From Planctomycetota bacterium (lineage in GTDB: Bacteria > Planctomycetota > Phycisphaerae > Sedimentisphaerales > Anaerobacaceae): a stretch of DNA of 49,252 bases. The notes under the pieces were generated by a model that was given only the letters and a program-made list of their open reading frames with translations, searched no databases and was not told the origin of the DNA. This document shows positions 1-49,252 of this stretch, in pieces. The position numbers were made by a program, and so were the translations under genes. Location: the NCBI GenBank assembly GCA_023481165.1, contig JAMCWO010000355.1, positions 1 to 49,252 of the forward strand, read 5' to 3'. The first letter of the stretch is position 1; each line of letters begins with the position of its first letter.

Positions 1-1
1 C

Positions 2-100
2 GCGGGGGGCCAGCGGATCCTCAACTTCCGCTGCTATGCCAAGTCGGGACTCTGGAAGGAGTTCTGGCAAGCCTACCAACAGCTTCGCCGTTCCGCATGA
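2..100 (+). CDS. 3' end of an unrecognised gene (partial)
   Basis: An open frame enters from the left edge and ends at TGA 98-100. It gives 32 residues, basic and aromatic-rich, with the stretch RILNFRCYAKSGLWKEFW followed by QAYQQLRRSA. The other two frames give less protein-like sequence. The basic, Trp/Tyr-rich tail would fit a transposase C terminus, but the fragment is too short to assign and I do not recognise it. Nothing follows in the same frame. Confidence 0.4.
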   Translation, partial: AGGQRILNFRCYAKSGLWKEFWQAYQQLRRSA

Positions 101-537
101 GTAGTACGTAAAATGGAAGTTGCACCCCAAACAAAGCCAATTTCTCCCAGAACGTTACGAGAGGTAAACACCGTGCCGGAAAAGAGTTATGGTGAATTGT
201 ACATCCATGCGGTCTCGGAAAAACAAAGCCAATCCTCTCCCAGACAGCGGCAGGCGCGGGTCGGCATGGCTGCCAGTGCCGCTGTCAGCACCTATCGTGC
301 CAAACAAACCCAATCGGCCCCCGACAGGCCGGGAAGACCATCGTCAAGGCCAGAGGCCTTGGCGATGCCACCCCGCAGAGGAGCTACTGCGTCAAACAAA
401 CCCAATTTCCCGGCGGTGCCGGGCGGAACGAGGCGGGGATGGCGGAAGCAATCGTTGAAAGAAAACCCTCGGATGGAGAAAATGAGATTCGGCGTTCGGC
501 CGCGGGTTGAAAGGTCTTGCGTATCAAGGAGTCACAG
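101..537. repeat. Intergenic patch with four imperfect direct repeats (AAACAAASCCAAT core)
   Basis: This stretch contains four copies of a short core, AAACAAAGCCAAT or AAACAAACCCAAT, starting near 129, 221, 303 and 395. Each is followed by a short C/G-rich segment (CTCCCAG, CTCTCCCAG, CGGCCCCCG, TTCCCGG). Spacing between copies is about 80-95 bases. Short open frames here (113-553, 189-458) are low-complexity translations of the repeats and are not called as genes. The ribosome binding site of the next gene (AAGGAG, 525-530) is at the right end. Confidence 0.6.
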
Positions 538-3500
538 ATGGTCAAGGGTGTGATCACCACACTATCGTTGTTGGCGGTTTGTAGTGTGCCCGTAAGGGCA
601 TCTGTAGGGGTGGGCCCCCGTGCCTACCCTGCGTCGGCGGGCAGCCACGGGGGGCTGCCCCTACGGGGCACGTGGTCGTTCCAGTTGGACCGTGAGGATC
701 GCGGCGAGGCGGACCAATGGTTCGGGCGCGACCTCGCAGATGTGCTCGTCCTGCCGGGGGTGCTGACAGCCCAGGGGTTCGGAGACCCGGTATCCATGCA
801 GACCAAGTGGACGGGCAACATCAACAAGATCTGGCAGAGCGATCCCTACTACAAGCAGTATCAGGCGCCCGGCAATTTCAAGATGCCCTTCTGGCTCCAG
901 CCGGACCGGCACTACGTTGGAGCGGCGTGGTACCAGCGGCAGCTCGACATTCCCCGGGATTGGCAAGGCAAACGCCTAACCCTCTTCCTGGAGCGGCCGC
1001 ACTGGAAGACCACCGTCTGGCTGGATGGCCGCTGCCTCGGCTCGAAGGACAGTCTCGGTACGGCCCACCTGTACGAGCTCGGCACCAATGTGCCTGGTGG
1101 CAAGCACCGGCTGACGATCCGCGTCGATAACCGCATGATCGTGGATGTAGGCAACAACGCCCACAGCATCTCCGACCACACCCAAGGCAATTGGAACGGG
1201 ATCGCCGGCCGCATCGAGTTGCAGGCCACCGACCCGGTCTGGCTCGACGATGTCCGTGTGTATCCCAGCATCAAGGATAAGACCGTCGGGGTGAAGGTCG
1301 GCATCGGCAACAGCACCGGCACCTCCGGCGCGGGTACGCTGTCGATCCAAGTCGCAAAAGCAGGCCAGTCCCTGGAGATTCCGGTATCGTGGACGGCGCA
1401 AGGCGGCAGCGTCGAGGGCATTTGCCCTATGGGCGACGATTGCCAGCTCTGGGATGAGTTCCGGCCCAACCTCTATACGATGACTGTCGCATTGAAGGGC
1501 CCCAACTGCCAGGATCGAACCAGCGTCCAGTTCGGCATGCGCGAAGTCAGTACGCAAGGGACGCGGATCGCCCTCAACGGCCGGCCGATCTTTTTGCGGG
1601 GCACGCTCGAATGCTGCATTTTCCCACTGACGGGCCACCCGCCGACCGATGTGGACTCCTGGAAGCGGATCATCCGTATTGCCAAGGCCCACGGCCTGAA
1701 CCATATCCGGTTCCATTCCTGGTGTCCGCCGGAAGCGGCATTTGTCGCGGCGGATGAGCTGGGGTTCTACTACCACGTCGAGTGTTCCGCTTGGGCGACC
1801 GTCGGCAACGGCGGCCCGTTCGACAAATGGCTCTACCAGGAGAGCGAGGCCATGATCAAGGCCTACGGGAACCACCCGTCCTTCACGTTCATGGCGTACG
1901 GCAATGAGCCGGGCGGCAAGAACCAGAACCGTTTCCTGGGCGATTTCGTGACCTATTGGAAGAAGAAGGACCCGCGCCGGCTGTACACCTCCGGGGCGGG
2001 CTGGCCGCTGCTGCCGGAGAACGATTACTACAGCACGCCGGCGCCGCGCATTCAGCAGTGGGGCCAGGGGGTGCAAAGCCGCGTCAATGCCAAGCCGCCC
2101 GAGACGATGACCGACTATCGCGACTTCGTCGAGCAGCACAAGAACGCCCCGGTGGTCAGCCACGAGATCGGGCAGTGGTGCGTGTACCCGAATCTCGCGG
2201 AGATGATGAAGTACAAGGGCCTGCTCAAGGCACGGAACTTCGAGATCTTCCAGGACCAGCTCGAACGCAACGGCATGCTCAGCCAAGCCCACGATTTTCT
2301 CCTGGCCTCGGGCAAGCTGCAAGCCCTGCTGTACAAAGAGGACATCGAGTCGGCCCTGCGCACGCCGGGCTTCGGCGGTTTTCAGTTGCTGGACCTGCAC
2401 GACTTCCCCGGCCAAGGCACGGCTCTCGTCGGCGTGCTCGACCCGTTCTGGGGCTCGAAGGGCTACATTACCGCCGAGCAATACCACCGGTTCGCCGGGC
2501 CGGTGGTGCCGCTGGCCCGCTTGGAGCGGCGGATCTTTGAAGCCGGGGATGCCATGAAAGCCCGAATCGAGCTGGCTCAGTTCGGCCCGACAGACCTGGA
2601 AGACGTAACGCCTTTGTGGACGATCCGCGGTGCCGGCGGCATCGTCGCCCAAGGCAGCTTGCCGCAACAGACAATCAAAGCCGGCACCCTGAGCAACCTG
2701 GGCGAGATCAGCGCCAAACTGCCCGACAACGCGAAGGCCCAAAAGCTGAATCTCGAAATCAGCATCCGCGGCACTGAGGCGGCCAACGACTGGGACCTCT
2801 GGGTGTTCCCCAAGACCGTGTCCACAGAGCCGGCCGGCGATATTCTGGTCACGCGCGAGTTGAACGAAACGGCGATCAATCGTCTCAACCAAGGCGGCAA
2901 GGTACTCTTGCTGCCCTTGCCCCAGACCATTCGGAACGATGAGCGGCACCCGCTCACGATGGGCTTTTCCAGCATCTTCTGGAACACGGTCTGGACCGAC
3001 TGGCAGCCGCCCCATACGCTGGGAATCCTGTGCGATCCGAACCATCCAGCCCTCGAACGGTTCCCCACCGAGTACCATTCGAATTGGCAATGGTGGGACC
3101 TGATGCACGGGTCAGCGCCGTTCATCGTCACCGACCACCGCAAGCTGCGTCCGGTCGTGCAGGTCATCGACGACTGGGTCACGGCTCGCAAGCTCGCGCT
3201 GATCTTCGAGGCCCGCGTCGGCAAGGGCAAGCTCCTGGCGTGCGGCTGCGACCTGGTGAGCGATCTCGACAAGCGGCCGGTCGCCCGCCAGATGCGCCAC
3301 AGCCTGCTGGCCTACATGGCCGGCGCACGCTTCGACCCCAAGTTCGACCTGACCCCGCAGCAGTTGCAGGACCTTCTGAAAGAGCCGAGCCCGCTGCAGA
3401 AGCTGGGCGCCACCGCCGCCGCGGTCGATTCTCGTCCGGGCTACGGCCCCGAGCTGGCGATCGACGGCGATCCCACGACGTTTTGGCACACGGAGTGGGA

Positions 3501-3807
3501 GCCGATGGCCCCGCCGCCGCACGCGTTGATCCTCGACCTCAAGAAGCTCGTGCGTCTACGGGGTCTGACGTACCTCCCGCGGCGGGACATGAGCAACGGC
3601 CGGATCGCGCAGTACGACGTGAGTCTGAGCTTCAACGGCTGGGAATGGGGCCAGGTCGCCGAGGGAACGTGGCCCAATGATGCCACGCTTAAAACCGTTC
3701 TGTTCGACAGGCCCCGGGACGCCCGTTTCCTCAAGCTGGTCGCCCACAGCGAAGTGCGCGGCCAGCCCTTCGCCGCCGTAGCGGAATTGGACGTTCTGGC
3801 CGAATGA
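538..3807 (+). CDS. Exported glycoside hydrolase family 2-like enzyme with C-terminal F5/8 (discoidin) domain
   Basis: The 1089-residue protein has the GH2 order: a jelly-roll sugar-binding domain (about residues 45-240, with a WYQR segment), an Ig-like domain, a TIM barrel (about 340-660) and extra C-terminal domains. Expected catalytic residues are visible: acid/base Glu457 in the NEPG motif and nucleophile candidate Glu543 in SHEIGQW. Residues from about 954 to the end (LAIDGDPTTFWHTEW and onward) look like an F5/8 type C carbohydrate-binding module. Start: ATG 538 has AAGGAG seven bases upstream and begins a Sec-type signal; the in-frame TTG at 517 lacks this support. The substrate is probably a beta-galactoside, beta-glucuronide or similar glycan; sequence alone does not decide. 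Residues 15-45, just after the signal hydrophobic core, are encoded by dispersed-repeat DNA. Confidence 0.88.
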   Translation: MVKGVITTLSLLAVCSVPVRASVGVGPRAYPASAGSHGGLPLRGTWSFQLDREDRGEADQWFGRDLADVLVLPGVLTAQGFGDPVSMQTKWTGNINKIWQSDPYYKQYQAPGNFKMPFWLQPDRHYVGAAWYQRQLDIPRDWQGKRLTLFLERPHWKTTVWLDGRCLGSKDSLGTAHLYELGTNVPGGKHRLTIRVDNRMIVDVGNNAHSISDHTQGNWNGIAGRIELQATDPVWLDDVRVYPSIKDKTVGVKVGIGNSTGTSGAGTLSIQVAKAGQSLEIPVSWTAQGGSVEGICPMGDDCQLWDEFRPNLYTMTVALKGPNCQDRTSVQFGMREVSTQGTRIALNGRPIFLRGTLECCIFPLTGHPPTDVDSWKRIIRIAKAHGLNHIRFHSWCPPEAAFVAADELGFYYHVECSAWATVGNGGPFDKWLYQESEAMIKAYGNHPSFTFMAYGNEPGGKNQNRFLGDFVTYWKKKDPRRLYTSGAGWPLLPENDYYSTPAPRIQQWGQGVQSRVNAKPPETMTDYRDFVEQHKNAPVVSHEIGQWCVYPNLAEMMKYKGLLKARNFEIFQDQLERNGMLSQAHDFLLASGKLQALLYKEDIESALRTPGFGGFQLLDLHDFPGQGTALVGVLDPFWGSKGYITAEQYHRFAGPVVPLARLERRIFEAGDAMKARIELAQFGPTDLEDVTPLWTIRGAGGIVAQGSLPQQTIKAGTLSNLGEISAKLPDNAKAQKLNLEISIRGTEAANDWDLWVFPKTVSTEPAGDILVTRELNETAINRLNQGGKVLLLPLPQTIRNDERHPLTMGFSSIFWNTVWTDWQPPHTLGILCDPNHPALERFPTEYHSNWQWWDLMHGSAPFIVTDHRKLRPVVQVIDDWVTARKLALIFEARVGKGKLLACGCDLVSDLDKRPVARQMRHSLLAYMAGARFDPKFDLTPQQLQDLLKEPSPLQKLGATAAAVDSRPGYGPELAIDGDPTTFWHTEWEPMAPPPHALILDLKKLVRLRGLTYLPRRDMSNGRIAQYDVSLSFNGWEWGQVAEGTWPNDATLKTVLFDRPRDARFLKLVAHSEVRGQPFAAVAELDVLAE
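581..665. repeat. Two dispersed repeat fragments inside the GH2 N-terminal coding region
   Basis: 581-600 is the left half of the GTAGTGTGCCCGTAAGGGCA element found elsewhere in the window. It is joined to an inverted pair (GTAGGGGTGGGCCCCCGTG ... CACGGGGGGCTGCCCCTAC) spanning about 605-665. The reading frame stays open across it, so the repeats encode about 30 residues between the signal peptide and the catalytic domains. Confidence 0.75.
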
Positions 3808-3819
3808 CTTCACATGCCA

Positions 3820-3925
3820 CGGACTTCGAAGACAGGTGCTATGTCCACGCTTGCGTGGACATGTTCTCTGCTCCGGCATGAGCATGCCTACGCGAGCGTA
3901 GGCATGGCACCCGGCATGGCACACC
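3820..3925. repeat. Palindromic repeat pair between convergent genes
   Basis: Two short palindromes, GTCCACGCTTGCGTGGAC near 3842 and GCCTACGCGAGCGTAGGC near 3886, lie between the convergent ends of the GH2 gene and the next gene on the minus strand. They may act as bidirectional transcription stops but lack a clear T tract; they resemble the other dispersed palindromes of this window. Confidence 0.55.
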
Positions 3926-3930
3926 CACCG

Positions 3931-6900
3931 TCATTTAGGTTTCGTCGTTGGAGCTGCCGCCGGAGCCGGAGCTGAGGCCGGGGCCGAGGCGGGAGCCGGC
4001 TCTCCCCGGACGACCTCGATCTCGGCCAGTTGCATGGCGTACTTGCCGAAGTAGCGCGTCTTGCGCAGGCGCGTGGACTCGACCTTCACGTAGCGGAACG
4101 AGCGCGGCTCGAAGTCGAACCGCTCCGGGCCGGTGACGTCCTTGGTCTTGCGATCGGAATCGTCCGGGCCGACCGCCGGCCGGCGGAAGCTGGTCATCTT
4201 GACCAGCTCGTCCCAGGCTTTGCCGTCTTGCGAAACGAGAATATGGAAATCCAACGGGAAGCCGTCGTACGACTGGTCAATCTCGGTCGATTCCACGAAC
4301 GGCTCGGAGCAGTGCGTATTCTGCCAGGCGTCGCCGTGGTCCAGCGGCCACAACTGAATCGCTTTGGCGCTGACGGCCTGACCCAGATCCACCTGCACCC
4401 ATTCCGTGTGCTTGGCGTCGTCGAACAGAGCGCTGGTCCAGCCGCGATGCCCGACCCGGGTATTGATGCGCACGCCGTCCGTCAGCTTGGCGGCGTCCCA
4501 ATTGTCCTTTTCTTTCTCCGGCTTGAAGTTGCTCGAGGCCGTGACCGGTTTGTACAGGGCCGCGTTCCAGTACGGGGCCGGCGCCGGCAATCCGTCTTTG
4601 GGTGCTACGGTATACGTCTTGCCGGCTTGCGTCGCGAAGGTGCAGATCTGTCCACAGGACCGGTCCTCGACCTTCACGTCGACCGCACCGCCGGCGGTGT
4701 CCTGTACAACCACCGTCTTACCCGGCCAGGGGTTGAGCACGCTGCACGGCCTGCCCTTCTCGCTCATGATCGTGATCGGCTGGCAGACGCCGCCTCTGGC
4801 CTCGGCCGAGACCAGAAACGCTCCGGCCGCACGGATTGTCGCGAACTTCGCCTCCGGATGGTGCCAACAGGGGAACAGACGCAGGAAGCCCTCGTGGCTC
4901 TGCAGCAGCATGGCATTGATACCCTCCGCTACGCCGGCCCCTTCGACATTGCCACCGCCGCTGCGGAAGTTGTTTACGCCGACCTTGGAGAAGTAGGTCC
5001 GGCACCGTTCGATCACCTCCGGCGGATGGCCGGCCAAACGGGCCGCGATGGAGAAGATCTGCGGCGGGTTGTTGAGCCACTCGACGTAGTACTGCGGCTT
5101 GATCGCCAGCGTGTTCCGCGCCACGGCCAGCAGCCAAGGGTTGGAGGCCAAGCCCACCTGCTCGCCCGGGAAGACTGGATACAGGACCCAGTCCTGCTCG
5201 GTCAACAGCGGGTTCAACGTCACCTCGCCCCACGCGAAGACCCGGCGACCGTAAGCGTAACTCATCGGGTACTCGGCCAAGTTCGCGAGGAAGTCCTTCC
5301 AGCGGGCGATGTCCTTCTCCGTGTAGCCGGTGTTGTACCCGCTGGCGGTCAGGTCCTGCGTCAGGTCGATCATACCCCGATAGAAGCGCCGCAGGAAGGC
5401 CAGGCCCGTGATGCCGTTGTAGGTGTCGACCGTCGGGCCCTCCATGGGTTTGCTGTCCACGATCACGTACCGGGGCGTGCCGTTCGGCCGAGTCTCTTTG
5501 TTCTTCTCCAGGTCCTGGTCCCAATAAGCGGCCACGTCCTTGAAGAACGGATACATCGACTTGGCCCATTCCAGGTCATAGGTCGAGTAGTACCGCTCGA
5601 TCAGGTTCAGCGACGCCTCGACCGCATGGGTCTTTTGGCCGAGGATGATCGCCTCGTTCAAATGGCCCGGCGCGGTGGCCATGAAAAAGAGCGTGCCGGC
5701 CACCTTCCCGGCCTTCGCCTGCATCCGGCCGAAGGTGTTCGCTTCCAGGACTGTGCGATCGTACGGCTCCGTCTGCTCGATCCGGTTCGCCGAGTACGCC
5801 CCATAATAGAGGGCCTCGTTGTTGTAGTTCCAATGATAGTCGCCGCCCCAGGGCACTTCATCATTGACAGGGAACCCATTGCAGCCCACGGGATACTTGC
5901 CGACGCGGGTCGAGCAACCCAGGACATACAGAGCGCCGTAATAGGTTCGCTCGATGATCGGCTCGGCGTCCAACCGGACGTAGGACTTGTGCCAATAGCC
6001 GTCCCACCAGGCCCTGTGCTTTTGAATCTGCTCCTGCACCTGCTCGCGCGAGAGGGCCTTCACGGCCTCCAGTGCCGCAGGCCGGGGATCGGCGGGGTTC
6101 ATTGTGACCGGGATCCCGGTGCTGTGGACCTTCGTGACCACCAGCAGGCTCCGGCCGGGCTCGAGCGTGAACAACTGCGCCGATTTCACCTGGAGATCGT
6201 TGGCATCATAGTTGACCGTATTGTCGATCTGCGTCTGACACTGGGCATCGAAGAGCCGCGTCGCCACCGCCACCCACATGCGGAACTCGCAACTGCCGAA
6301 GTCATTGTAGTCGGGTGGAACGTGGGTCTTGCGCGTGGTCCAGGCCAGCGCCGGGTCTTTTTCGTCAACTCCGGCGGCCACCTCGAACGGTTCCGCGCGG
6401 TTGACGAACTGATCGGTACACGTCTCGATCCGCAGGGCGATCGGCTGCTTGCCCCGGTTCTCGATCGTGTTGACGAGCAGATTCTCCGCCTCATGCGGCA
6501 CCACCGAGCGCAGCGCGACGACCTTCTCGGCCTTGGTCAGCACCGTGCTGGCCTCGGCGTGGTACAGGTCCACGGATTGCTGGAACGTGGCCCCCGCCAG
6601 GTCCGGCACGAGCACGTTCACGTAGCCCGTCAGGACGTTGCCGCTCTGCCACCATTTCTTGTCGCGGCACTTGTCCCGCCAGAAATCGGTTTTCCCCAGG
6701 TGGAACGTCAGACGCTCGGGCGTGCCGGAGAGCGTCACCATCAGATTGCCGTTGCCCAAGGCGGGGAAGTAGTTCATCGTCTCAAAGGCCGAGACGGCAG
6801 TCGCCAGATGCGGCTGCGTATTGGCGATCACGCACCGGCCCAGAATCGTCCGGACCTCATCCGGCTGCGCCCCCCACATCGTCCCCACGAGCAGCAGACA

Positions 6901-6936
6901 TCCCAACCCCACCACACGGCCCCAACGCCTTCTCAT
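3931..6936 (-). CDS. Exported six-hairpin-type glycoside hydrolase (GH95-like) with F5/8 domain
   Basis: A 1001-residue protein. It has an N-terminal signal (MRRRWGRVVGLGCLLLVG), a beta-rich N-terminal domain, then an alpha-helical barrel region with PWGGDYHWNYNNEALYYG at about residues 345-375, resembling the catalytic region of (alpha/alpha)6 glycosidases such as GH95. An F5/8-type domain follows from about 795 to 970 (HTEWVQVDLGQAVSAKAIQL). The last 20 residues are an Ala-Pro-rich tail. ATG 6936 is preceded by AGGA at good spacing; the frame is open upstream to 7026 but those residues do not look like a signal. GH2 and this gene converge and probably act on the same plant or algal polysaccharide. 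The exact family and linkage are uncertain. Confidence 0.8.
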   Translation of the reverse strand: MRRRWGRVVGLGCLLLVGTMWGAQPDEVRTILGRCVIANTQPHLATAVSAFETMNYFPALGNGNLMVTLSGTPERLTFHLGKTDFWRDKCRDKKWWQSGNVLTGYVNVLVPDLAGATFQQSVDLYHAEASTVLTKAEKVVALRSVVPHEAENLLVNTIENRGKQPIALRIETCTDQFVNRAEPFEVAAGVDEKDPALAWTTRKTHVPPDYNDFGSCEFRMWVAVATRLFDAQCQTQIDNTVNYDANDLQVKSAQLFTLEPGRSLLVVTKVHSTGIPVTMNPADPRPAALEAVKALSREQVQEQIQKHRAWWDGYWHKSYVRLDAEPIIERTYYGALYVLGCSTRVGKYPVGCNGFPVNDEVPWGGDYHWNYNNEALYYGAYSANRIEQTEPYDRTVLEANTFGRMQAKAGKVAGTLFFMATAPGHLNEAIILGQKTHAVEASLNLIERYYSTYDLEWAKSMYPFFKDVAAYWDQDLEKNKETRPNGTPRYVIVDSKPMEGPTVDTYNGITGLAFLRRFYRGMIDLTQDLTASGYNTGYTEKDIARWKDFLANLAEYPMSYAYGRRVFAWGEVTLNPLLTEQDWVLYPVFPGEQVGLASNPWLLAVARNTLAIKPQYYVEWLNNPPQIFSIAARLAGHPPEVIERCRTYFSKVGVNNFRSGGGNVEGAGVAEGINAMLLQSHEGFLRLFPCWHHPEAKFATIRAAGAFLVSAEARGGVCQPITIMSEKGRPCSVLNPWPGKTVVVQDTAGGAVDVKVEDRSCGQICTFATQAGKTYTVAPKDGLPAPAPYWNAALYKPVTASSNFKPEKEKDNWDAAKLTDGVRINTRVGHRGWTSALFDDAKHTEWVQVDLGQAVSAKAIQLWPLDHGDAWQNTHCSEPFVESTEIDQSYDGFPLDFHILVSQDGKAWDELVKMTSFRRPAVGPDDSDRKTKDVTGPERFDFEPRSFRYVKVESTRLRKTRYFGKYAMQLAEIEVVRGEPAPASAPASAPAPAAAPTTKPK

Positions 6937-7180
6937 GTCACATCCTTTGAAAAAGACCTGCGGCAAACCATCGAAGTCTATCATACTTCGGCACTCTATG
7001 GTATCTCGATGCGTGCATTTTTCCACGGATTATCCGGCGTCTTGCGGGCTCGGCTCTCCCGCGCCACAAGAGAGCGGCAGGCTATCCGGGAGGTTATTAT
7101 AAGACAAACGGTAGGACAATATGTTCCCTGTACTGCGATTGATGACCTGCGGTTGAGCCATTAAACGTAGGTAGTGAATC

Positions 7181-8020
7181 CTAAGCGTCCCAGAGAAGAG
7201 CGATGACGACGGAAAAGCAGGCGAGGCCGAAGAGGAAGAGCGCATAGATGAAGTGCTCCATCGTCAGGGTCAGGCTCACGCCGGCGATGCTGACGATGAC
7301 CGCCATCCCCGACGAGGTGCCGGCAAATCCCACGAATTTGGCGACGGCGCCGACGCTCAAGGTGGACGCCGTGACGGCCCCTGCCGAGGTACCCTCCCCC
7401 GGACTCGTCAGAAGTCCGAATAATCCGAGGGCCGTCACCAGCAGGCCCTTGGCGAAACCCCGCCGGACCAGTTGCCGGGTCAGAGAGCGCTTGGCCCGGA
7501 AGAACAGCACCCGCGCCCGCAGTTCCTTGCATTCCAAGGCCTCGGCGATCTCGGCGTAGGACATCTGCTCGAAGCAGCGCAGCGACAGGACATTGCGGTA
7601 GGTCAGTTGCAGCCGGGCCATGGCGTCCACGGTCGCTTCGCAAAGCTCCCGCCGCATCGCGTAGCTCAGGCCGTCCTCGTGATCTTCGACGAGGTACTCC
7701 GACAGCCGCCGGCGGCTCCGCGCCGAGATTTCGATCGCCTCGGCCCGCGCCCGGTCGCGATAATAGTGCTGCGCCTGGCCCAGAGCGGTCCGGAAGAGCC
7801 AGGCCCACAGCCGCTCCGGGTGCTCCAGTTCCTTGATCCGCTCGAGCATCTTGAGCAGCGTCTCCTGCAGCAGGTCCTGAGCCAGGTCGTGGTTCAGCAT
7901 CAGCCGGTAGATGTACGCTTGGAGTCTGGGCGCGACCGCCTCCGCTAAGCGGTCCAGGCTCTGTCGGTCCCCAAGCTGCGCCTGCCGGACCAATTGGCTG
8001 AAACCTTCTTCGGCATCCAT
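7181..8020 (-). CDS. ECF-type RNA polymerase sigma factor with C-terminal membrane helices
   Basis: Residues 1-190 carry sigma region 2 (YRLMLNHDLAQDLLQETLLKM, here split by a break: DLAQDLLQET is the core) and region 4 (LTYRNVLSLRCFEQMSYAEI), the usual ECF layout. Unlike standard ECF factors of about 180-200 residues, it continues to 279 residues with two or three hydrophobic segments (FAKGLLVTALGLFGLL; MAVIVSIAGVSLTL; FIYALFLFGLACFSVVIALL). This suggests that the sigma factor is membrane-tethered and perhaps controlled without a separate anti-sigma protein. ATG 8020 is chosen; a TTG start nine codons upstream (8047) is possible. Its target genes cannot be read from the sequence, although glycan-use genes flank it. 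Confidence 0.8.
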   Translation of the reverse strand: MDAEEGFSQLVRQAQLGDRQSLDRLAEAVAPRLQAYIYRLMLNHDLAQDLLQETLLKMLERIKELEHPERLWAWLFRTALGQAQHYYRDRARAEAIEISARSRRRLSEYLVEDHEDGLSYAMRRELCEATVDAMARLQLTYRNVLSLRCFEQMSYAEIAEALECKELRARVLFFRAKRSLTRQLVRRGFAKGLLVTALGLFGLLTSPGEGTSAGAVTASTLSVGAVAKFVGFAGTSSGMAVIVSIAGVSLTLTMEHFIYALFLFGLACFSVVIALLWDA

Positions 8021-8370
8021 TGGGTCAACCCACAATCGATAGTCCAAGTCCCGTCCACCATGTTACACCCCGTCTCGCGATTTCTCAAAGAGAGTGCGGT
8101 CAAATACTGTAACGATCCCGGCTCGACTTGGACTGTTCATATAAAAAGGCTGCCTTTGCCGGGCGAGGCCGCGGCAGGGGAGAGTCGCTTCGCAGATGTC
8201 GCCAGCCTGGCGGGAATATATGAGGGTACAATCACAGCACGCCAGGCTGGCATGATTCTTTGAGCCTAAAGGATGTCATTGCGAGCGAAGCGAAGCAATC
8301 TCCACTCACAGGATTGAGATTGCTTCGTCGCTGCGCTCCTCGCAATGACTTGCCGCCCGCTTTGCACTTC
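8021..8370. other. Intergenic region with a 12-nt inverted repeat and a long palindromic repeat
   Basis: About 350 bases without a gene, upstream of the sigma-factor gene and downstream of the PQQ gene. It holds a perfect inverted repeat, GCCAGCCTGGCG at 8201-8212 and CGCCAGGCTGGC at 8240-8251, separated by 27 A/T-richer bases. It also holds a dispersed palindrome at 8275-8349 (TCATTGCGAGCGAAGCG ... CGCAATGA). The first could be an operator or the arms of a hairpin; no clear promoter was identified. Confidence 0.5.
8275..8349. repeat. Long imperfect palindrome (TCATTGCGAGC ... GCGCAATGA type)
   Basis: The two arms, GTCATTGCGAGCGAAGCGAA and its near-complement ending CTCGCAATGAC, flank a central GATTGCTTC segment. 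A large hairpin would form. It sits immediately after the 3' end of the PQQ gene (minus strand) and may serve as a transcript end. Confidence 0.65.
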
Positions 8371-9933
8371 TCACTTCTTCTGCAGCGCGTAGAGCTTGGT
8401 CATCGTGGCCACGTAGACGACGCCGTTGGCGGCGATGGCGGTGCTGGAGACGGCGCTGTCCAGCCGGAGCGTGCTGAGGACCTTCTTCTCCCGGCCGGCG
8501 GCCAGGATCCAGAAGTCGCCGCGATTCGTACCGATATAAACCTTGCCGTCGGCGACCAGCGTCGAGGCCCAGATGTCGCCCTTGGCGTCCTGGGTCCAGC
8601 AGACCTTGCCGGTCTCGGCATCGATGCAGTAGATCTGCCGGCCACAGTCGGCGGCATAGACCAGACCCTCGTGGACTGCAGGCGTCGAGCAGCAGTGCTC
8701 TTTCAGATCACAGGACCAGAGCAGGCCGGTCGCGGTGATATCGCCTTCCTTGGTGGCGTCGATGCACTTGAGCCACACCTGGTTCTTGCCCCACCAGATG
8801 TCGCCACCGACCGTAACATACAGGCGATTGTTGAAAAAGACCGGCGTGCTCTTGATATTGCTCGGGCTTTCCTGACGGTTGCGAAGATATTGGCTGACAT
8901 TCTCCTTGGGACCCGTCGGATCGCAGTCGAAACGCCAGATGCGTTTCAGCGGCTCGACCTTGCCTTCGGGAGGAGTTGCCCGCAACGGCTCAAAGGCATA
9001 GACCACGCCGTCACCGCCGCAGAAGAAGATCAGTTTGCGGCCGTTCACGACGCCTAGGGCGGGGCATGACCAAGTCGAGTGGAAGATGCGCGGGCCGATG
9101 CCCTCGTAGTCGCGGGCGACTAACCGACCGGTCTCTTTGTCCAAGACGATCAGGCTCGGCCCATCCGGGCAGCGGATGCGCCGGTGCGTGTTGTCCACGG
9201 CGTTGCACGTATTGACGTAGAGGAAATCGCCGTCGATCAGCAGCGAGCCGTGCGCCCCATCATGCGGCCAAGTCCCCGCCTGCCTCGGGATGTCGAACAG
9301 CCAGATGATGTCGGCGTCCATCGGCGTGATGGCGAGCGTGCCTGTTTCATCGTTGGCGTCCTGCGGGACAAGAGTCGAGCCGCGCGCGACCAGCGACGTG
9401 CGGCGATTGGCGGTCATGTGCCGGCCCTCGTCCCGGTAAGGTCCATCGTTGCCGTTGGCCTGGCCTTCGATGTCGAGGCAGACCGCCTCGTTGCGATTGG
9501 TGATGAAGTAGACGCGGTTGCCCTCCACGGTAGGTGGCGAGCACATGCCCGCCCGGGGCCAGTCCAAGTACACGTCGGACCCGAGCTTGGGGCAGACCAA
9601 CTGCCACAGGAGGTGGCCATCCTTTTCATCGAGGCACAGCAGCACCGACCGGTCGCCCTTGTGGCGCGGGTCGCGAGGCGAGTCGTTGTTCGTCCCGATG
9701 AACACCCGGCCCTGGGCCACCACCGGGGTAGACCAAGTTTGGCTGCCGAGGGGCACGACCCACTTGATGTTCTGGCCCGTGGCAGGGTCGAAGCTGTCCA
9801 CCAGGCCGGTCTCAGCGGAGACCATATTGCGCGTGAAGGCTTGGCCCCATTGGGCCTGGTCGCCGGCCTTGGCGGCCGATAGCAGGAAGATACAGCAGAG
9901 CAGTATTGCGGAAACACAGAATCTGAACTTCAT
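8371..9933 (-). CDS. Exported PQQ-like beta-propeller protein
   Basis: A 520-residue protein with a Sec signal (MKFRFCVSAILLCCIFLLSA) and repeated propeller blades of the form GRVFIGTNND, GDFLYVNTCNAVD, LVYAADCGRQIYCIDAETGK and GVVYVATMTKLYAL. It resembles the outer-membrane assembly BamB/PQQ-repeat family, which binds ligands or partners rather than necessarily PQQ. The start is decided by an AAGGAG six bases before ATG 9933; the frame is open for about 145 further codons upstream but that part is antisense to the next gene. It is preceded by a dispersed repeat. It lies in a minus-strand run with the SGNH/MBOAT genes, though about 70 bases separate them. Confidence 0.85.
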   Translation of the reverse strand: MKFRFCVSAILLCCIFLLSAAKAGDQAQWGQAFTRNMVSAETGLVDSFDPATGQNIKWVVPLGSQTWSTPVVAQGRVFIGTNNDSPRDPRHKGDRSVLLCLDEKDGHLLWQLVCPKLGSDVYLDWPRAGMCSPPTVEGNRVYFITNRNEAVCLDIEGQANGNDGPYRDEGRHMTANRRTSLVARGSTLVPQDANDETGTLAITPMDADIIWLFDIPRQAGTWPHDGAHGSLLIDGDFLYVNTCNAVDNTHRRIRCPDGPSLIVLDKETGRLVARDYEGIGPRIFHSTWSCPALGVVNGRKLIFFCGGDGVVYAFEPLRATPPEGKVEPLKRIWRFDCDPTGPKENVSQYLRNRQESPSNIKSTPVFFNNRLYVTVGGDIWWGKNQVWLKCIDATKEGDITATGLLWSCDLKEHCCSTPAVHEGLVYAADCGRQIYCIDAETGKVCWTQDAKGDIWASTLVADGKVYIGTNRGDFWILAAGREKKVLSTLRLDSAVSSTAIAANGVVYVATMTKLYALQKK

Positions 9934-9947
9934 CTTCGTCTCCTTCC

Positions 9948-10004
9948 GTAGCACGAGCATCTTGCCCGTGACTCTGAATTCGTGGGCGTTCGCGCCCACG
10001 CTAC
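9948..10004. repeat. Dispersed GTAGCACG...CTAC palindromic element
   Basis: Begins GTAGCACGAGCATCTTGCCC and ends GTGGGCG TTCGCGCCCACG CTAC. The terminal CTAC supplies the TAG stop codon of the SGNH gene, so the element defines the end of that protein. Related copies are at 13498-13645, 38418-38541 and inside selB. Confidence 0.7.
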
Positions 10005-11137
10005 TGCTTCGCCAGTAGTGCCCGAAACGTCGGCTGCTCCAGGAGCTTCTTTGCCAATAGTGCGTAGCCTTCCCCAACGGGATGACTGGCGTCGACATAG
10101 TGGGCCGCCGGCAGTGGTTCGGGCACAAAGTAAGGCACGGCGTTTTGCTGGAACCAGGCAGCAGCCTGAGTCTTGATCTGGCTGTACGTGGCCGCATCGG
10201 CATCGTTGAGCATGTGCTCGTTGAACGGGCCGACCAGGACAAAGACCTTGTTGTCCTGCCGGCGGAGTTGCTCAACAGCCTGGCGGAAGAACCGCCACTG
10301 GAGAGAGCTGTCGAGCGTGACCCAGGACAGGCTCTGCTTCTTGGCGCCTTTGTCGACCCAGGTGCCACCGGAGGGCTCCGGAACGCCGCCCGGCTGCGGC
10401 AAGCCGCGCGTCACGGGCATCACCGGGCAATCGTAGGGACGTTCGAGCGTCCAAGTCTGGAGATCCTTGCCCTGATAATAGACTTTGCGCAGGTGCGCGA
10501 CCCAGTTGGCGAACGGGAACGAGCGGGCGGCGACGATCCGCAGCCGTTGGGCGGTCGAGGCCTTGTAGCACGGGATCTTCACCGCGAACTGCGACACCAG
10601 TTCCGCATGGTTGAAGCGGAACTCCTTATCGGTTTGCAGATCGTGCTTGGTGGAGCTGAGCCACAGAGGATTGAAGTGAAGAACGACGGTTCGGCCGGAC
10701 AGGCCGGCGCCGTAATACTTCAACAGTCCCGCCAGCGCAGCCGGATGGGTGCCGTCGAGGCCGAGATTGGCAAACTGTTCGCTCCCGGAGAATTCATTGA
10801 GGTAGTGGGCGAGCGATTCGTTGGGCGGCACGTAATGGCCCCAAATGACCGAATCGCCGACCACGAGAATCTTGCCCTGTTCACATGCCTGGCCGCAATG
10901 GCGGCGCCAGAGCCAGTAATCGCTGCTCAACTCGTAGGGCAGACGATAGTCGCTGTCCGCCGTGAATCCTTCGAAGTAACTCCAGATGGTCGGTCCCAGC
11001 CCAACCACGGCCAGCAAGACCACGATAACAACCAGCCACTGGCGGCCCGACAGCCGTACGACATGCGAGCACGCGAAGTCGTCGCTATTGGCTGGTTTCA
11101 AGGTTAAAGTGTCAAATTTCAAGTGGTTCCGCCCCAA
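10001..11137 (-). CDS. SGNH-hydrolase-like membrane-anchored protein, partner of MBOAT acyltransferase
   Basis: A 378-residue protein with one N-terminal membrane helix (WLVVIVVLLAVVGLGPTIW, about residues 34-52) and an SGNH/GDSL-like domain: ILVVGDSVIWG supplies the catalytic-type Ser block, and DASHPVGEGY near the C terminus supplies the Asp-x-x-His block. It follows the MBOAT gene with its start (TTG 11137) one base after that gene's TGA, which implies translational coupling. AlgI-type MBOAT proteins commonly pair with AlgJ/AlgX or other SGNH proteins that O-acetylate exported polysaccharides; the same role is inferred here. The start is uncertain because it is TTG; internal starts are possible. 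The stop codon lies within a dispersed repeat. Confidence 0.78.
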   Translation of the reverse strand: MGRNHLKFDTLTLKPANSDDFACSHVVRLSGRQWLVVIVVLLAVVGLGPTIWSYFEGFTADSDYRLPYELSSDYWLWRRHCGQACEQGKILVVGDSVIWGHYVPPNESLAHYLNEFSGSEQFANLGLDGTHPAALAGLLKYYGAGLSGRTVVLHFNPLWLSSTKHDLQTDKEFRFNHAELVSQFAVKIPCYKASTAQRLRIVAARSFPFANWVAHLRKVYYQGKDLQTWTLERPYDCPVMPVTRGLPQPGGVPEPSGGTWVDKGAKKQSLSWVTLDSSLQWRFFRQAVEQLRRQDNKVFVLVGPFNEHMLNDADAATYSQIKTQAAAWFQQNAVPYFVPEPLPAAHYVDASHPVGEGYALLAKKLLEQPTFRALLAKQ

Positions 11138-11138
11138 C

Positions 11139-12515
11139 TCAGAACTGCATGTAGATGAATTGTTGTCCCTCCCCGCCTACGGTCAGGATCATGTAGACGA
11201 GCATGGCGATCACCAGCCCCACGCGGACGGCCCCGGCTTCAAGGACCCAACGCAACCGGGATGCGAAGAGGAATTGATAGGCCCACACCGCGGCGATGAG
11301 CGTCAGGGCCAGGAGCGGGACGTAGGGATCGTCCAAGCCGGAGGTAAAGGCTCTCGCGATGATCGTCCCGGCGGCGCCGATACTCTCCGCGCGGAAAAAG
11401 GCCCAGGCGAACGTCACGAACACCAGCACGATCAGCAGCTTGATAGCGTACGGCACCTTGTGCAGATAGAAGGAGGTTCGTTCCAGCTCGCGCGTGGCGA
11501 AGTTGCCCAGAGCGTGCACCGCGCCCCAGAGGACGTAGGTCCACGCCGCTCCATGCCAGAGGCCCGAGAGCACCATCGTCAGAAAGACGTTCCGGTAGGT
11601 CGCCACCTTGCCCTTGCGATTGCCGCCGAGCGGGATATAGACGTAATCCCGGAACCAGGACGACAGGCTGATGTGCCAGCGCTTCCAGAAGTCGCCCATG
11701 CTGCTCGCCAGATACGGGTTGTCGAAATTCAGCATCAGGCGGATGCCCATCATCCGGGCGACACCCCGGGCCATGTCCGTATACCCGCTGAAGTCGAAGT
11801 AGATCTGCCAAGCGAAGAGAAACGTCGCCAGGATCAGCGCCGGAGCGCGGAACTGGCCGGGCGCGCCGTAGACCTTGGCGACGTAGAGCGCCAGGTAGTC
11901 CGCCAGGGCCACCTTCTTGAAATAGCCTACCACGAAGATCGAGAGGCCATCGGTGAAGTCCCGCAGGGTCACGGGAACGCTCGTTCGCAGTTGGGGCAGG
12001 AGATTGCCCGCCCGCTCGATCGGTCCCGCCAGCAAACGCGGGAAGAACGACACAAAGGCCGCGTGGGTCAGGAGGCTCTTCTCCCGCGGAACCGTGCCAC
12101 GATGGACATCGATGACGTAGCCGATGGATTGCAGCAAAAAGAAGGAGAGTCCCGCCGGCAGCAGCTTGTTGGGGACCGGAAGGGCATACGCGACCCCCGC
12201 CAATGACAGTGCGGAATTGATATTCGTGGCGAGAAACGCACTGTATTTGAAAAAGGCCAGAACGCCAAGGCTATTGACGATGCTCAAGGCCAGCCACGTT
12301 TTCGGCCGGCGGCTTCTAGCCATCTGGGCGAGCATGAGGTAATCGGCCACGGTGGCATAGATCAGCGGCAGGAGGTAGAGAGGACTGAGCCATGCGTAGA
12401 ACACGTAGGAGGCGGCCAGCAACAGCGGCAATCTCAGGCGAGTCTCTTTGGTGAGCAGGTACAGCGGATAGAGAATGGCAAAGAACGCGAAGAATGGCAG
12501 GGTTTGAAACAACAT
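11139..12515 (-). CDS. MBOAT family O-acyltransferase (AlgI-like)
   Basis: A 458-residue polytopic membrane protein with about 10-12 hydrophobic helices. The family signature is clear: QIYFDFSGYTDMARGVARMM, then FWKRWHISLSSWFRDYVYIP and SGLWHGAAWTYVLWG with the conserved catalytic-type His. These match AlgI/DltB-type acyltransferases that pass acetyl groups across the membrane to a periplasmic partner. The coupled SGNH protein downstream is the likely partner. The acceptor, presumably an exopolysaccharide, is not shown by the window, since no polysaccharide polymerase is present. Confidence 0.92.
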   Translation of the reverse strand: MLFQTLPFFAFFAILYPLYLLTKETRLRLPLLLAASYVFYAWLSPLYLLPLIYATVADYLMLAQMARSRRPKTWLALSIVNSLGVLAFFKYSAFLATNINSALSLAGVAYALPVPNKLLPAGLSFFLLQSIGYVIDVHRGTVPREKSLLTHAAFVSFFPRLLAGPIERAGNLLPQLRTSVPVTLRDFTDGLSIFVVGYFKKVALADYLALYVAKVYGAPGQFRAPALILATFLFAWQIYFDFSGYTDMARGVARMMGIRLMLNFDNPYLASSMGDFWKRWHISLSSWFRDYVYIPLGGNRKGKVATYRNVFLTMVLSGLWHGAAWTYVLWGAVHALGNFATRELERTSFYLHKVPYAIKLLIVLVFVTFAWAFFRAESIGAAGTIIARAFTSGLDDPYVPLLALTLIAAVWAYQFLFASRLRWVLEAGAVRVGLVIAMLVYMILTVGGEGQQFIYMQF

Positions 12516-12524
12516 GCAGTGTAC

Positions 12525-13481
12525 TTAGTCCATCAGAACGCGGATGTGGGTCTCCACGGAGGCGGCCAGCCCTTTCAGGCCGTATCCTCCTTCCAGCACG
12601 GAGACCAGGCGGCCCTGGCAGCACTGGTTGGCGATCCCTTTGACGATGTGGGTGAGTTTGCCGTAACCTTCGGTGGTGACGCGCATGCCGCCGAGGGTGT
12701 CGTTCTCGTGGGCATCGAAGCCTGCCGAGATGAACACGAACTGCGGCGCGAAGGCCAAGGCTGCCGGGCGCAGTTTCTGTTCAAAAGCCTCCAGGTATAC
12801 CTTGTCGCCGGAGCCGCCGGGCAGCGGCACGTTGATCGTGTGATTCAGTCCCTGGCCGCGTCCCTTCTCGGCTTCACTGCCCGAGCCCGGGTAGAAGGGA
12901 TACTGGTGGACGCTGAAGTACAGCACGCTGGGATCATCGTAGAAAGCGGCCTGCGTGCCGTTGCCGTGATGAACGTCCCAATCCACGATCAGAACCTTCG
13001 ACAGCCCATATTGCTGCTGGACGTAGCGAGTGCCGATAGCCACGTTGTTGAAGATGCAAAATCCCATCGCCCGGTCCTCCAGCGCATGATGGCCCGGTGG
13101 GCGGATGGCACAGAAGGCATTGTTGGCTTCGCCCTGCATGACGGCATCGACAGCCCGAAGCACACCACCCGCCGCCATCAGAGCCGCCGCATAGGACTTA
13201 CGGGAGATCGGCACATCCGGCGAGTCCAGGTACTCCTCGCCGGTCTCGCAACTGATGCGCACTCGCTCCACGTATCTCGGGGCATGAATGGCTTGAATCC
13301 GTTCGAGCGAGGCGGGTTTCGGTGTCAGGGGGACCAATTGGGCATACACGCCGTCGGTCTTGAGCTTCTCGATGATCGCCGTCAGCCGTGCGGGCGACTC
13401 CGGGTGGCCCGGCGTGGTCTTGTGCTCCAGGTAAACATCATCGTACACGAATCCCGTCTTCGGTTTGGGTTGGGATGGCAT
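12525..13481 (-). CDS. Histone deacetylase / acetoin-utilisation-like amidohydrolase (internal start)
   Basis: A 318-residue class II HDAC-like protein. AGGAGGT six to seven bases before ATG 13481 gives it an excellent independent start although it lies inside the longer open frame. The motifs are complete: RPPGHHA with the tandem His, DWDVHHGNGT and SAGFDAHENDTLGG with the zinc-binding Asp/His residues, and LEGGYGLKGL with the transition-state Gly-Tyr. Bacterial members deacetylate polyamines, acetylated metabolites or proteins; the substrate here is unknown. The N-terminal sequence GFVYDDVYLEHKTTPGHPE is the normal beginning of the family, which supports this start. The protein would be cytoplasmic if translated alone, but a membrane lipoprotein tail if read through from the FGE part. 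Confidence 0.85.
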   Translation of the reverse strand: MPSQPKPKTGFVYDDVYLEHKTTPGHPESPARLTAIIEKLKTDGVYAQLVPLTPKPASLERIQAIHAPRYVERVRISCETGEEYLDSPDVPISRKSYAAALMAAGGVLRAVDAVMQGEANNAFCAIRPPGHHALEDRAMGFCIFNNVAIGTRYVQQQYGLSKVLIVDWDVHHGNGTQAAFYDDPSVLYFSVHQYPFYPGSGSEAEKGRGQGLNHTINVPLPGGSGDKVYLEAFEQKLRPAALAFAPQFVFISAGFDAHENDTLGGMRVTTEGYGKLTHIVKGIANQCCQGRLVSVLEGGYGLKGLAASVETHIRVLMD

Positions 13482-14501
13482 GAGTCCACCTCCTGTCGTA
13501 GCACGGGCATCTTGCCCGTGAGTGGGTTCCCAAACGCGATTTATCGCGTTTGGGGTCCCAGTCGCATGGGCGTCCCGCCCATGGCTTTTACGGTCCTCCA
13601 CGGGCAAGATGCCCGTGATACTCATGGGCGAGACGCCCATGCTACTGGAGGCCGGAGCGTTTCTCACGCAGCGGAATCCGATTGCATCATCCGCCAGGCA
13701 CGTGTCGTCCACCGACAGGCTGCTCGTCCGGTAGGCAGACCGGCAACTGCCGGCACTGGAATTCCACGCCCCGCCGCGAATGACCCGCTCGCGCCCCTCG
13801 GTCGGTCCCCGCGGGTCCTTGTCGGGGCTTTGCTGGTAATAGTCCTTGGCGTAGCGGTCGTTGCACCACTCGGCGACATTGCCGTGCATGTCGTACAGGC
13901 CCCAGGCGTTGGGCTTTTTCTGGCCGACCGGGTGTGTCTTGGCCGAGGCGTTATCGGCGTCCCAGGCGTAGTCCTTGAGCGAGCCGGCATTGTTGCCAAA
14001 GCTGTACTGCGTAGTGGTCCCAGCACGGCAGGCATATTCCCATTCGGCCTCCGTGGGCAGCCGATAGCCATTGGCGTTGAAGTTACACTCCCACGTCTTT
14101 TCATCGTAGCAGGGCTCCAGGCCGTCGGCCCGGGAGCGATCGTTGCAGTAGCCCGCCGCATCGGTCCAGTTGATCTGCTCCAGAGGCTGCCGCGGCCCCT
14201 TGAAGTGCGAGGGATCGGGACGCTGATACTTCCGGAATTCCTCCTGCACAACCTCATAGCGGTCCATCCAGAAGGAACCGACCGACACCTTGTGGACCGG
14301 GGCTTCATCGGGCGTGCCTTTGTCGCTGCCCATCTCGAATGTCCCGGCGGGAATCAGGACCATCTCAATGCCGCTTGGGGTGGTCATCGTTTGAGGCGTT
14401 GCGGTCGTCCCCGTTGACCCCTGCCGCCGACATCCCGCGAGGGTTAATAACACAAGGATACCGATACATGCCGCTTTCATTGGCAGAGGCTTGAAACCCA
14501 T
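12525..14501 (-). CDS. Fused ORF: FGE/SUMF1-like lipoprotein joined in frame to histone-deacetylase-like protein
   Basis: From ATG 14501 (TGGAG seven bases upstream) the frame runs 658 codons without a stop. Residues 1-25 form a lipoprotein signal ending LTLAGC. Residues about 45-275 are a formylglycine-generating-enzyme-sulfatase fold (YRLPTEAEWEYACRAG, MHGNVAEWC, VIRGGAWNSS, GFRCVR). Residues about 280-340 are repeat-encoded (GRDAHATG, NAINRVWEP, GQDARATTGG). From about 341 a complete HDAC-like domain follows. The HDAC part has its own start and strong ribosome binding site (see next entry), so the original state was probably two genes whose separating stop was lost when dispersed repeats entered. 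Many FGE-fold proteins in this phylum are not true sulfatase activators; the catalytic Cys pair is not evident here. Confidence 0.7.
   Translation of the reverse strand: MGFKPLPMKAACIGILVLLTLAGCRRQGSTGTTATPQTMTTPSGIEMVLIPAGTFEMGSDKGTPDEAPVHKVSVGSFWMDRYEVVQEEFRKYQRPDPSHFKGPRQPLEQINWTDAAGYCNDRSRADGLEPCYDEKTWECNFNANGYRLPTEAEWEYACRAGTTTQYSFGNNAGSLKDYAWDADNASAKTHPVGQKKPNAWGLYDMHGNVAEWCNDRYAKDYYQQSPDKDPRGPTEGRERVIRGGAWNSSAGSCRSAYRTSSLSVDDTCLADDAIGFRCVRNAPASSSMGVSPMSITGILPVEDRKSHGRDAHATGTPNAINRVWEPTHGQDARATTGGGLMPSQPKPKTGFVYDDVYLEHKTTPGHPESPARLTAIIEKLKTDGVYAQLVPLTPKPASLERIQAIHAPRYVERVRISCETGEEYLDSPDVPISRKSYAAALMAAGGVLRAVDAVMQGEANNAFCAIRPPGHHALEDRAMGFCIFNNVAIGTRYVQQQYGLSKVLIVDWDVHHGNGTQAAFYDDPSVLYFSVHQYPFYPGSGSEAEKGRGQGLNHTINVPLPGGSGDKVYLEAFEQKLRPAALAFAPQFVFISAGFDAHENDTLGGMRVTTEGYGKLTHIVKGIANQCCQGRLVSVLEGGYGLKGLAASVETHIRVLMD
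13498..13645. repeat. Cluster of four dispersed palindromes within the fused FGE-HDAC frame
   Basis: In order: GTAGCACGGGCATCTTGCCC; an inverted CCCAAACGCGAT/ATCGCGTTTGGGG pair near 13530-13556; CATGGGCGTCCCGCCCATG near 13565; then ACGGGCAAGATGCCCGTG and ATGGGCGAGACGCCCATGC, ending CTAC. All reading-frame stops are absent in the frame used by the flanking genes. Confidence 0.8.
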
Positions 14502-14614
14502 TACTTTCTCCACTTTTGACGACGATGCAGACTGACAGATGCCAAGGTTGAAGCTTCAAGTTTGAAGCAGTGTGTGTTCCGGCTCCTGACTTCAAACTTC
14601 ACACTTCAAACTTC

Positions 14615-15655
14615 CTACTTCTTCATCGGCACCCAGTCGGGCTCTTTGTTGTGATTACCGTCGGTGGTAACCTGCACCCATTTGCCGGACAGATCGCTGA
14701 TGCAGATATTCCAGCCGGGGGCCAGGCCGCCGCCCACCTCGTCGGCCTCCGGGCCATAGCTGAAGGCCACGTACTTGCCGTCCGGCGACCAATCCGTGTG
14801 GTAGACCTCGTGCTCCTTGTCGCACTTGACGATCTGGCGCCGGTCGGTCACCACCGCCTTGCCGGAGCTGAAATCGATCGAGGCGATGAACAGGTCCCAG
14901 TCCGTCGCGCCCCAGGTGATCCGTTTGCCGTCCGGGCTGAAGTCGGGCCGGCAGCCGGTGACCTTGAAGGGCGTCAGGTCAAAGATCTGCGAGCCTTGGG
15001 CCGGGAAGGCGAGGTCCGCGTGCTTGAAGCCCATGCCGCCATGCACGGTCGCGACAAACCACCTCCCATCCGGCGACAAGCACAGGTTGTACAGATGAAA
15101 CAGGTTCGCGCCATTCGAGTGCTCGGTGGTCTTGCCGGTCTTGAGATCGTAGAAGTAGACGCCTTTGGTGGCAAAATCGTGGCGGTCATAGCGGTCGAAT
15201 TCGCTCCGGAGGAAGGCGATGGTCCGGCTGTCCGGGCCCCAGCACTCCTGGCGGGCGTTCTGGGCGATCTTCACACGGTTGGTCCCATCGAGATTCATGC
15301 AATAGAGGTTGCGGACCATGTTGCTGTTGTCGGTCCCCTCGTTCGCCTCGAAGCAGATCTTGGTCCCATCCGGCGAGACGTGCGGATAGATTTCACTGAC
15401 ATCCGGCGTCTTCGTGAGATTAACCGGGTTGGAGCCATCGGCGTTGATCATGATGAGCTCCCAATTCTCCTTGCCGCCGTCCTTGCGCAGAGACTCATAG
15501 ACGATCTTGTAGGGAATGCTCTTGACGTCGATATCGCCGTGCGGGCGAAGCGACTGCTCCTCGCACGTCGCGACCCTACCGGCAAACAAGACGAGCATCA
15601 AGGAAAAAGCCCCCCACAACAACAAGCCCCCCACCGGACCAACTCGCCGCACCAT
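14615..15655 (-). CDS. Exported TolB/PD40-type beta-propeller protein (copy 1)
   Basis: A 346-residue protein with a signal sequence (LLLWGAFSLMLVLFAGRVA) and repeated PD40 motifs: YPHVSPDGTKICFEANEG, CLSPDGRWFVATV, PDFSPDGKRITWG and DWSPDGKYVAFSYG. It ends DGNHNKEPDWVPMKK. Such propellers bind proteins or glycans; no catalytic role is evident. GGAG seven bases before ATG 15655 fixes the start. The downstream neighbour on the same strand is a close paralogue with the same domain order and C-terminal sequence, so the pair arose by tandem duplication. Confidence 0.8.
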   Translation of the reverse strand: MVRRVGPVGGLLLWGAFSLMLVLFAGRVATCEEQSLRPHGDIDVKSIPYKIVYESLRKDGGKENWELIMINADGSNPVNLTKTPDVSEIYPHVSPDGTKICFEANEGTDNSNMVRNLYCMNLDGTNRVKIAQNARQECWGPDSRTIAFLRSEFDRYDRHDFATKGVYFYDLKTGKTTEHSNGANLFHLYNLCLSPDGRWFVATVHGGMGFKHADLAFPAQGSQIFDLTPFKVTGCRPDFSPDGKRITWGATDWDLFIASIDFSSGKAVVTDRRQIVKCDKEHEVYHTDWSPDGKYVAFSYGPEADEVGGGLAPGWNICISDLSGKWVQVTTDGNHNKEPDWVPMKK

Positions 15656-15731
15656 ATTGTTTCTCCTTATGTCCTACCCAATGAAAATACAGAGGCCGCG
15701 CCTCAAATCATCAATCGTAAATCATCAATCA

Positions 15732-16796
15732 TCATGTTTTCGGTGCCATCGGCACCCAGTCCGGCTCCTTGTTGTGATTGCCGTCGGAGGTAATCTGGAC
15801 CCAATTGCCGTTGAGATCGGCGACGCAGATATTCCAACCTTCGGCCATGCCGCCGACCTGCTGGCCGCCGGCCCAGGGACCGTAACTGAAAACAATGTAC
15901 TTGCTATCCGGCGAGAGATCGACGTGGTAGACCTTGGACTTCTGGGCACAGCGGAGGATGTCGTGGACGTTCGTCACCTTGGGCTCCGGTGATTTCAGAT
16001 CGATCTCACCGGTGCACAGGTTCCAGTCCGTCTCGCCCCAGACCATCCGCGTGCCGTCGGTGCTGAGGTCGGGCCGGCAGCCCTTGACGCCCCACGGGGC
16101 CAGGTCGAAGACCTTCGTGCCGAAGGCCTCGAACGCGATGATGGTGTCGCTGTAGCCCATGCCGCCTTCCACGGCCCCGACGAACCACCTGCTGTCCGGC
16201 GACCAGCAGATGGCATACAGATGCTCCAGTTTGGAGTTCGGATGCTGGCTGCGCCAGGTCCCATCGAGATGATAATACGTCAGTCCCGAGGTGGCATACT
16301 CGCGGCTGCTGAAGCGCTCGTACTCATCATTCAGGTAGGCAATAGTCTTGCTGTCGAAGGACCAACAGGGATCGCGGGCATGGGCCGCCACGTGGACGCG
16401 CTGACTGCCATTGATATTCATATAGTACACGTGGCGAACCTTGTCGCCGCCCCGGCCCTCGTCGGTGACGAAACAGATCTTCGTGCCGTCCGGGGAGACA
16501 TGCGGGTACATCTCGTCCACATCCGGCGTATTGGTCAGATTAGTCTTCCCGGAGCCGTCCGCGTTCATGATGAACAGCTCGTGGTTCATCTTGCCCTTGG
16601 TCCGGAGGTAGCTCTCGTGCACGATCTTGTATGGAATCGCCTGCAGATTCATCGATTCTTTGGGCAAGGGAGCCGAGACCGGTTTCGTCCGCGACTCCTC
16701 TGTGCCGGCCGGGGCGCCGGTACCTGCGGCCGCGGCATTTTGCGGTTGCCCCGTCCCCCCCAACATCACAGCGAAGATCAGCAAGGCCAACTTCAT
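15732..16796 (-). CDS. Exported TolB/PD40-type beta-propeller protein (copy 2)
   Basis: A 354-residue paralogue of the adjacent gene. The signal (MKLALLIFAVMLGG) is followed by an Ala/Pro-rich linker and then propeller blades: YPHVSPDGTKICFVTDEG, CWSPDSRWFVGAVEGGMGY, DLSPDSKYIVFSYGPW, ending DGNHNKEPDWVPMAPKT. GGGAGGG eight bases before ATG 16796 gives a strong start. About 75 bases, including a short ATCATCAATCATC-type tandem stretch, separate it from copy 1. The strict conservation of the C-terminal block between copies suggests a shared binding surface. The function is unknown. Confidence 0.8.
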   Translation of the reverse strand: MKLALLIFAVMLGGTGQPQNAAAAGTGAPAGTEESRTKPVSAPLPKESMNLQAIPYKIVHESYLRTKGKMNHELFIMNADGSGKTNLTNTPDVDEMYPHVSPDGTKICFVTDEGRGGDKVRHVYYMNINGSQRVHVAAHARDPCWSFDSKTIAYLNDEYERFSSREYATSGLTYYHLDGTWRSQHPNSKLEHLYAICWSPDSRWFVGAVEGGMGYSDTIIAFEAFGTKVFDLAPWGVKGCRPDLSTDGTRMVWGETDWNLCTGEIDLKSPEPKVTNVHDILRCAQKSKVYHVDLSPDSKYIVFSYGPWAGGQQVGGMAEGWNICVADLNGNWVQITSDGNHNKEPDWVPMAPKT

Positions 16797-17429
16797 GGGT
16801 CACGCCCTCCCGATAGTACCAGGGCTCCCAAACGCGATACAGAACGTTGGGGGTCCCCATCGTGGTTGCGCTACTGTGTTTCTGGTCTGTCAGCATACTC
16901 CGGGTGCCGGTCCAGTGCAAGAGATCAATCGCTTCATTCCGGGCCGCCCGCTCCGCCCGCAGTTATCGGGCCCCTCCTGGTTTCAGCGAAAAATCTTTGC
17001 AGAAAAATGTTGGCCAAGCCCCCCACGTGCCCAGCCAATTACTATGCTATCAATAGTGTGCGTGATTTCATCGTAGGGTGGGAAACAGAATTGTTCTCGG
17101 ACCCAAGAGAACTCCGTCCAAGCGAGACGCCGTCCGGCCGGCTGTCAGCCACGCCGCGGACGCGCATTCCCGAGGATCTACCGATAAAGTGCGTTACCGC
17201 ACTGCAGTTCTGTGCCTCTAATAAGCGAAGGAGTATGCCAGGCTCGGGGCCTTCAACGCCCAATGCCGCGTTGGGGAGCCCATCCCGAACACGATTGATC
17301 CTGTCGTGTGGGAGTCCTGTGTTGGGAGTTGCTCGATGAACTGGGTGTTGATCGTTCTGCAAGTTGCGGTCCTCTTAACGCTGCTGTTCGCTTATGGGCG
17401 AAGGTGATCGCCTGGGCGGGCCGCCTGTG
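16797..17429. other. Intergenic region with a palindromic repeat and one possible micro-ORF
   Basis: About 630 bases with no convincing gene. A CCCAAACGCGAT...AACGTTGGGGGTCC palindrome lies at about 16826-16858. On the plus strand, ATG 17336 with GGGAG upstream opens a 23-residue hydrophobic frame (MNWVLIVLQVAVLLTLLFAY then GRR) ending TGA 17407. This could be a small membrane peptide but has no support beyond hydrophobicity. Other open frames here show no protein-like pattern. Confidence 0.4.
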
Positions 17430-19496
17430 CTACTGGGCCGGCTCGGGGCGGGCCGCCTGCAGTTCGCGAGCCGCCCAGACCGTCATGGCGGTCCGGTCGC
17501 GATGCGCCCAGGCGTAGTATGGTATGGCAGTGAATGATCGCGTCCCTGCGGCAACGATGCCGCCCTCCGTCGTGCGTTTGGCCACCTGCGCCTTTCCGGT
17601 CAGCACGGTCACTCCGTTCAACAGGTCCGGCCTATGCTCAGCCTTGATCTCGGTATTGTCCGGGATAACCAACCTCGCCACGTTGCCGTCGTTATCCAGT
17701 CCTTCGAAGCAAAAGACGATCGGTCCGCGTTGCAGGGCCACCCTGCCACGATCGGCCTTCACCTCCGCGCGGGCCACGATCCGCCGGGCCGGCATTGGCA
17801 GACTTAACTCAATCGTATCGCCCTTTTGCCACTGACGCTCGATCCGGGCAAAACCCTTCTCGATGTCCGGCGTGATGGGCTGGCCATTGACCTTGAGCGA
17901 AACCGATTCTGAATTCACAGCCGAGGGCGGCTGTGCCATATCGTTCGCGAATTTGTACAGGTCGCTCGGCATCGGCTCACGGCGGGCCCAGCCGGGAATC
18001 CGAACGTGGATGGCGAAGGTCCCGCTCTTCTCGGGTTCGACCGTGATCTTTACATCCCCTTGCCAGGGATATTCGGTCTGTTGCTTCAGTGTAACCTTGT
18101 TGCTAATCGTGCGGATCTCGGCTTCCCCGCCCAGGAACAGGTTGACGTAGAGGTCGTCGCCCTTGCGGGCATAGGCATAGCCCGGCACGGAGGGGATAAA
18201 GCGCGCAACATTCGATGGGCAGCACGCACAGCCAAACCATGGACTGCGCTCGTTTCCGCCGGTCGATTCAAGCGGGTTCGGATAGAAGAAGCGGTCGCCC
18301 TGCATCGAAATCCCCGACAAGGCGGCGTTATAGAGGGTGCGTTCCAGGATGTCGATATATTTCGCGTCACCGTGCATCAGGAACATGCGCTGATTCCAGA
18401 AGATGTTGGCGAAGGAGGCACAGGTCTCGCAATAGGCGGTCAGATTCGGCAATTCGTACCGGCCGCTGAAGCCTTCGTTGCCGCCGGAAGCCCCGATGCC
18501 GCCCGTGACATAAAGCTTGGTGCCGACGACATCGGTCCAGATCGCGTCGATGGCCTTGATGTACTCCATATTGCCCGTCAGGGCCGCGACGTCCGCCATG
18601 CCGGTATACATGTACATGGCCCGGACGGAGTGCCCGACGGCCTGGGTCTGCTCGATGACCGGGATGTGGTCCTGAGCGTACTCGCCATAGAGCTTGCCGT
18701 CGCCCTTGGGTCCGCGATTGCCCGTGCGACCCCGCTGGTCGAGCAGGAACTTGGCCAGATCAAGGTACTTGCCCTCGCCCGTGGCGCGATAGAGCTTGCA
18801 CAGGCCGATTTCGATCTCTTGATGGCCCGGCGGGTCCGTCCGACGGCCCGGGCCGAACGTCTGACAGAGGTAGTTCGCACACTTGGTCGCGATGTTCAGG
18901 AATGCCTTGTTCCCGGTGACCTGGTAGTGAGCGACAGCCGCCTCCAGCATGTGGCCTATGCAGTACTGCTCGTGCCTGTCCTTCACGTTGGTCCACCGCA
19001 TTTCGGGCTGCTTGTGCGGCACAGAGTAGAAGGTGTACAGGTACCCATCGTCCCACTGGGCCCCGGCCATGATGGCAATCAGCTTGTTCAGGTACAACCG
19101 CATCATGGTATCCGGGTGGACCTGCAGCGAGTAGGCGGCGCCCTCCATCACCTTGTAAACATCGGAATCGTTGAAGTAGATGCCTTCGTGCTTGCCCTGC
19201 TTGAGGCCCGCCGCCTTCTCGAAGTTGCTGATCCGGTCGGTCTCCTCGCATTTCTCGAAGCAATACGGGATCGTCACCGTGCGGTTGGTCTCCAGTCGCG
19301 GCGTCCAGAACCCGTCCCGCACCTGCACCTGGTTGAACGGCACCGGCTGGACGTTGTAGTCCCGCACTAGTGATTGCGGATTGCGGATTGCGGATTGCGC
19401 ATTCGTAGCAGCGGCCCCCTCTAATCCGCCCGCCACGACACTAACCACGAAGATTACCGCGAGAATACGCCCGTACTTTCCCATGAGGTACCCCAT
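17430..19496 (-). CDS. Exported GH127-family enzyme (beta-L-arabinofuranosidase type, DUF1680)
   Basis: A 688-residue protein with a signal sequence (ILAVIFVVSVVAGG), an (alpha/alpha)6 barrel and beta-sandwich domains typical for GH127. The family's zinc-site residues are visible: Glu and Cys in CETCASFANIFW (about 355) and the Cys pair in FGCACCPSN (about 420), one of which is the nucleophile in characterised members. It would release L-arabinofuranose or a related sugar from plant-type glycans outside the cytoplasm. The start is either ATG 19496 or ATG 19484. Two repeat-derived inserts are visible in the protein: NAQSAIRNPQS after the signal, encoded by CGGATTGCGGATTG units, and MAQPPSAVNSE near residue 520, encoded by ACAGCCGAGGGCGGCTGTGCC. 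Confidence 0.87.
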   Translation of the reverse strand: MGYLMGKYGRILAVIFVVSVVAGGLEGAAATNAQSAIRNPQSLVRDYNVQPVPFNQVQVRDGFWTPRLETNRTVTIPYCFEKCEETDRISNFEKAAGLKQGKHEGIYFNDSDVYKVMEGAAYSLQVHPDTMMRLYLNKLIAIMAGAQWDDGYLYTFYSVPHKQPEMRWTNVKDRHEQYCIGHMLEAAVAHYQVTGNKAFLNIATKCANYLCQTFGPGRRTDPPGHQEIEIGLCKLYRATGEGKYLDLAKFLLDQRGRTGNRGPKGDGKLYGEYAQDHIPVIEQTQAVGHSVRAMYMYTGMADVAALTGNMEYIKAIDAIWTDVVGTKLYVTGGIGASGGNEGFSGRYELPNLTAYCETCASFANIFWNQRMFLMHGDAKYIDILERTLYNAALSGISMQGDRFFYPNPLESTGGNERSPWFGCACCPSNVARFIPSVPGYAYARKGDDLYVNLFLGGEAEIRTISNKVTLKQQTEYPWQGDVKITVEPEKSGTFAIHVRIPGWARREPMPSDLYKFANDMAQPPSAVNSESVSLKVNGQPITPDIEKGFARIERQWQKGDTIELSLPMPARRIVARAEVKADRGRVALQRGPIVFCFEGLDNDGNVARLVIPDNTEIKAEHRPDLLNGVTVLTGKAQVAKRTTEGGIVAAGTRSFTAIPYYAWAHRDRTAMTVWAARELQAARPEPAQ
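19374..19402. repeat. Tandem GCGGATT unit in the GH127 coding region
   Basis: Three to four copies of the heptamer-like unit ATTGCGG encode NPQSAIRNAQ-type residues just after the GH127 signal peptide. A related stretch occurs at 19630-19660, outside genes, and at about 47488-47518 inside the Hsp70-like gene. Confidence 0.65.
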
Positions 19497-19652
19497 CCAT
19501 TCAATACCGCTGTTCGTTCAGCACTCAGACCTTCATGATAACGAGACGGCGTCCTTCTGCAAGGCTGCAGGGCATTGGGAGGAGTCGTACGTGAAATGAT
19601 CTGGCTGCTCGATGAGGGCCGAGCACCCAATCCGCAATCCGAAATCCGCAAT

Positions 19653-22445
19653 CTAAACGAGCGGTTTGCCACCGTTGAGATCTTCGTAGGCGGTGATGTA
19701 TTTGGCGACCATGTTGTCCATGCTCCAGGTCTCGCGGGCCTCCTTCATGACCCGGCGCATCTGCTTTTCCCACTCGCGGGGATGCTCGCGGAAATAGCGG
19801 TGATTCTGGACGGCCGTGCTCAGGCCCCACCACAGCCCCTCGACGTTGTAGTCGCGAAACAGCACGCCGTTGCCCTGATCGATCGGGGCACCCCAGGCCC
19901 GCAGGTTCAGAGGGACGATCTTGTCGCTGTAGCCGCCCGTGTCGCGGTTCGTCGCCATCGCCCCGTAGATGTTGCCGACGACGTCGATTTGGCCGAAGGG
20001 CTCATAGAGGGAAGCGCCGAAGACATCGGTGGCCGCGGCGTAGCCGAGCGTGCTGAGATCCTGCGAGAACCGATGGTAGCAGATCTTTCCGCCGGAAGCG
20101 TAGGCGATGCGGCCCATGACCTCGGCGTGGTAATTGTCCCCGCCGACCGGGTCGCCCACGACGGCGATCTGCACGCCGGGATTCTCATCGACGAACCGCT
20201 GGGCAATCGGTTCGAGCAGATCGACCCCCTTCTGGACGGGGTCCAGCCGGGAAGGCCAGTAGAACAGAATCGCTTCCGGATCGACCAGCAGGCCCGTCTT
20301 CTTTTGGAACTTGACGAGGTTGGCTTTCTTGGCCTCAATGAGACTGTCGTACGGGCCGTACCGCTGGGCCAGCCCCGGCTGCTCGACCTGCGGATTCTCC
20401 TCCTCATTCTCCGGGAAGACATCGGGCGAGATGCCGTTGGGAATCACCAAGGCATCGTGGCCATAGTACCGCGCTTTGGTTTCAACCCGCACGCTCCAGG
20501 GAATCACCATTTCATGGAGAAAATAATCGCCGACAATTTCCTTGAGGAATTTCCCGCCGACGTAGCTGACCTTCGTGGCGTTGCGGATCGCGGTTGCCTG
20601 GCAATCCAAGGCTTTGCCGCCGGTATCCGAGAGATACAACATGTCCCAGAGGGCGCGCAGATTGACGCCGTAGAACATGTCCAGCGGAACATGCCCGGTG
20701 TGGGTGTTGTGCACCGTGTGCAAAACGGGCACGCCCCGCAGCCGCGCGTAAGGCGTGATCACTCCACCGGCCATCCAGTCGTTGGTATGCAGGATCGCCC
20801 GGCCCTCGTAAGCGCTGCGAATCTCCTTGATGTAGGTATTGACGATCTGCCGCTGAAACTCGGCCGCATTGGCCGGCGGGGAGCCGTCGTACGCGCTGCG
20901 ATTGCCCTCGAAAATGGATGAGCTGACAAGGTGGACATTTTCCGGGTTCAGGTGATGCCGCGTTTGAATCCATTCGGCCTCGCTCAGTCCTGCCTCCTCG
21001 CGGAACCGGCGGCTGAGGTTCAGGGTGACCAGATGCACTGGAATATTGCGTTGGGAGAGCCCCTTGCAGAGGGCCGAGATGACCTCGCCGAGCCCGCCGC
21101 TCTTGCCGGAGACGTACTTGGCAAATTGCCCCATCCCTTCGGACGGCAGCCGGCCGGTCTCCGGCGTGATCACGACGACCGGCGTCAGAGCGGTCTGCTT
21201 GAGGATATTGAAGCTCTTGACGGAGTGCGCCAACTCATCGGTCGCGTGCGTCAGAGCGTACGTCGCCGTGGCCACCGAGTCATAGGGATTGGCAGGATCT
21301 CCGACCAGATCCCAGTCGCCGCCGTCTTCCTGGAGATAGTGCAGGTGATCGGAGGCGGTCAGATAGCGAAAGCTGCGCACCAGATCGCCGCCGGCCTGTT
21401 TGGCCTCGGCTTCCAGGTTCTCGATATTCCGAAAGAGCACGCGCTGCGCATGGGAGGCGGGCGTGTCCGACGCCACCTTCGACAGAAACGAGTTCGTCGG
21501 GTGGGGACAGTCAACCATCGGGCACTCGGTGATCTGGAACCACTCGGCGACCTCGGTCGGGTTGGTCGGGACGATGTCATCATGTCGGGTGATTTCCTCG
21601 ACCAGCGCGTTCCAGAATTCGACCGCCCCGCCATAGTCGGGAGAATCGTTCGGAACCAGCGGGAAGTCACAGACGAGGACCACCACCTCGCCCCCGGTCT
21701 CGTGAATGAGGTCGGCGCACTGCCGGGCCGAGGCGGCATTGGGCCGCAGATCCACGTCCTGGTCCGAACTGGTCTTCGCCCGAGTGCCGCAGACACCGCA
21801 GATCGATGCCATCTGCTGGCTGAGAAGCTTGTGGCGGGGCAGGACGGCCAGCTTGCGCGGCCGGCCCTTGCGGCCCAGGGCGCGATAGACGCAGTTGGCG
21901 ATGATGGGCTGATGATCCCGGACGTTGAGCGTCTTTTCCCCCGGCTCGCACAAAATGGCCTTGAAACCCATGTCCGCCACGATATTCGCCACATCGTTGC
22001 TGTAGCACAGGGCGGTATTGGCAAACGCGCTGGGCTTAACGCCGAAGACATCCAGCAGGCGCTGGCCGTGAAGCGAGACCTGCTCTTTGAACTCGGCCTT
22101 GCGCGGATCGGCAAAGAAGGAGGTGGCGGAGTAATAGTACGGCTGCTCCAGAAACTCCACCTGGCGGGTGTCTTGACCGGCGCGGAGCAACTCTTTGAGA
22201 GCTCCGATAACCTCAGGCTGGTAAGACTCGGCCTGCTCCAGGAAGGTCCCGGATACCCCGAGGCTGATCTTGAAGTCGTAATGAGCACGCACGAGGTCCG
22301 AGAACAGGCGGATCGTCGGCAGGTAGCACTTCTGGGCGCGCTGAGTGAAGATCTCCCGGTTCTTCTCGTCCCAGAGAAGGGCCACCCCATCGGGGTGCAG
22401 CCGGAAGGGCTGATGAAGCTGAAAGTACAGGGTCAACAACGGCAT
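19653..22445 (-). CDS. Fusion of GH57-type glycosidase and glycogen/starch-synthase-type glycosyltransferase
   Basis: A 930-residue cytoplasmic protein. Residues 1 to about 420 are a GH57-like barrel, starting LTLYFQLHQPFRLHPDG, with the Glu nucleophile candidate in ILCEPGEKTL. Residues from about 430 are GT5-like: KSGGLGEV at about 445 corresponds to the Lys-x-Gly-Gly-Leu ADP-glucose site, with HTVHNTHTGHVPL and the C-terminal YEPFGQIDVVGNIYGAMA motif near 816. It would combine alpha-glucan branching or hydrolysis with chain elongation in storage-polysaccharide metabolism. ATG 22445 follows GGAG by eight bases; the frame is open 12 codons further but without a ribosome binding site. No other glycogen genes are adjacent. 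Confidence 0.85.
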   Translation of the reverse strand: MPLLTLYFQLHQPFRLHPDGVALLWDEKNREIFTQRAQKCYLPTIRLFSDLVRAHYDFKISLGVSGTFLEQAESYQPEVIGALKELLRAGQDTRQVEFLEQPYYYSATSFFADPRKAEFKEQVSLHGQRLLDVFGVKPSAFANTALCYSNDVANIVADMGFKAILCEPGEKTLNVRDHQPIIANCVYRALGRKGRPRKLAVLPRHKLLSQQMASICGVCGTRAKTSSDQDVDLRPNAASARQCADLIHETGGEVVVLVCDFPLVPNDSPDYGGAVEFWNALVEEITRHDDIVPTNPTEVAEWFQITECPMVDCPHPTNSFLSKVASDTPASHAQRVLFRNIENLEAEAKQAGGDLVRSFRYLTASDHLHYLQEDGGDWDLVGDPANPYDSVATATYALTHATDELAHSVKSFNILKQTALTPVVVITPETGRLPSEGMGQFAKYVSGKSGGLGEVISALCKGLSQRNIPVHLVTLNLSRRFREEAGLSEAEWIQTRHHLNPENVHLVSSSIFEGNRSAYDGSPPANAAEFQRQIVNTYIKEIRSAYEGRAILHTNDWMAGGVITPYARLRGVPVLHTVHNTHTGHVPLDMFYGVNLRALWDMLYLSDTGGKALDCQATAIRNATKVSYVGGKFLKEIVGDYFLHEMVIPWSVRVETKARYYGHDALVIPNGISPDVFPENEEENPQVEQPGLAQRYGPYDSLIEAKKANLVKFQKKTGLLVDPEAILFYWPSRLDPVQKGVDLLEPIAQRFVDENPGVQIAVVGDPVGGDNYHAEVMGRIAYASGGKICYHRFSQDLSTLGYAAATDVFGASLYEPFGQIDVVGNIYGAMATNRDTGGYSDKIVPLNLRAWGAPIDQGNGVLFRDYNVEGLWWGLSTAVQNHRYFREHPREWEKQMRRVMKEARETWSMDNMVAKYITAYEDLNGGKPLV

Positions 22446-23010
22446 CGCAGTGGCTCCGAGGCTGCTTCCAAGGGTTCCCAAACGCGATATATCCCGTTTG
22501 GGAGCCCCGAACGTGCTGGTTGTCCTTCCCCGCGAACGACCATACCGCGCAATTCTACCTCATGCTATTCATACGGAGGATGCTGGCAATAAGGTCAAAT
22601 ACGAGGTGCATCTAAGCAACAGGATGATAGCGGAGCCATGAATGGCTCGCGCCAGGATGACAGAATGCGTTCTGCCCACGTCTTCTCCCCGACGGCCCTA
22701 AATGCACGGACACACCGCGGCTTCGCTGGCGCCAATCGTCATGGCGACCCGCCGCACTGGTGTACCGAGCACGGAAAGAGTCTAACCGACAGTACACGAC
22801 ATGGGAAGTACTTTCTCGCCGCCGCGTACAGAAATTAGCAGGATTGCGCATGAATCTCTTATAGGACCATGCACCTCTGTCATCCTGAACGTAGTGCAGC
22901 GGAGTGAAGGATCTGGGCATCGAATTTGAGAAGCCTCCCCTCCGGTGGCCAGATCCTTCGCTGTCGCTCAGGATGACAGAGCCATGCCCCCCGGAATTCC
23001 GCAGATCGTA
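22446..23010. other. Intergenic region rich in dispersed palindromes
   Basis: About 560 bases with no supported gene. It holds CCCAAACGCGATATATCCCG TTTGGGAGCC at 22473-22508 and a large inverted pair at 22877-22980 (CTGTCATCCTGAACGTAGTG... and ...CGCTCAGGATGACAGA) with the arms AAGGATCTGG/CCAGATCCTT. Between them, 22620-22680 carries a decayed copy of the same family. The sequence between 22680 and 22870 shows nothing recognisable. Confidence 0.55.
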
Positions 23011-24363
23011 TCAGACGGTTCGCGGGTCGGGATGAACCCAGGGGGTGCGATAGGGCCGGGCAAGAAGCCGGTTGGCTTCCTCATCCCCGACGATCTGCCC
23101 TTTCTCCGAGTCCCAGACCAGCGTGCGGCCGAGCTTGCACGACATGTTCGCCAGGATGCACGAGGCGGCGGAGATATAGCCCTGCTCGATGTCGGAGACC
23201 GGCCGGCCGCGCGTGTCGATCATATCGAGGAGGTTCCGCCAGTGCCCGCGCAGCGCCGAGGCCACGTGCTTTTCCAGGTCCTTCTCCGTCCGGTCCTCCG
23301 GATACTTTTCGTACTCATAGAGGGCCTTGCCCTCGAGCTTCTCGCCCTTGCCGTCCGGGATGAACTCGTAATGGTGGACATCGGCCTTGAGCGTGCCCTT
23401 GTCGCCGTAGATGAAAGCGGCCCAGGGATACTGCGGATCGGGCGCAGCGCCCCAGCTACGGTGGGTCCAGACAACCGGGATATCACCGAAATCGAACGTC
23501 GCGACTTGCGTGTCGGTGATATTGGATTTGCTGTTCTTGTTGACAAGGATACCGCCCGAAGAGCTGATACTTTTCGGCCAGCCGAGGTCGAGCATCCAGC
23601 GAACCATGTCGAACATGTGTACGCACATGTCGCCGACGATCCCGTTACCGTACTCCATGAAGGCCCGCCAGGAGCGCGGATGAGTGAGCGAGCAATACGG
23701 TCGCATCGGGGCCGGACCGGTCCACATCTCGTAATCGAGGTATGCCGGCGGAGTCGTGTCCGGCGGATTGTTCCCGGCCCGCATGTGATAATAGCAGCAG
23801 ATTTCCGCGTAGGCGACCTTGCCCAGTTTGCCCGGCTTGATGACCCGCTCAATGGCCTCGATCAGGTGCGGCGTGCTCCGCCGCTCCATGTTGACTTGCA
23901 CCACGCGCTTATACTTGCGGGCCGCCGCCAGCATCGCCTGCCCCTCGACGACATCGACACTGATGGGCTTCTCGATGAAGATATCCGCCCCCGCCTTGAC
24001 CGCGGCGATCATCGCCAGCGCATGCCAATGGTCCGGCGTCGCGACGTGCACGATATCGAACTGCTCCTGCTTGAGCATCTCGCGGTAGTCGCCGAAGGTC
24101 TTGGGCGTCTTCCTGGATTTCTGTCGTGCCGCGACCATCTCGGCCGCCTCGGCCACCATCCGCTTATCGACGTCGCACAAAGCGACGACTTCCACCGGCT
24201 CGATCTGCAGCAGCCGAAACAACGCACTTTTGCCGTACCACCCCGGCCCGATCAGCCCAACGCGACGAACCTTGGACTGGGCATACAGCGGCACAAACCC
24301 TCCCAGCGCCGCACTCAAAGCCGCCCCCGTCGCCGCCCCACGCAAAAACTCCCGACGATTCAT
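23011..24363 (-). CDS. Tat-exported Gfo/Idh/MocA-family oxidoreductase
   Basis: A 450-residue protein that begins with a twin-arginine signal (MNRREFLRGAATGAALSAAL). A Rossmann fold follows (VRRVGLIGPGWYGKSALFRL), then the EKPISVDVVEGQAML segment with the Glu-Lys-Pro motif of the family, and the C-terminal alpha/beta domain with DMCVHMFDMVRWML. Family members oxidise or reduce sugars with NAD(P); periplasmic Tat-exported members are abundant in Planctomycetota and some act as glycosidase-like redox enzymes. ATG 24363 is supported by GGGAGG at seven bases; 37 further upstream codons overlap a dispersed repeat and are rejected. It stands alone as a transcription unit, near GH127 and other glycan genes. 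Confidence 0.88.
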   Translation of the reverse strand: MNRREFLRGAATGAALSAALGGFVPLYAQSKVRRVGLIGPGWYGKSALFRLLQIEPVEVVALCDVDKRMVAEAAEMVAARQKSRKTPKTFGDYREMLKQEQFDIVHVATPDHWHALAMIAAVKAGADIFIEKPISVDVVEGQAMLAAARKYKRVVQVNMERRSTPHLIEAIERVIKPGKLGKVAYAEICCYYHMRAGNNPPDTTPPAYLDYEMWTGPAPMRPYCSLTHPRSWRAFMEYGNGIVGDMCVHMFDMVRWMLDLGWPKSISSSGGILVNKNSKSNITDTQVATFDFGDIPVVWTHRSWGAAPDPQYPWAAFIYGDKGTLKADVHHYEFIPDGKGEKLEGKALYEYEKYPEDRTEKDLEKHVASALRGHWRNLLDMIDTRGRPVSDIEQGYISAASCILANMSCKLGRTLVWDSEKGQIVGDEEANRLLARPYRTPWVHPDPRTV

Positions 24364-24379
24364 AGCAGTCCTCCCGTCG

Positions 24380-24435
24380 TTTGTAGTGTGCCCGTAAGGG
24401 CATTCCAAGCAACGCCTTGCGGCGTCACTACGAAC
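24380..24435. repeat. Dispersed GTAGTGTGCCCGTAAGGGCA element, complete copy
   Basis: About 56 bases: TTGTAGTGTGCCCGTAAGGG, a short spacer, AACGCCTTGCGGCGTC, ACTACGAA. It has terminal complementarity (GTAGT...ACTAC) and two internal palindromes (CCCGTAAGGG, CGCCTTGCGGCG). Other copies or partial copies: 581-600, 34866-34914, 36915-36975, 43728-43783 and 48515-48572. Confidence 0.8.
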
Positions 24436-24511
24436 ACGAGGGCCGAATATACCACCGGCGGCGGAACTCTGCAAGCCACGTCACGTGGATCGCACGAAGT
24501 GCAGGCACAGC

Positions 24512-27025
24512 CTACTTGGCAAGGGCCTCCCCGATTCTCTTGTCCAACTCGTCCAAACCGAAGCCCCCCGCGGCAACGACATGCTTCTTGTCCGTCAGGA
24601 TCAACCAGGGCAGAGACTTGATGCCCCAGGCGGCCTTCCGGGCGGCGAAATCTCCTCCGGCCAAGTGCCAAGGAAAGGCCGTGCAGTGAGCGTCAAGCTG
24701 AGCATAAAGCTCACGGGTACCCTCTGAGGCTTGTCGCGCGATGGTGATGATGCCCTTGGCCTCCAGGGCATCGGCTTTTCCGACTAACTCCGCCACGCAT
24801 TGGCGGGACGATGGCTGCCGGATGTCGATGAAGCACAGAAGGACCGGTCTGCCCTCGGTCAAGTCATGCGGCAGGTAGGAGCCAAGGTCAATCGGTTGAG
24901 TCAGGACCAGAGGTGGGGTCGAGGATTCGGGATCTTGAGGAAGGCCCTTGCCCAGGACGATCCTCACGTCCCGGGCCGGCAAACGGGTTCGCAGAAACGT
25001 GGCACCGCCAGGACTGTTTCCGGCATTCGCCTGGAACCTGACAGGCCCCTGGCACAGGCGGGTAAAAGTGAATTCCCCCCTCTCATTTGTCCTCGTGTCC
25101 TTGGGAGGCTGATCGTGAGCGCGCTCATCGCCCACGAAGACCGGGACCCGTGCCGCCGGCCGTCCCTGGGCGTCCACGACCACCCCGGACACGGACACCG
25201 TGGCTGGCGGCAGCCGAATCGTGCCGAGGTCTACCGACGCCCCAGCGGGGCCGTAGGGAAAGATCCGCAGGAAGTTGATCGGGCCGTAGCCCGCCGCGTT
25301 TAAGGTCAGTTCGTACTGCAGATACCTGTGCGGATACCTGGGAAGCCTGGGAATCGCCTTCATCTCGAACCGGCCCTGCGGATCGCTCAAGACGTCCACG
25401 CCCGTGTCACTCAGGCAGTAGTCGATCTCAAGCGTGAGAGACAGCCGCGCCGCCGGGATTGCGGTCCCATTGGGATCGCTGATGCGACCGGTCAAGGTCC
25501 AGGCCGGTCCCAGCGTGAGGTCCACCGGCCGGAATGAACCGTCCATCATCGCCGCGGCGGCCCGTCCGCTCTCCGGATCGCGGGCGACTACGAATTTGCG
25601 CTTGGTGCCAAAACGCGGGTCGTAGCCCAACTCGAACCTTCCCGCGGCGTCCGTCGGCAAGTGGTCGCCGAAGGGGTGGACGGTCACCACAGTATTGGCG
25701 GCGGGTCGGCCCTGCGGGTCCAGCACGCGGCCGGTCACCCGCGGGAAGATCGTCAACGGGGCTTCACAGCGAACCGTACGCCCATCGGTCACCGGCACCA
25801 TACCCTGCCATTGGGACAATGGTCCAGCCACGACAGCAAGCCTGTAAGTATCCGCCGGGACGCGGATGCGTGCCACGCCCGACGCGTCGCTGGTCGCAAA
25901 TTGGCCGTGGTTCCGCAACTGTCCGCCGGCGCTCAATTGGGCGTCGGCCACAGGGCGTCGGGTCCGTGCGTCCAGCACCGTCACCTCCAGAACACCCCCC
26001 TTGTCCACGCGAATCGTAGTTTCCGCGACCTGACCCGCCTTGACAGAGACCCTGCTTTCCAGGGCGGTCCACAGGGCAGGGCCTTGCTCGGGCGGCAGGA
26101 CGTCGATCCGATGCGGACCCTCCGGAAGGCCGGCAAAGGCAAACGCCCCCGTTCGATCCGAGGTGGTTCTGCGGACGACATACTGGCTCGTGCCACCTGC
26201 GCCCTTGTCGCCGGGGGCAGACGCTGCCCGCAACGATGGAGAGAGCACCGGGTTACGGCTCGTGATCTCCTCGCCCTGGGCGGAGCGAACCATCAAATCC
26301 ACGCCACCCACCGGCCGGCCCTGAGCATCGACCACCCGACCCCGGACCGTGCCTTCCCAGGGGAGCACCAGCCGGATATCCGGGTGCCACACCTCGTACT
26401 TATAGGACTTCCACTCCGGCGAGGGAAATGCGTAGCGGCTTCCGCCGCCCGGAGCTCGCACCCACAGGCCGGCACTGGCATCGGCCGACAACTGCTCGAA
26501 CCGGAACGTGCCCTGCGCATCCGTCGTGACCGTGAGCCATTGCGTGGGGCCGTCAATGGACGGCCGGGTGCCCCAGCCAAAACCCCAGGTATTCGTGGGC
26601 ATTGCCTGGACTTCGGCCCCCGCCACCGGTCTACCCTCCAGATCGACGACTTGCCCCGTCATGGTGCACGCCGGCTCCAGAACCAGCAAGATGTGCTTGC
26701 CGCTCAATGTACGCAGGCTGCTGTTCACCCGCTGCCAGCCATAGGCCAATCCGGGTTTTCGCGCTATGACGCAGGCATCCCGCTGCGTCGTCACGTCTGC
26801 CTCCAGGGCAAAGCGGCCTTGAGCATCGGTCCGGACAACGGGGCTGACCATCTTGGTGCCCTGTTCGAAGCCGTGAATCCGATATTGCTCGCACACGACC
26901 ACTTCCGCCCCTTGGACCGGCAGGGCCTTGTTGTCCACCACTCGGCCCGTGATCGTGAAGGCCCAACTGGATGCCGTCCAAATGCTCAGGGCGATCCAAA
27001 CGCCGATTCCAACAGCCTCTCGCAT
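24512..27025 (-). CDS. Large exported protein with carboxypeptidase-regulatory-like domains and thioredoxin-like tail
   Basis: An 837-residue protein. After a signal (GVWIALSIWTASSWAFTITG) there are about seven tandem beta-sandwich units of the CarboxypepD_reg type, each with a G-x-V-x-D-x-x-G-R-P-V-x-G core (GQVVDLEGRPVAGAEVQAM, GRVVDAQGRPVGGVDLMV, GVVVDAQGRPAARVPVFV). The last 120 residues look like a thioredoxin/redoxin fold: PVLLCFIDIRQPSSRQC replaces the usual CxxC with SxxC, and a cis-Pro-like SLPWLILTD follows. It probably acts at the cell surface; whether the tail is redox-active with a single Cys is open. GAGGGG before ATG 27025 supports the start. Confidence 0.75.
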   Translation of the reverse strand: MREAVGIGVWIALSIWTASSWAFTITGRVVDNKALPVQGAEVVVCEQYRIHGFEQGTKMVSPVVRTDAQGRFALEADVTTQRDACVIARKPGLAYGWQRVNSSLRTLSGKHILLVLEPACTMTGQVVDLEGRPVAGAEVQAMPTNTWGFGWGTRPSIDGPTQWLTVTTDAQGTFRFEQLSADASAGLWVRAPGGGSRYAFPSPEWKSYKYEVWHPDIRLVLPWEGTVRGRVVDAQGRPVGGVDLMVRSAQGEEITSRNPVLSPSLRAASAPGDKGAGGTSQYVVRRTTSDRTGAFAFAGLPEGPHRIDVLPPEQGPALWTALESRVSVKAGQVAETTIRVDKGGVLEVTVLDARTRRPVADAQLSAGGQLRNHGQFATSDASGVARIRVPADTYRLAVVAGPLSQWQGMVPVTDGRTVRCEAPLTIFPRVTGRVLDPQGRPAANTVVTVHPFGDHLPTDAAGRFELGYDPRFGTKRKFVVARDPESGRAAAAMMDGSFRPVDLTLGPAWTLTGRISDPNGTAIPAARLSLTLEIDYCLSDTGVDVLSDPQGRFEMKAIPRLPRYPHRYLQYELTLNAAGYGPINFLRIFPYGPAGASVDLGTIRLPPATVSVSGVVVDAQGRPAARVPVFVGDERAHDQPPKDTRTNERGEFTFTRLCQGPVRFQANAGNSPGGATFLRTRLPARDVRIVLGKGLPQDPESSTPPLVLTQPIDLGSYLPHDLTEGRPVLLCFIDIRQPSSRQCVAELVGKADALEAKGIITIARQASEGTRELYAQLDAHCTAFPWHLAGGDFAARKAAWGIKSLPWLILTDKKHVVAAGGFGLDELDKRIGEALAK

Positions 27026-27169
27026 GGCAGTCCCCTCGAAAAAGGTCCTCAGCGTGGCCCCGTCCCGTCGCTCCGCTGAGTACCGGCCGGGGCTATCTCG
27101 CTCTTATAGACGTCGCCAACCGCTGCGCGATACAGAAAAAGTTGTCGTGGAAATGTAGAATCCGCGTCT

Positions 27170-28036
27170 CTACCTGGATTCCGCAATGCGCCCTTCGAGA
27201 CTGGCGGGCGCTTCGCGCGGGCGTTCGAGGATCGTGTGGGGGGCCAGAGCACCGAACGGGCAGCGGGTACATTCGAGGCAGCGGATACAGCGGAGGTCGT
27301 TCGGACTCTTTTCCGGCTCGATGTTATATTGGCAGAGCTTGTGGCAACGCCGGCAATCGGTGCAGGCGCTGCGGTCCACGCGCAGGAAGAAGCCGGAGAC
27401 CCGGTTGAAGAAGGAGAAGATCACGCCCAACGGGCACAAGATGCGGCACCAGGGCCGTTTGAAAAACAGGATCGCGCCCACGAACACGCCGAGGATGCCC
27501 AGCTTAATCGCGTTGGGCCAAGCGATTGGTTGGCCGGTCCAAGCCTGCTGGATCATGTTCGGGATGGCACCCTCGATGCCGCCCGCCGGACAGAGGCGGC
27601 AGATGAAGAGAGGATGGTTCTCGCCGAAAAGGTAGGGGATCGCCAGGACCGTCACACCCAGCACGACAAAGCGAAAATGGCCCGTCCAGCGGGGCAGCTC
27701 GAACTTGCGGACGGGAATCCTGGCGGCGAGATCCTGGAGCCAGCCGAAGGGGCAGGCCCAGCCGCAGAACAGGCTGCCCACCAACGCGCTGAATGCAACG
27801 AGCAGGCCGATGGTCATGAAAGGGATCACGTGCAGAGCACTGAAGTTGGCCAACACGCCGATGGGGCAGGCGAAAGTCGCCAGCGGGCAGGCATAGCAGT
27901 GAAAGACCGGGGCACAGACGCCGTGATAGCGCGGGATAAATACGTCCAGCCAGACGAACAGAAACGCGGATTGAATCCAAAGGCGATACGGTTGCAGTCG
28001 CGCGAAAACACCGGCGAATCTGGCTCTCTCGACCAT
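27170..28036 (-). CDS. NapH/CcoG-like membrane ferredoxin (4Fe-4S binding protein)
   Basis: About 288 residues with four or five membrane helices and the Cys-Pro motifs of the NapH family: ACPLATFACPIG, CGWACPFGW, ICRLCPAGG and CRILCPLG. Two C-terminal 4Fe-4S clusters are encoded by CTDCRRCHKLCQYN and CIRCLECTRCPFG. NapH-type proteins pass electrons between quinol or other carriers and redox partners across the cytoplasmic membrane. ATG 28036 has AGG upstream; GTG 28042 is an alternative. Directly upstream on the same strand is a small membrane-anchored protein that ends C-P-T-Sec, so the two may form one redox couple. It does not sit with napAB genes, so nitrate reduction is not implied. Confidence 0.88.
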   Translation of the reverse strand: MVERARFAGVFARLQPYRLWIQSAFLFVWLDVFIPRYHGVCAPVFHCYACPLATFACPIGVLANFSALHVIPFMTIGLLVAFSALVGSLFCGWACPFGWLQDLAARIPVRKFELPRWTGHFRFVVLGVTVLAIPYLFGENHPLFICRLCPAGGIEGAIPNMIQQAWTGQPIAWPNAIKLGILGVFVGAILFFKRPWCRILCPLGVIFSFFNRVSGFFLRVDRSACTDCRRCHKLCQYNIEPEKSPNDLRCIRCLECTRCPFGALAPHTILERPREAPASLEGRIAESR

Positions 28037-28065
28037 GCTCACCTAAAACTCAGAAAGAAATCAGC

Positions 28066-28141
28066 CACAGAGAGCACAGAGGTACTGCTCATCCGGCAAC
28101 ATGCTGACTCTTGGTTTCACTCTCTGTGTCCTCTGTGGCAA
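28066..28141. repeat. Inverted repeat with GCCACAGAG...CTCTGTGGC arms
   Basis: The arms GCCACAGAGAGCACAGAG and CTCTGTGTCCTCTGTGGC are complementary at 16 of 18 positions and are separated by about 40 bases. The element lies between the C-P-T-U selenoprotein gene and the NapH-like gene and could form a hairpin in a transcript covering both. Confidence 0.7.
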
Positions 28142-28169
28142 GGAAGACTCTGTCACGGGCTAGTGATGA

Positions 28170-28194
28170 TAACGGCCGGCACGGCCGGAGGTTA
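28170..28194 (-). promoter_or_regulatory. Candidate bacterial SECIS hairpin for the C-P-T-U selenoprotein
   Basis: Downstream of the UGA, CCGGC pairs with GCCGG around the triloop CGT, and TAAC pairs with GTTA below a 2x2 internal loop. The loop starts 17 nt after the UGA, within the range used by bacterial SECIS elements, and has G at the second loop position. Most of the hairpin lies beyond the TAA stop, so it is not constrained by protein sequence. Confidence 0.6.
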
Positions 28195-28503
28195 CTTCGT
28201 TCAGGTCGGGCAGGCTTTGGGGGCCGCAGTCCCTTCGTAGGTCTTCTCGATCCGGCCGGACGCGGCGTCGCGGGTGACACCGCCCCGGGCCACTTCCTGC
28301 GTGACCGCCGGCTCGGAGGCCAGTTCGGTCCGGGCTGCGACCGGCAGCGTGGGCGGGGTTGGCTCACCGTCCAGCGCGGGCAGTACCGGCTCCGCGGCAG
28401 GTTTGGAAGATACGGCGATCGAGTTGCGCGAGAGACCAAACGCCAGCAGGCCGGCCCCTAGCACCACGAGCAACGACGCCAAGATCGCTCTTGCCTTTTC
28501 CAT
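28192..28503 (-). CDS. Small membrane-anchored selenoprotein ending C-P-T-U-T-K (UGA at 28201-28203)
   Basis: The frame from ATG 28503 encodes an N-terminal membrane helix (ILASLLVVLGAGLLAFGL), a Pro/Ala-rich linker and a compact tail ending KACPT, then TGA. If TGA is read as Sec, two codons (Thr-Lys) and TAA follow, giving 103 residues with Sec101 and a C-x-x-U redox motif at the extreme C terminus, as in several known selenoproteins. A hairpin lies 17 nt after the UGA (next entry). tRNA-Sec lies about 55 bases upstream of the start and selD next to it, so decoding is possible. A stop at TGA would leave an orphan Cys. I do not recognise the family. Neighbouring NapH-like gene suggests membrane electron transfer. 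Residue 101 as Sec is inferred, not proven. Confidence 0.7.
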
Positions 28504-28556
28504 AGCAGTCCACCACGAAATCCGGGATCTCAAAGCAGAGAGTACCAATCCAAAAA

Positions 28557-28651
28557 TGGCGGAGGCGAATGGGAATCGAACCCACCCAGGGCCTTCTCGG
28601 CCCTACGCTGGTTTTGAAGACCAGGGGCACCACCAGGCACCAGTCACCTCC
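28557..28651 (-). tRNA. selC: tRNA-Sec (anticodon UCA)
   Basis: A 95-nt tRNA gene including the encoded 3' CCA. The anticodon stem CTGGT/ACCAG closes a loop with TCA. The acceptor stem starts GGAGGTGA and pairs over eight bases with TCGCCTCC (one U-G pair), the extended length typical of selenocysteine tRNA. There is a long variable arm (AGGGCC/GGCCCT) and a T-loop GTTCGATTC. The discriminator is G. It lies between selD and the small C-P-T-U selenoprotein gene on the same strand. Confidence 0.97.
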
Positions 28652-28740
28652 GCGTCGTTGCCTCTTTGTGCCCTGACGTGGACTATCGTAGCAGGGCAAC
28701 CGGCAAAAAGCAAGAGCAACCGCCACCGCTTAACGGGAAT

Positions 28741-30378
28741 TCATGGTTGGCTCTTGATCTGCTCGTAAAACACCATTGCCGGTGAACCGGCAAAGCTGAT
28801 GCCCATCCAAGCGGCTTCGTCAATTTCCTCCTGGGAAAAACCTTTGCTCCGGGCATTCTTCAGGTGCATTTTCAGGCAAGGCTCGCACCGCAAGGCCACC
28901 GAAAGAGCAATGGCCATCGCCTGCTTTGTGTAGGCGTCCAGATTGCGGGGAGAGTTGGCCGCACGGAGGAACTGCTTGAACGCCGCCTTGACCTGATCCA
29001 TTTCCTGCGGCTTGTCTGCCGTGGCGAGGGCGTCCCGCCCTTGCGTTTGGGCGCCTGACGTCGAATCGCCGATGGCATCCGCACAACAAGGAACCTCTTC
29101 CATTGATGATTGATGATTGGTGATTGGTGATTGGGATGGCTCGGCGGCTTTGACGGGGCTGGGCGAGGAAATCTGACGTTTGCCTGTGGTCTCAAGGTGG
29201 ATCAGGCCCGAGCCTTTTCCTGCAATCTTGCCGATGATCGTCGCGGCTGATACGCCGCGCTCGTGGAGGGCTTCGAGAAGGTCCGCGGCCTTTTCCTGCT
29301 CTATCGCGATCAGCAATCCGCCGGAGGTCTGGGCATCATAGCATAGATCTACCATCTCCGGAGAAAGCGTCGAAGGCGCCACGACCCGCTCGCCGCATGA
29401 TTCCTTATTTCGCTCGATGGCACCGGGCAGAATTCCGGCGGCGGCGTATTCGAGCACGCCCTCGAAGAGAGGCAGGTCATCCCAGATGATCTGGACCTCC
29501 ACGCCGCTGGAGCGGGCCATTTCCGCCAAATGGCCCATGAGGCTGAAGCCGGTAACATCGGTGCAGGCGTGGGCGCCGAACTGGACCATCAGCTCGGAGG
29601 CCGTCTTGTTCAGGAAGCTCATCGACGCGGCGGCGGCCTTGATGCTCTGGGGCCGGGCCCGGTCGATCTGGGCCGCGAAGGCCACGATGCCGGTGCCCAG
29701 CGGCTTGGTGAGGATCAGCACATCACCCGGCCGCGCCGCGGCGTTGGTGACCACGCGATTCTTGTCGATGATCCCCGTGACGGCGAAACCGGCCTTGATC
29801 TCGGCATCATTGATACTGTGGCCGCCGACAATGGCGCAACCCGCTTCATTCATCTTGTCGATGCCGCCGGCCAAGATCTGAAACAAGGCCTCATCCGGGA
29901 TTTTTCGCGCTGGGAAGCCCACGATGGAAAGCGCGGTCAGCGGCGTGCCGCCCATCGCGTAGACATCGCTGACCGAATTGGCTGCGGCGATCTGGCCGAA
30001 GGTGTACGGATCGTCCACAGCGGGCGTGAACACGTCCACCGTCTGCACCAGCGCCTGGCCGTTGCCCATGTCGTAGATGCCGGCATCGTCCCCCGCCGGC
30101 ACGCCCACCAGCACGCGCGGATCGTCGATGGCAGGCAGGTCCGCCAGCACCTTTTTGAGGAAGGCCTGGTCGATCTTCGAAGCACAGCCCGCCTTCTCCA
30201 CGAGCTTCGTCAACCGCACCGTGCCGGTTGGGCTATCCAGCCGCTCCCCAGCGCAGGAGCAGACGTTCTTGGCCTTGAACAACGGGCAGGGGCACGGCTG
30301 CTTGGGATCGCAAATGCAGTGCCCCAGCCGGATCGACCGCTGCATCACCCGCTTTCGTCGTTCCATATTGACCATCAT
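28741..30378 (-). CDS. selD: Selenide, water dikinase with Cys-rich N-terminal extension and AhpD-like C-terminal domain
   Basis: A 545-residue protein, against about 345 for a usual SelD. Residues 1-50 form a Cys-rich extension (HCICDPKQPCPCP ... NVCSCAGE), perhaps a metal site. Residues about 55-390 are SelD: KAGCASKI holds catalytic Cys65 and Lys68, GVPAGDDAGIYD and SVSDVYAMGGTPL bind ATP and metal, and DAQTSGGLLIAI ends the domain. A low-complexity, repeat-derived linker (SQSPITNHQSS; QGRDALATA) leads to a C-terminal AhpD/carboxymuconolactone-decarboxylase-like domain with CEPC (498-501) followed by His505. The enzyme makes selenophosphate for SelA. Cys rather than Sec is used at the catalytic position. 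The C-terminal fusion may supply thiol reduction. ATG 30378 is used; ATG 30366 is possible. Confidence 0.93.
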   Translation of the reverse strand: MMVNMERRKRVMQRSIRLGHCICDPKQPCPCPLFKAKNVCSCAGERLDSPTGTVRLTKLVEKAGCASKIDQAFLKKVLADLPAIDDPRVLVGVPAGDDAGIYDMGNGQALVQTVDVFTPAVDDPYTFGQIAAANSVSDVYAMGGTPLTALSIVGFPARKIPDEALFQILAGGIDKMNEAGCAIVGGHSINDAEIKAGFAVTGIIDKNRVVTNAAARPGDVLILTKPLGTGIVAFAAQIDRARPQSIKAAAASMSFLNKTASELMVQFGAHACTDVTGFSLMGHLAEMARSSGVEVQIIWDDLPLFEGVLEYAAAGILPGAIERNKESCGERVVAPSTLSPEMVDLCYDAQTSGGLLIAIEQEKAADLLEALHERGVSAATIIGKIAGKGSGLIHLETTGKRQISSPSPVKAAEPSQSPITNHQSSMEEVPCCADAIGDSTSGAQTQGRDALATADKPQEMDQVKAAFKQFLRAANSPRNLDAYTKQAMAIALSVALRCEPCLKMHLKNARSKGFSQEEIDEAAWMGISFAGSPAMVFYEQIKSQP

Positions 30379-30395
30379 TCAACCCTTGATTCACT

Positions 30396-30522
30396 TGTCA
30401 TCCTGAGCGAAGCGAAGGATCTACTCCGCGTAGGGCGAGCGTCCCCGCCGCCTGAGAGACGTCGTGCTCCTGATGCACGACCTACAAAGAGGGCCAGATG
30501 CTTCACTTCGTTCAGCATGACA
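30396..30522. repeat. Inverted repeat TTGTCATCCTGAGCGAAGCG ... TTCAGCATGACAA
   Basis: The arms GTCATCCTGAGCGAAGCGAA and TTCACTTCGTTCAGCATGAC are largely complementary. The centre holds a second short palindrome (AGAGACGTCGTGCTCCTG region). It lies between the activator gene and selD and belongs to the same family as 22877-22980. It separates the dehydratase operon from selD and could attenuate transcription. Confidence 0.65.
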
Positions 30523-30530
30523 ACCGTCGA

Positions 30531-31313
30531 TTAATCTGAACCACGTTGCCTTCGCGCCAACAGTGCGGCGCCGAGCGCGCCGGTCATTTGCGGCTCCGGC
30601 GCTGGCGCGATCGGTCGGCCGAGGGCCGTCTGTAAAGCTGTCTCCATACCTGAGATGCGAGCCACGCCGCCGGTGAAAATGACCGGCGCTTCGATATTCC
30701 GCCCGGCCATGGCCACGATTCGTGCGGCGATGGCCGTCTGGACTCCCGCGACGATATCCTCACAGGCCCGGCCGGCCGCCAGCAGACCCGTAATCTCCGT
30801 CTCCGCGAACACCACGCACATACTGCTGATGACCGCAGGGTTGCGGCTCCGGGCTGCCATCGGCCCGAGATCGCCCAGAGACAGGCCCAGCCGGTCCGCC
30901 ACGACTTCCAGGAACCGCCCGGTCCCCGCCGCACAGCGATCGTTCATGGCGAAGTCCCGGACGCGGCCGTTTGTGTCCAGGCGCATCAGCTTACTATCCT
31001 GGCCGCCAATATCAATCACCGTCATCGCGGCGGGCACAAGCTGACGAACCCCAACGGCATGACAGGTGATTTCCGTGATCGTCGTGTCGGCGATCGATAC
31101 GGCGTTGCGGCCATACCCGGTGGCGACGATGCGACAAACCTGGGACCGGTCGACACCGGTCTGGGCCAGGACCTCTTCCAAGAGCCGGCAGGCGATCTTG
31201 TCCTGCTCGACCCCTTGGTCCACCTGCCCCTGGGCCACGACCCCTGGGCCATCCTCGCCGATCAAGACTACCTTGATCGCCCGCGAGCCGGCGTCAATTC
31301 CTGCATACATCAT
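30531..31313 (-). CDS. ATP-dependent activator of 2-hydroxyacyl-CoA dehydratase / double-cubane protein (HgdC-like)
   Basis: A 260-residue ASKHA-fold protein: YAGIDAGSRAIKVVLIG is the phosphate-1 loop, VIDIGGQDSKL the second. Cys127 in NDRCAAGTGRFLEV and Cys166 in SSMCVVFAETEI are the positions that hold the single 4Fe-4S cluster bridging the dimer in known activators. Such proteins use ATP to push electrons at very low potential into a dehydratase or a double-cubane-cluster protein. The ATG at 31313 overlaps the previous gene's TGA (ATGA), so the upstream open extension of 38 codons is rejected. It is the last gene of the five-gene operon that begins with the methyltransferase. Confidence 0.93.
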   Translation of the reverse strand: MMYAGIDAGSRAIKVVLIGEDGPGVVAQGQVDQGVEQDKIACRLLEEVLAQTGVDRSQVCRIVATGYGRNAVSIADTTITEITCHAVGVRQLVPAAMTVIDIGGQDSKLMRLDTNGRVRDFAMNDRCAAGTGRFLEVVADRLGLSLGDLGPMAARSRNPAVISSMCVVFAETEITGLLAAGRACEDIVAGVQTAIAARIVAMAGRNIEAPVIFTGGVARISGMETALQTALGRPIAPAPEPQMTGALGAALLARRQRGSD

Positions 31314-32692
31314 CTGCTTCTCCGATTCACAACGGTCTCCACCAGCGCCTCCAGCCGCGTGCGCAGCGACGGAGACACGGCATCCGTCAGAGGCGGCACC
31401 TCGATTTCCAGCACCGGCAGGCCACATTCCGCGCGGACGATCTCGCCGATGATCTCGCCTTCGAGGGCGCAGTGGCTTGCGCCCGGAATACGAGAGACAA
31501 TCACCGCTTCAGCGCCGAACCGGCGGATTTCCGCCTTGATCCGGGCTGCCCGGTCGGTCGCCGAGCCCACCATCGGGTCGGCCAAGGCCATGCGCGCCAG
31601 AGCCTCCATCGGCGGCACATCCGTCGGGATCGGGTCCAGGGCGTGGGCGAAGAGGTACTCCGTGCCGCAGATCCGCCCGCCACAATCTTCCAGAAGATTC
31701 ATCACCTGCAAGTCCGCCACGGGGTCTACCCAGAACATGCGGGCCGTGTCGGCTGTTCCATATCCTGTTCCGGCCGCCACACGCCGGTTGACCTCGTCCA
31801 GCAAATCCTGCAGTACGGCAATCGTCTCCTCCTGGTCCGAGCAGAAATGGATCGCCAGCATCTCCGCAATGAGCATCTCCAGGGCCGGTATCGGACAGGG
31901 TGTAGCCGTGAACGCCGCTTGGCGAAGCTCAGCGAGCAACCGGCGAATATGATTGGCCTTGGCGATCCCCCTGCTGAGCGTCCCTTCATCAATAACGCGC
32001 CCGGACAACTTCTCCAGAGCCAGCCGGATACGTTCCAGTTCGGACCTGACGAAGCGGACCAGGCTTGCCGGCGCCCGGAAGCCCCCGGGTAGTTGCACGC
32101 CGCCCTCGTTGTCCTCGGGCACTCGCCGATGCGGAATCTCCCACCAGAGAATTGGATAGCCCAAGCCGTTGAGCCGCTGGGCGATGGCGGAGAAATCGTC
32201 ACACGTCGCCCCCACGCTACATGTCAGCAGATCGGGGATGGGGAAATGGGCGCCGGTCACAAAGGCACCAAGCATGGCCCGCACCGGGCAGAACGACTCG
32301 TCAATCCCAAGCGAGTCGGCGATCTGCAGCAATCCGGAGTTGACCTCCATCACGCAGGGAATCCACCAGGCCCCATCCGGATAGAAGGCCACCAGATTGT
32401 CCAGACTAGAGGCCATCACGGGCACAGTGCCCAGATCCTTCATCGTTCCGACCAGCTTCTTGCCGGCATCCCGCGCGAGCTGCAGCCGGTCTTCTTCCGT
32501 CAATAGGAAGTCCCACAGCCGCAGGGCCGCGAGCGAATTGTCGAAACGCAGTTTGCGCAGACGCGTATCCCCCTCCGCCACGTGCCGGCCGAGCGGACCG
32601 CCGTAGGCCGGCTGTGGCACACCTGCCGCCCGGAGGCGCTCGTACGCATCATCCCACTCCCGCAACGCGATTTGCCGGGGCGTTTCGCTCAC
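31310..32692 (-). CDS. 2-hydroxyacyl-CoA dehydratase-family subunit (HgdB/BcrC-like)
   Basis: A 460-residue protein of the family that includes 2-hydroxyglutaryl-CoA dehydratase and benzoyl-CoA reductase subunits. Candidate cluster-ligand cysteines occur in ESFCPVRAMLG, DLLTCSVGATCDDF, LLEDCGGRICGTEYLF and PGASHCALEGE. The C terminus ends with GLPVLEIEVPPL, the usual closing strand of the family. It is coupled by ATGA overlaps to the gene before and the activator after. Since three distinct members of the family share one activator here, it may be one half of a heterodimer with the 327-residue protein. The substrate is not evident and no CoA-transferase or acyl-CoA dehydrogenase is near. Confidence 0.82.
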   Translation of the reverse strand: MSETPRQIALREWDDAYERLRAAGVPQPAYGGPLGRHVAEGDTRLRKLRFDNSLAALRLWDFLLTEEDRLQLARDAGKKLVGTMKDLGTVPVMASSLDNLVAFYPDGAWWIPCVMEVNSGLLQIADSLGIDESFCPVRAMLGAFVTGAHFPIPDLLTCSVGATCDDFSAIAQRLNGLGYPILWWEIPHRRVPEDNEGGVQLPGGFRAPASLVRFVRSELERIRLALEKLSGRVIDEGTLSRGIAKANHIRRLLAELRQAAFTATPCPIPALEMLIAEMLAIHFCSDQEETIAVLQDLLDEVNRRVAAGTGYGTADTARMFWVDPVADLQVMNLLEDCGGRICGTEYLFAHALDPIPTDVPPMEALARMALADPMVGSATDRAARIKAEIRRFGAEAVIVSRIPGASHCALEGEIIGEIVRAECGLPVLEIEVPPLTDAVSPSLRTRLEALVETVVNRRSR

Positions 32693-33672
32693 CGCAGCGC
32701 CTCCATAAAGGCATGAATCCGGTTGCGGACACGCGGGCTATCCATCTCCCCCCGCCCTTCACTATCAAGGCGAAGCATCGGCAGCTTGATCCACTCTTTT
32801 ATCCGCTCGAACTCGGCATGCCACTTGTCGCACCAGACGTAGTGATGCAGTACGAGACCACGTGCGCTGTGGCTTGCCAGCTTCTCTCGCAGCCATTGGT
32901 AAAACTCGCTGTTCGGCCGGCGCGAGGGATCGGGGATGTGGAAATACGCCCGCGCAAGATTCACCAACGGATCGCTGCTCAAGTACCGGTCGTCAAGGCT
33001 GCGTATTGTCCGGTCTCCTGTCTCGGTGCCGTCGAACGCGATCTGCCCTCCGCATTCCAGGATGACGCGAAACAGGACCTGATCTCGCTCCATCAGGGGA
33101 CCGCCGATGACCCCAATAGGCACACGCCGGGTACCCTCTAAATCGCGTTCTGATCCACCACCCATTGACTGGAATGTCTGTTGCCAGACCCAAGATAGAG
33201 GCCCGGGCGGTAGCTGGCTGGGATAGAGTGCAGGATAAAGATCCGTGAGTTCCTTGTTGACGGAGTATCGACGTATTTCTTGCGTGAGCTTCTCCCGATC
33301 GGGAGCGCAACCGCCCAGGCGGACAAGGAATCGGCCGAAGCGTTCCAACTCGCCCAGGTACAATTGGCGAGCCGTCACGGTCTGCCAGGTGCTCGGCACG
33401 TTCAGCAGAAAAACGGGCACATTGATCCGGCGGACCAGCAGATCGAAGATGCGACGCATCTGATCGCACATCGTCGTGACGACGACGCCGTCCACATCCT
33501 CGCTCGCCGCCACGTCGTTGGCAAAGGCACGGGCGTACGGACAGAGACCCTCGATCTGCGGAATCGTCGCCGTCCCCTCCACCGGCCGCGGAATCAGCCG
33601 GCGCGGCTGCAAACCATGCGCCGCGATCCACTCGGCCGGGACATAGGGACACGTATAGACGATGGTCTTCAT
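32689..33672 (-). CDS. 2-hydroxyacyl-CoA dehydratase-family subunit, shorter type
   Basis: A 327-residue member of the HgdB-like family. Conserved segments: YTCPYVPAEWIAAHGLQPRR at the N terminus, EGLCPYARAFANDV and TTMCDQMRRIFDLL with ligand cysteines, VIGGPLMERD, ILECGGQIAFDGTETGDR, and LHHYVWCDKWHAEFERIKEW near the end. AGGA eight bases before ATG 33672 supports this start over an upstream alternative at 33696. It overlaps the 460-residue partner by four bases (ATGA). The family binds 4Fe-4S clusters and needs the activator encoded downstream. Confidence 0.8.
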   Translation of the reverse strand: MKTIVYTCPYVPAEWIAAHGLQPRRLIPRPVEGTATIPQIEGLCPYARAFANDVAASEDVDGVVVTTMCDQMRRIFDLLVRRINVPVFLLNVPSTWQTVTARQLYLGELERFGRFLVRLGGCAPDREKLTQEIRRYSVNKELTDLYPALYPSQLPPGPLSWVWQQTFQSMGGGSERDLEGTRRVPIGVIGGPLMERDQVLFRVILECGGQIAFDGTETGDRTIRSLDDRYLSSDPLVNLARAYFHIPDPSRRPNSEFYQWLREKLASHSARGLVLHHYVWCDKWHAEFERIKEWIKLPMLRLDSEGRGEMDSPRVRNRIHAFMEALR

Positions 33673-33686
33673 TCGGTCTGTCCTGC

Positions 33687-35030
33687 TTACGCACACGCCC
33701 TTTGCCGGACGGTCTCGAATAAGGCCTCGACCCGCAGGGCGATCCGGGCGGAATCGCCGGGCGAGTAGTCCGTCTCGATCCGCAGGTACGGCAGGCCCAG
33801 TTCCTGCTCCGCCAGCTTCTTGATGAAATATGATTCAACATCGTACGTGAGACACGCTTGCCAGATCAGGTCGATCACACATTGGACGCGATATTCCCGC
33901 GCCAAATGCCGCAGGATATCCAGCCGTCGGCTGTTCTTCGTCATCACCGAGCACGGCAGACGGAAGTACTTCTCGGCTAAGGCGACGATGGGGTCGGCCG
34001 CCGTCTCGTCCACATCTTCCAGGATCGGCTTGAGTCCCGTGCAGTTGTCCATGCACACGATCAGTCCACCATTGGATTCGATGATCTCGACCACCCGCTC
34101 GGCCCCATGCACCACCGGCACGCCGGTCATCAGCACGCGAGCCTTGTAGGGTGGGCTGTGCCCACCATTTGTCGTTGAGTTCACCCCTTGGAGATTGGTG
34201 GGCACAGCCCACCCTACGTATGACTCCAGTGCCCGGGTGTACTGGGCGAAATCGGCGCACATTCCGGAGATATTGCTCTTGAATTGGAGCAACTGCCGGC
34301 CGGTCAGCGGGGGATGGTCGGATTTCATCAAGTCGGCCAACCGCCGTCGCAGGGCCCGCTCGCGATTCATCGTCCGGATCGCCTGCCGGATCTTCTCGTC
34401 CGTGATCGTGACGCCAAAAGCCTCTTCGAGCCGGGCCTTGAGCTTGCGCAGCTCGCTGATCCAGTGGGCCAAGGCATCGGCATCATCCGGCTTTTGCGGC
34501 AGTTCCAGCACGTGCATCGGACGCGTCTCGGCCATCAGCTCATACATCTTCTTCTTGCCGTCGCAGGTGGTCTCGGCAACAACCAGGTCCGCCATTTCCA
34601 GAAACGGATTGGCCTTCTGGACATGATACCCGTAGGTCGATTTGATGAGAGGACAGAGGTTGGCCGGCAGGTGTTCTTCGGCCGGCCCGATCATCTCGGC
34701 CGAGCCGCCGCACAGGCAGACCGGCACCGCCTCCGCCGCCATGATCAATTCCCGCGGCGTGTACTCGCACATAATCCCAACAATGTGCTTGCCCTGGGCC
34801 TTGGCGTCGGTGGCATAAGCCAGGCAATTCGGGATCATGTTGTCGAACCAGGCCAGCGGCTGGCCGTTCGTAATGACGCCGTCAGGCGTTTCTTGATATG
34901 CCCTTACGGGCACACCGGGCTCCCAAACGCGACTCGTTGCGTTTGGGGACCCGCTACGAACCGGTTGCGGCGGATGACATGGATCGCTGGCATTGATCTT
35001 GACGTCCTTCTTATCGCAGCACTTTCCCAT
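33687..35030 (-). CDS. Double-cubane-cluster-type protein (DCCP/HgdB-like) carrying two repeat-encoded inserts
   Basis: A 447-residue protein starting MGKCCDKKDV. The family region has EYTPRELIMAAEAVPVCLCG, PANLCPLIKSTYG, VVAETTCDGKKKMYELMAE, GGLIVCMDNCTG and VIDLIWQACLTYDVESYF; the spread of cysteines matches double-cubane-cluster proteins, which take electrons from an HgdC-like ATPase to reduce small substrates. Two segments are foreign: residues about 23-55 (PVRSGSPNATSRVWEPGVPV then RAYQETPDGV) and about 270-295 (VGWAVPTNLQ ... GGHSPPYKA). Both are encoded by dispersed palindromes and leave the frame open. Four bases separate it from the methyltransferase gene. Whether the inserts are tolerated in the active protein is unknown; both lie between conserved blocks. 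Confidence 0.85.
   Translation of the reverse strand: MGKCCDKKDVKINASDPCHPPQPVRSGSPNATSRVWEPGVPVRAYQETPDGVITNGQPLAWFDNMIPNCLAYATDAKAQGKHIVGIMCEYTPRELIMAAEAVPVCLCGGSAEMIGPAEEHLPANLCPLIKSTYGYHVQKANPFLEMADLVVAETTCDGKKKMYELMAETRPMHVLELPQKPDDADALAHWISELRKLKARLEEAFGVTITDEKIRQAIRTMNRERALRRRLADLMKSDHPPLTGRQLLQFKSNISGMCADFAQYTRALESYVGWAVPTNLQGVNSTTNGGHSPPYKARVLMTGVPVVHGAERVVEIIESNGGLIVCMDNCTGLKPILEDVDETAADPIVALAEKYFRLPCSVMTKNSRRLDILRHLAREYRVQCVIDLIWQACLTYDVESYFIKKLAEQELGLPYLRIETDYSPGDSARIALRVEALFETVRQRACA
34146..34217. repeat. Palindromic repeat GTAGGGTGGGCTGTGCCCAC inserted in the double-cubane gene
   Basis: The arms GTAGGGTGGGCTGTGCCCAC and GTGGGCACAGCCCACCCTAC are perfect complements around a 32-base centre. 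The insert encodes about 24 residues and preserves the frame. Confidence 0.85.
34866..34950. repeat. Two nested dispersed repeats near the 5' end of the double-cubane gene
   Basis: 34866-34914 is an inverted copy of the GTAGTGTGCCCGTAAGGGCA element (GTTCGTAATGACGCCGTCAG ... CCCTTACGGGCAC). Next to it, 34919-34950 is a CCCAAACGCGACTCGTTGCG TTTGGGG palindrome. Both are translated in frame. Confidence 0.8.
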
Positions 35031-35034
35031 CTCA

Positions 35035-35838
35035 TCACCTCTTGCGTGCGACGAACAGCCCCTGGGCGATCTTGCCTGCGTGGGCCAACTGTTGTATGAA
35101 GGCCATCTCCCCGGCCATGGCCTGCATCAGATTCTGATCGAAGCCAATGATCTTCAGCGCATCATAGGTCAACTGCATGCCGAGCATGTTCAGATACAGG
35201 TCCACGTACGGCGCGAAGCGGCCGGTGTCCCTGGCGACGAGCACCTCGCAGCCATTGGCCTTCAGCAGGTCGCAGTAGCCGCCGATGGTCAGGATGTTCG
35301 GGAACTTCATGAACCTCAGGTATCGCTGGGCCTCCGAGGGCGGAAACTCCTTGTCCCCCTCGACCCAGTCGGTGAACGCGATCGTCCCGCCCGGCTTGAC
35401 GATCCGCGCTGCCTCGGAGATCAGTTTGGCCTTGGCCACCACGTAGCACCAGGCGTCTTCGCCCCAAACGAAATCGGCGCTGCCGCTCGCCAAGCCGCTG
35501 CTGGTCACGTCGCCTAAGGTGAACTGGATTCTGTCGGTCAGACCCGCCTGCTGGCAGCGCTGCCGGCCTTGTTCGACGACCGTTTGGGTGGCGTCCACAC
35601 CGCGCATACGTGCCACGCTGCGGAACCGAACAAGAAAGCGCATACCCGCCCCGCTGCAACAGCACAGATCGACACCCTGAGTCCCTGCGCCAATACCGGC
35701 AGTCTCGGCCAGATCCGCGGAGGAGACAAAGCCCCCGATATGGATCTGCTCGCCCATGATCAACTCCCACAGCCGCCCTTCCGGCCCACCGTACACCGCC
35801 TGTACATCGGCCAACCCGATTCCCGGAACACTCTTCAT
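35035..35838 (-). CDS. Class I SAM-dependent methyltransferase
   Basis: A 267-residue protein. The SAM site is GVDLCCCSGAGMRFLVRFRS (motif I, with an unusual Cys run) and VDATQTVVEQGRQRC; LGDVTSSGLASGSADFVWGE and IVKPGGTIAFTDWVEGDKEF are later motifs. It most resembles small-molecule methyltransferases of the sarcosine/dimethylglycine or UbiE-like group. ATG 35838 is preceded by GGAG at eight bases. It is the first gene of the operon with the double-cubane protein (four-base gap). That linkage suggests that it modifies a substrate or product of the dehydratase-like system. A terminator for the selenoprotein genes lies just upstream, so the operon probably has its own start or depends on read-through. 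Confidence 0.85.
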   Translation of the reverse strand: MKSVPGIGLADVQAVYGGPEGRLWELIMGEQIHIGGFVSSADLAETAGIGAGTQGVDLCCCSGAGMRFLVRFRSVARMRGVDATQTVVEQGRQRCQQAGLTDRIQFTLGDVTSSGLASGSADFVWGEDAWCYVVAKAKLISEAARIVKPGGTIAFTDWVEGDKEFPPSEAQRYLRFMKFPNILTIGGYCDLLKANGCEVLVARDTGRFAPYVDLYLNMLGMQLTYDALKIIGFDQNLMQAMAGEMAFIQQLAHAGKIAQGLFVARKR

Positions 35839-35862
35839 AATCTCGTCTCCACATGCGGCCAA

Positions 35863-35899
35863 CAAAAAAGGCGGGTTCAGAGTCGTCTCTGAACCCGCC
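35863..35899 (-). terminator. Rho-independent terminator after the selenoprotein pair
   Basis: On the minus strand a perfect 13-bp stem, GGCGGGTTCAGAG against CTCTGAACCCGCC, with a 4-base loop is followed by six T residues (35864-35869). It lies 26 bases after the TAG of the second selenoprotein gene. A terminator here supports the view that a real transcript ends after that TAG. Confidence 0.9.
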
Positions 35900-35924
35900 G
35901 GTACACGCTGAATTCGTGCAGTCT

Positions 35925-36167
35925 CTACTCCAGGGAGTGCCACGTCCTTTCATGCCTGACTTCGAAGGGCCCCAGGTCGATCTCGATCTGCACCTGGAAC
36001 TTGCCCTTGAAGTCCGATGGCACTCGCCACGAGTACCGGCAGGTGCCACCTCAACCATACTGGAATTTGTCGACCACGGGCGCACGGCCCGAGAGGATGC
36101 CCCACGTCCCTCCGTCAAGGACAAGAAGCCCGCACAGGACAGCCGAATAGGGCTTCCTTACAGCCAT
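35925..36167 (-). CDS. Selenoprotein B of the YG-U-GG family (UGA at 36051-36053 read as Sec39)
   Basis: Reading through UGA gives an 80-residue protein: a start MAVRKPYSAVLCGLL with moderate hydrophobicity, then DKFQYG-U-GGTCRYSWRVP, then a strand-rich tail GKFQVQIEIDLGPFE and the ending ERTWHSLE before TAG. GGAGGG six bases before ATG 36167 is a strong ribosome binding site. The upstream paralogue has the same core and ending (TWHSL), at about 70% identity after the UGA, so selection acts on sequence on both sides of the UGA; this excludes UGA as the normal stop. The frame before UGA is too short (38 codons) to be called as a gene. I do not know this family; Sec39 and Cys43 form a U-x-x-x-C pair that could be redox or metal active. 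Confidence 0.85.
36019..36037 (-). promoter_or_regulatory. SECIS hairpin of selenoprotein B
   Basis: GGTACTCG pairs with CGAGTGCC (one G-U pair) around the triloop TGG. The stem starts 13 nt after the UGA and the loop 21 nt after it, identical to the copy in selenoprotein A. Compared with that copy, one pair changes from G-C to U-A, a compensatory change. Confidence 0.82.
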
Positions 36168-36197
36168 ACGGTCCCTCCGCTACGGCTGCGCCGGTCG

Positions 36198-36746
36198 TTA
36201 CAGGGAGTGCCAAGTCTGATCCTGTTTGGCCTCGATCGGGCCGAGATTGACGTCGACCAGGACCTGGAACTTGCCCGTAAAATCGTTGGGTACGCGCCAC
36301 GCGTACCGGCAGGCGCCACCTCAGCCATACTGGAAATCACCCTGGGTGACCACCTGGCCCGCCTCGTTGAGGATCCTCAACTTGGGGGCCGCGATCGGCG
36401 TTCCGTTTTTCTTGACGACCGGCCGGTACTGCTCACCGGCCTGGCCTTGCAGGACCAGCCCAATCGACATCTCGCGGTCCGCCACCCGCTGAACGTTGGC
36501 CGACACGAGGATCGGCGGACCGGCCTTCGGGCCGCCGGGCTCCGTCGAGACGATGGCTCCGCCGGTCGCGTCGAGCGACCACGACACACCGTTCGCATCG
36601 GTGCGGGACAGCGACGCCGCTGGCGCCCCGCCCGGCGCGGGGACTGTGGTTGTGGACTGAGGCTTCTGCTTTTGGAGGAAGAGGAAGGCCAGAAGCAGAA
36701 CGAGCACAACGATCCCGGCCAGACGCAGTTGATCTGTTGTTTTCAT
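36198..36746 (-). CDS. Selenoprotein A of the YG-U-GG family (UGA at 36321-36323 read as Sec142)
   Basis: The frame from ATG 36746 (AGGG upstream) gives one N-terminal membrane helix (LAGIVVLVLLLAFLFLQ), a Pro/Thr linker, a beta-rich domain with LRILNEAGQVVTQ, then GDFQYG-U-GGACRYAWRVP and GKFQVLVDVNLGPIE, ending TWHSL before TAA 36200; 182 residues in all. Stopping at UGA would cut the conserved motif in half. The domain would face the outside of the cytoplasmic membrane. Sec142 and Cys146 are the likely active pair. A paralogue follows 30 bases downstream and a truncated third copy lies at 41.5 kb. I infer a redox or metal-binding role on the envelope; the sequence does not show the substrate. 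Divergent from selA, with a shared 260-base intergenic region. Confidence 0.9.
36289..36307 (-). promoter_or_regulatory. SECIS hairpin of selenoprotein A
   Basis: A perfect 8-bp stem, GGTACGCG against CGCGTACC, closes the triloop TGG. The stem begins 13 nt after the UGA and the loop 21 nt after it; G at the second loop position agrees with the general bacterial SECIS model. Confidence 0.85.
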
Positions 36747-37007
36747 AGTTCAATCCCTCACAGTTTGATCTTTTTGTACCGCGCCGGCGAGCGGACTGTC
36801 AACAAGCAAATGGCCCTGGTGGAGAAATCGACTTGTTTGCCCATTTTAGGCCGGTACAATACGGATTGCCTGCCGACATCGTAGGAATCGTAAATCGGTT
36901 GCGGTGGCGATGCTCGTTTGTAGTGTGCTCGTAAGAGCATATAGAAGATAACACCTTATGGCGTCACTACAAACGGAAAAGGCCGCGTAACCCCTGGACG
37001 TTGATCA
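36747..37007. promoter_or_regulatory. Divergent intergenic region between selenoprotein A and selA
   Basis: These 260 bases must hold the promoters of both the minus-strand selenoprotein pair and the plus-strand selA-selB unit. A complete but diverged copy of the GTAGTGTG...CACTAC element (36915-36975) fills the selA-proximal part. I could not assign -35/-10 boxes with confidence; the most A/T-rich part is around 36790-36900. Confidence 0.5.
36915..36975. repeat. Diverged copy of the GTAGTGTG dispersed element
   Basis: Reads GTTTGTAGTGTGCTCGTAAG ... CACCTTATGGCGTCACTACA. Relative to other copies, C-G pairs are replaced by matched T/A changes in both arms (GCTCGTAAGAGC instead of GCCCGTAAGGGC), so base pairing is kept. 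Confidence 0.75.
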
Positions 37008-38417
37008 ATGGATGTACAGATCCAACAACTGATGCGCCGGGTCCCCTCCGTGGACGCGGTATTGAGAACACCGGAGTTGGAAGCCCTGGCGGCCGAATGT
37101 GGGCGACAGACGGTGGCGGAGGCGGTCCGGGCGGCAATCGACGAGGTCCGCCGACAGCTTCTGGCCCAGCCCACGCCTGACGTGGAGGAGCCGGCCATTC
37201 AAAGCCGCATCGTGGCAGCAGCAAAAAGCCGACTGGAGGCGGTGATGAAGCCGTTCTACCGCCGGGCGGTCAATGCCACGGGAATCATCCTGCATACCGG
37301 CCTGGGACGGGCGGTCCTGCCGGCCAAGGCGCTCGACCAGATCCAGCAGACGCTGCAAAGCTACTCGCTGATCCAGGTGGACCGGGAAACCGGCAAGCGG
37401 TCCCGGCGGGATGAGCGAATCGAAGAGTTGCTCCGGCGGCTGACCGGGGCGGAGGCCGCGACGGTCGTGAACAATAACGCCGCCGCGACCGCGATTGTGC
37501 TCAATACCGTGGGCAAAGGCAAGGAAGTGATCGTCTCGCGGGGCCAACTCGTCGAGATCGGCGGGTCTTTTCGCCTGCCGGAAGTGATGGCGTTCAGCGG
37601 GGCCAGACTGGTCGAGGTCGGCACGACCAATAAAACCCACCCGCGCGACTATGAGAACGCCATTACGGAGAACACCGCCGCCCTCTTGCGTGTGCATCCA
37701 AGCAACTACAAGATTCAGGGGTTCGCCGCGGAGGTCCCGCCCGACGAGATGGTGGCCATCGCCCACAAGCACAACCTGGTGATGATCGACGACGTGGGCG
37801 CGGGCGCGCTGGTCGATTTCTCCCAGTTCGGATTCGAGCCGGAGCCGATGCTCCCGAACTCGATCCGGCAGGGCGCGGACATCGTCACGTGCAGCGCCGA
37901 CAAACTGATCGGCGCCTCGCAGGGCGGCCTGATTCTAGGGAAGAAGGCCCTGATTGACGCCGTGCGCAAGAACCAGTTCGCCCGGATCGTCCGCGTGGGC
38001 AAGCTCACGCTGGCCGTCCTAGAGGCGACGCTGAAGCTGTTCCTCGATGAAAGCGTCGCCCTGCGCGAGGTGCCCACGCTCCAAATGCTCCGGCGCAGCG
38101 CCGAGGAAATCCGCGATCACGCTGAACGATTGGCGGCGCAGATTCGCGATGGAACCGTCGCCGCCACAGTAGGTACTGCGAACGGCTTCTCTGAGATGGG
38201 CAGCGGCTCGTTGCCGACGCAGAACCTGGCGACGACCCTGGTGACGATCACGCCCCAGAAGATCAGCGTGGATGTGCTGGCCCAGCGCCTGCGGCTTCAC
38301 GAGACTCCGGTCTTTGCACGGATTCAGAATGACCAAGTCCTGCTCGACCCCCGCACGCTGCGGCCGGGCGATGATGAGATCGTCGTCAAGGCAGCGACAG
38401 CGAGCCTTGGCGATTAA
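37008..38417 (+). CDS. selA: L-seryl-tRNA(Sec) selenium transferase
   Basis: A 469-residue PLP enzyme of the normal SelA length. The N-terminal tRNA-binding domain (residues 1-80) is followed by NATGIILHTGLGRAVLP, RRDERIEELLRRLTGAEAA, VVNNNAAATAIVLNT, HPSNYKIQGFA and the PLP lysine Lys299 in SADKLIGASQGG. It converts Ser-tRNA(Sec) to Sec-tRNA(Sec) using selenophosphate from SelD. ATG 37008 has only a weak TGGA upstream. A dispersed-repeat cluster separates it from selB by about 140 bases. The gene is divergent from the selenoprotein pair that needs its product. Confidence 0.97.
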   Translation: MDVQIQQLMRRVPSVDAVLRTPELEALAAECGRQTVAEAVRAAIDEVRRQLLAQPTPDVEEPAIQSRIVAAAKSRLEAVMKPFYRRAVNATGIILHTGLGRAVLPAKALDQIQQTLQSYSLIQVDRETGKRSRRDERIEELLRRLTGAEAATVVNNNAAATAIVLNTVGKGKEVIVSRGQLVEIGGSFRLPEVMAFSGARLVEVGTTNKTHPRDYENAITENTAALLRVHPSNYKIQGFAAEVPPDEMVAIAHKHNLVMIDDVGAGALVDFSQFGFEPEPMLPNSIRQGADIVTCSADKLIGASQGGLILGKKALIDAVRKNQFARIVRVGKLTLAVLEATLKLFLDESVALREVPTLQMLRRSAEEIRDHAERLAAQIRDGTVAATVGTANGFSEMGSGSLPTQNLATTLVTITPQKISVDVLAQRLRLHETPVFARIQNDQVLLDPRTLRPGDDEIVVKAATASLGD

Positions 38418-38541
38418 AGTAGCACGGGCATCCCCCGCCTGCGCAGGGGCGGGTTCTGCCCGTGAGTCCCACGGGCGTCTCGCCCGTGGAGAAAGCAGGG
38501 CCAGGAGGCCCTGCGACGCATGGGCAAGATGCCCATGCTAC
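38418..38541. repeat. Palindrome cluster between selA and selB
   Basis: Begins GTAGCACGGGCATCCCCCGC and contains CACGGGCGTCTCGCCCGTG and ATGGGCAAGATGCCCATG, ending CTAC. It is a compound version of the element at 13498-13645 and would give three consecutive hairpins in the selAB transcript. Confidence 0.8.
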
Positions 38542-38556
38542 GACAAGATACGTCTT

Positions 38557-40569
38557 ATGGAAGTACAGCAGCACAACGTGACCCTCGGCACCGCGGGGCA
38601 TATCGACCACGGCAAGACCGCCCTGGTCAAGCTTCTGACCGGCTGCGAGACGGACCGGCTCAAGATTGAGAAAGAGCGCGGCATGTCCATCGAGTTGGGC
38701 TTCGCGCCGTGTGTCATTTCCGAGATCGAGGTCGGCATCGTCGATGTCCCCGGCCACGAGAATTTTGTCAAGACGATGGTGGCCGGGGCCACCGGGATCG
38801 ATGGGTGCATCCTCGTCGTGGCGGCCGACGACGGCGTGATGCCGCAGACCCGCGAGCACATGGATATCCTCACGCTTTTGGGCGTCGAGCACGGGATCGT
38901 GGCGCTGACCAAGGTCGATGCCGTCCCGCCGGAACGCACCCAGGTAGCGACCCAGGAAATTCGGGGCTTCTTGACCGGCACGTTCCTACAGGATGCCCCT
39001 ATCCTGCCGATCTCCAACATCACCGGTCAGGGCTTCGAGGAATTCTACGAGGCCCTCAAAGCCCTGGTGGCGGCGATCACGCCGAAAACAGCCCAGGGCA
39101 TCTTCCGCGTGCCGGTCGAGCGGGCGTTCTCCGCCAAAGGTTACGGAACGATCGTGGCGGGAATTCCCGCTTGCGGGGCCGTGGAGGTGGGCGAGGAGCT
39201 GGTCCTCTTGCCGCAAATGGCAAAGGGGCGTCTGCGGTCGGTCCAGGTCTACGGCCGGGACAGCACGCGGGCACTGGCCGGCCAGTGTGCCGCCCTGAAT
39301 GTCCCGCAGTGGGACCCCAAAGCGGTCGAGCGCGGCAATGTCATCACGATCAGCGATTACTTCGCCCCGCACCAGTGGTACCTGTGCGAGTTGAAGCTGC
39401 TGGATCAGGAAAAGAGCGACCTCAAGAACGCCGCCCAGGTCAAGTTCCACACCGGCACCTCGGAAACGCCCGCCAGCGTCTACCTGTTCCAGGACAGCGT
39501 CCTCAAGCCTGGCCGGCAATGCCTGGTCCAGCTCTTTCTGGACCACCCCGTCGTCGCCGGACCGCGCGACCATTTCATCATTCGCTCTCTCTCCCCGACG
39601 CGCACCCTCGGCGGCGGCCTCATCATCGAGGCCATCGAGAAACGCCTCAAACGCACGCATCCGGACGTTCTCAAGGAAATCGCCGAGCGGGCGCAGGCCG
39701 TCGCAAGGCCGAGGGATTTTGTCGAATATTGCGTCAAGACCGCGGAGGCGTTCGCGGCGGATGAGAGGCAGATCTCCCTGCGCAGCAAGATGCCGCCCAA
39801 GGAACTGGCGGCCCTGTTGGCGGAACTGGTCCAGGGCGGCCGCCTTCTGTCGGTCAGCGGCAAGAGCTATATCCATGTGGACACGGCCGAGCGCGTTCAG
39901 CAGCATCTGTTGGACACTGTTCGCGTGTTCCACAGCAAAAGGCCCGAGAGCCCCGGCATCAGTCGCGATCTGCTCCTGACGGAATTCTCCCGTGGCGAAG
40001 CCATCGTGTCGCGGGCGTCCCGCCCTCGGTTCGAAGGCGAGACGCCTTCGACACACGCGGGCAAGATGCCCGCGACCCAAGGGACGCCCTCGTCGCTGAG
40101 AAAAGATGTCTTCGAGACTTTGCTGGCGCGGATGCTGCCGGCGGGCCGGCTGGTCGAGCGCAAGGGCTTTCTGGCCTTGCCGGAGCATCGGGAGCAATTC
40201 AACAATGCCGAGCAGCAACTGCTCCAGAACGTGGAAGCGCTGTTTCGCAGTCATCTGTTCGACCCACCCGGCCCCCAGGAGGTCGCCGACCAGATGCGGG
40301 TCCCGCCGCCCCAGGTGCAGCGTGTCCTGCGGATTCTCACGGAGCAGAAGCAACTAGTCCGGGTCGATCAGGACCTGCTGTTTCACGCGGAGGCGGTGGC
40401 GACCGCGAAAGAGCGACTGGTCTCCTATATCCAGCAGAACGGCGGCCTGGAGAGCGTCAAATTCAAGTACCTGCTGGACACCAGCCGCAAGTACGCGATT
40501 CCGCTCCTGGACTACTTTGACAAGATCGGCGTCACCCGCCGGGTGGGTTATACCCGACTTTTGAAGTGA
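38557..40569 (+). CDS. selB: Selenocysteine-specific translation elongation factor
   Basis: A 670-residue protein. The GTPase domain has GHIDHGKTALVK (P-loop), ERGMSIELGFA (switch I), DVPGHENFVKTM (G3) and LTKVD (G4). Domains II and III follow, then winged-helix domains at the C terminus that bind the SECIS loop (DPPGPQEVADQMRVPPPQVQ; SVKFKYLLDTSRKYAIPLLD). It brings Sec-tRNA(Sec) to UGA codons followed by a SECIS hairpin. ATG 38557 is the family-conserved beginning; the open frame upstream to 38272 overlaps selA and the repeat cluster. Residues about 485-510 (RASRPRFEGETPSTHAGKMP) are encoded by an inserted palindrome within the winged-helix region. Confidence 0.97.
   Translation: MEVQQHNVTLGTAGHIDHGKTALVKLLTGCETDRLKIEKERGMSIELGFAPCVISEIEVGIVDVPGHENFVKTMVAGATGIDGCILVVAADDGVMPQTREHMDILTLLGVEHGIVALTKVDAVPPERTQVATQEIRGFLTGTFLQDAPILPISNITGQGFEEFYEALKALVAAITPKTAQGIFRVPVERAFSAKGYGTIVAGIPACGAVEVGEELVLLPQMAKGRLRSVQVYGRDSTRALAGQCAALNVPQWDPKAVERGNVITISDYFAPHQWYLCELKLLDQEKSDLKNAAQVKFHTGTSETPASVYLFQDSVLKPGRQCLVQLFLDHPVVAGPRDHFIIRSLSPTRTLGGGLIIEAIEKRLKRTHPDVLKEIAERAQAVARPRDFVEYCVKTAEAFAADERQISLRSKMPPKELAALLAELVQGGRLLSVSGKSYIHVDTAERVQQHLLDTVRVFHSKRPESPGISRDLLLTEFSRGEAIVSRASRPRFEGETPSTHAGKMPATQGTPSSLRKDVFETLLARMLPAGRLVERKGFLALPEHREQFNNAEQQLLQNVEALFRSHLFDPPGPQEVADQMRVPPPQVQRVLRILTEQKQLVRVDQDLLFHAEAVATAKERLVSYIQQNGGLESVKFKYLLDTSRKYAIPLLDYFDKIGVTRRVGYTRLLK
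40007..40080. repeat. Palindromic repeat inserted in frame in selB
   Basis: Contains TCGCGGGCGTCCCGCCCTCG, a CGAAGGCGAGACGCCTTCG palindrome and CGCGGGCAAGATGCCCGCG. About 24 codons between two winged-helix segments derive from it, and the frame is preserved. Confidence 0.8.
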
Positions 40570-40605
40570 CGGGCTCAGGGGATGCTTTTTTGCAGGGGTC
40601 GGCCA

Positions 40606-40863
40606 ATGAGATTCGGCAAAATGGCAGCCACCTTCCTCGCCGTAGCGGCATTGTCTGTGGTGTTGGTGCTCCTGCTGAGCCCGAGTTGAAACAGCGCATG
40701 GCGAGCCCTTGAAGGGTTCCTCCTAATGACGTGCCCTCCGCTGGCCCTGGTGCTGAGCGTGATCGGCATCATGAGCGACGACCGCAAGACGTATGCAATT
40801 GCGATGCTCCTGGTCTCGGGAATCATAACGCTCTCGGTCTTTTGGCTTTTCCTCGGCTATTGA
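40606..40863 (+). CDS. Small two-to-three-helix membrane selenoprotein downstream of selB (UGA at 40687-40689 read as Sec28)
   Basis: ATG 40606 with AGGGG eight bases upstream opens MRFGKMAATFLAVAALSVVL-VLLLSPS, then TGA, and the same frame continues as U-NSAWRALEGFLLMTCPPLA, then LVLSVIGIMSDDRKTYAIAM and a last helix ending WLFLGY before TGA 40863; 85 residues in all. The part after the UGA is a typical small membrane protein with a DDRK loop between helices. A hairpin begins 13 nt after the UGA (next entry), the same spacing as in the YG-U-GG family. The gene begins 37 bases after selB on the same strand, so it is probably co-transcribed. The alternative is a 27-residue peptide followed by an independent ORF from ATG 40726. 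I do not recognise the family. Confidence 0.6.
40703..40719 (+). promoter_or_regulatory. Candidate SECIS hairpin after UGA 40687
   Basis: GAGCCCT pairs with AGGGTTC (one G-U pair) around the triloop TGA. The stem starts 13 nt and the loop 20 nt after the UGA. G is at the second loop position, as in the other candidate hairpins of this window. Confidence 0.55.
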
Positions 40864-41241
40864 GGCGTGATCCTCATCCGATTGCGGAAAAACCTGTCTC
40901 TTTCCCGGCAGCGATAAACTTAGAATGGCGGAAGCTTCACGCATCCGTCTTTATTGACCGGGGGTACCGATGCGATACACGGCAATCCAGTCCATTCTGC
41001 TGCGGGTAAGTGTTGCCTTGCTCCTGCTGCTGGCGCTGTTCCAGCCAGGGTGAATTGGCTGACCACGGACGGTCCTTGCAGGATCGTGGCATAATGGCGG
41101 CGCATAAGTCCCATTCATCCTATCGGTCCCATAGGTCCTATTGGATGGATAGGGTTTTGAGGCATCGGCATCCCCTCACTGCGCTCGGGGCAGGCTCTGC
41201 CGATGATTTATGGGCTCAAAGCCCATGCCACCTCGGACCGA
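40864..41241. other. Intergenic region between the selB unit and the 85-residue minus-strand gene
   Basis: Holds the speculative micropeptide above, the hairpin at 41063-41089, and a repeat patch at about 41160-41235 with inverted segments (CGGCATCCCC ... ; TGGGCTCAAAGCCCA palindrome at 41211). The latter lies just after the 3' end of the minus-strand gene and might contribute to its transcript end. Nothing else is recognised. Confidence 0.4.
40970..41107 (+). CDS. Possible membrane micropeptide; speculative selenoprotein with two in-frame UGA codons
   Basis: ATG 40970 with GGGGG upstream encodes MRYTAIQSILLRVSVALLLL-LALFQPG, then TGA at codon 28, the same codon position as in the gene at 40606. 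If both this TGA and the next one (41060-41062) were read as Sec, the product would continue U-I-G-U-P and end at TAA 41107 (45 residues). A hairpin with stems CCACG/CGTGG and GTCCT/AGGAT and triloop TGC (41063-41089) starts its loop 23 nt after the first UGA. The residues after the second UGA do not look strongly protein-like. The cautious reading is a 27-residue membrane peptide ending at 41053, or no gene. Confidence 0.25.
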
Positions 41242-41499
41242 TCACTTCGCCGCGAGATACCCTTCCGGCACGACCTTGAGCTTGTACCCGCCGATATCGG
41301 TGAAGTAGATGCGGCCTCGCCCCTGCTGGAAGTCAAACTCCGTCCCGCGATCCGTATAACGATCGAGCAATTTCTGTGCGATCTCGCGCTTCGCCTCGTC
41401 CTTCCGCAGCTCGAAGAGCCGTTCGAGCGTCTTGACCTTGCGGTTGGAGTCCAAGCCGAGCGACTTGAGCTCCTCGTCCAACCAGTCACGGTCGAGCAT
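41242..41499 (-). CDS. Small hypothetical protein (85 residues)
   Basis: Frame from ATG 41499 (or ATG 41508) encodes MLDRDWLDEELKSLGLDSNR, a charged helical part (KTLERLFELRKDEAKREIAQ) and a beta-type ending RIYFTDIGGYKLKVVPEGYL. Amino-acid use is clearly protein-like, in contrast to the plus-strand translation of the same stretch. The frame is open far upstream (to 42126), but that region is antisense to selenoprotein and membrane-protein frames and gives low-quality sequence. The family is not recognised. The gene abuts head-to-head with the truncated selenoprotein copy on the plus strand, which suggests a rearrangement at about 41500. Confidence 0.6.
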   Translation of the reverse strand: MLDRDWLDEELKSLGLDSNRKVKTLERLFELRKDEAKREIAQKLLDRYTDRGTEFDFQQGRGRIYFTDIGGYKLKVVPEGYLAAK

Positions 41500-41508
41500 C
41501 GGGGCCAT

Positions 41509-41814
41509 CTGCTCGTTCTGACCTACGGACCCAAGCCCGGCTCCGCGTCCTTTACAGGCGCACGCGGCAGTGCGCCACGGTTTGCCGTCTACCAGGGCCA
41601 ACGGCAGATCGCCGCCGGGCGCTTCAAGTCTGGCTGAGGCGGCGCCTGGTCGTACTCGTGGCGAGTACCTTTTGGAGCCTCCGGTCCCCTGCAAATCGTC
41701 GCCTCCTGCGACCTTGGCACTCTCGGCCCCGCTACAGGAGAGTCGGTCCTCTACTACTGGCATTGGTATTACAGTGCCCCAAGTTCGGCCTGGTGGGCGT
41801 CCTGGCGCCTGTGA
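41509..41814 (+). pseudogene. 5'-truncated third member of the YG-U-GG selenoprotein family (UGA at 41635-41637)
   Basis: The plus-strand frame LLVLTYGPKPGSASFTGARG-SAPRFAVYQGQRQIAAG, then RFKSG-U-GGAWSYSWRVP and PLQIVASCDLGTLGP, aligns over its length with selenoprotein A (APKLRILNEAGQVV..., then GDFQYG-U-GGACRYAWRVP). The signature W-R-V-P and the D-L-G motif are kept; the Cys four residues after Sec is Trp here. Upstream of about 41509 homology ends, no start codon is available, and an opposite-strand gene occupies the space, so the 5' part was lost or the copy uses a non-standard start. The frame ends at TGA 41812-41814, overlapping the ATG of the next membrane protein. It may be a remnant; the intact hairpin argues that decay is recent. 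Confidence 0.68.
41652..41668 (+). promoter_or_regulatory. SECIS hairpin of the truncated third selenoprotein copy
   Basis: A perfect 7-bp stem, GTACTCG against CGAGTAC, closes the triloop TGG. The loop begins 21 nt after the UGA, exactly as in the two copies at 36 kb. The stem shares the U-A pair variant of selenoprotein B but keeps A-U where B has G-U. Confidence 0.75.
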
Positions 41815-42173
41815 TGGTCCTGGCGTACGCCGGGGCCAGGTGGATGTCACGCCGCACGCATCGCCCAGCCAGATTTCTTCTCCTGCTGGCCGCTTGGTCA
41901 GTGGCGCTCTGTACGGGAGGTATGCCTCTGTGGTTCTTGTTGGGGTCTGTAATGACCGCCAACTGGCCAAACCATCTCCTTCCCGCATTGGGGGTATTTC
42001 TTCTCGCCGGCGCGATCTCGGGAGTGTGCGTCTTTCTGGTTTCTCTTTTCTTCGTCCTTGTCGGTCTGTGGAGCCCCTTGTTCCGGCCGCGCCTGTTCGC
42101 GTGCCTGGCATTGCCGCCTGGATCACCTCCGGTGAACAATGTCACGATGGCAGATCCATCCGAGGAAGGGTAG
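41814..42173 (+). CDS. Small membrane protein of unknown function
   Basis: From ATG 41814, which overlaps the TGA of the truncated selenoprotein frame (TGATG), the frame encodes 119 residues with three hydrophobic helices (FLLLLAAWSVALCTGGMPLW; LLPALGVFLLAGAISGVCVF; LVSLFFVLVGLWSPLF) and a short polar tail. The frame is open and hydrophobic further upstream (LLLALVLQCPKFGLVGVLAP), so a TTG start at 41763 would add a fourth helix. No strong ribosome binding site is seen; coupling to the preceding frame is likely. Not recognised as a known family. Confidence 0.5.
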   Translation: MVLAYAGARWMSRRTHRPARFLLLLAAWSVALCTGGMPLWFLLGSVMTANWPNHLLPALGVFLLAGAISGVCVFLVSLFFVLVGLWSPLFRPRLFACLALPPGSPPVNNVTMADPSEEG

Positions 42174-42224
42174 AATACCGTCGTCGGTCGATAGAAGTCT
42201 GGTTGTCGTTGGAGACAGATTGGG

Positions 42225-43664
42225 ATGATTCGTAGTCTAAGCAGACGGGGTTTCCTCAAGTCGGCCAGCGCCGGTCTGGCGGCCGTGACGCTCGCCGAAC
42301 GTACGGGGCTGCGGAGCCGGGTCGAGGCCGGGGAGCCGGCGGGCAAGCCGAATATCATTTTCATCCTGGCGGACGACCTGGGCTATGGCGACCTCGGCTG
42401 CTACGGCCAGAAGCAGATCCAGACGCCGAACCTCGACCGCCTGGCCGCCGAGGGGATGCGCTTCACGGACCACTACGCCGGCACCACCGTGTGCGCGCCG
42501 TCGCGCTGTTCCCTGATGACCGGCCTGCACACCGGCCATACGTACGTGCGCGGCAATCACGAGGTCCAGCCGATGGGCCAGTTGCCGCTGCCGCTGGATA
42601 CGGCGACGCTGCCGAAGGTGCTCAGGAAGGCAGGGTATACAACGGCCCTGATCGGCAAGTGGGGCCTGGGCGGGCCCGACAGCACCGGGACACCGAACCG
42701 GCAGGGCTTTGATTACTTCTTCGGCTACCTGTGCCAACGGCACGCCCACAACTACTACCCGGAGTTTCTGTTCCGCAACGACCAGCGGATACTGCTCAAG
42801 AACAAGGTCGCCGGCGGGCGCCCCGACGGCGCGGGCGTGGCGACGGAGAAGGTCGAGTACTCCTACGATCTGATGGAGCGGGAAGCCCTCCGGTTCGTCG
42901 AGCAAAACTGGAAAGGTTCGTTCTTTCTGTATCTGGCCGTGACACTGCCGCACGCCAACAACGAGGGCGGCAAGAATGGCATGGAGGTGCCGGACTACGG
43001 CATCTACGCCGACAAAGACTGGCCCGAGCCGGACAAGGGCCGCGCCGCCATGATCTCGCGGCTGGATCGCGGCGTGGGCCGGGTCATGCAGAAGCTCAAA
43101 GAGCTCGGCATCGACAACAATACACTGGTCTTCTTCGCCAGCGACAACGGTCCGCACCGCGAGGGCGGGGCCAACCCGGAGTTCTTCCACAGCAGCGGCC
43201 CGTTCCGCGGGATCAAGCGCGACCTGTACGAAGGCGGCATCCGTGTGCCGCTGCTCGCGCGCTGGCCCGGCCGGATCAAGGCTGGCGTAGTGAGCGATCA
43301 CGTGTCCGCCTTCTGGGATTTCCTGCCCACGCTGGCCGAGCTGGCCGGCGCTCCATGCCCCGCCGGCACGGACGGCATTTCCCTGCTGCCCACGCTGCTC
43401 GGCAGATCCGAACAACAGAGACAACACGATTTTCTATATTGGGAATTCCACGAAGGCGGCTCGGCCCAAGCGGTGCGCATGGGCCGCTGGAAGGCGGTCC
43501 GGCCCTTCGGCCAACGATTGGAACTGTACGACCTGCAGACGGATAATGGCGAGGCCCACGATATCGCCGACCAGCATCCCGATGTGGTGGCGCGGATCGA
43601 GAAGTATTTGACCACGGCCCGAACCGAATCGAAGTTCTGGCCCCTCAAAGGAGGCAAAGCATGA
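42225..43664 (+). CDS. Tat-exported arylsulfatase (formylglycine-dependent, Cys type)
   Basis: A 479-residue sulfatase with a twin-arginine signal (SRRGFLKSASAGLAAVTL). The active-site segment TTVCAPSRCSLMTGLHTGHT holds Cys90 in the C-x-P-S-R motif, the residue converted to formylglycine. Metal ligands are seen in IIFILADDLGYGDLG and in FFASDNGPHREGG; GKWGLGGPDS supplies the conserved Lys-Trp. It would remove sulfate esters from glycans in the periplasm, consistent with the glycosidases in the window. Maturation needs an FGE or an anaerobic sulfatase-maturating enzyme; the FGE-fold lipoprotein at 14 kb is not an obvious candidate. It overlaps the next gene by four bases (ATGA). Confidence 0.93.
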   Translation: MIRSLSRRGFLKSASAGLAAVTLAERTGLRSRVEAGEPAGKPNIIFILADDLGYGDLGCYGQKQIQTPNLDRLAAEGMRFTDHYAGTTVCAPSRCSLMTGLHTGHTYVRGNHEVQPMGQLPLPLDTATLPKVLRKAGYTTALIGKWGLGGPDSTGTPNRQGFDYFFGYLCQRHAHNYYPEFLFRNDQRILLKNKVAGGRPDGAGVATEKVEYSYDLMEREALRFVEQNWKGSFFLYLAVTLPHANNEGGKNGMEVPDYGIYADKDWPEPDKGRAAMISRLDRGVGRVMQKLKELGIDNNTLVFFASDNGPHREGGANPEFFHSSGPFRGIKRDLYEGGIRVPLLARWPGRIKAGVVSDHVSAFWDFLPTLAELAGAPCPAGTDGISLLPTLLGRSEQQRQHDFLYWEFHEGGSAQAVRMGRWKAVRPFGQRLELYDLQTDNGEAHDIADQHPDVVARIEKYLTTARTESKFWPLKGGKA

Positions 43665-44881
43665 GAGAGAGTCCCGATAGAATGGCGCGTCGTTCGTTTC
43701 TCGGTGGTACGTTGGCCGCGGCGGCCGTTGGTAGTGTGCCCGTAAGGGCATCCCAAGAAACGCCTCACGGCGCCACTACGAACCCCCAGACCCCCGGCGC
43801 CATCCCCCTGCGGGAGAAGTTCTTCGGCTGCATCGCCGGCTGCCACATCGGCTCGGCGATGGGAGCGCCGGTCGAAGGCTGGGCCTACGAGAGGATCGAA
43901 CGCGAGTATGGTCTGCTCGACAAGCCCCTGTCCTACACAGCCTATGGAAAAAGGGACTGGGTGCGGGAGCCCGGCACGACCGAAGATGGCGTCGAGCGGC
44001 AGAAGCTCATGATCACCGCCATTATCGAAAAGCAGGACCGGATCAATGCCGAGGACCTGCGGCGGGCCTGGGTGGACCACATGAATCCCAACGCCGCCGG
44101 ACTGGTCTCGGAGCCGTTCGAGGGGCCGCTGCTGGCGCTGGCCAAGACGCACATCCCGGCGGCGGACATCGGCAAGTACTGCGACTACTCCGGCCTGGTC
44201 TCGCTCTCGCGCTCCTGCCATCCCATCGGCCTGATCAACGCGGGGGATGTACGCGGGGCCATCGACGACCTCCGCCAGGTCGGCCAGCTCTACAACACCG
44301 CCAACAGCCGGGGCATCCTGTGGGCGGAGGTCACGGTCGTCGCGATCGCCGCCGCCACCAAGCCCGGCGCCACGGTCGACAGCGTGCTCGGCGCGGTCTT
44401 CGACAACTGCGACAAGGTGGACACGCGGTTCTTCCGGCCGGCCGGCATCCGCGGCGAGCTCGAGCGGGCCCTGAAGCTCACGGCGAATTGCGCCGACGTC
44501 CGCGACATGCGGCGCAAGTTCGACTCGGTCTACAGCGGCACGGGGCTCGTCTACGCCCAGAGCTACGCCAACGAGATTGTCACGAAGGCGATCTGTGTCC
44601 TGCGGATGACCCAAGGCAACACCTGGGAGGCCATCAAAGCCGGGATCAACATGGGCCGAGACACCGACTGCCTCGCCGCCGTGGCGGGCGGGATCACCGG
44701 GGCCCTCTCGGGCGGCGCCTCCATTCCGGCGGACGTGGTCAAGCAGGTGGATTATGCCACGTCCCTGAACCGGCACACGAACTCCCAGCGGACGCTGCGT
44801 GAAAGCTCCGATGGCCTGTACCACGCGTTCACTGCCCGACTCGCCCGGATGAAAGCGTACGCCCAAGAAATGGACGTCTGA
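43661..44881 (+). CDS. Exported ADP-ribosylglycohydrolase-family protein
   Basis: A 406-residue protein with a Tat-like signal (MARRSFLGGTLAAAAVG). The fold shows KFFGCIAGCHIGSAMGAPVE at the N terminus and NMGRDTDCLAAVAGGITGAL near the C terminus, equivalent to metal-binding blocks of ADP-ribosylhydrolases (DraG family). An exported member probably acts on a nucleoside- or sugar-related substrate rather than on protein ADP-ribose; this is inferred from location and coupling to the sulfatase. Residues 24-42 (GSVPVRASQETPHGATTN) come from a dispersed repeat inserted between signal and mature domain. ATG 43661 overlaps the sulfatase TGA; ATG 43682 is an alternative. Confidence 0.87.
   Translation: MRESPDRMARRSFLGGTLAAAAVGSVPVRASQETPHGATTNPQTPGAIPLREKFFGCIAGCHIGSAMGAPVEGWAYERIEREYGLLDKPLSYTAYGKRDWVREPGTTEDGVERQKLMITAIIEKQDRINAEDLRRAWVDHMNPNAAGLVSEPFEGPLLALAKTHIPAADIGKYCDYSGLVSLSRSCHPIGLINAGDVRGAIDDLRQVGQLYNTANSRGILWAEVTVVAIAAATKPGATVDSVLGAVFDNCDKVDTRFFRPAGIRGELERALKLTANCADVRDMRRKFDSVYSGTGLVYAQSYANEIVTKAICVLRMTQGNTWEAIKAGINMGRDTDCLAAVAGGITGALSGGASIPADVVKQVDYATSLNRHTNSQRTLRESSDGLYHAFTARLARMKAYAQEMDV
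43728..43783. repeat. GTAGTGTGCCCGTAAGGGCA element in the ADP-ribosylglycohydrolase gene
   Basis: A full copy in the plus orientation (TTGGTAGTGTGCCCGTAAGG ... CGCCTCACGGCGCCACTACG). It is translated in frame as VGSVPVRASQETPHGATTN. Confidence 0.85.
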
Positions 44882-44987
44882 TTGCCGCGCCTTCAACGTC
44901 AATCTCCGGGTGGCAACCTTGAAGCCCTTGGCCTTGGGGCTGCCACCCGTGGAAATCCGGAATCATCCATTTGAGATCCACAATTGT

Positions 44988-46205
44988 CTATGGCCTCAAT
45001 TCGATCTTCATCCAGCCGGCCTTCTTCTCGGCGAACATCCGGTAGGCGTCGATCGCCGAGACGATCGGCTGCTGCTGGGTGATAACCCGCTCCGGCTTGA
45101 TCGACCCAGCGGAGACGATCTGCATCAAGGTGGGAATGTACTTGCGATGGTTGCAGTTGCCCGAGCGAATCGTAAGGTTCTTCATCATGGCCTTGCCCAA
45201 CGGGAAGAACCGCATGCTTTCGGGGTAGACGCCGATCACGGCGATGCTCCCGCGTTTCGCCACCGATTGCACCGCCCACTGCAGGGCCTGCGACGGCGCA
45301 TCGCCCGGTTGCCAGCGCTGGGCCTGGTCTTTGTGAGAGAGCAACTCGGGAGCAGCCCACTGCAGTTCCAGATCGAATTCCTCGATCTCCTGCGGCGAGA
45401 GTGCCACCGCCGGCGCGCTGTGCGGGTGAATGGCGTCGATCCCCACGGCGTCGATCGCGCGGTCCGTGCCGATGCCGCCGGTCAGTTCCTGGATCGCCTC
45501 GACCACATCTTCCTCTTCGAAGTTGATGGTCTCAGCGCCGTTCTCGCGGGCCTTCTGCAGGCGGGAGTCGATACAATCCACCGCGAGCACTCGGCCCGCA
45601 CCCATCAGCAACGAACTGATGATGGCGAACTGCCCCACCGGTCCGCAGCCAAAGACCGACACCGTGCTGCCAGGGTGGATGTGGGCCAGGTCTGCCCCGA
45701 AGTACCCGGTCGGGAAAATGTCCGACAACATCAACGCCTGCTCATCCGTAACGGAGTCCGCTATCTTGACCATGCCGACGTTGGCGAACGGCACCCGCGC
45801 CATCTCCGCCTGCAAGCCATGGAACGAGCCGGTCGCCTTCGGCCCGCCGAAGAAGGCGGTGCCCGCCTGCGGCCCGTTCGGATTGGCGTTGTCGCACTGG
45901 GAGAAGTAGCCCGCCCGGCAGTAGGAACAGTAGCCACAGCCGATCGTCGAGCCGATCACGACGCGGTCCCCCACGTCGAAGTTCCGCACGTTGCGGCCCT
46001 TGTCTTCCACGATCCCGACGCCCTCGTGGCCGAGGATCGTGCCCGGCTCCATACCCGGCATCGTCCCGCGGACCATGTGCAGGTCCGTGCCGCAGATGGC
46101 CGAGCCCGTGATCCGCACGACCGCATCGTTGGAGTCCTCGATCTTCGGCTCCGGAACGTCTTCCAGACGGATGTCGCCGATATCATGATAAACCACCGCT
46201 TTCAT
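44988..46205 (-). CDS. Zinc-dependent alcohol dehydrogenase (formaldehyde-dehydrogenase-like MDR family)
   Basis: A 405-residue medium-chain dehydrogenase. SAICGTDLHMVRGTMPG holds the catalytic zinc Cys and GHEGVGIVED the His-Glu pair; CGYCSYCRAGYFSQC holds the four structural zinc cysteines. The Rossmann motif is SVFGCGPVGQFAIISSLLMG. It most resembles glutathione-independent formaldehyde dehydrogenases and related polyol dehydrogenases, oxidising an alcohol with NAD. ATG 46205 has GGAGG upstream. It is a single-gene unit convergent with the ADP-ribosylglycohydrolase gene. The substrate is not shown. Confidence 0.9.
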   Translation of the reverse strand: MKAVVYHDIGDIRLEDVPEPKIEDSNDAVVRITGSAICGTDLHMVRGTMPGMEPGTILGHEGVGIVEDKGRNVRNFDVGDRVVIGSTIGCGYCSYCRAGYFSQCDNANPNGPQAGTAFFGGPKATGSFHGLQAEMARVPFANVGMVKIADSVTDEQALMLSDIFPTGYFGADLAHIHPGSTVSVFGCGPVGQFAIISSLLMGAGRVLAVDCIDSRLQKARENGAETINFEEEDVVEAIQELTGGIGTDRAIDAVGIDAIHPHSAPAVALSPQEIEEFDLELQWAAPELLSHKDQAQRWQPGDAPSQALQWAVQSVAKRGSIAVIGVYPESMRFFPLGKAMMKNLTIRSGNCNHRKYIPTLMQIVSAGSIKPERVITQQQPIVSAIDAYRMFAEKKAGWMKIELRP

Positions 46206-46441
46206 AGCATCCTCCTTGGTTTCCTAGAGTGTCCGATGTCTACGCTGTCTGCCGCGCAGGATACACGTGCCTACGCGCGGTCCGCATCGGCATATCTCCC
46301 AATCCGCTTGGACAAATTGCCGAGGAGGAGCAATCACCGCGGGGCTCCCCATTACAGGATATATCATATCCACTATTGGAGCCGCCGGAATCGAAAGAAT
46401 ATGACGTGGCTTCGGCCCTGTGGCTCCTTTGCCCATGGCGA

Positions 46442-48472
46442 TTACAGTTGCGCGATCTCGGAAAGGCTCTCCACTTGCTTCTCTGTGATGGTGCGGATGC
46501 GGGATTCCAATTCTCCCTGCAACGAGGCGGTCTCGCGGCGGAGGGTCTCCTCCAGGCGGGTCTGGAAATCCGCCCGCATGCTCACGATCCGCGACGGCAT
46601 CAGGATGTTTTTCACCACCCAAGCCGGGGCGTTCCACGAGTCGGCGAGCTCTTTGGCGCGGGCGGTGCCGTAGCGGACGGCGAGGAACGCGACGACCGCC
46701 ACCAGGACGCCACCGATGATCCAGCCGACGGGTCCGGCGGCCAGCAGGTGCAAGCCCCCACCCCCACTGATGGCCGCACCAACGGTGGCCGCCAGCATGA
46801 CGACAAACCAGCCGACCACATCCATGATGCTGCCGTACAAGTCCGGCGTGCTCGGCTGGACCAACTCCTGCCCCGCGCCCGCCTGCTGTGCCTCTTCGAG
46901 CGGCTTCTCGCCCACGCTCAGCCCGTACGACCCGAACCAATCCCGCAGCAGCTCGTTGAGCTCGCCAGGCAGGCCCAGCCGCAGCGTCCGCATCCGCGCC
47001 TCGATGATCTCCGTGATCTTGACCTCGCTCGCCTTGACCTGCGCGGAGATGGTCTCCCGCAGGCTCTTCACCGATCCGCCCTTCTGCCGGAACTCTTCCA
47101 GGATCGGGCGAATGATCTTGTCGAACAACTCCGTCGTCATGTCCGCCGCCACGCCGGCTATATAGCTGTCCGTGACCTTCTCGACCAAAGGCCGCACCTG
47201 CGTCCGGCAGAAGCGTCCCACATCCCGACGCAGTTCCTCCCGCGTCTCCTCGAACTGCTTCTGCAAGGCCGGCAGAATGGACAAGCCCTGGGCGATCACG
47301 GCGTAAGGCCGGTCGCTCCGCATCAGGCGCGACCGCTCGACCCCGAGCGTGTCGGTCACCACATCGGCGACAAAAGGCCACTGGCTGCTCCCGCCCGCGA
47401 GGATCACCCGGCTGATCGTCTTCGCGTCGACACCCTGTTCGGTCAAACCGTGCGAGAGCGTCGTCCGAAACCAGTCAATCAAGTCAATTGCGGATTGCGG
47501 ATTGCGGATCGCGGATTCGAGTCGCCGCGATCTGCCGCCTTCCGTCCTTCCTTCTCCGTCCTCCGCTGCCCGCAATCCCATATCCTCCAAGTGCCGGATG
47601 AAGGTCGGGCTGGGCGTATAGCGTTGGGCGCGGTCGAGGAAGCTCGGCCAGTCCATGCCGCGCAGGCTGCCATAGCGGCCGACCGATTTGCTGACCTTCT
47701 CGAAGCGGTCCCGCGCCATCGTCAGCGAGAAGAACTCCTTGACCTCCCGGCACACGTACGAATGCACGTAGTACGTGTCGCCCGCTTTCTCCATCGCCTT
47801 GAGGGCTCCCGGGTTCTCTTCCAGGAACCACTGGAAGAACAGATCGTCGAACAGCCGGCCGCCCAGCTCCATATCGCCCCAGGAGTGGCTGACTTGCAGG
47901 CTCTGGAGAAAGGCGAAGTCGCAGGTCCCGCCGCCGAAGTCGATGACGAGAATGCCCCGCCGGGCCTCTTCGGGCGAGAAGTCCTTGTGCCAGAGGTGAT
48001 GGAGCAGGGCCCCCTTGGGCTCATCCATCAGCCGCACCTCACCATAGCCGGCGGCTTTGGCAATTTGCGACAGCTTCGCACGGAACTGGGCCTGCGCCTC
48101 GCTCGGCACCCCGAAGATGACATCGTACTGGGCCGGGTCCAGGGCGATGTGCTGCCGCTGGGCTTGGAGGACCACGCACTTCAGGAAGTCCGTTGCCGCG
48201 CGGGCGGCTTCTTCACTTTCCACGATGTCCGGCTTGAACTGCGTGTGCAGCCGATAGCCCTCGCGCTCCTGCGGCGCGGCCTCGCCGTACTCGTGCAAAG
48301 CCGGTTCCCCGACGAGCGGCTCGCGATTACCGCGATAGAGGATCGCGGTCGGCAGGCCATCCCGCCCGGTGCCGAAATCGACGCCAACCGGCGAAATCTG
48401 GTCCGCCGGACACTTGCAGAAGTACGTGTTCGTCGTCCCGAAGTCGATCGCCAGTATGTTCCGGGTTTCCAT
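46442..48472 (-). CDS. Hsp70-like ATPase with C-terminal membrane region
   Basis: A 676-residue protein. Residues 1 to about 420 are an Hsp70/actin-type ATPase (NILAIDFGTTNTYFCKCPAD; GILVIDFGGGTCDFAFLQ; VILAGGSSQWPFVAD). In place of a DnaK substrate domain there is a helical segment and then two hydrophobic stretches at about 550-605 (VVGWFVVMLAATVGAAISGG; GWIIGGVLVAVVAFLAVRYG), followed by an amphipathic C-terminal helix. It is therefore probably membrane-bound and not a general chaperone. A repeat-derived insert (SAIRNPQSAID) lies near residue 320. The next gene downstream in the minus-strand sense of transcription order is preceded by a membrane protein gene likely to be its partner. DnaJ or GrpE is absent. 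Confidence 0.83.
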   Translation of the reverse strand: METRNILAIDFGTTNTYFCKCPADQISPVGVDFGTGRDGLPTAILYRGNREPLVGEPALHEYGEAAPQEREGYRLHTQFKPDIVESEEAARAATDFLKCVVLQAQRQHIALDPAQYDVIFGVPSEAQAQFRAKLSQIAKAAGYGEVRLMDEPKGALLHHLWHKDFSPEEARRGILVIDFGGGTCDFAFLQSLQVSHSWGDMELGGRLFDDLFFQWFLEENPGALKAMEKAGDTYYVHSYVCREVKEFFSLTMARDRFEKVSKSVGRYGSLRGMDWPSFLDRAQRYTPSPTFIRHLEDMGLRAAEDGEGRTEGGRSRRLESAIRNPQSAIDLIDWFRTTLSHGLTEQGVDAKTISRVILAGGSSQWPFVADVVTDTLGVERSRLMRSDRPYAVIAQGLSILPALQKQFEETREELRRDVGRFCRTQVRPLVEKVTDSYIAGVAADMTTELFDKIIRPILEEFRQKGGSVKSLRETISAQVKASEVKITEIIEARMRTLRLGLPGELNELLRDWFGSYGLSVGEKPLEEAQQAGAGQELVQPSTPDLYGSIMDVVGWFVVMLAATVGAAISGGGGLHLLAAGPVGWIIGGVLVAVVAFLAVRYGTARAKELADSWNAPAWVVKNILMPSRIVSMRADFQTRLEETLRRETASLQGELESRIRTITEKQVESLSEIAQL

Positions 48473-48514
48473 GTTGCTCGTCTATCGTCAAAGGGTTGCG
48501 CGGCTCGTTCCCGC

Positions 48515-48572
48515 TTGTAGTGTGCCCGTAAGGGCATAAAAGAAGAAACGCCTCACGGCGTCACTACAAACG
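48515..48572. repeat. GTAGTGTGCCCGTAAGGGCA element upstream of the Hsp70-like gene
   Basis: A complete copy (TTGTAGTGTGCCCGTAAGGG ... GCCTCACGGCGTCACTACAA), in the short gap between the membrane protein gene and the Hsp70-like gene. Confidence 0.85.
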
Positions 48573-48597
48573 AGCTTTGCAGCCGCAGTCCGTCCCT

Positions 48598-49248
48598 TCA
48601 TTCCACGTGTCCCCGCGATGTCCGATCTCGAACCTTTCGCACGAGTCCGCGCTGCACGACTTGGCCGCCGAGGATCACGGCCTCGCGCTCGACCACCACC
48701 GCATCGCCCTCGATAATATGCCCGAAAGCCTCGTACTTGCCCTGCAAGTCCGGCCTCCAGGTCAGAACCTGCTTCTCCTGGCGGGCACTGTCCAGGAACG
48801 CCGGCAGGCCCTCCAGCCCCTCGAAGCCGCTGTTCTTGGCTTCCTGAATCAGCTCATGGGCCACGACCGGCAGCGACTCCGGTCCGGTCTGGTGCAGGGC
48901 ATAGATCAGCTTGCCGATCTTGCGCAAGGCCTTGTCGCGGTCGGTCCCTGCCTGGGCCGCACCCGGCCGGTGGAGGCACAGCACCGCCAGCATCGGCACC
49001 GCCCAGTCGATCCACTGCTCAATACACGCCCGCACGGCCTTTTCATGTTCGCTGCGCACCGCCCCGCGCCAGGCCCGCGGCCGGACGAAGAGCCACGGCA
49101 GAATTCTCGCGATCAGCCTCATCCGGGCCAGCCGGTGCACGATCAGCACCGCCACGAGCGCCCCCAGCGGAGCGCCCAGCACCAATCCCAAGTCCTGCAT
49201 CTGGAATGCCAGCCGCATCAGCGGCGCTCCGGCGAACATGCCTCCCAC
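48598..49248 (-). CDS. Membrane protein of unknown function upstream of the Hsp70-like gene
   Basis: About 213-216 residues. A hydrophobic segment near the N terminus (LGLVLGAPLGALVAVLIVHR) and a second at about 90-105 (WAVPMLAVLCLH) are followed by a helical and then beta-type domain (DAVVVEREAVILGGQVVQRG). TAG lies directly before the GTG at 49248, so the gene starts inside the window; the exact start is GTG 49248, ATG 49239 or ATG 49218 (the last has GGAG at eight bases). It precedes the Hsp70-like gene on the same strand with about 125 bases between, so the two may work together on the membrane. Family not recognised. Confidence 0.6.
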   Translation of the reverse strand: MGGMFAGAPLMRLAFQMQDLGLVLGAPLGALVAVLIVHRLARMRLIARILPWLFVRPRAWRGAVRSEHEKAVRACIEQWIDWAVPMLAVLCLHRPGAAQAGTDRDKALRKIGKLIYALHQTGPESLPVVAHELIQEAKNSGFEGLEGLPAFLDSARQEKQVLTWRPDLQGKYEAFGHIIEGDAVVVEREAVILGGQVVQRGLVRKVRDRTSRGHVE

Positions 49249-49252
49249 CTAA

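Follow-up and report, generated by a model that had tools for sequence, protein, structure and literature searches.

A stretch of planctomycete DNA (the window, 49,252 nucleotides in length) very probably encodes members of a new family of selenocysteine (Sec) proteins, which may act as extracytoplasmic selenol redox centres and are represented here by one intact gene (U1), a shortened copy (U2) and the relic of a third (U3; Table 1). The in-frame UGA of U1 is almost certainly read as Sec, to judge from a SECIS hairpin downstream of it and from the adjacently encoded SelA, SelB, SelD and tRNA-Sec. This decoding, which an earlier note on the same DNA had put forward as the best explanation, is argued for by the fixation of UGA at the site (131 of 136 domain instances), a covarying bSECIS hairpin, the nesting of selA-positive relatives within those that carry the family, a Sec-to-Cys change in genus g64 and dN/dS values that are alike on both sides of the codon.

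Table 1 Features of the window that bear on the Sec family
Feature	Position	Strand	Remarks
Candidate partner	24512..27025	-	Secreted; CarboxypepD_reg repeats and C-terminal degenerate thioredoxin-like domain
tRNA-Sec	28557..28651	-	UCA anticodon
SelD-type (AIRS) protein	28741..30378	-	Fused to C-terminal carboxymuconolactone decarboxylase/AhpD-type domain; adjoins tRNA-Sec
Intrinsic terminator	35899-35870	-	13-bp; directly 3′ of U2 stop
U2, shortened copy	35925..36167	-	80 aa, Sec at residue 39 (U39); frame 36167-35928, TAG stop 35927-35925
bSECIS hairpin of U2	36019..36037	-	GGUACUCG-UGG-CGAGUGCC; differs from that of U1 by compensatory changes
In-frame TGA (Sec codon) of U2	36051..36053	-
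U1, intact selenoprotein gene	36198..36746	-	182 aa when TGA is read as a residue, Sec at residue 142 (U142); TAA stop 36200-36198
bSECIS hairpin of U1	36289..36307	-	GGUACGCG-UGG-CGCGUACC; loop begins 22 nt past UGA
In-frame TGA (Sec codon) of U1	36321..36323	-
Plain open reading frame of U1	36321..36746	-	141 aa, ends at the TGA
selA, L-seryl-tRNA(Sec) selenium transferase	37008..38417	+	Divergent from U1
selB, Sec-specific elongation factor	38515..40569	+
U3, degenerate third copy	~41521-42173	+	Multi-membrane-helix class; located by protein search

U1 and U2 share the motif FQYG-U-GG[A/T]CRY[A/S]WRVP as well as the ending DLGP[I/F]E...TWHSL, with the codon context FQYG-TGA-GGACRYAWRVP in U1 and FQYG-TGA-GGTCRYSWRVP around codon 39 of U2, and are 56% identical over the 52 residues compared. 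The earlier note had singled out these adjacent frames by the TGA inside FQYG-U-GG[A/T]C and the homology that resumes up to the common ending, and the sequence and this identity agree. It was also right that standard annotation would truncate the first frame at 141 residues, that the second has a ribosome binding site (GGAGGG, read in the sequence before the ATG of U2) and that a terminator follows the second stop. Its description of two tandem selenoproteins stands in part: U1 is an intact gene, with an N-terminal hydrophobic anchor followed by the Sec-bearing β-sandwich domain, U2 is a shortened copy, and a degenerate third copy is present besides. Directly 3′ of the U2 terminator lies a Methyltransf_11 methyltransferase gene (35035-35841, reverse strand), which may be a relative of the arsenite methyltransferases.

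A relative (G008) has a 473-residue selenoprotein at the position that corresponds to U2, and the end of that protein shares 92% identity with the final 50 residues of U2, whose start resembles the signal segments of that gene type; on these matches U2 is probably an internal-deletion remnant of a longer neighbouring paralogue. An independent small gene is less likely, as other short forms (L005, L070 and L079) lack homologous starts. U3, which carries a TGA at 41635-41637 within SGUGGAWSYSWRVP, lacks a clear start, has a frame shift in its membrane part and is a relic. A tolerant search for the motif pattern across the whole 6 Mb genome found U1 and U2 as its sole matches and the reversed-pattern control over the same assembly found none, so the two copies are not a product of chance. 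The window also encodes a PSD1 domain, which is typical of planctomycetes and occurs in 0 of 14 control genomes.

Homologues are numerous and nearly uniform at the Sec site. The U1 query has matches in 33 of 99 relatives, almost every one read through a single TGA, and a profile search places the family in 63 of 161 genomes of the order and in 59 of 392 genomes spread across the phylum, with as many as 11 copies per genome. After duplicate removal, the fetched loci comprise 136 distinct domain instances, of which the five without TGA at the Sec column are two Cys (TGC), one Gly (GGA) and two truncated sequences; two more Cys forms, one Arg and a Tyr whose alignment is doubtful come from additional fetched loci. 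The earlier note had proposed looking for homologues with UGA or Cys at the site and searching planctomycete genomes with a profile, and both undertakings yielded what its reading predicts. Its signature, YG-U-GG-x-C-x-Y-x-W-R-V-P, does describe a shared motif, less its Cys: many members, though not all, have a Cys four residues on from Sec, and it is absent in UGGGG branches, which rules out universal Sec–Cys pairing, and part of the YSWRVP conservation has another source (below). Because remote forms read YGUGGGGWASVK or GGCUGGGF, the core of the motif, as judged from the aligned sequences, is U-G-G. For scanning genomes for the family, the motif takes the form TAYGGNTGAGGN. The corrected motif pattern gave four matches in viral contigs, none of them a family member, and a tblastn search with P0001 gave no match in plasmids or viral contigs.

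The full Sec machinery that the earlier note had reported beside the frames (SelA, SelB, SelD and tRNA-Sec) is indeed encoded within the window, and across relatives the family and selA are closely linked. A family gene lies beside selA in many genomes; of the 99 relatives, 26 have selA and every one of these carries the family, and selA occurs in 0 of 66 family-negative relatives (Fisher p=8e-18). Phylum-wide, selA occurs in 50 of 59 family-positive genomes and in 196 of 333 others (p 1e-4), and several members of the phylum have a TGA-bearing family gene with no selA seen. Among the seven family-positive relatives without selA, G084 and G090 have Cys at the Sec site; G001 and G024, in which no selA was found, have SelB; G019 has a family gene with upstream stops (L074) and no selA or selB found in its genome, likely a relic left after machinery loss; and G034 (incomplete) and G047 (87%, unexplained) are TGA-bearing with no selA seen. 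Within genus g64, TGA is retained in G514, which has selA, and G084, G090, G513 and G516, the four members that lack selA and whose site is readable, have Cys. In a maximum-likelihood tree of 121 domains, the Cys forms group as a single clade that lies among Sec forms, and the simplest reading of these sequences is a single Sec-to-Cys change in g64 after loss of the machinery.

Other genes in these neighbourhoods may also be connected with selenium. A BadF-type ATPase and three genes resembling the D component of 2-hydroxyglutaryl-CoA dehydratase (HGD-D) lie beside the Sec genes of the window (30531-35030, reverse strand), and HGD-D and SelD-type genes are likewise close to selA and a Sec gene in G060 (L046), which makes a conserved selenium locus possible. 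On the 3′ side of selB, a hydrophobic frame (40608-40862, forward strand) contains TGA codons (SPS-TGA-NSAW, LGY-TGA-GV) that must be read through for it to be open, and has no family motif; it is probably a relic or chance. In G031, the region that holds Sec-family genes (L048) also encodes a deiodinase-like selenoprotein (2834-2295, reverse strand, continuing past its TGA; SSYT-U-PPFR), which is a positive control for Sec decoding.

The hairpin downstream of UGA is conserved in position, structure and covariation. In 95 of 131 Sec sequences its loop begins exactly 22 nt after UGA, mostly with a stem of 7–8 bp and a UGG loop, features that agree with the published bSECIS model (PMC13188914). 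The isolated hairpin of U1 has a folding energy of -11.8 kcal/mol, and isolated hairpins range from -8.3 to -11.8 kcal/mol. The mean stem score is 18.8, compared with 13.0 in synonymous-codon shuffles that used codon usage taken from outside the hairpin; taken one at a time, 52 of 131 sequences reach p<=0.05, and the strength of the result lies in the comparison across sequences. In rows picked by protein motif only, pairing is 91–97% at each of the seven positions. Among 74 distinct rows, 94.6% of cells pair, compensatory changes occur in five of the seven pairs, and covariation scores 0.308 versus 0.126 after shuffling, with 0 of 500 shuffles as high in pairing or covariation and no register slide coming near the observed value. 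Sequences with another protein motif retain a hairpin at about the same place, and the hairpin is absent from the three non-Sec (Cys, Gly) homologues tested. Local minimum-energy folds of U1 and U2 in isolation favour pairings other than this hairpin; the upstream partners in those folds would be covered by the ribosome. Rfam holds no matching family. Given the hairpin, part of the conservation of the YSWRVP segment is imposed by the RNA.

A hydropathy screen and Pfam matches divide the family into four types of architecture: short, anchored, U1-like proteins, together with versions of ~470 residues; proteins with an N-terminal Sec domain followed by 7–8 membrane helices with conserved Cys; proteins of ~510 residues that are anchored in the membrane at the C terminus; and proteins of 950–1283 residues with F5/8C and LamG domains. 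Signal or anchor segments occur throughout the family in the hydropathy screen. The β-sandwich of U1 is thus in all likelihood outside the cytoplasm, held by the N-terminal membrane segment, as the earlier note had concluded from the anchor of the first copy; the segments found family-wide and the LamG and F5/8C domains of long members point the same way. AlphaFold2 models of the three window copies show an all-β domain without helices (mean pLDDT 60.6, best blocks 73–88), with the Sec loop between two strands at pLDDT <50. Their best structural matches are α-2-macroglobulin MG domains (Foldseek 1.2e-3; Z 8.8, rmsd 2.1, 76 residues), and PF01835 (MG2) matches 8 of 43 members weakly, none over any cut-off. 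On these models and alignments, the likely fold is a macroglobulin/Ig-like β-sandwich whose flexible glycine loop, [FY]G-U-GG, carries Sec.

These features suggest how the proteins might work. The SECIS hairpin just 3′ of UGA, with SelA, SelB, SelD and tRNA-Sec, would direct Sec insertion into U1, and the N-terminal membrane segment would anchor the product with its β-sandwich exposed outside the cytoplasm. There, Sec in the glycine loop could act as the nucleophile of a selenol redox centre, forming a selenenylsulfide with the Cys four residues on where that Cys is present, and a membrane-embedded paralogue or thioredoxin-like partner may reduce the selenenylsulfide. We hold this assignment, the likeliest of those considered, tentatively, at a little short of an even chance; because some branches lack the Cys after the motif, a Sec–Cys pair would not be the mechanism everywhere. 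Sec may instead be decoded and serve, not in redox catalysis, but as a ligand that binds or sequesters soft metals or metalloids outside the cell. Some members lack the second Cys and UGGGG variants retain Sec alone, the copper proteins CopC and FetP are among the weak structural matches, and a methyltransferase gene adjoins U2; yet the alignment contains no conserved set of further His, Cys or Met ligands, and the structural matches are weak and common to unrelated Ig-like folds, which leaves a ligand role credible though unlikely.

Slightly less probable again is that the secreted proteins of a neighbouring family have the Sec domain as their common partner, which would reduce, dock or covalently handle their conserved C-terminal domain. 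Members of this family have CarboxypepD_reg repeats and a thioredoxin-like C terminus in which CGPC is replaced by QRPS, the window member having QPSSRQC where CGPC is expected. Their genes, present at L048, L053, L046 and L049 among other loci, follow Sec operons, reach 26–41 copies in some genomes (G026, G035 and G059) and co-occur with the Sec family, with both families in 24 genomes, one only in 9 and 6, and neither in 60 (p=2e-10). Some genomes nonetheless have one family only, and shared ecology or genome size could give the same correlation. A wider and similarly doubtful proposal is a selenium-dependent cell-surface system in which the Sec proteins, including members fused to 7–8 membrane helices with conserved Cys, would be a common hub for the redox chemistry or covalent handling of dozens of degenerate-thioredoxin proteins that are secreted, with Sec as the residue ancestral to an entire domain family rather than an upgrade from Cys.

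Sec decoding itself has been weighed against the reading that UGA is a true stop, with proteins that end at residue 141 (or 38) and a downstream similarity that reflects fossil coding or RNA conservation. Standard gene finding does end at UGA, and conservation beyond it is in part that of an RNA hairpin. However, when four selA-adjacent orthologues are pooled, the 60 codons that precede UGA have a dN/dS of 0.22/0.76 and codons 15–40 after it, which lie beyond the hairpin, one of 0.15/0.48, and purifying selection is similar on both sides. Long members moreover run for hundreds of residues past UGA, through 7–8 membrane helices or LamG and F5/8C domains, and Cys homologues read through, making a true stop highly improbable. 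Homologues that end at UGA and a lack of selection after it, which the earlier note had named as what would speak against its reading, were both looked for and neither was borne out. A general reassignment of UGA in the lineage, for example to Trp or Gly, has a negligible chance: code tables with UGA as an amino acid exist, but 10 of the 16 window genes with Pfam support end in TGA, Trp stands at the site in no homologue, and tRNA-Sec, SelA and SelB are present.

Comparison with databases and with openly available publications supports regarding this Sec family as previously uncatalogued. In a study of planctomycete selenoproteins, the main text deals with known families such as FdhA and FmdB (PMC4807772). 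Pfam and NCBIfam (June 2026) have no model for the Sec domain, and no motif in a 2026 review table of 119 prokaryotic selenoprotein families fits; the text of the review does not mention planctomycetes. The earlier note had not recognised the family either. Families described by Haft and Tolstoy in 2025 are reportedly included among the 119. According to the deep-Sep study, selenoproteins without Cys homologues, of which only GrdA was known earlier, may be filtered out at the homology step (PMC12013277).

Like the family described here, GrdA (glycine reductase selenoprotein A) has nearly or wholly no Cys homologues and is missed by searches for Cys/UGA pairs; unlike it, GrdA has a CxxU motif and is part of a reductase complex rather than an extracytoplasmic β-sandwich with GUGG, and we found no similarity between them. 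The hypothetical protein DG of deep-Sep (NF049953) has a GUxG motif formally compatible with GUGG, but its model matches none of the members scanned. The DUF1573 selenoprotein (PF07610, UGC motif) also has an Ig-like domain outside the cytoplasm, in which Sec is close to glycine, but differs in motif, position and architecture, and PF07610 matches none of the 43 members scanned. The family may share its predicted fold with the MG domains of α-2-macroglobulin (Z 8.8 to E. coli A2M), whereas the Sec family has no bait region or thioester and its Sec loop is new. SoxY offers an analogy only, a glycine-flanked chalcogenol (the GGCGG swinging-arm Cys) on an Ig-like fold; its arm is C-terminal, no sequence relation is shown and SoxYZ is low in the Foldseek list. 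Nor do the proteins belong to the thioredoxin-like selenoprotein class, given an all-β model, U-x-x-x-C instead of UxxC or CxxU, and no thioredoxin Pfam match.

The analysis adds a large, phylum-wide selenoprotein family that discovery methods based on Cys are expected to miss because it has almost no Cys homologues, and whose existing annotations are likely truncated or missing. Its strongly conserved bSECIS with a 3-nt loop is material for the study of planctomycete SelB. Placing Sec on a predicted macroglobulin-type β-sandwich outside the cytoplasm, with up to 11 copies in one genome, the family may point to a new selenium-dependent process outside the cell, and it raises the testable question of which extracellular chemistry depends on Sec to such a degree that a move to Cys is seen in a single lineage, after loss of the machinery.
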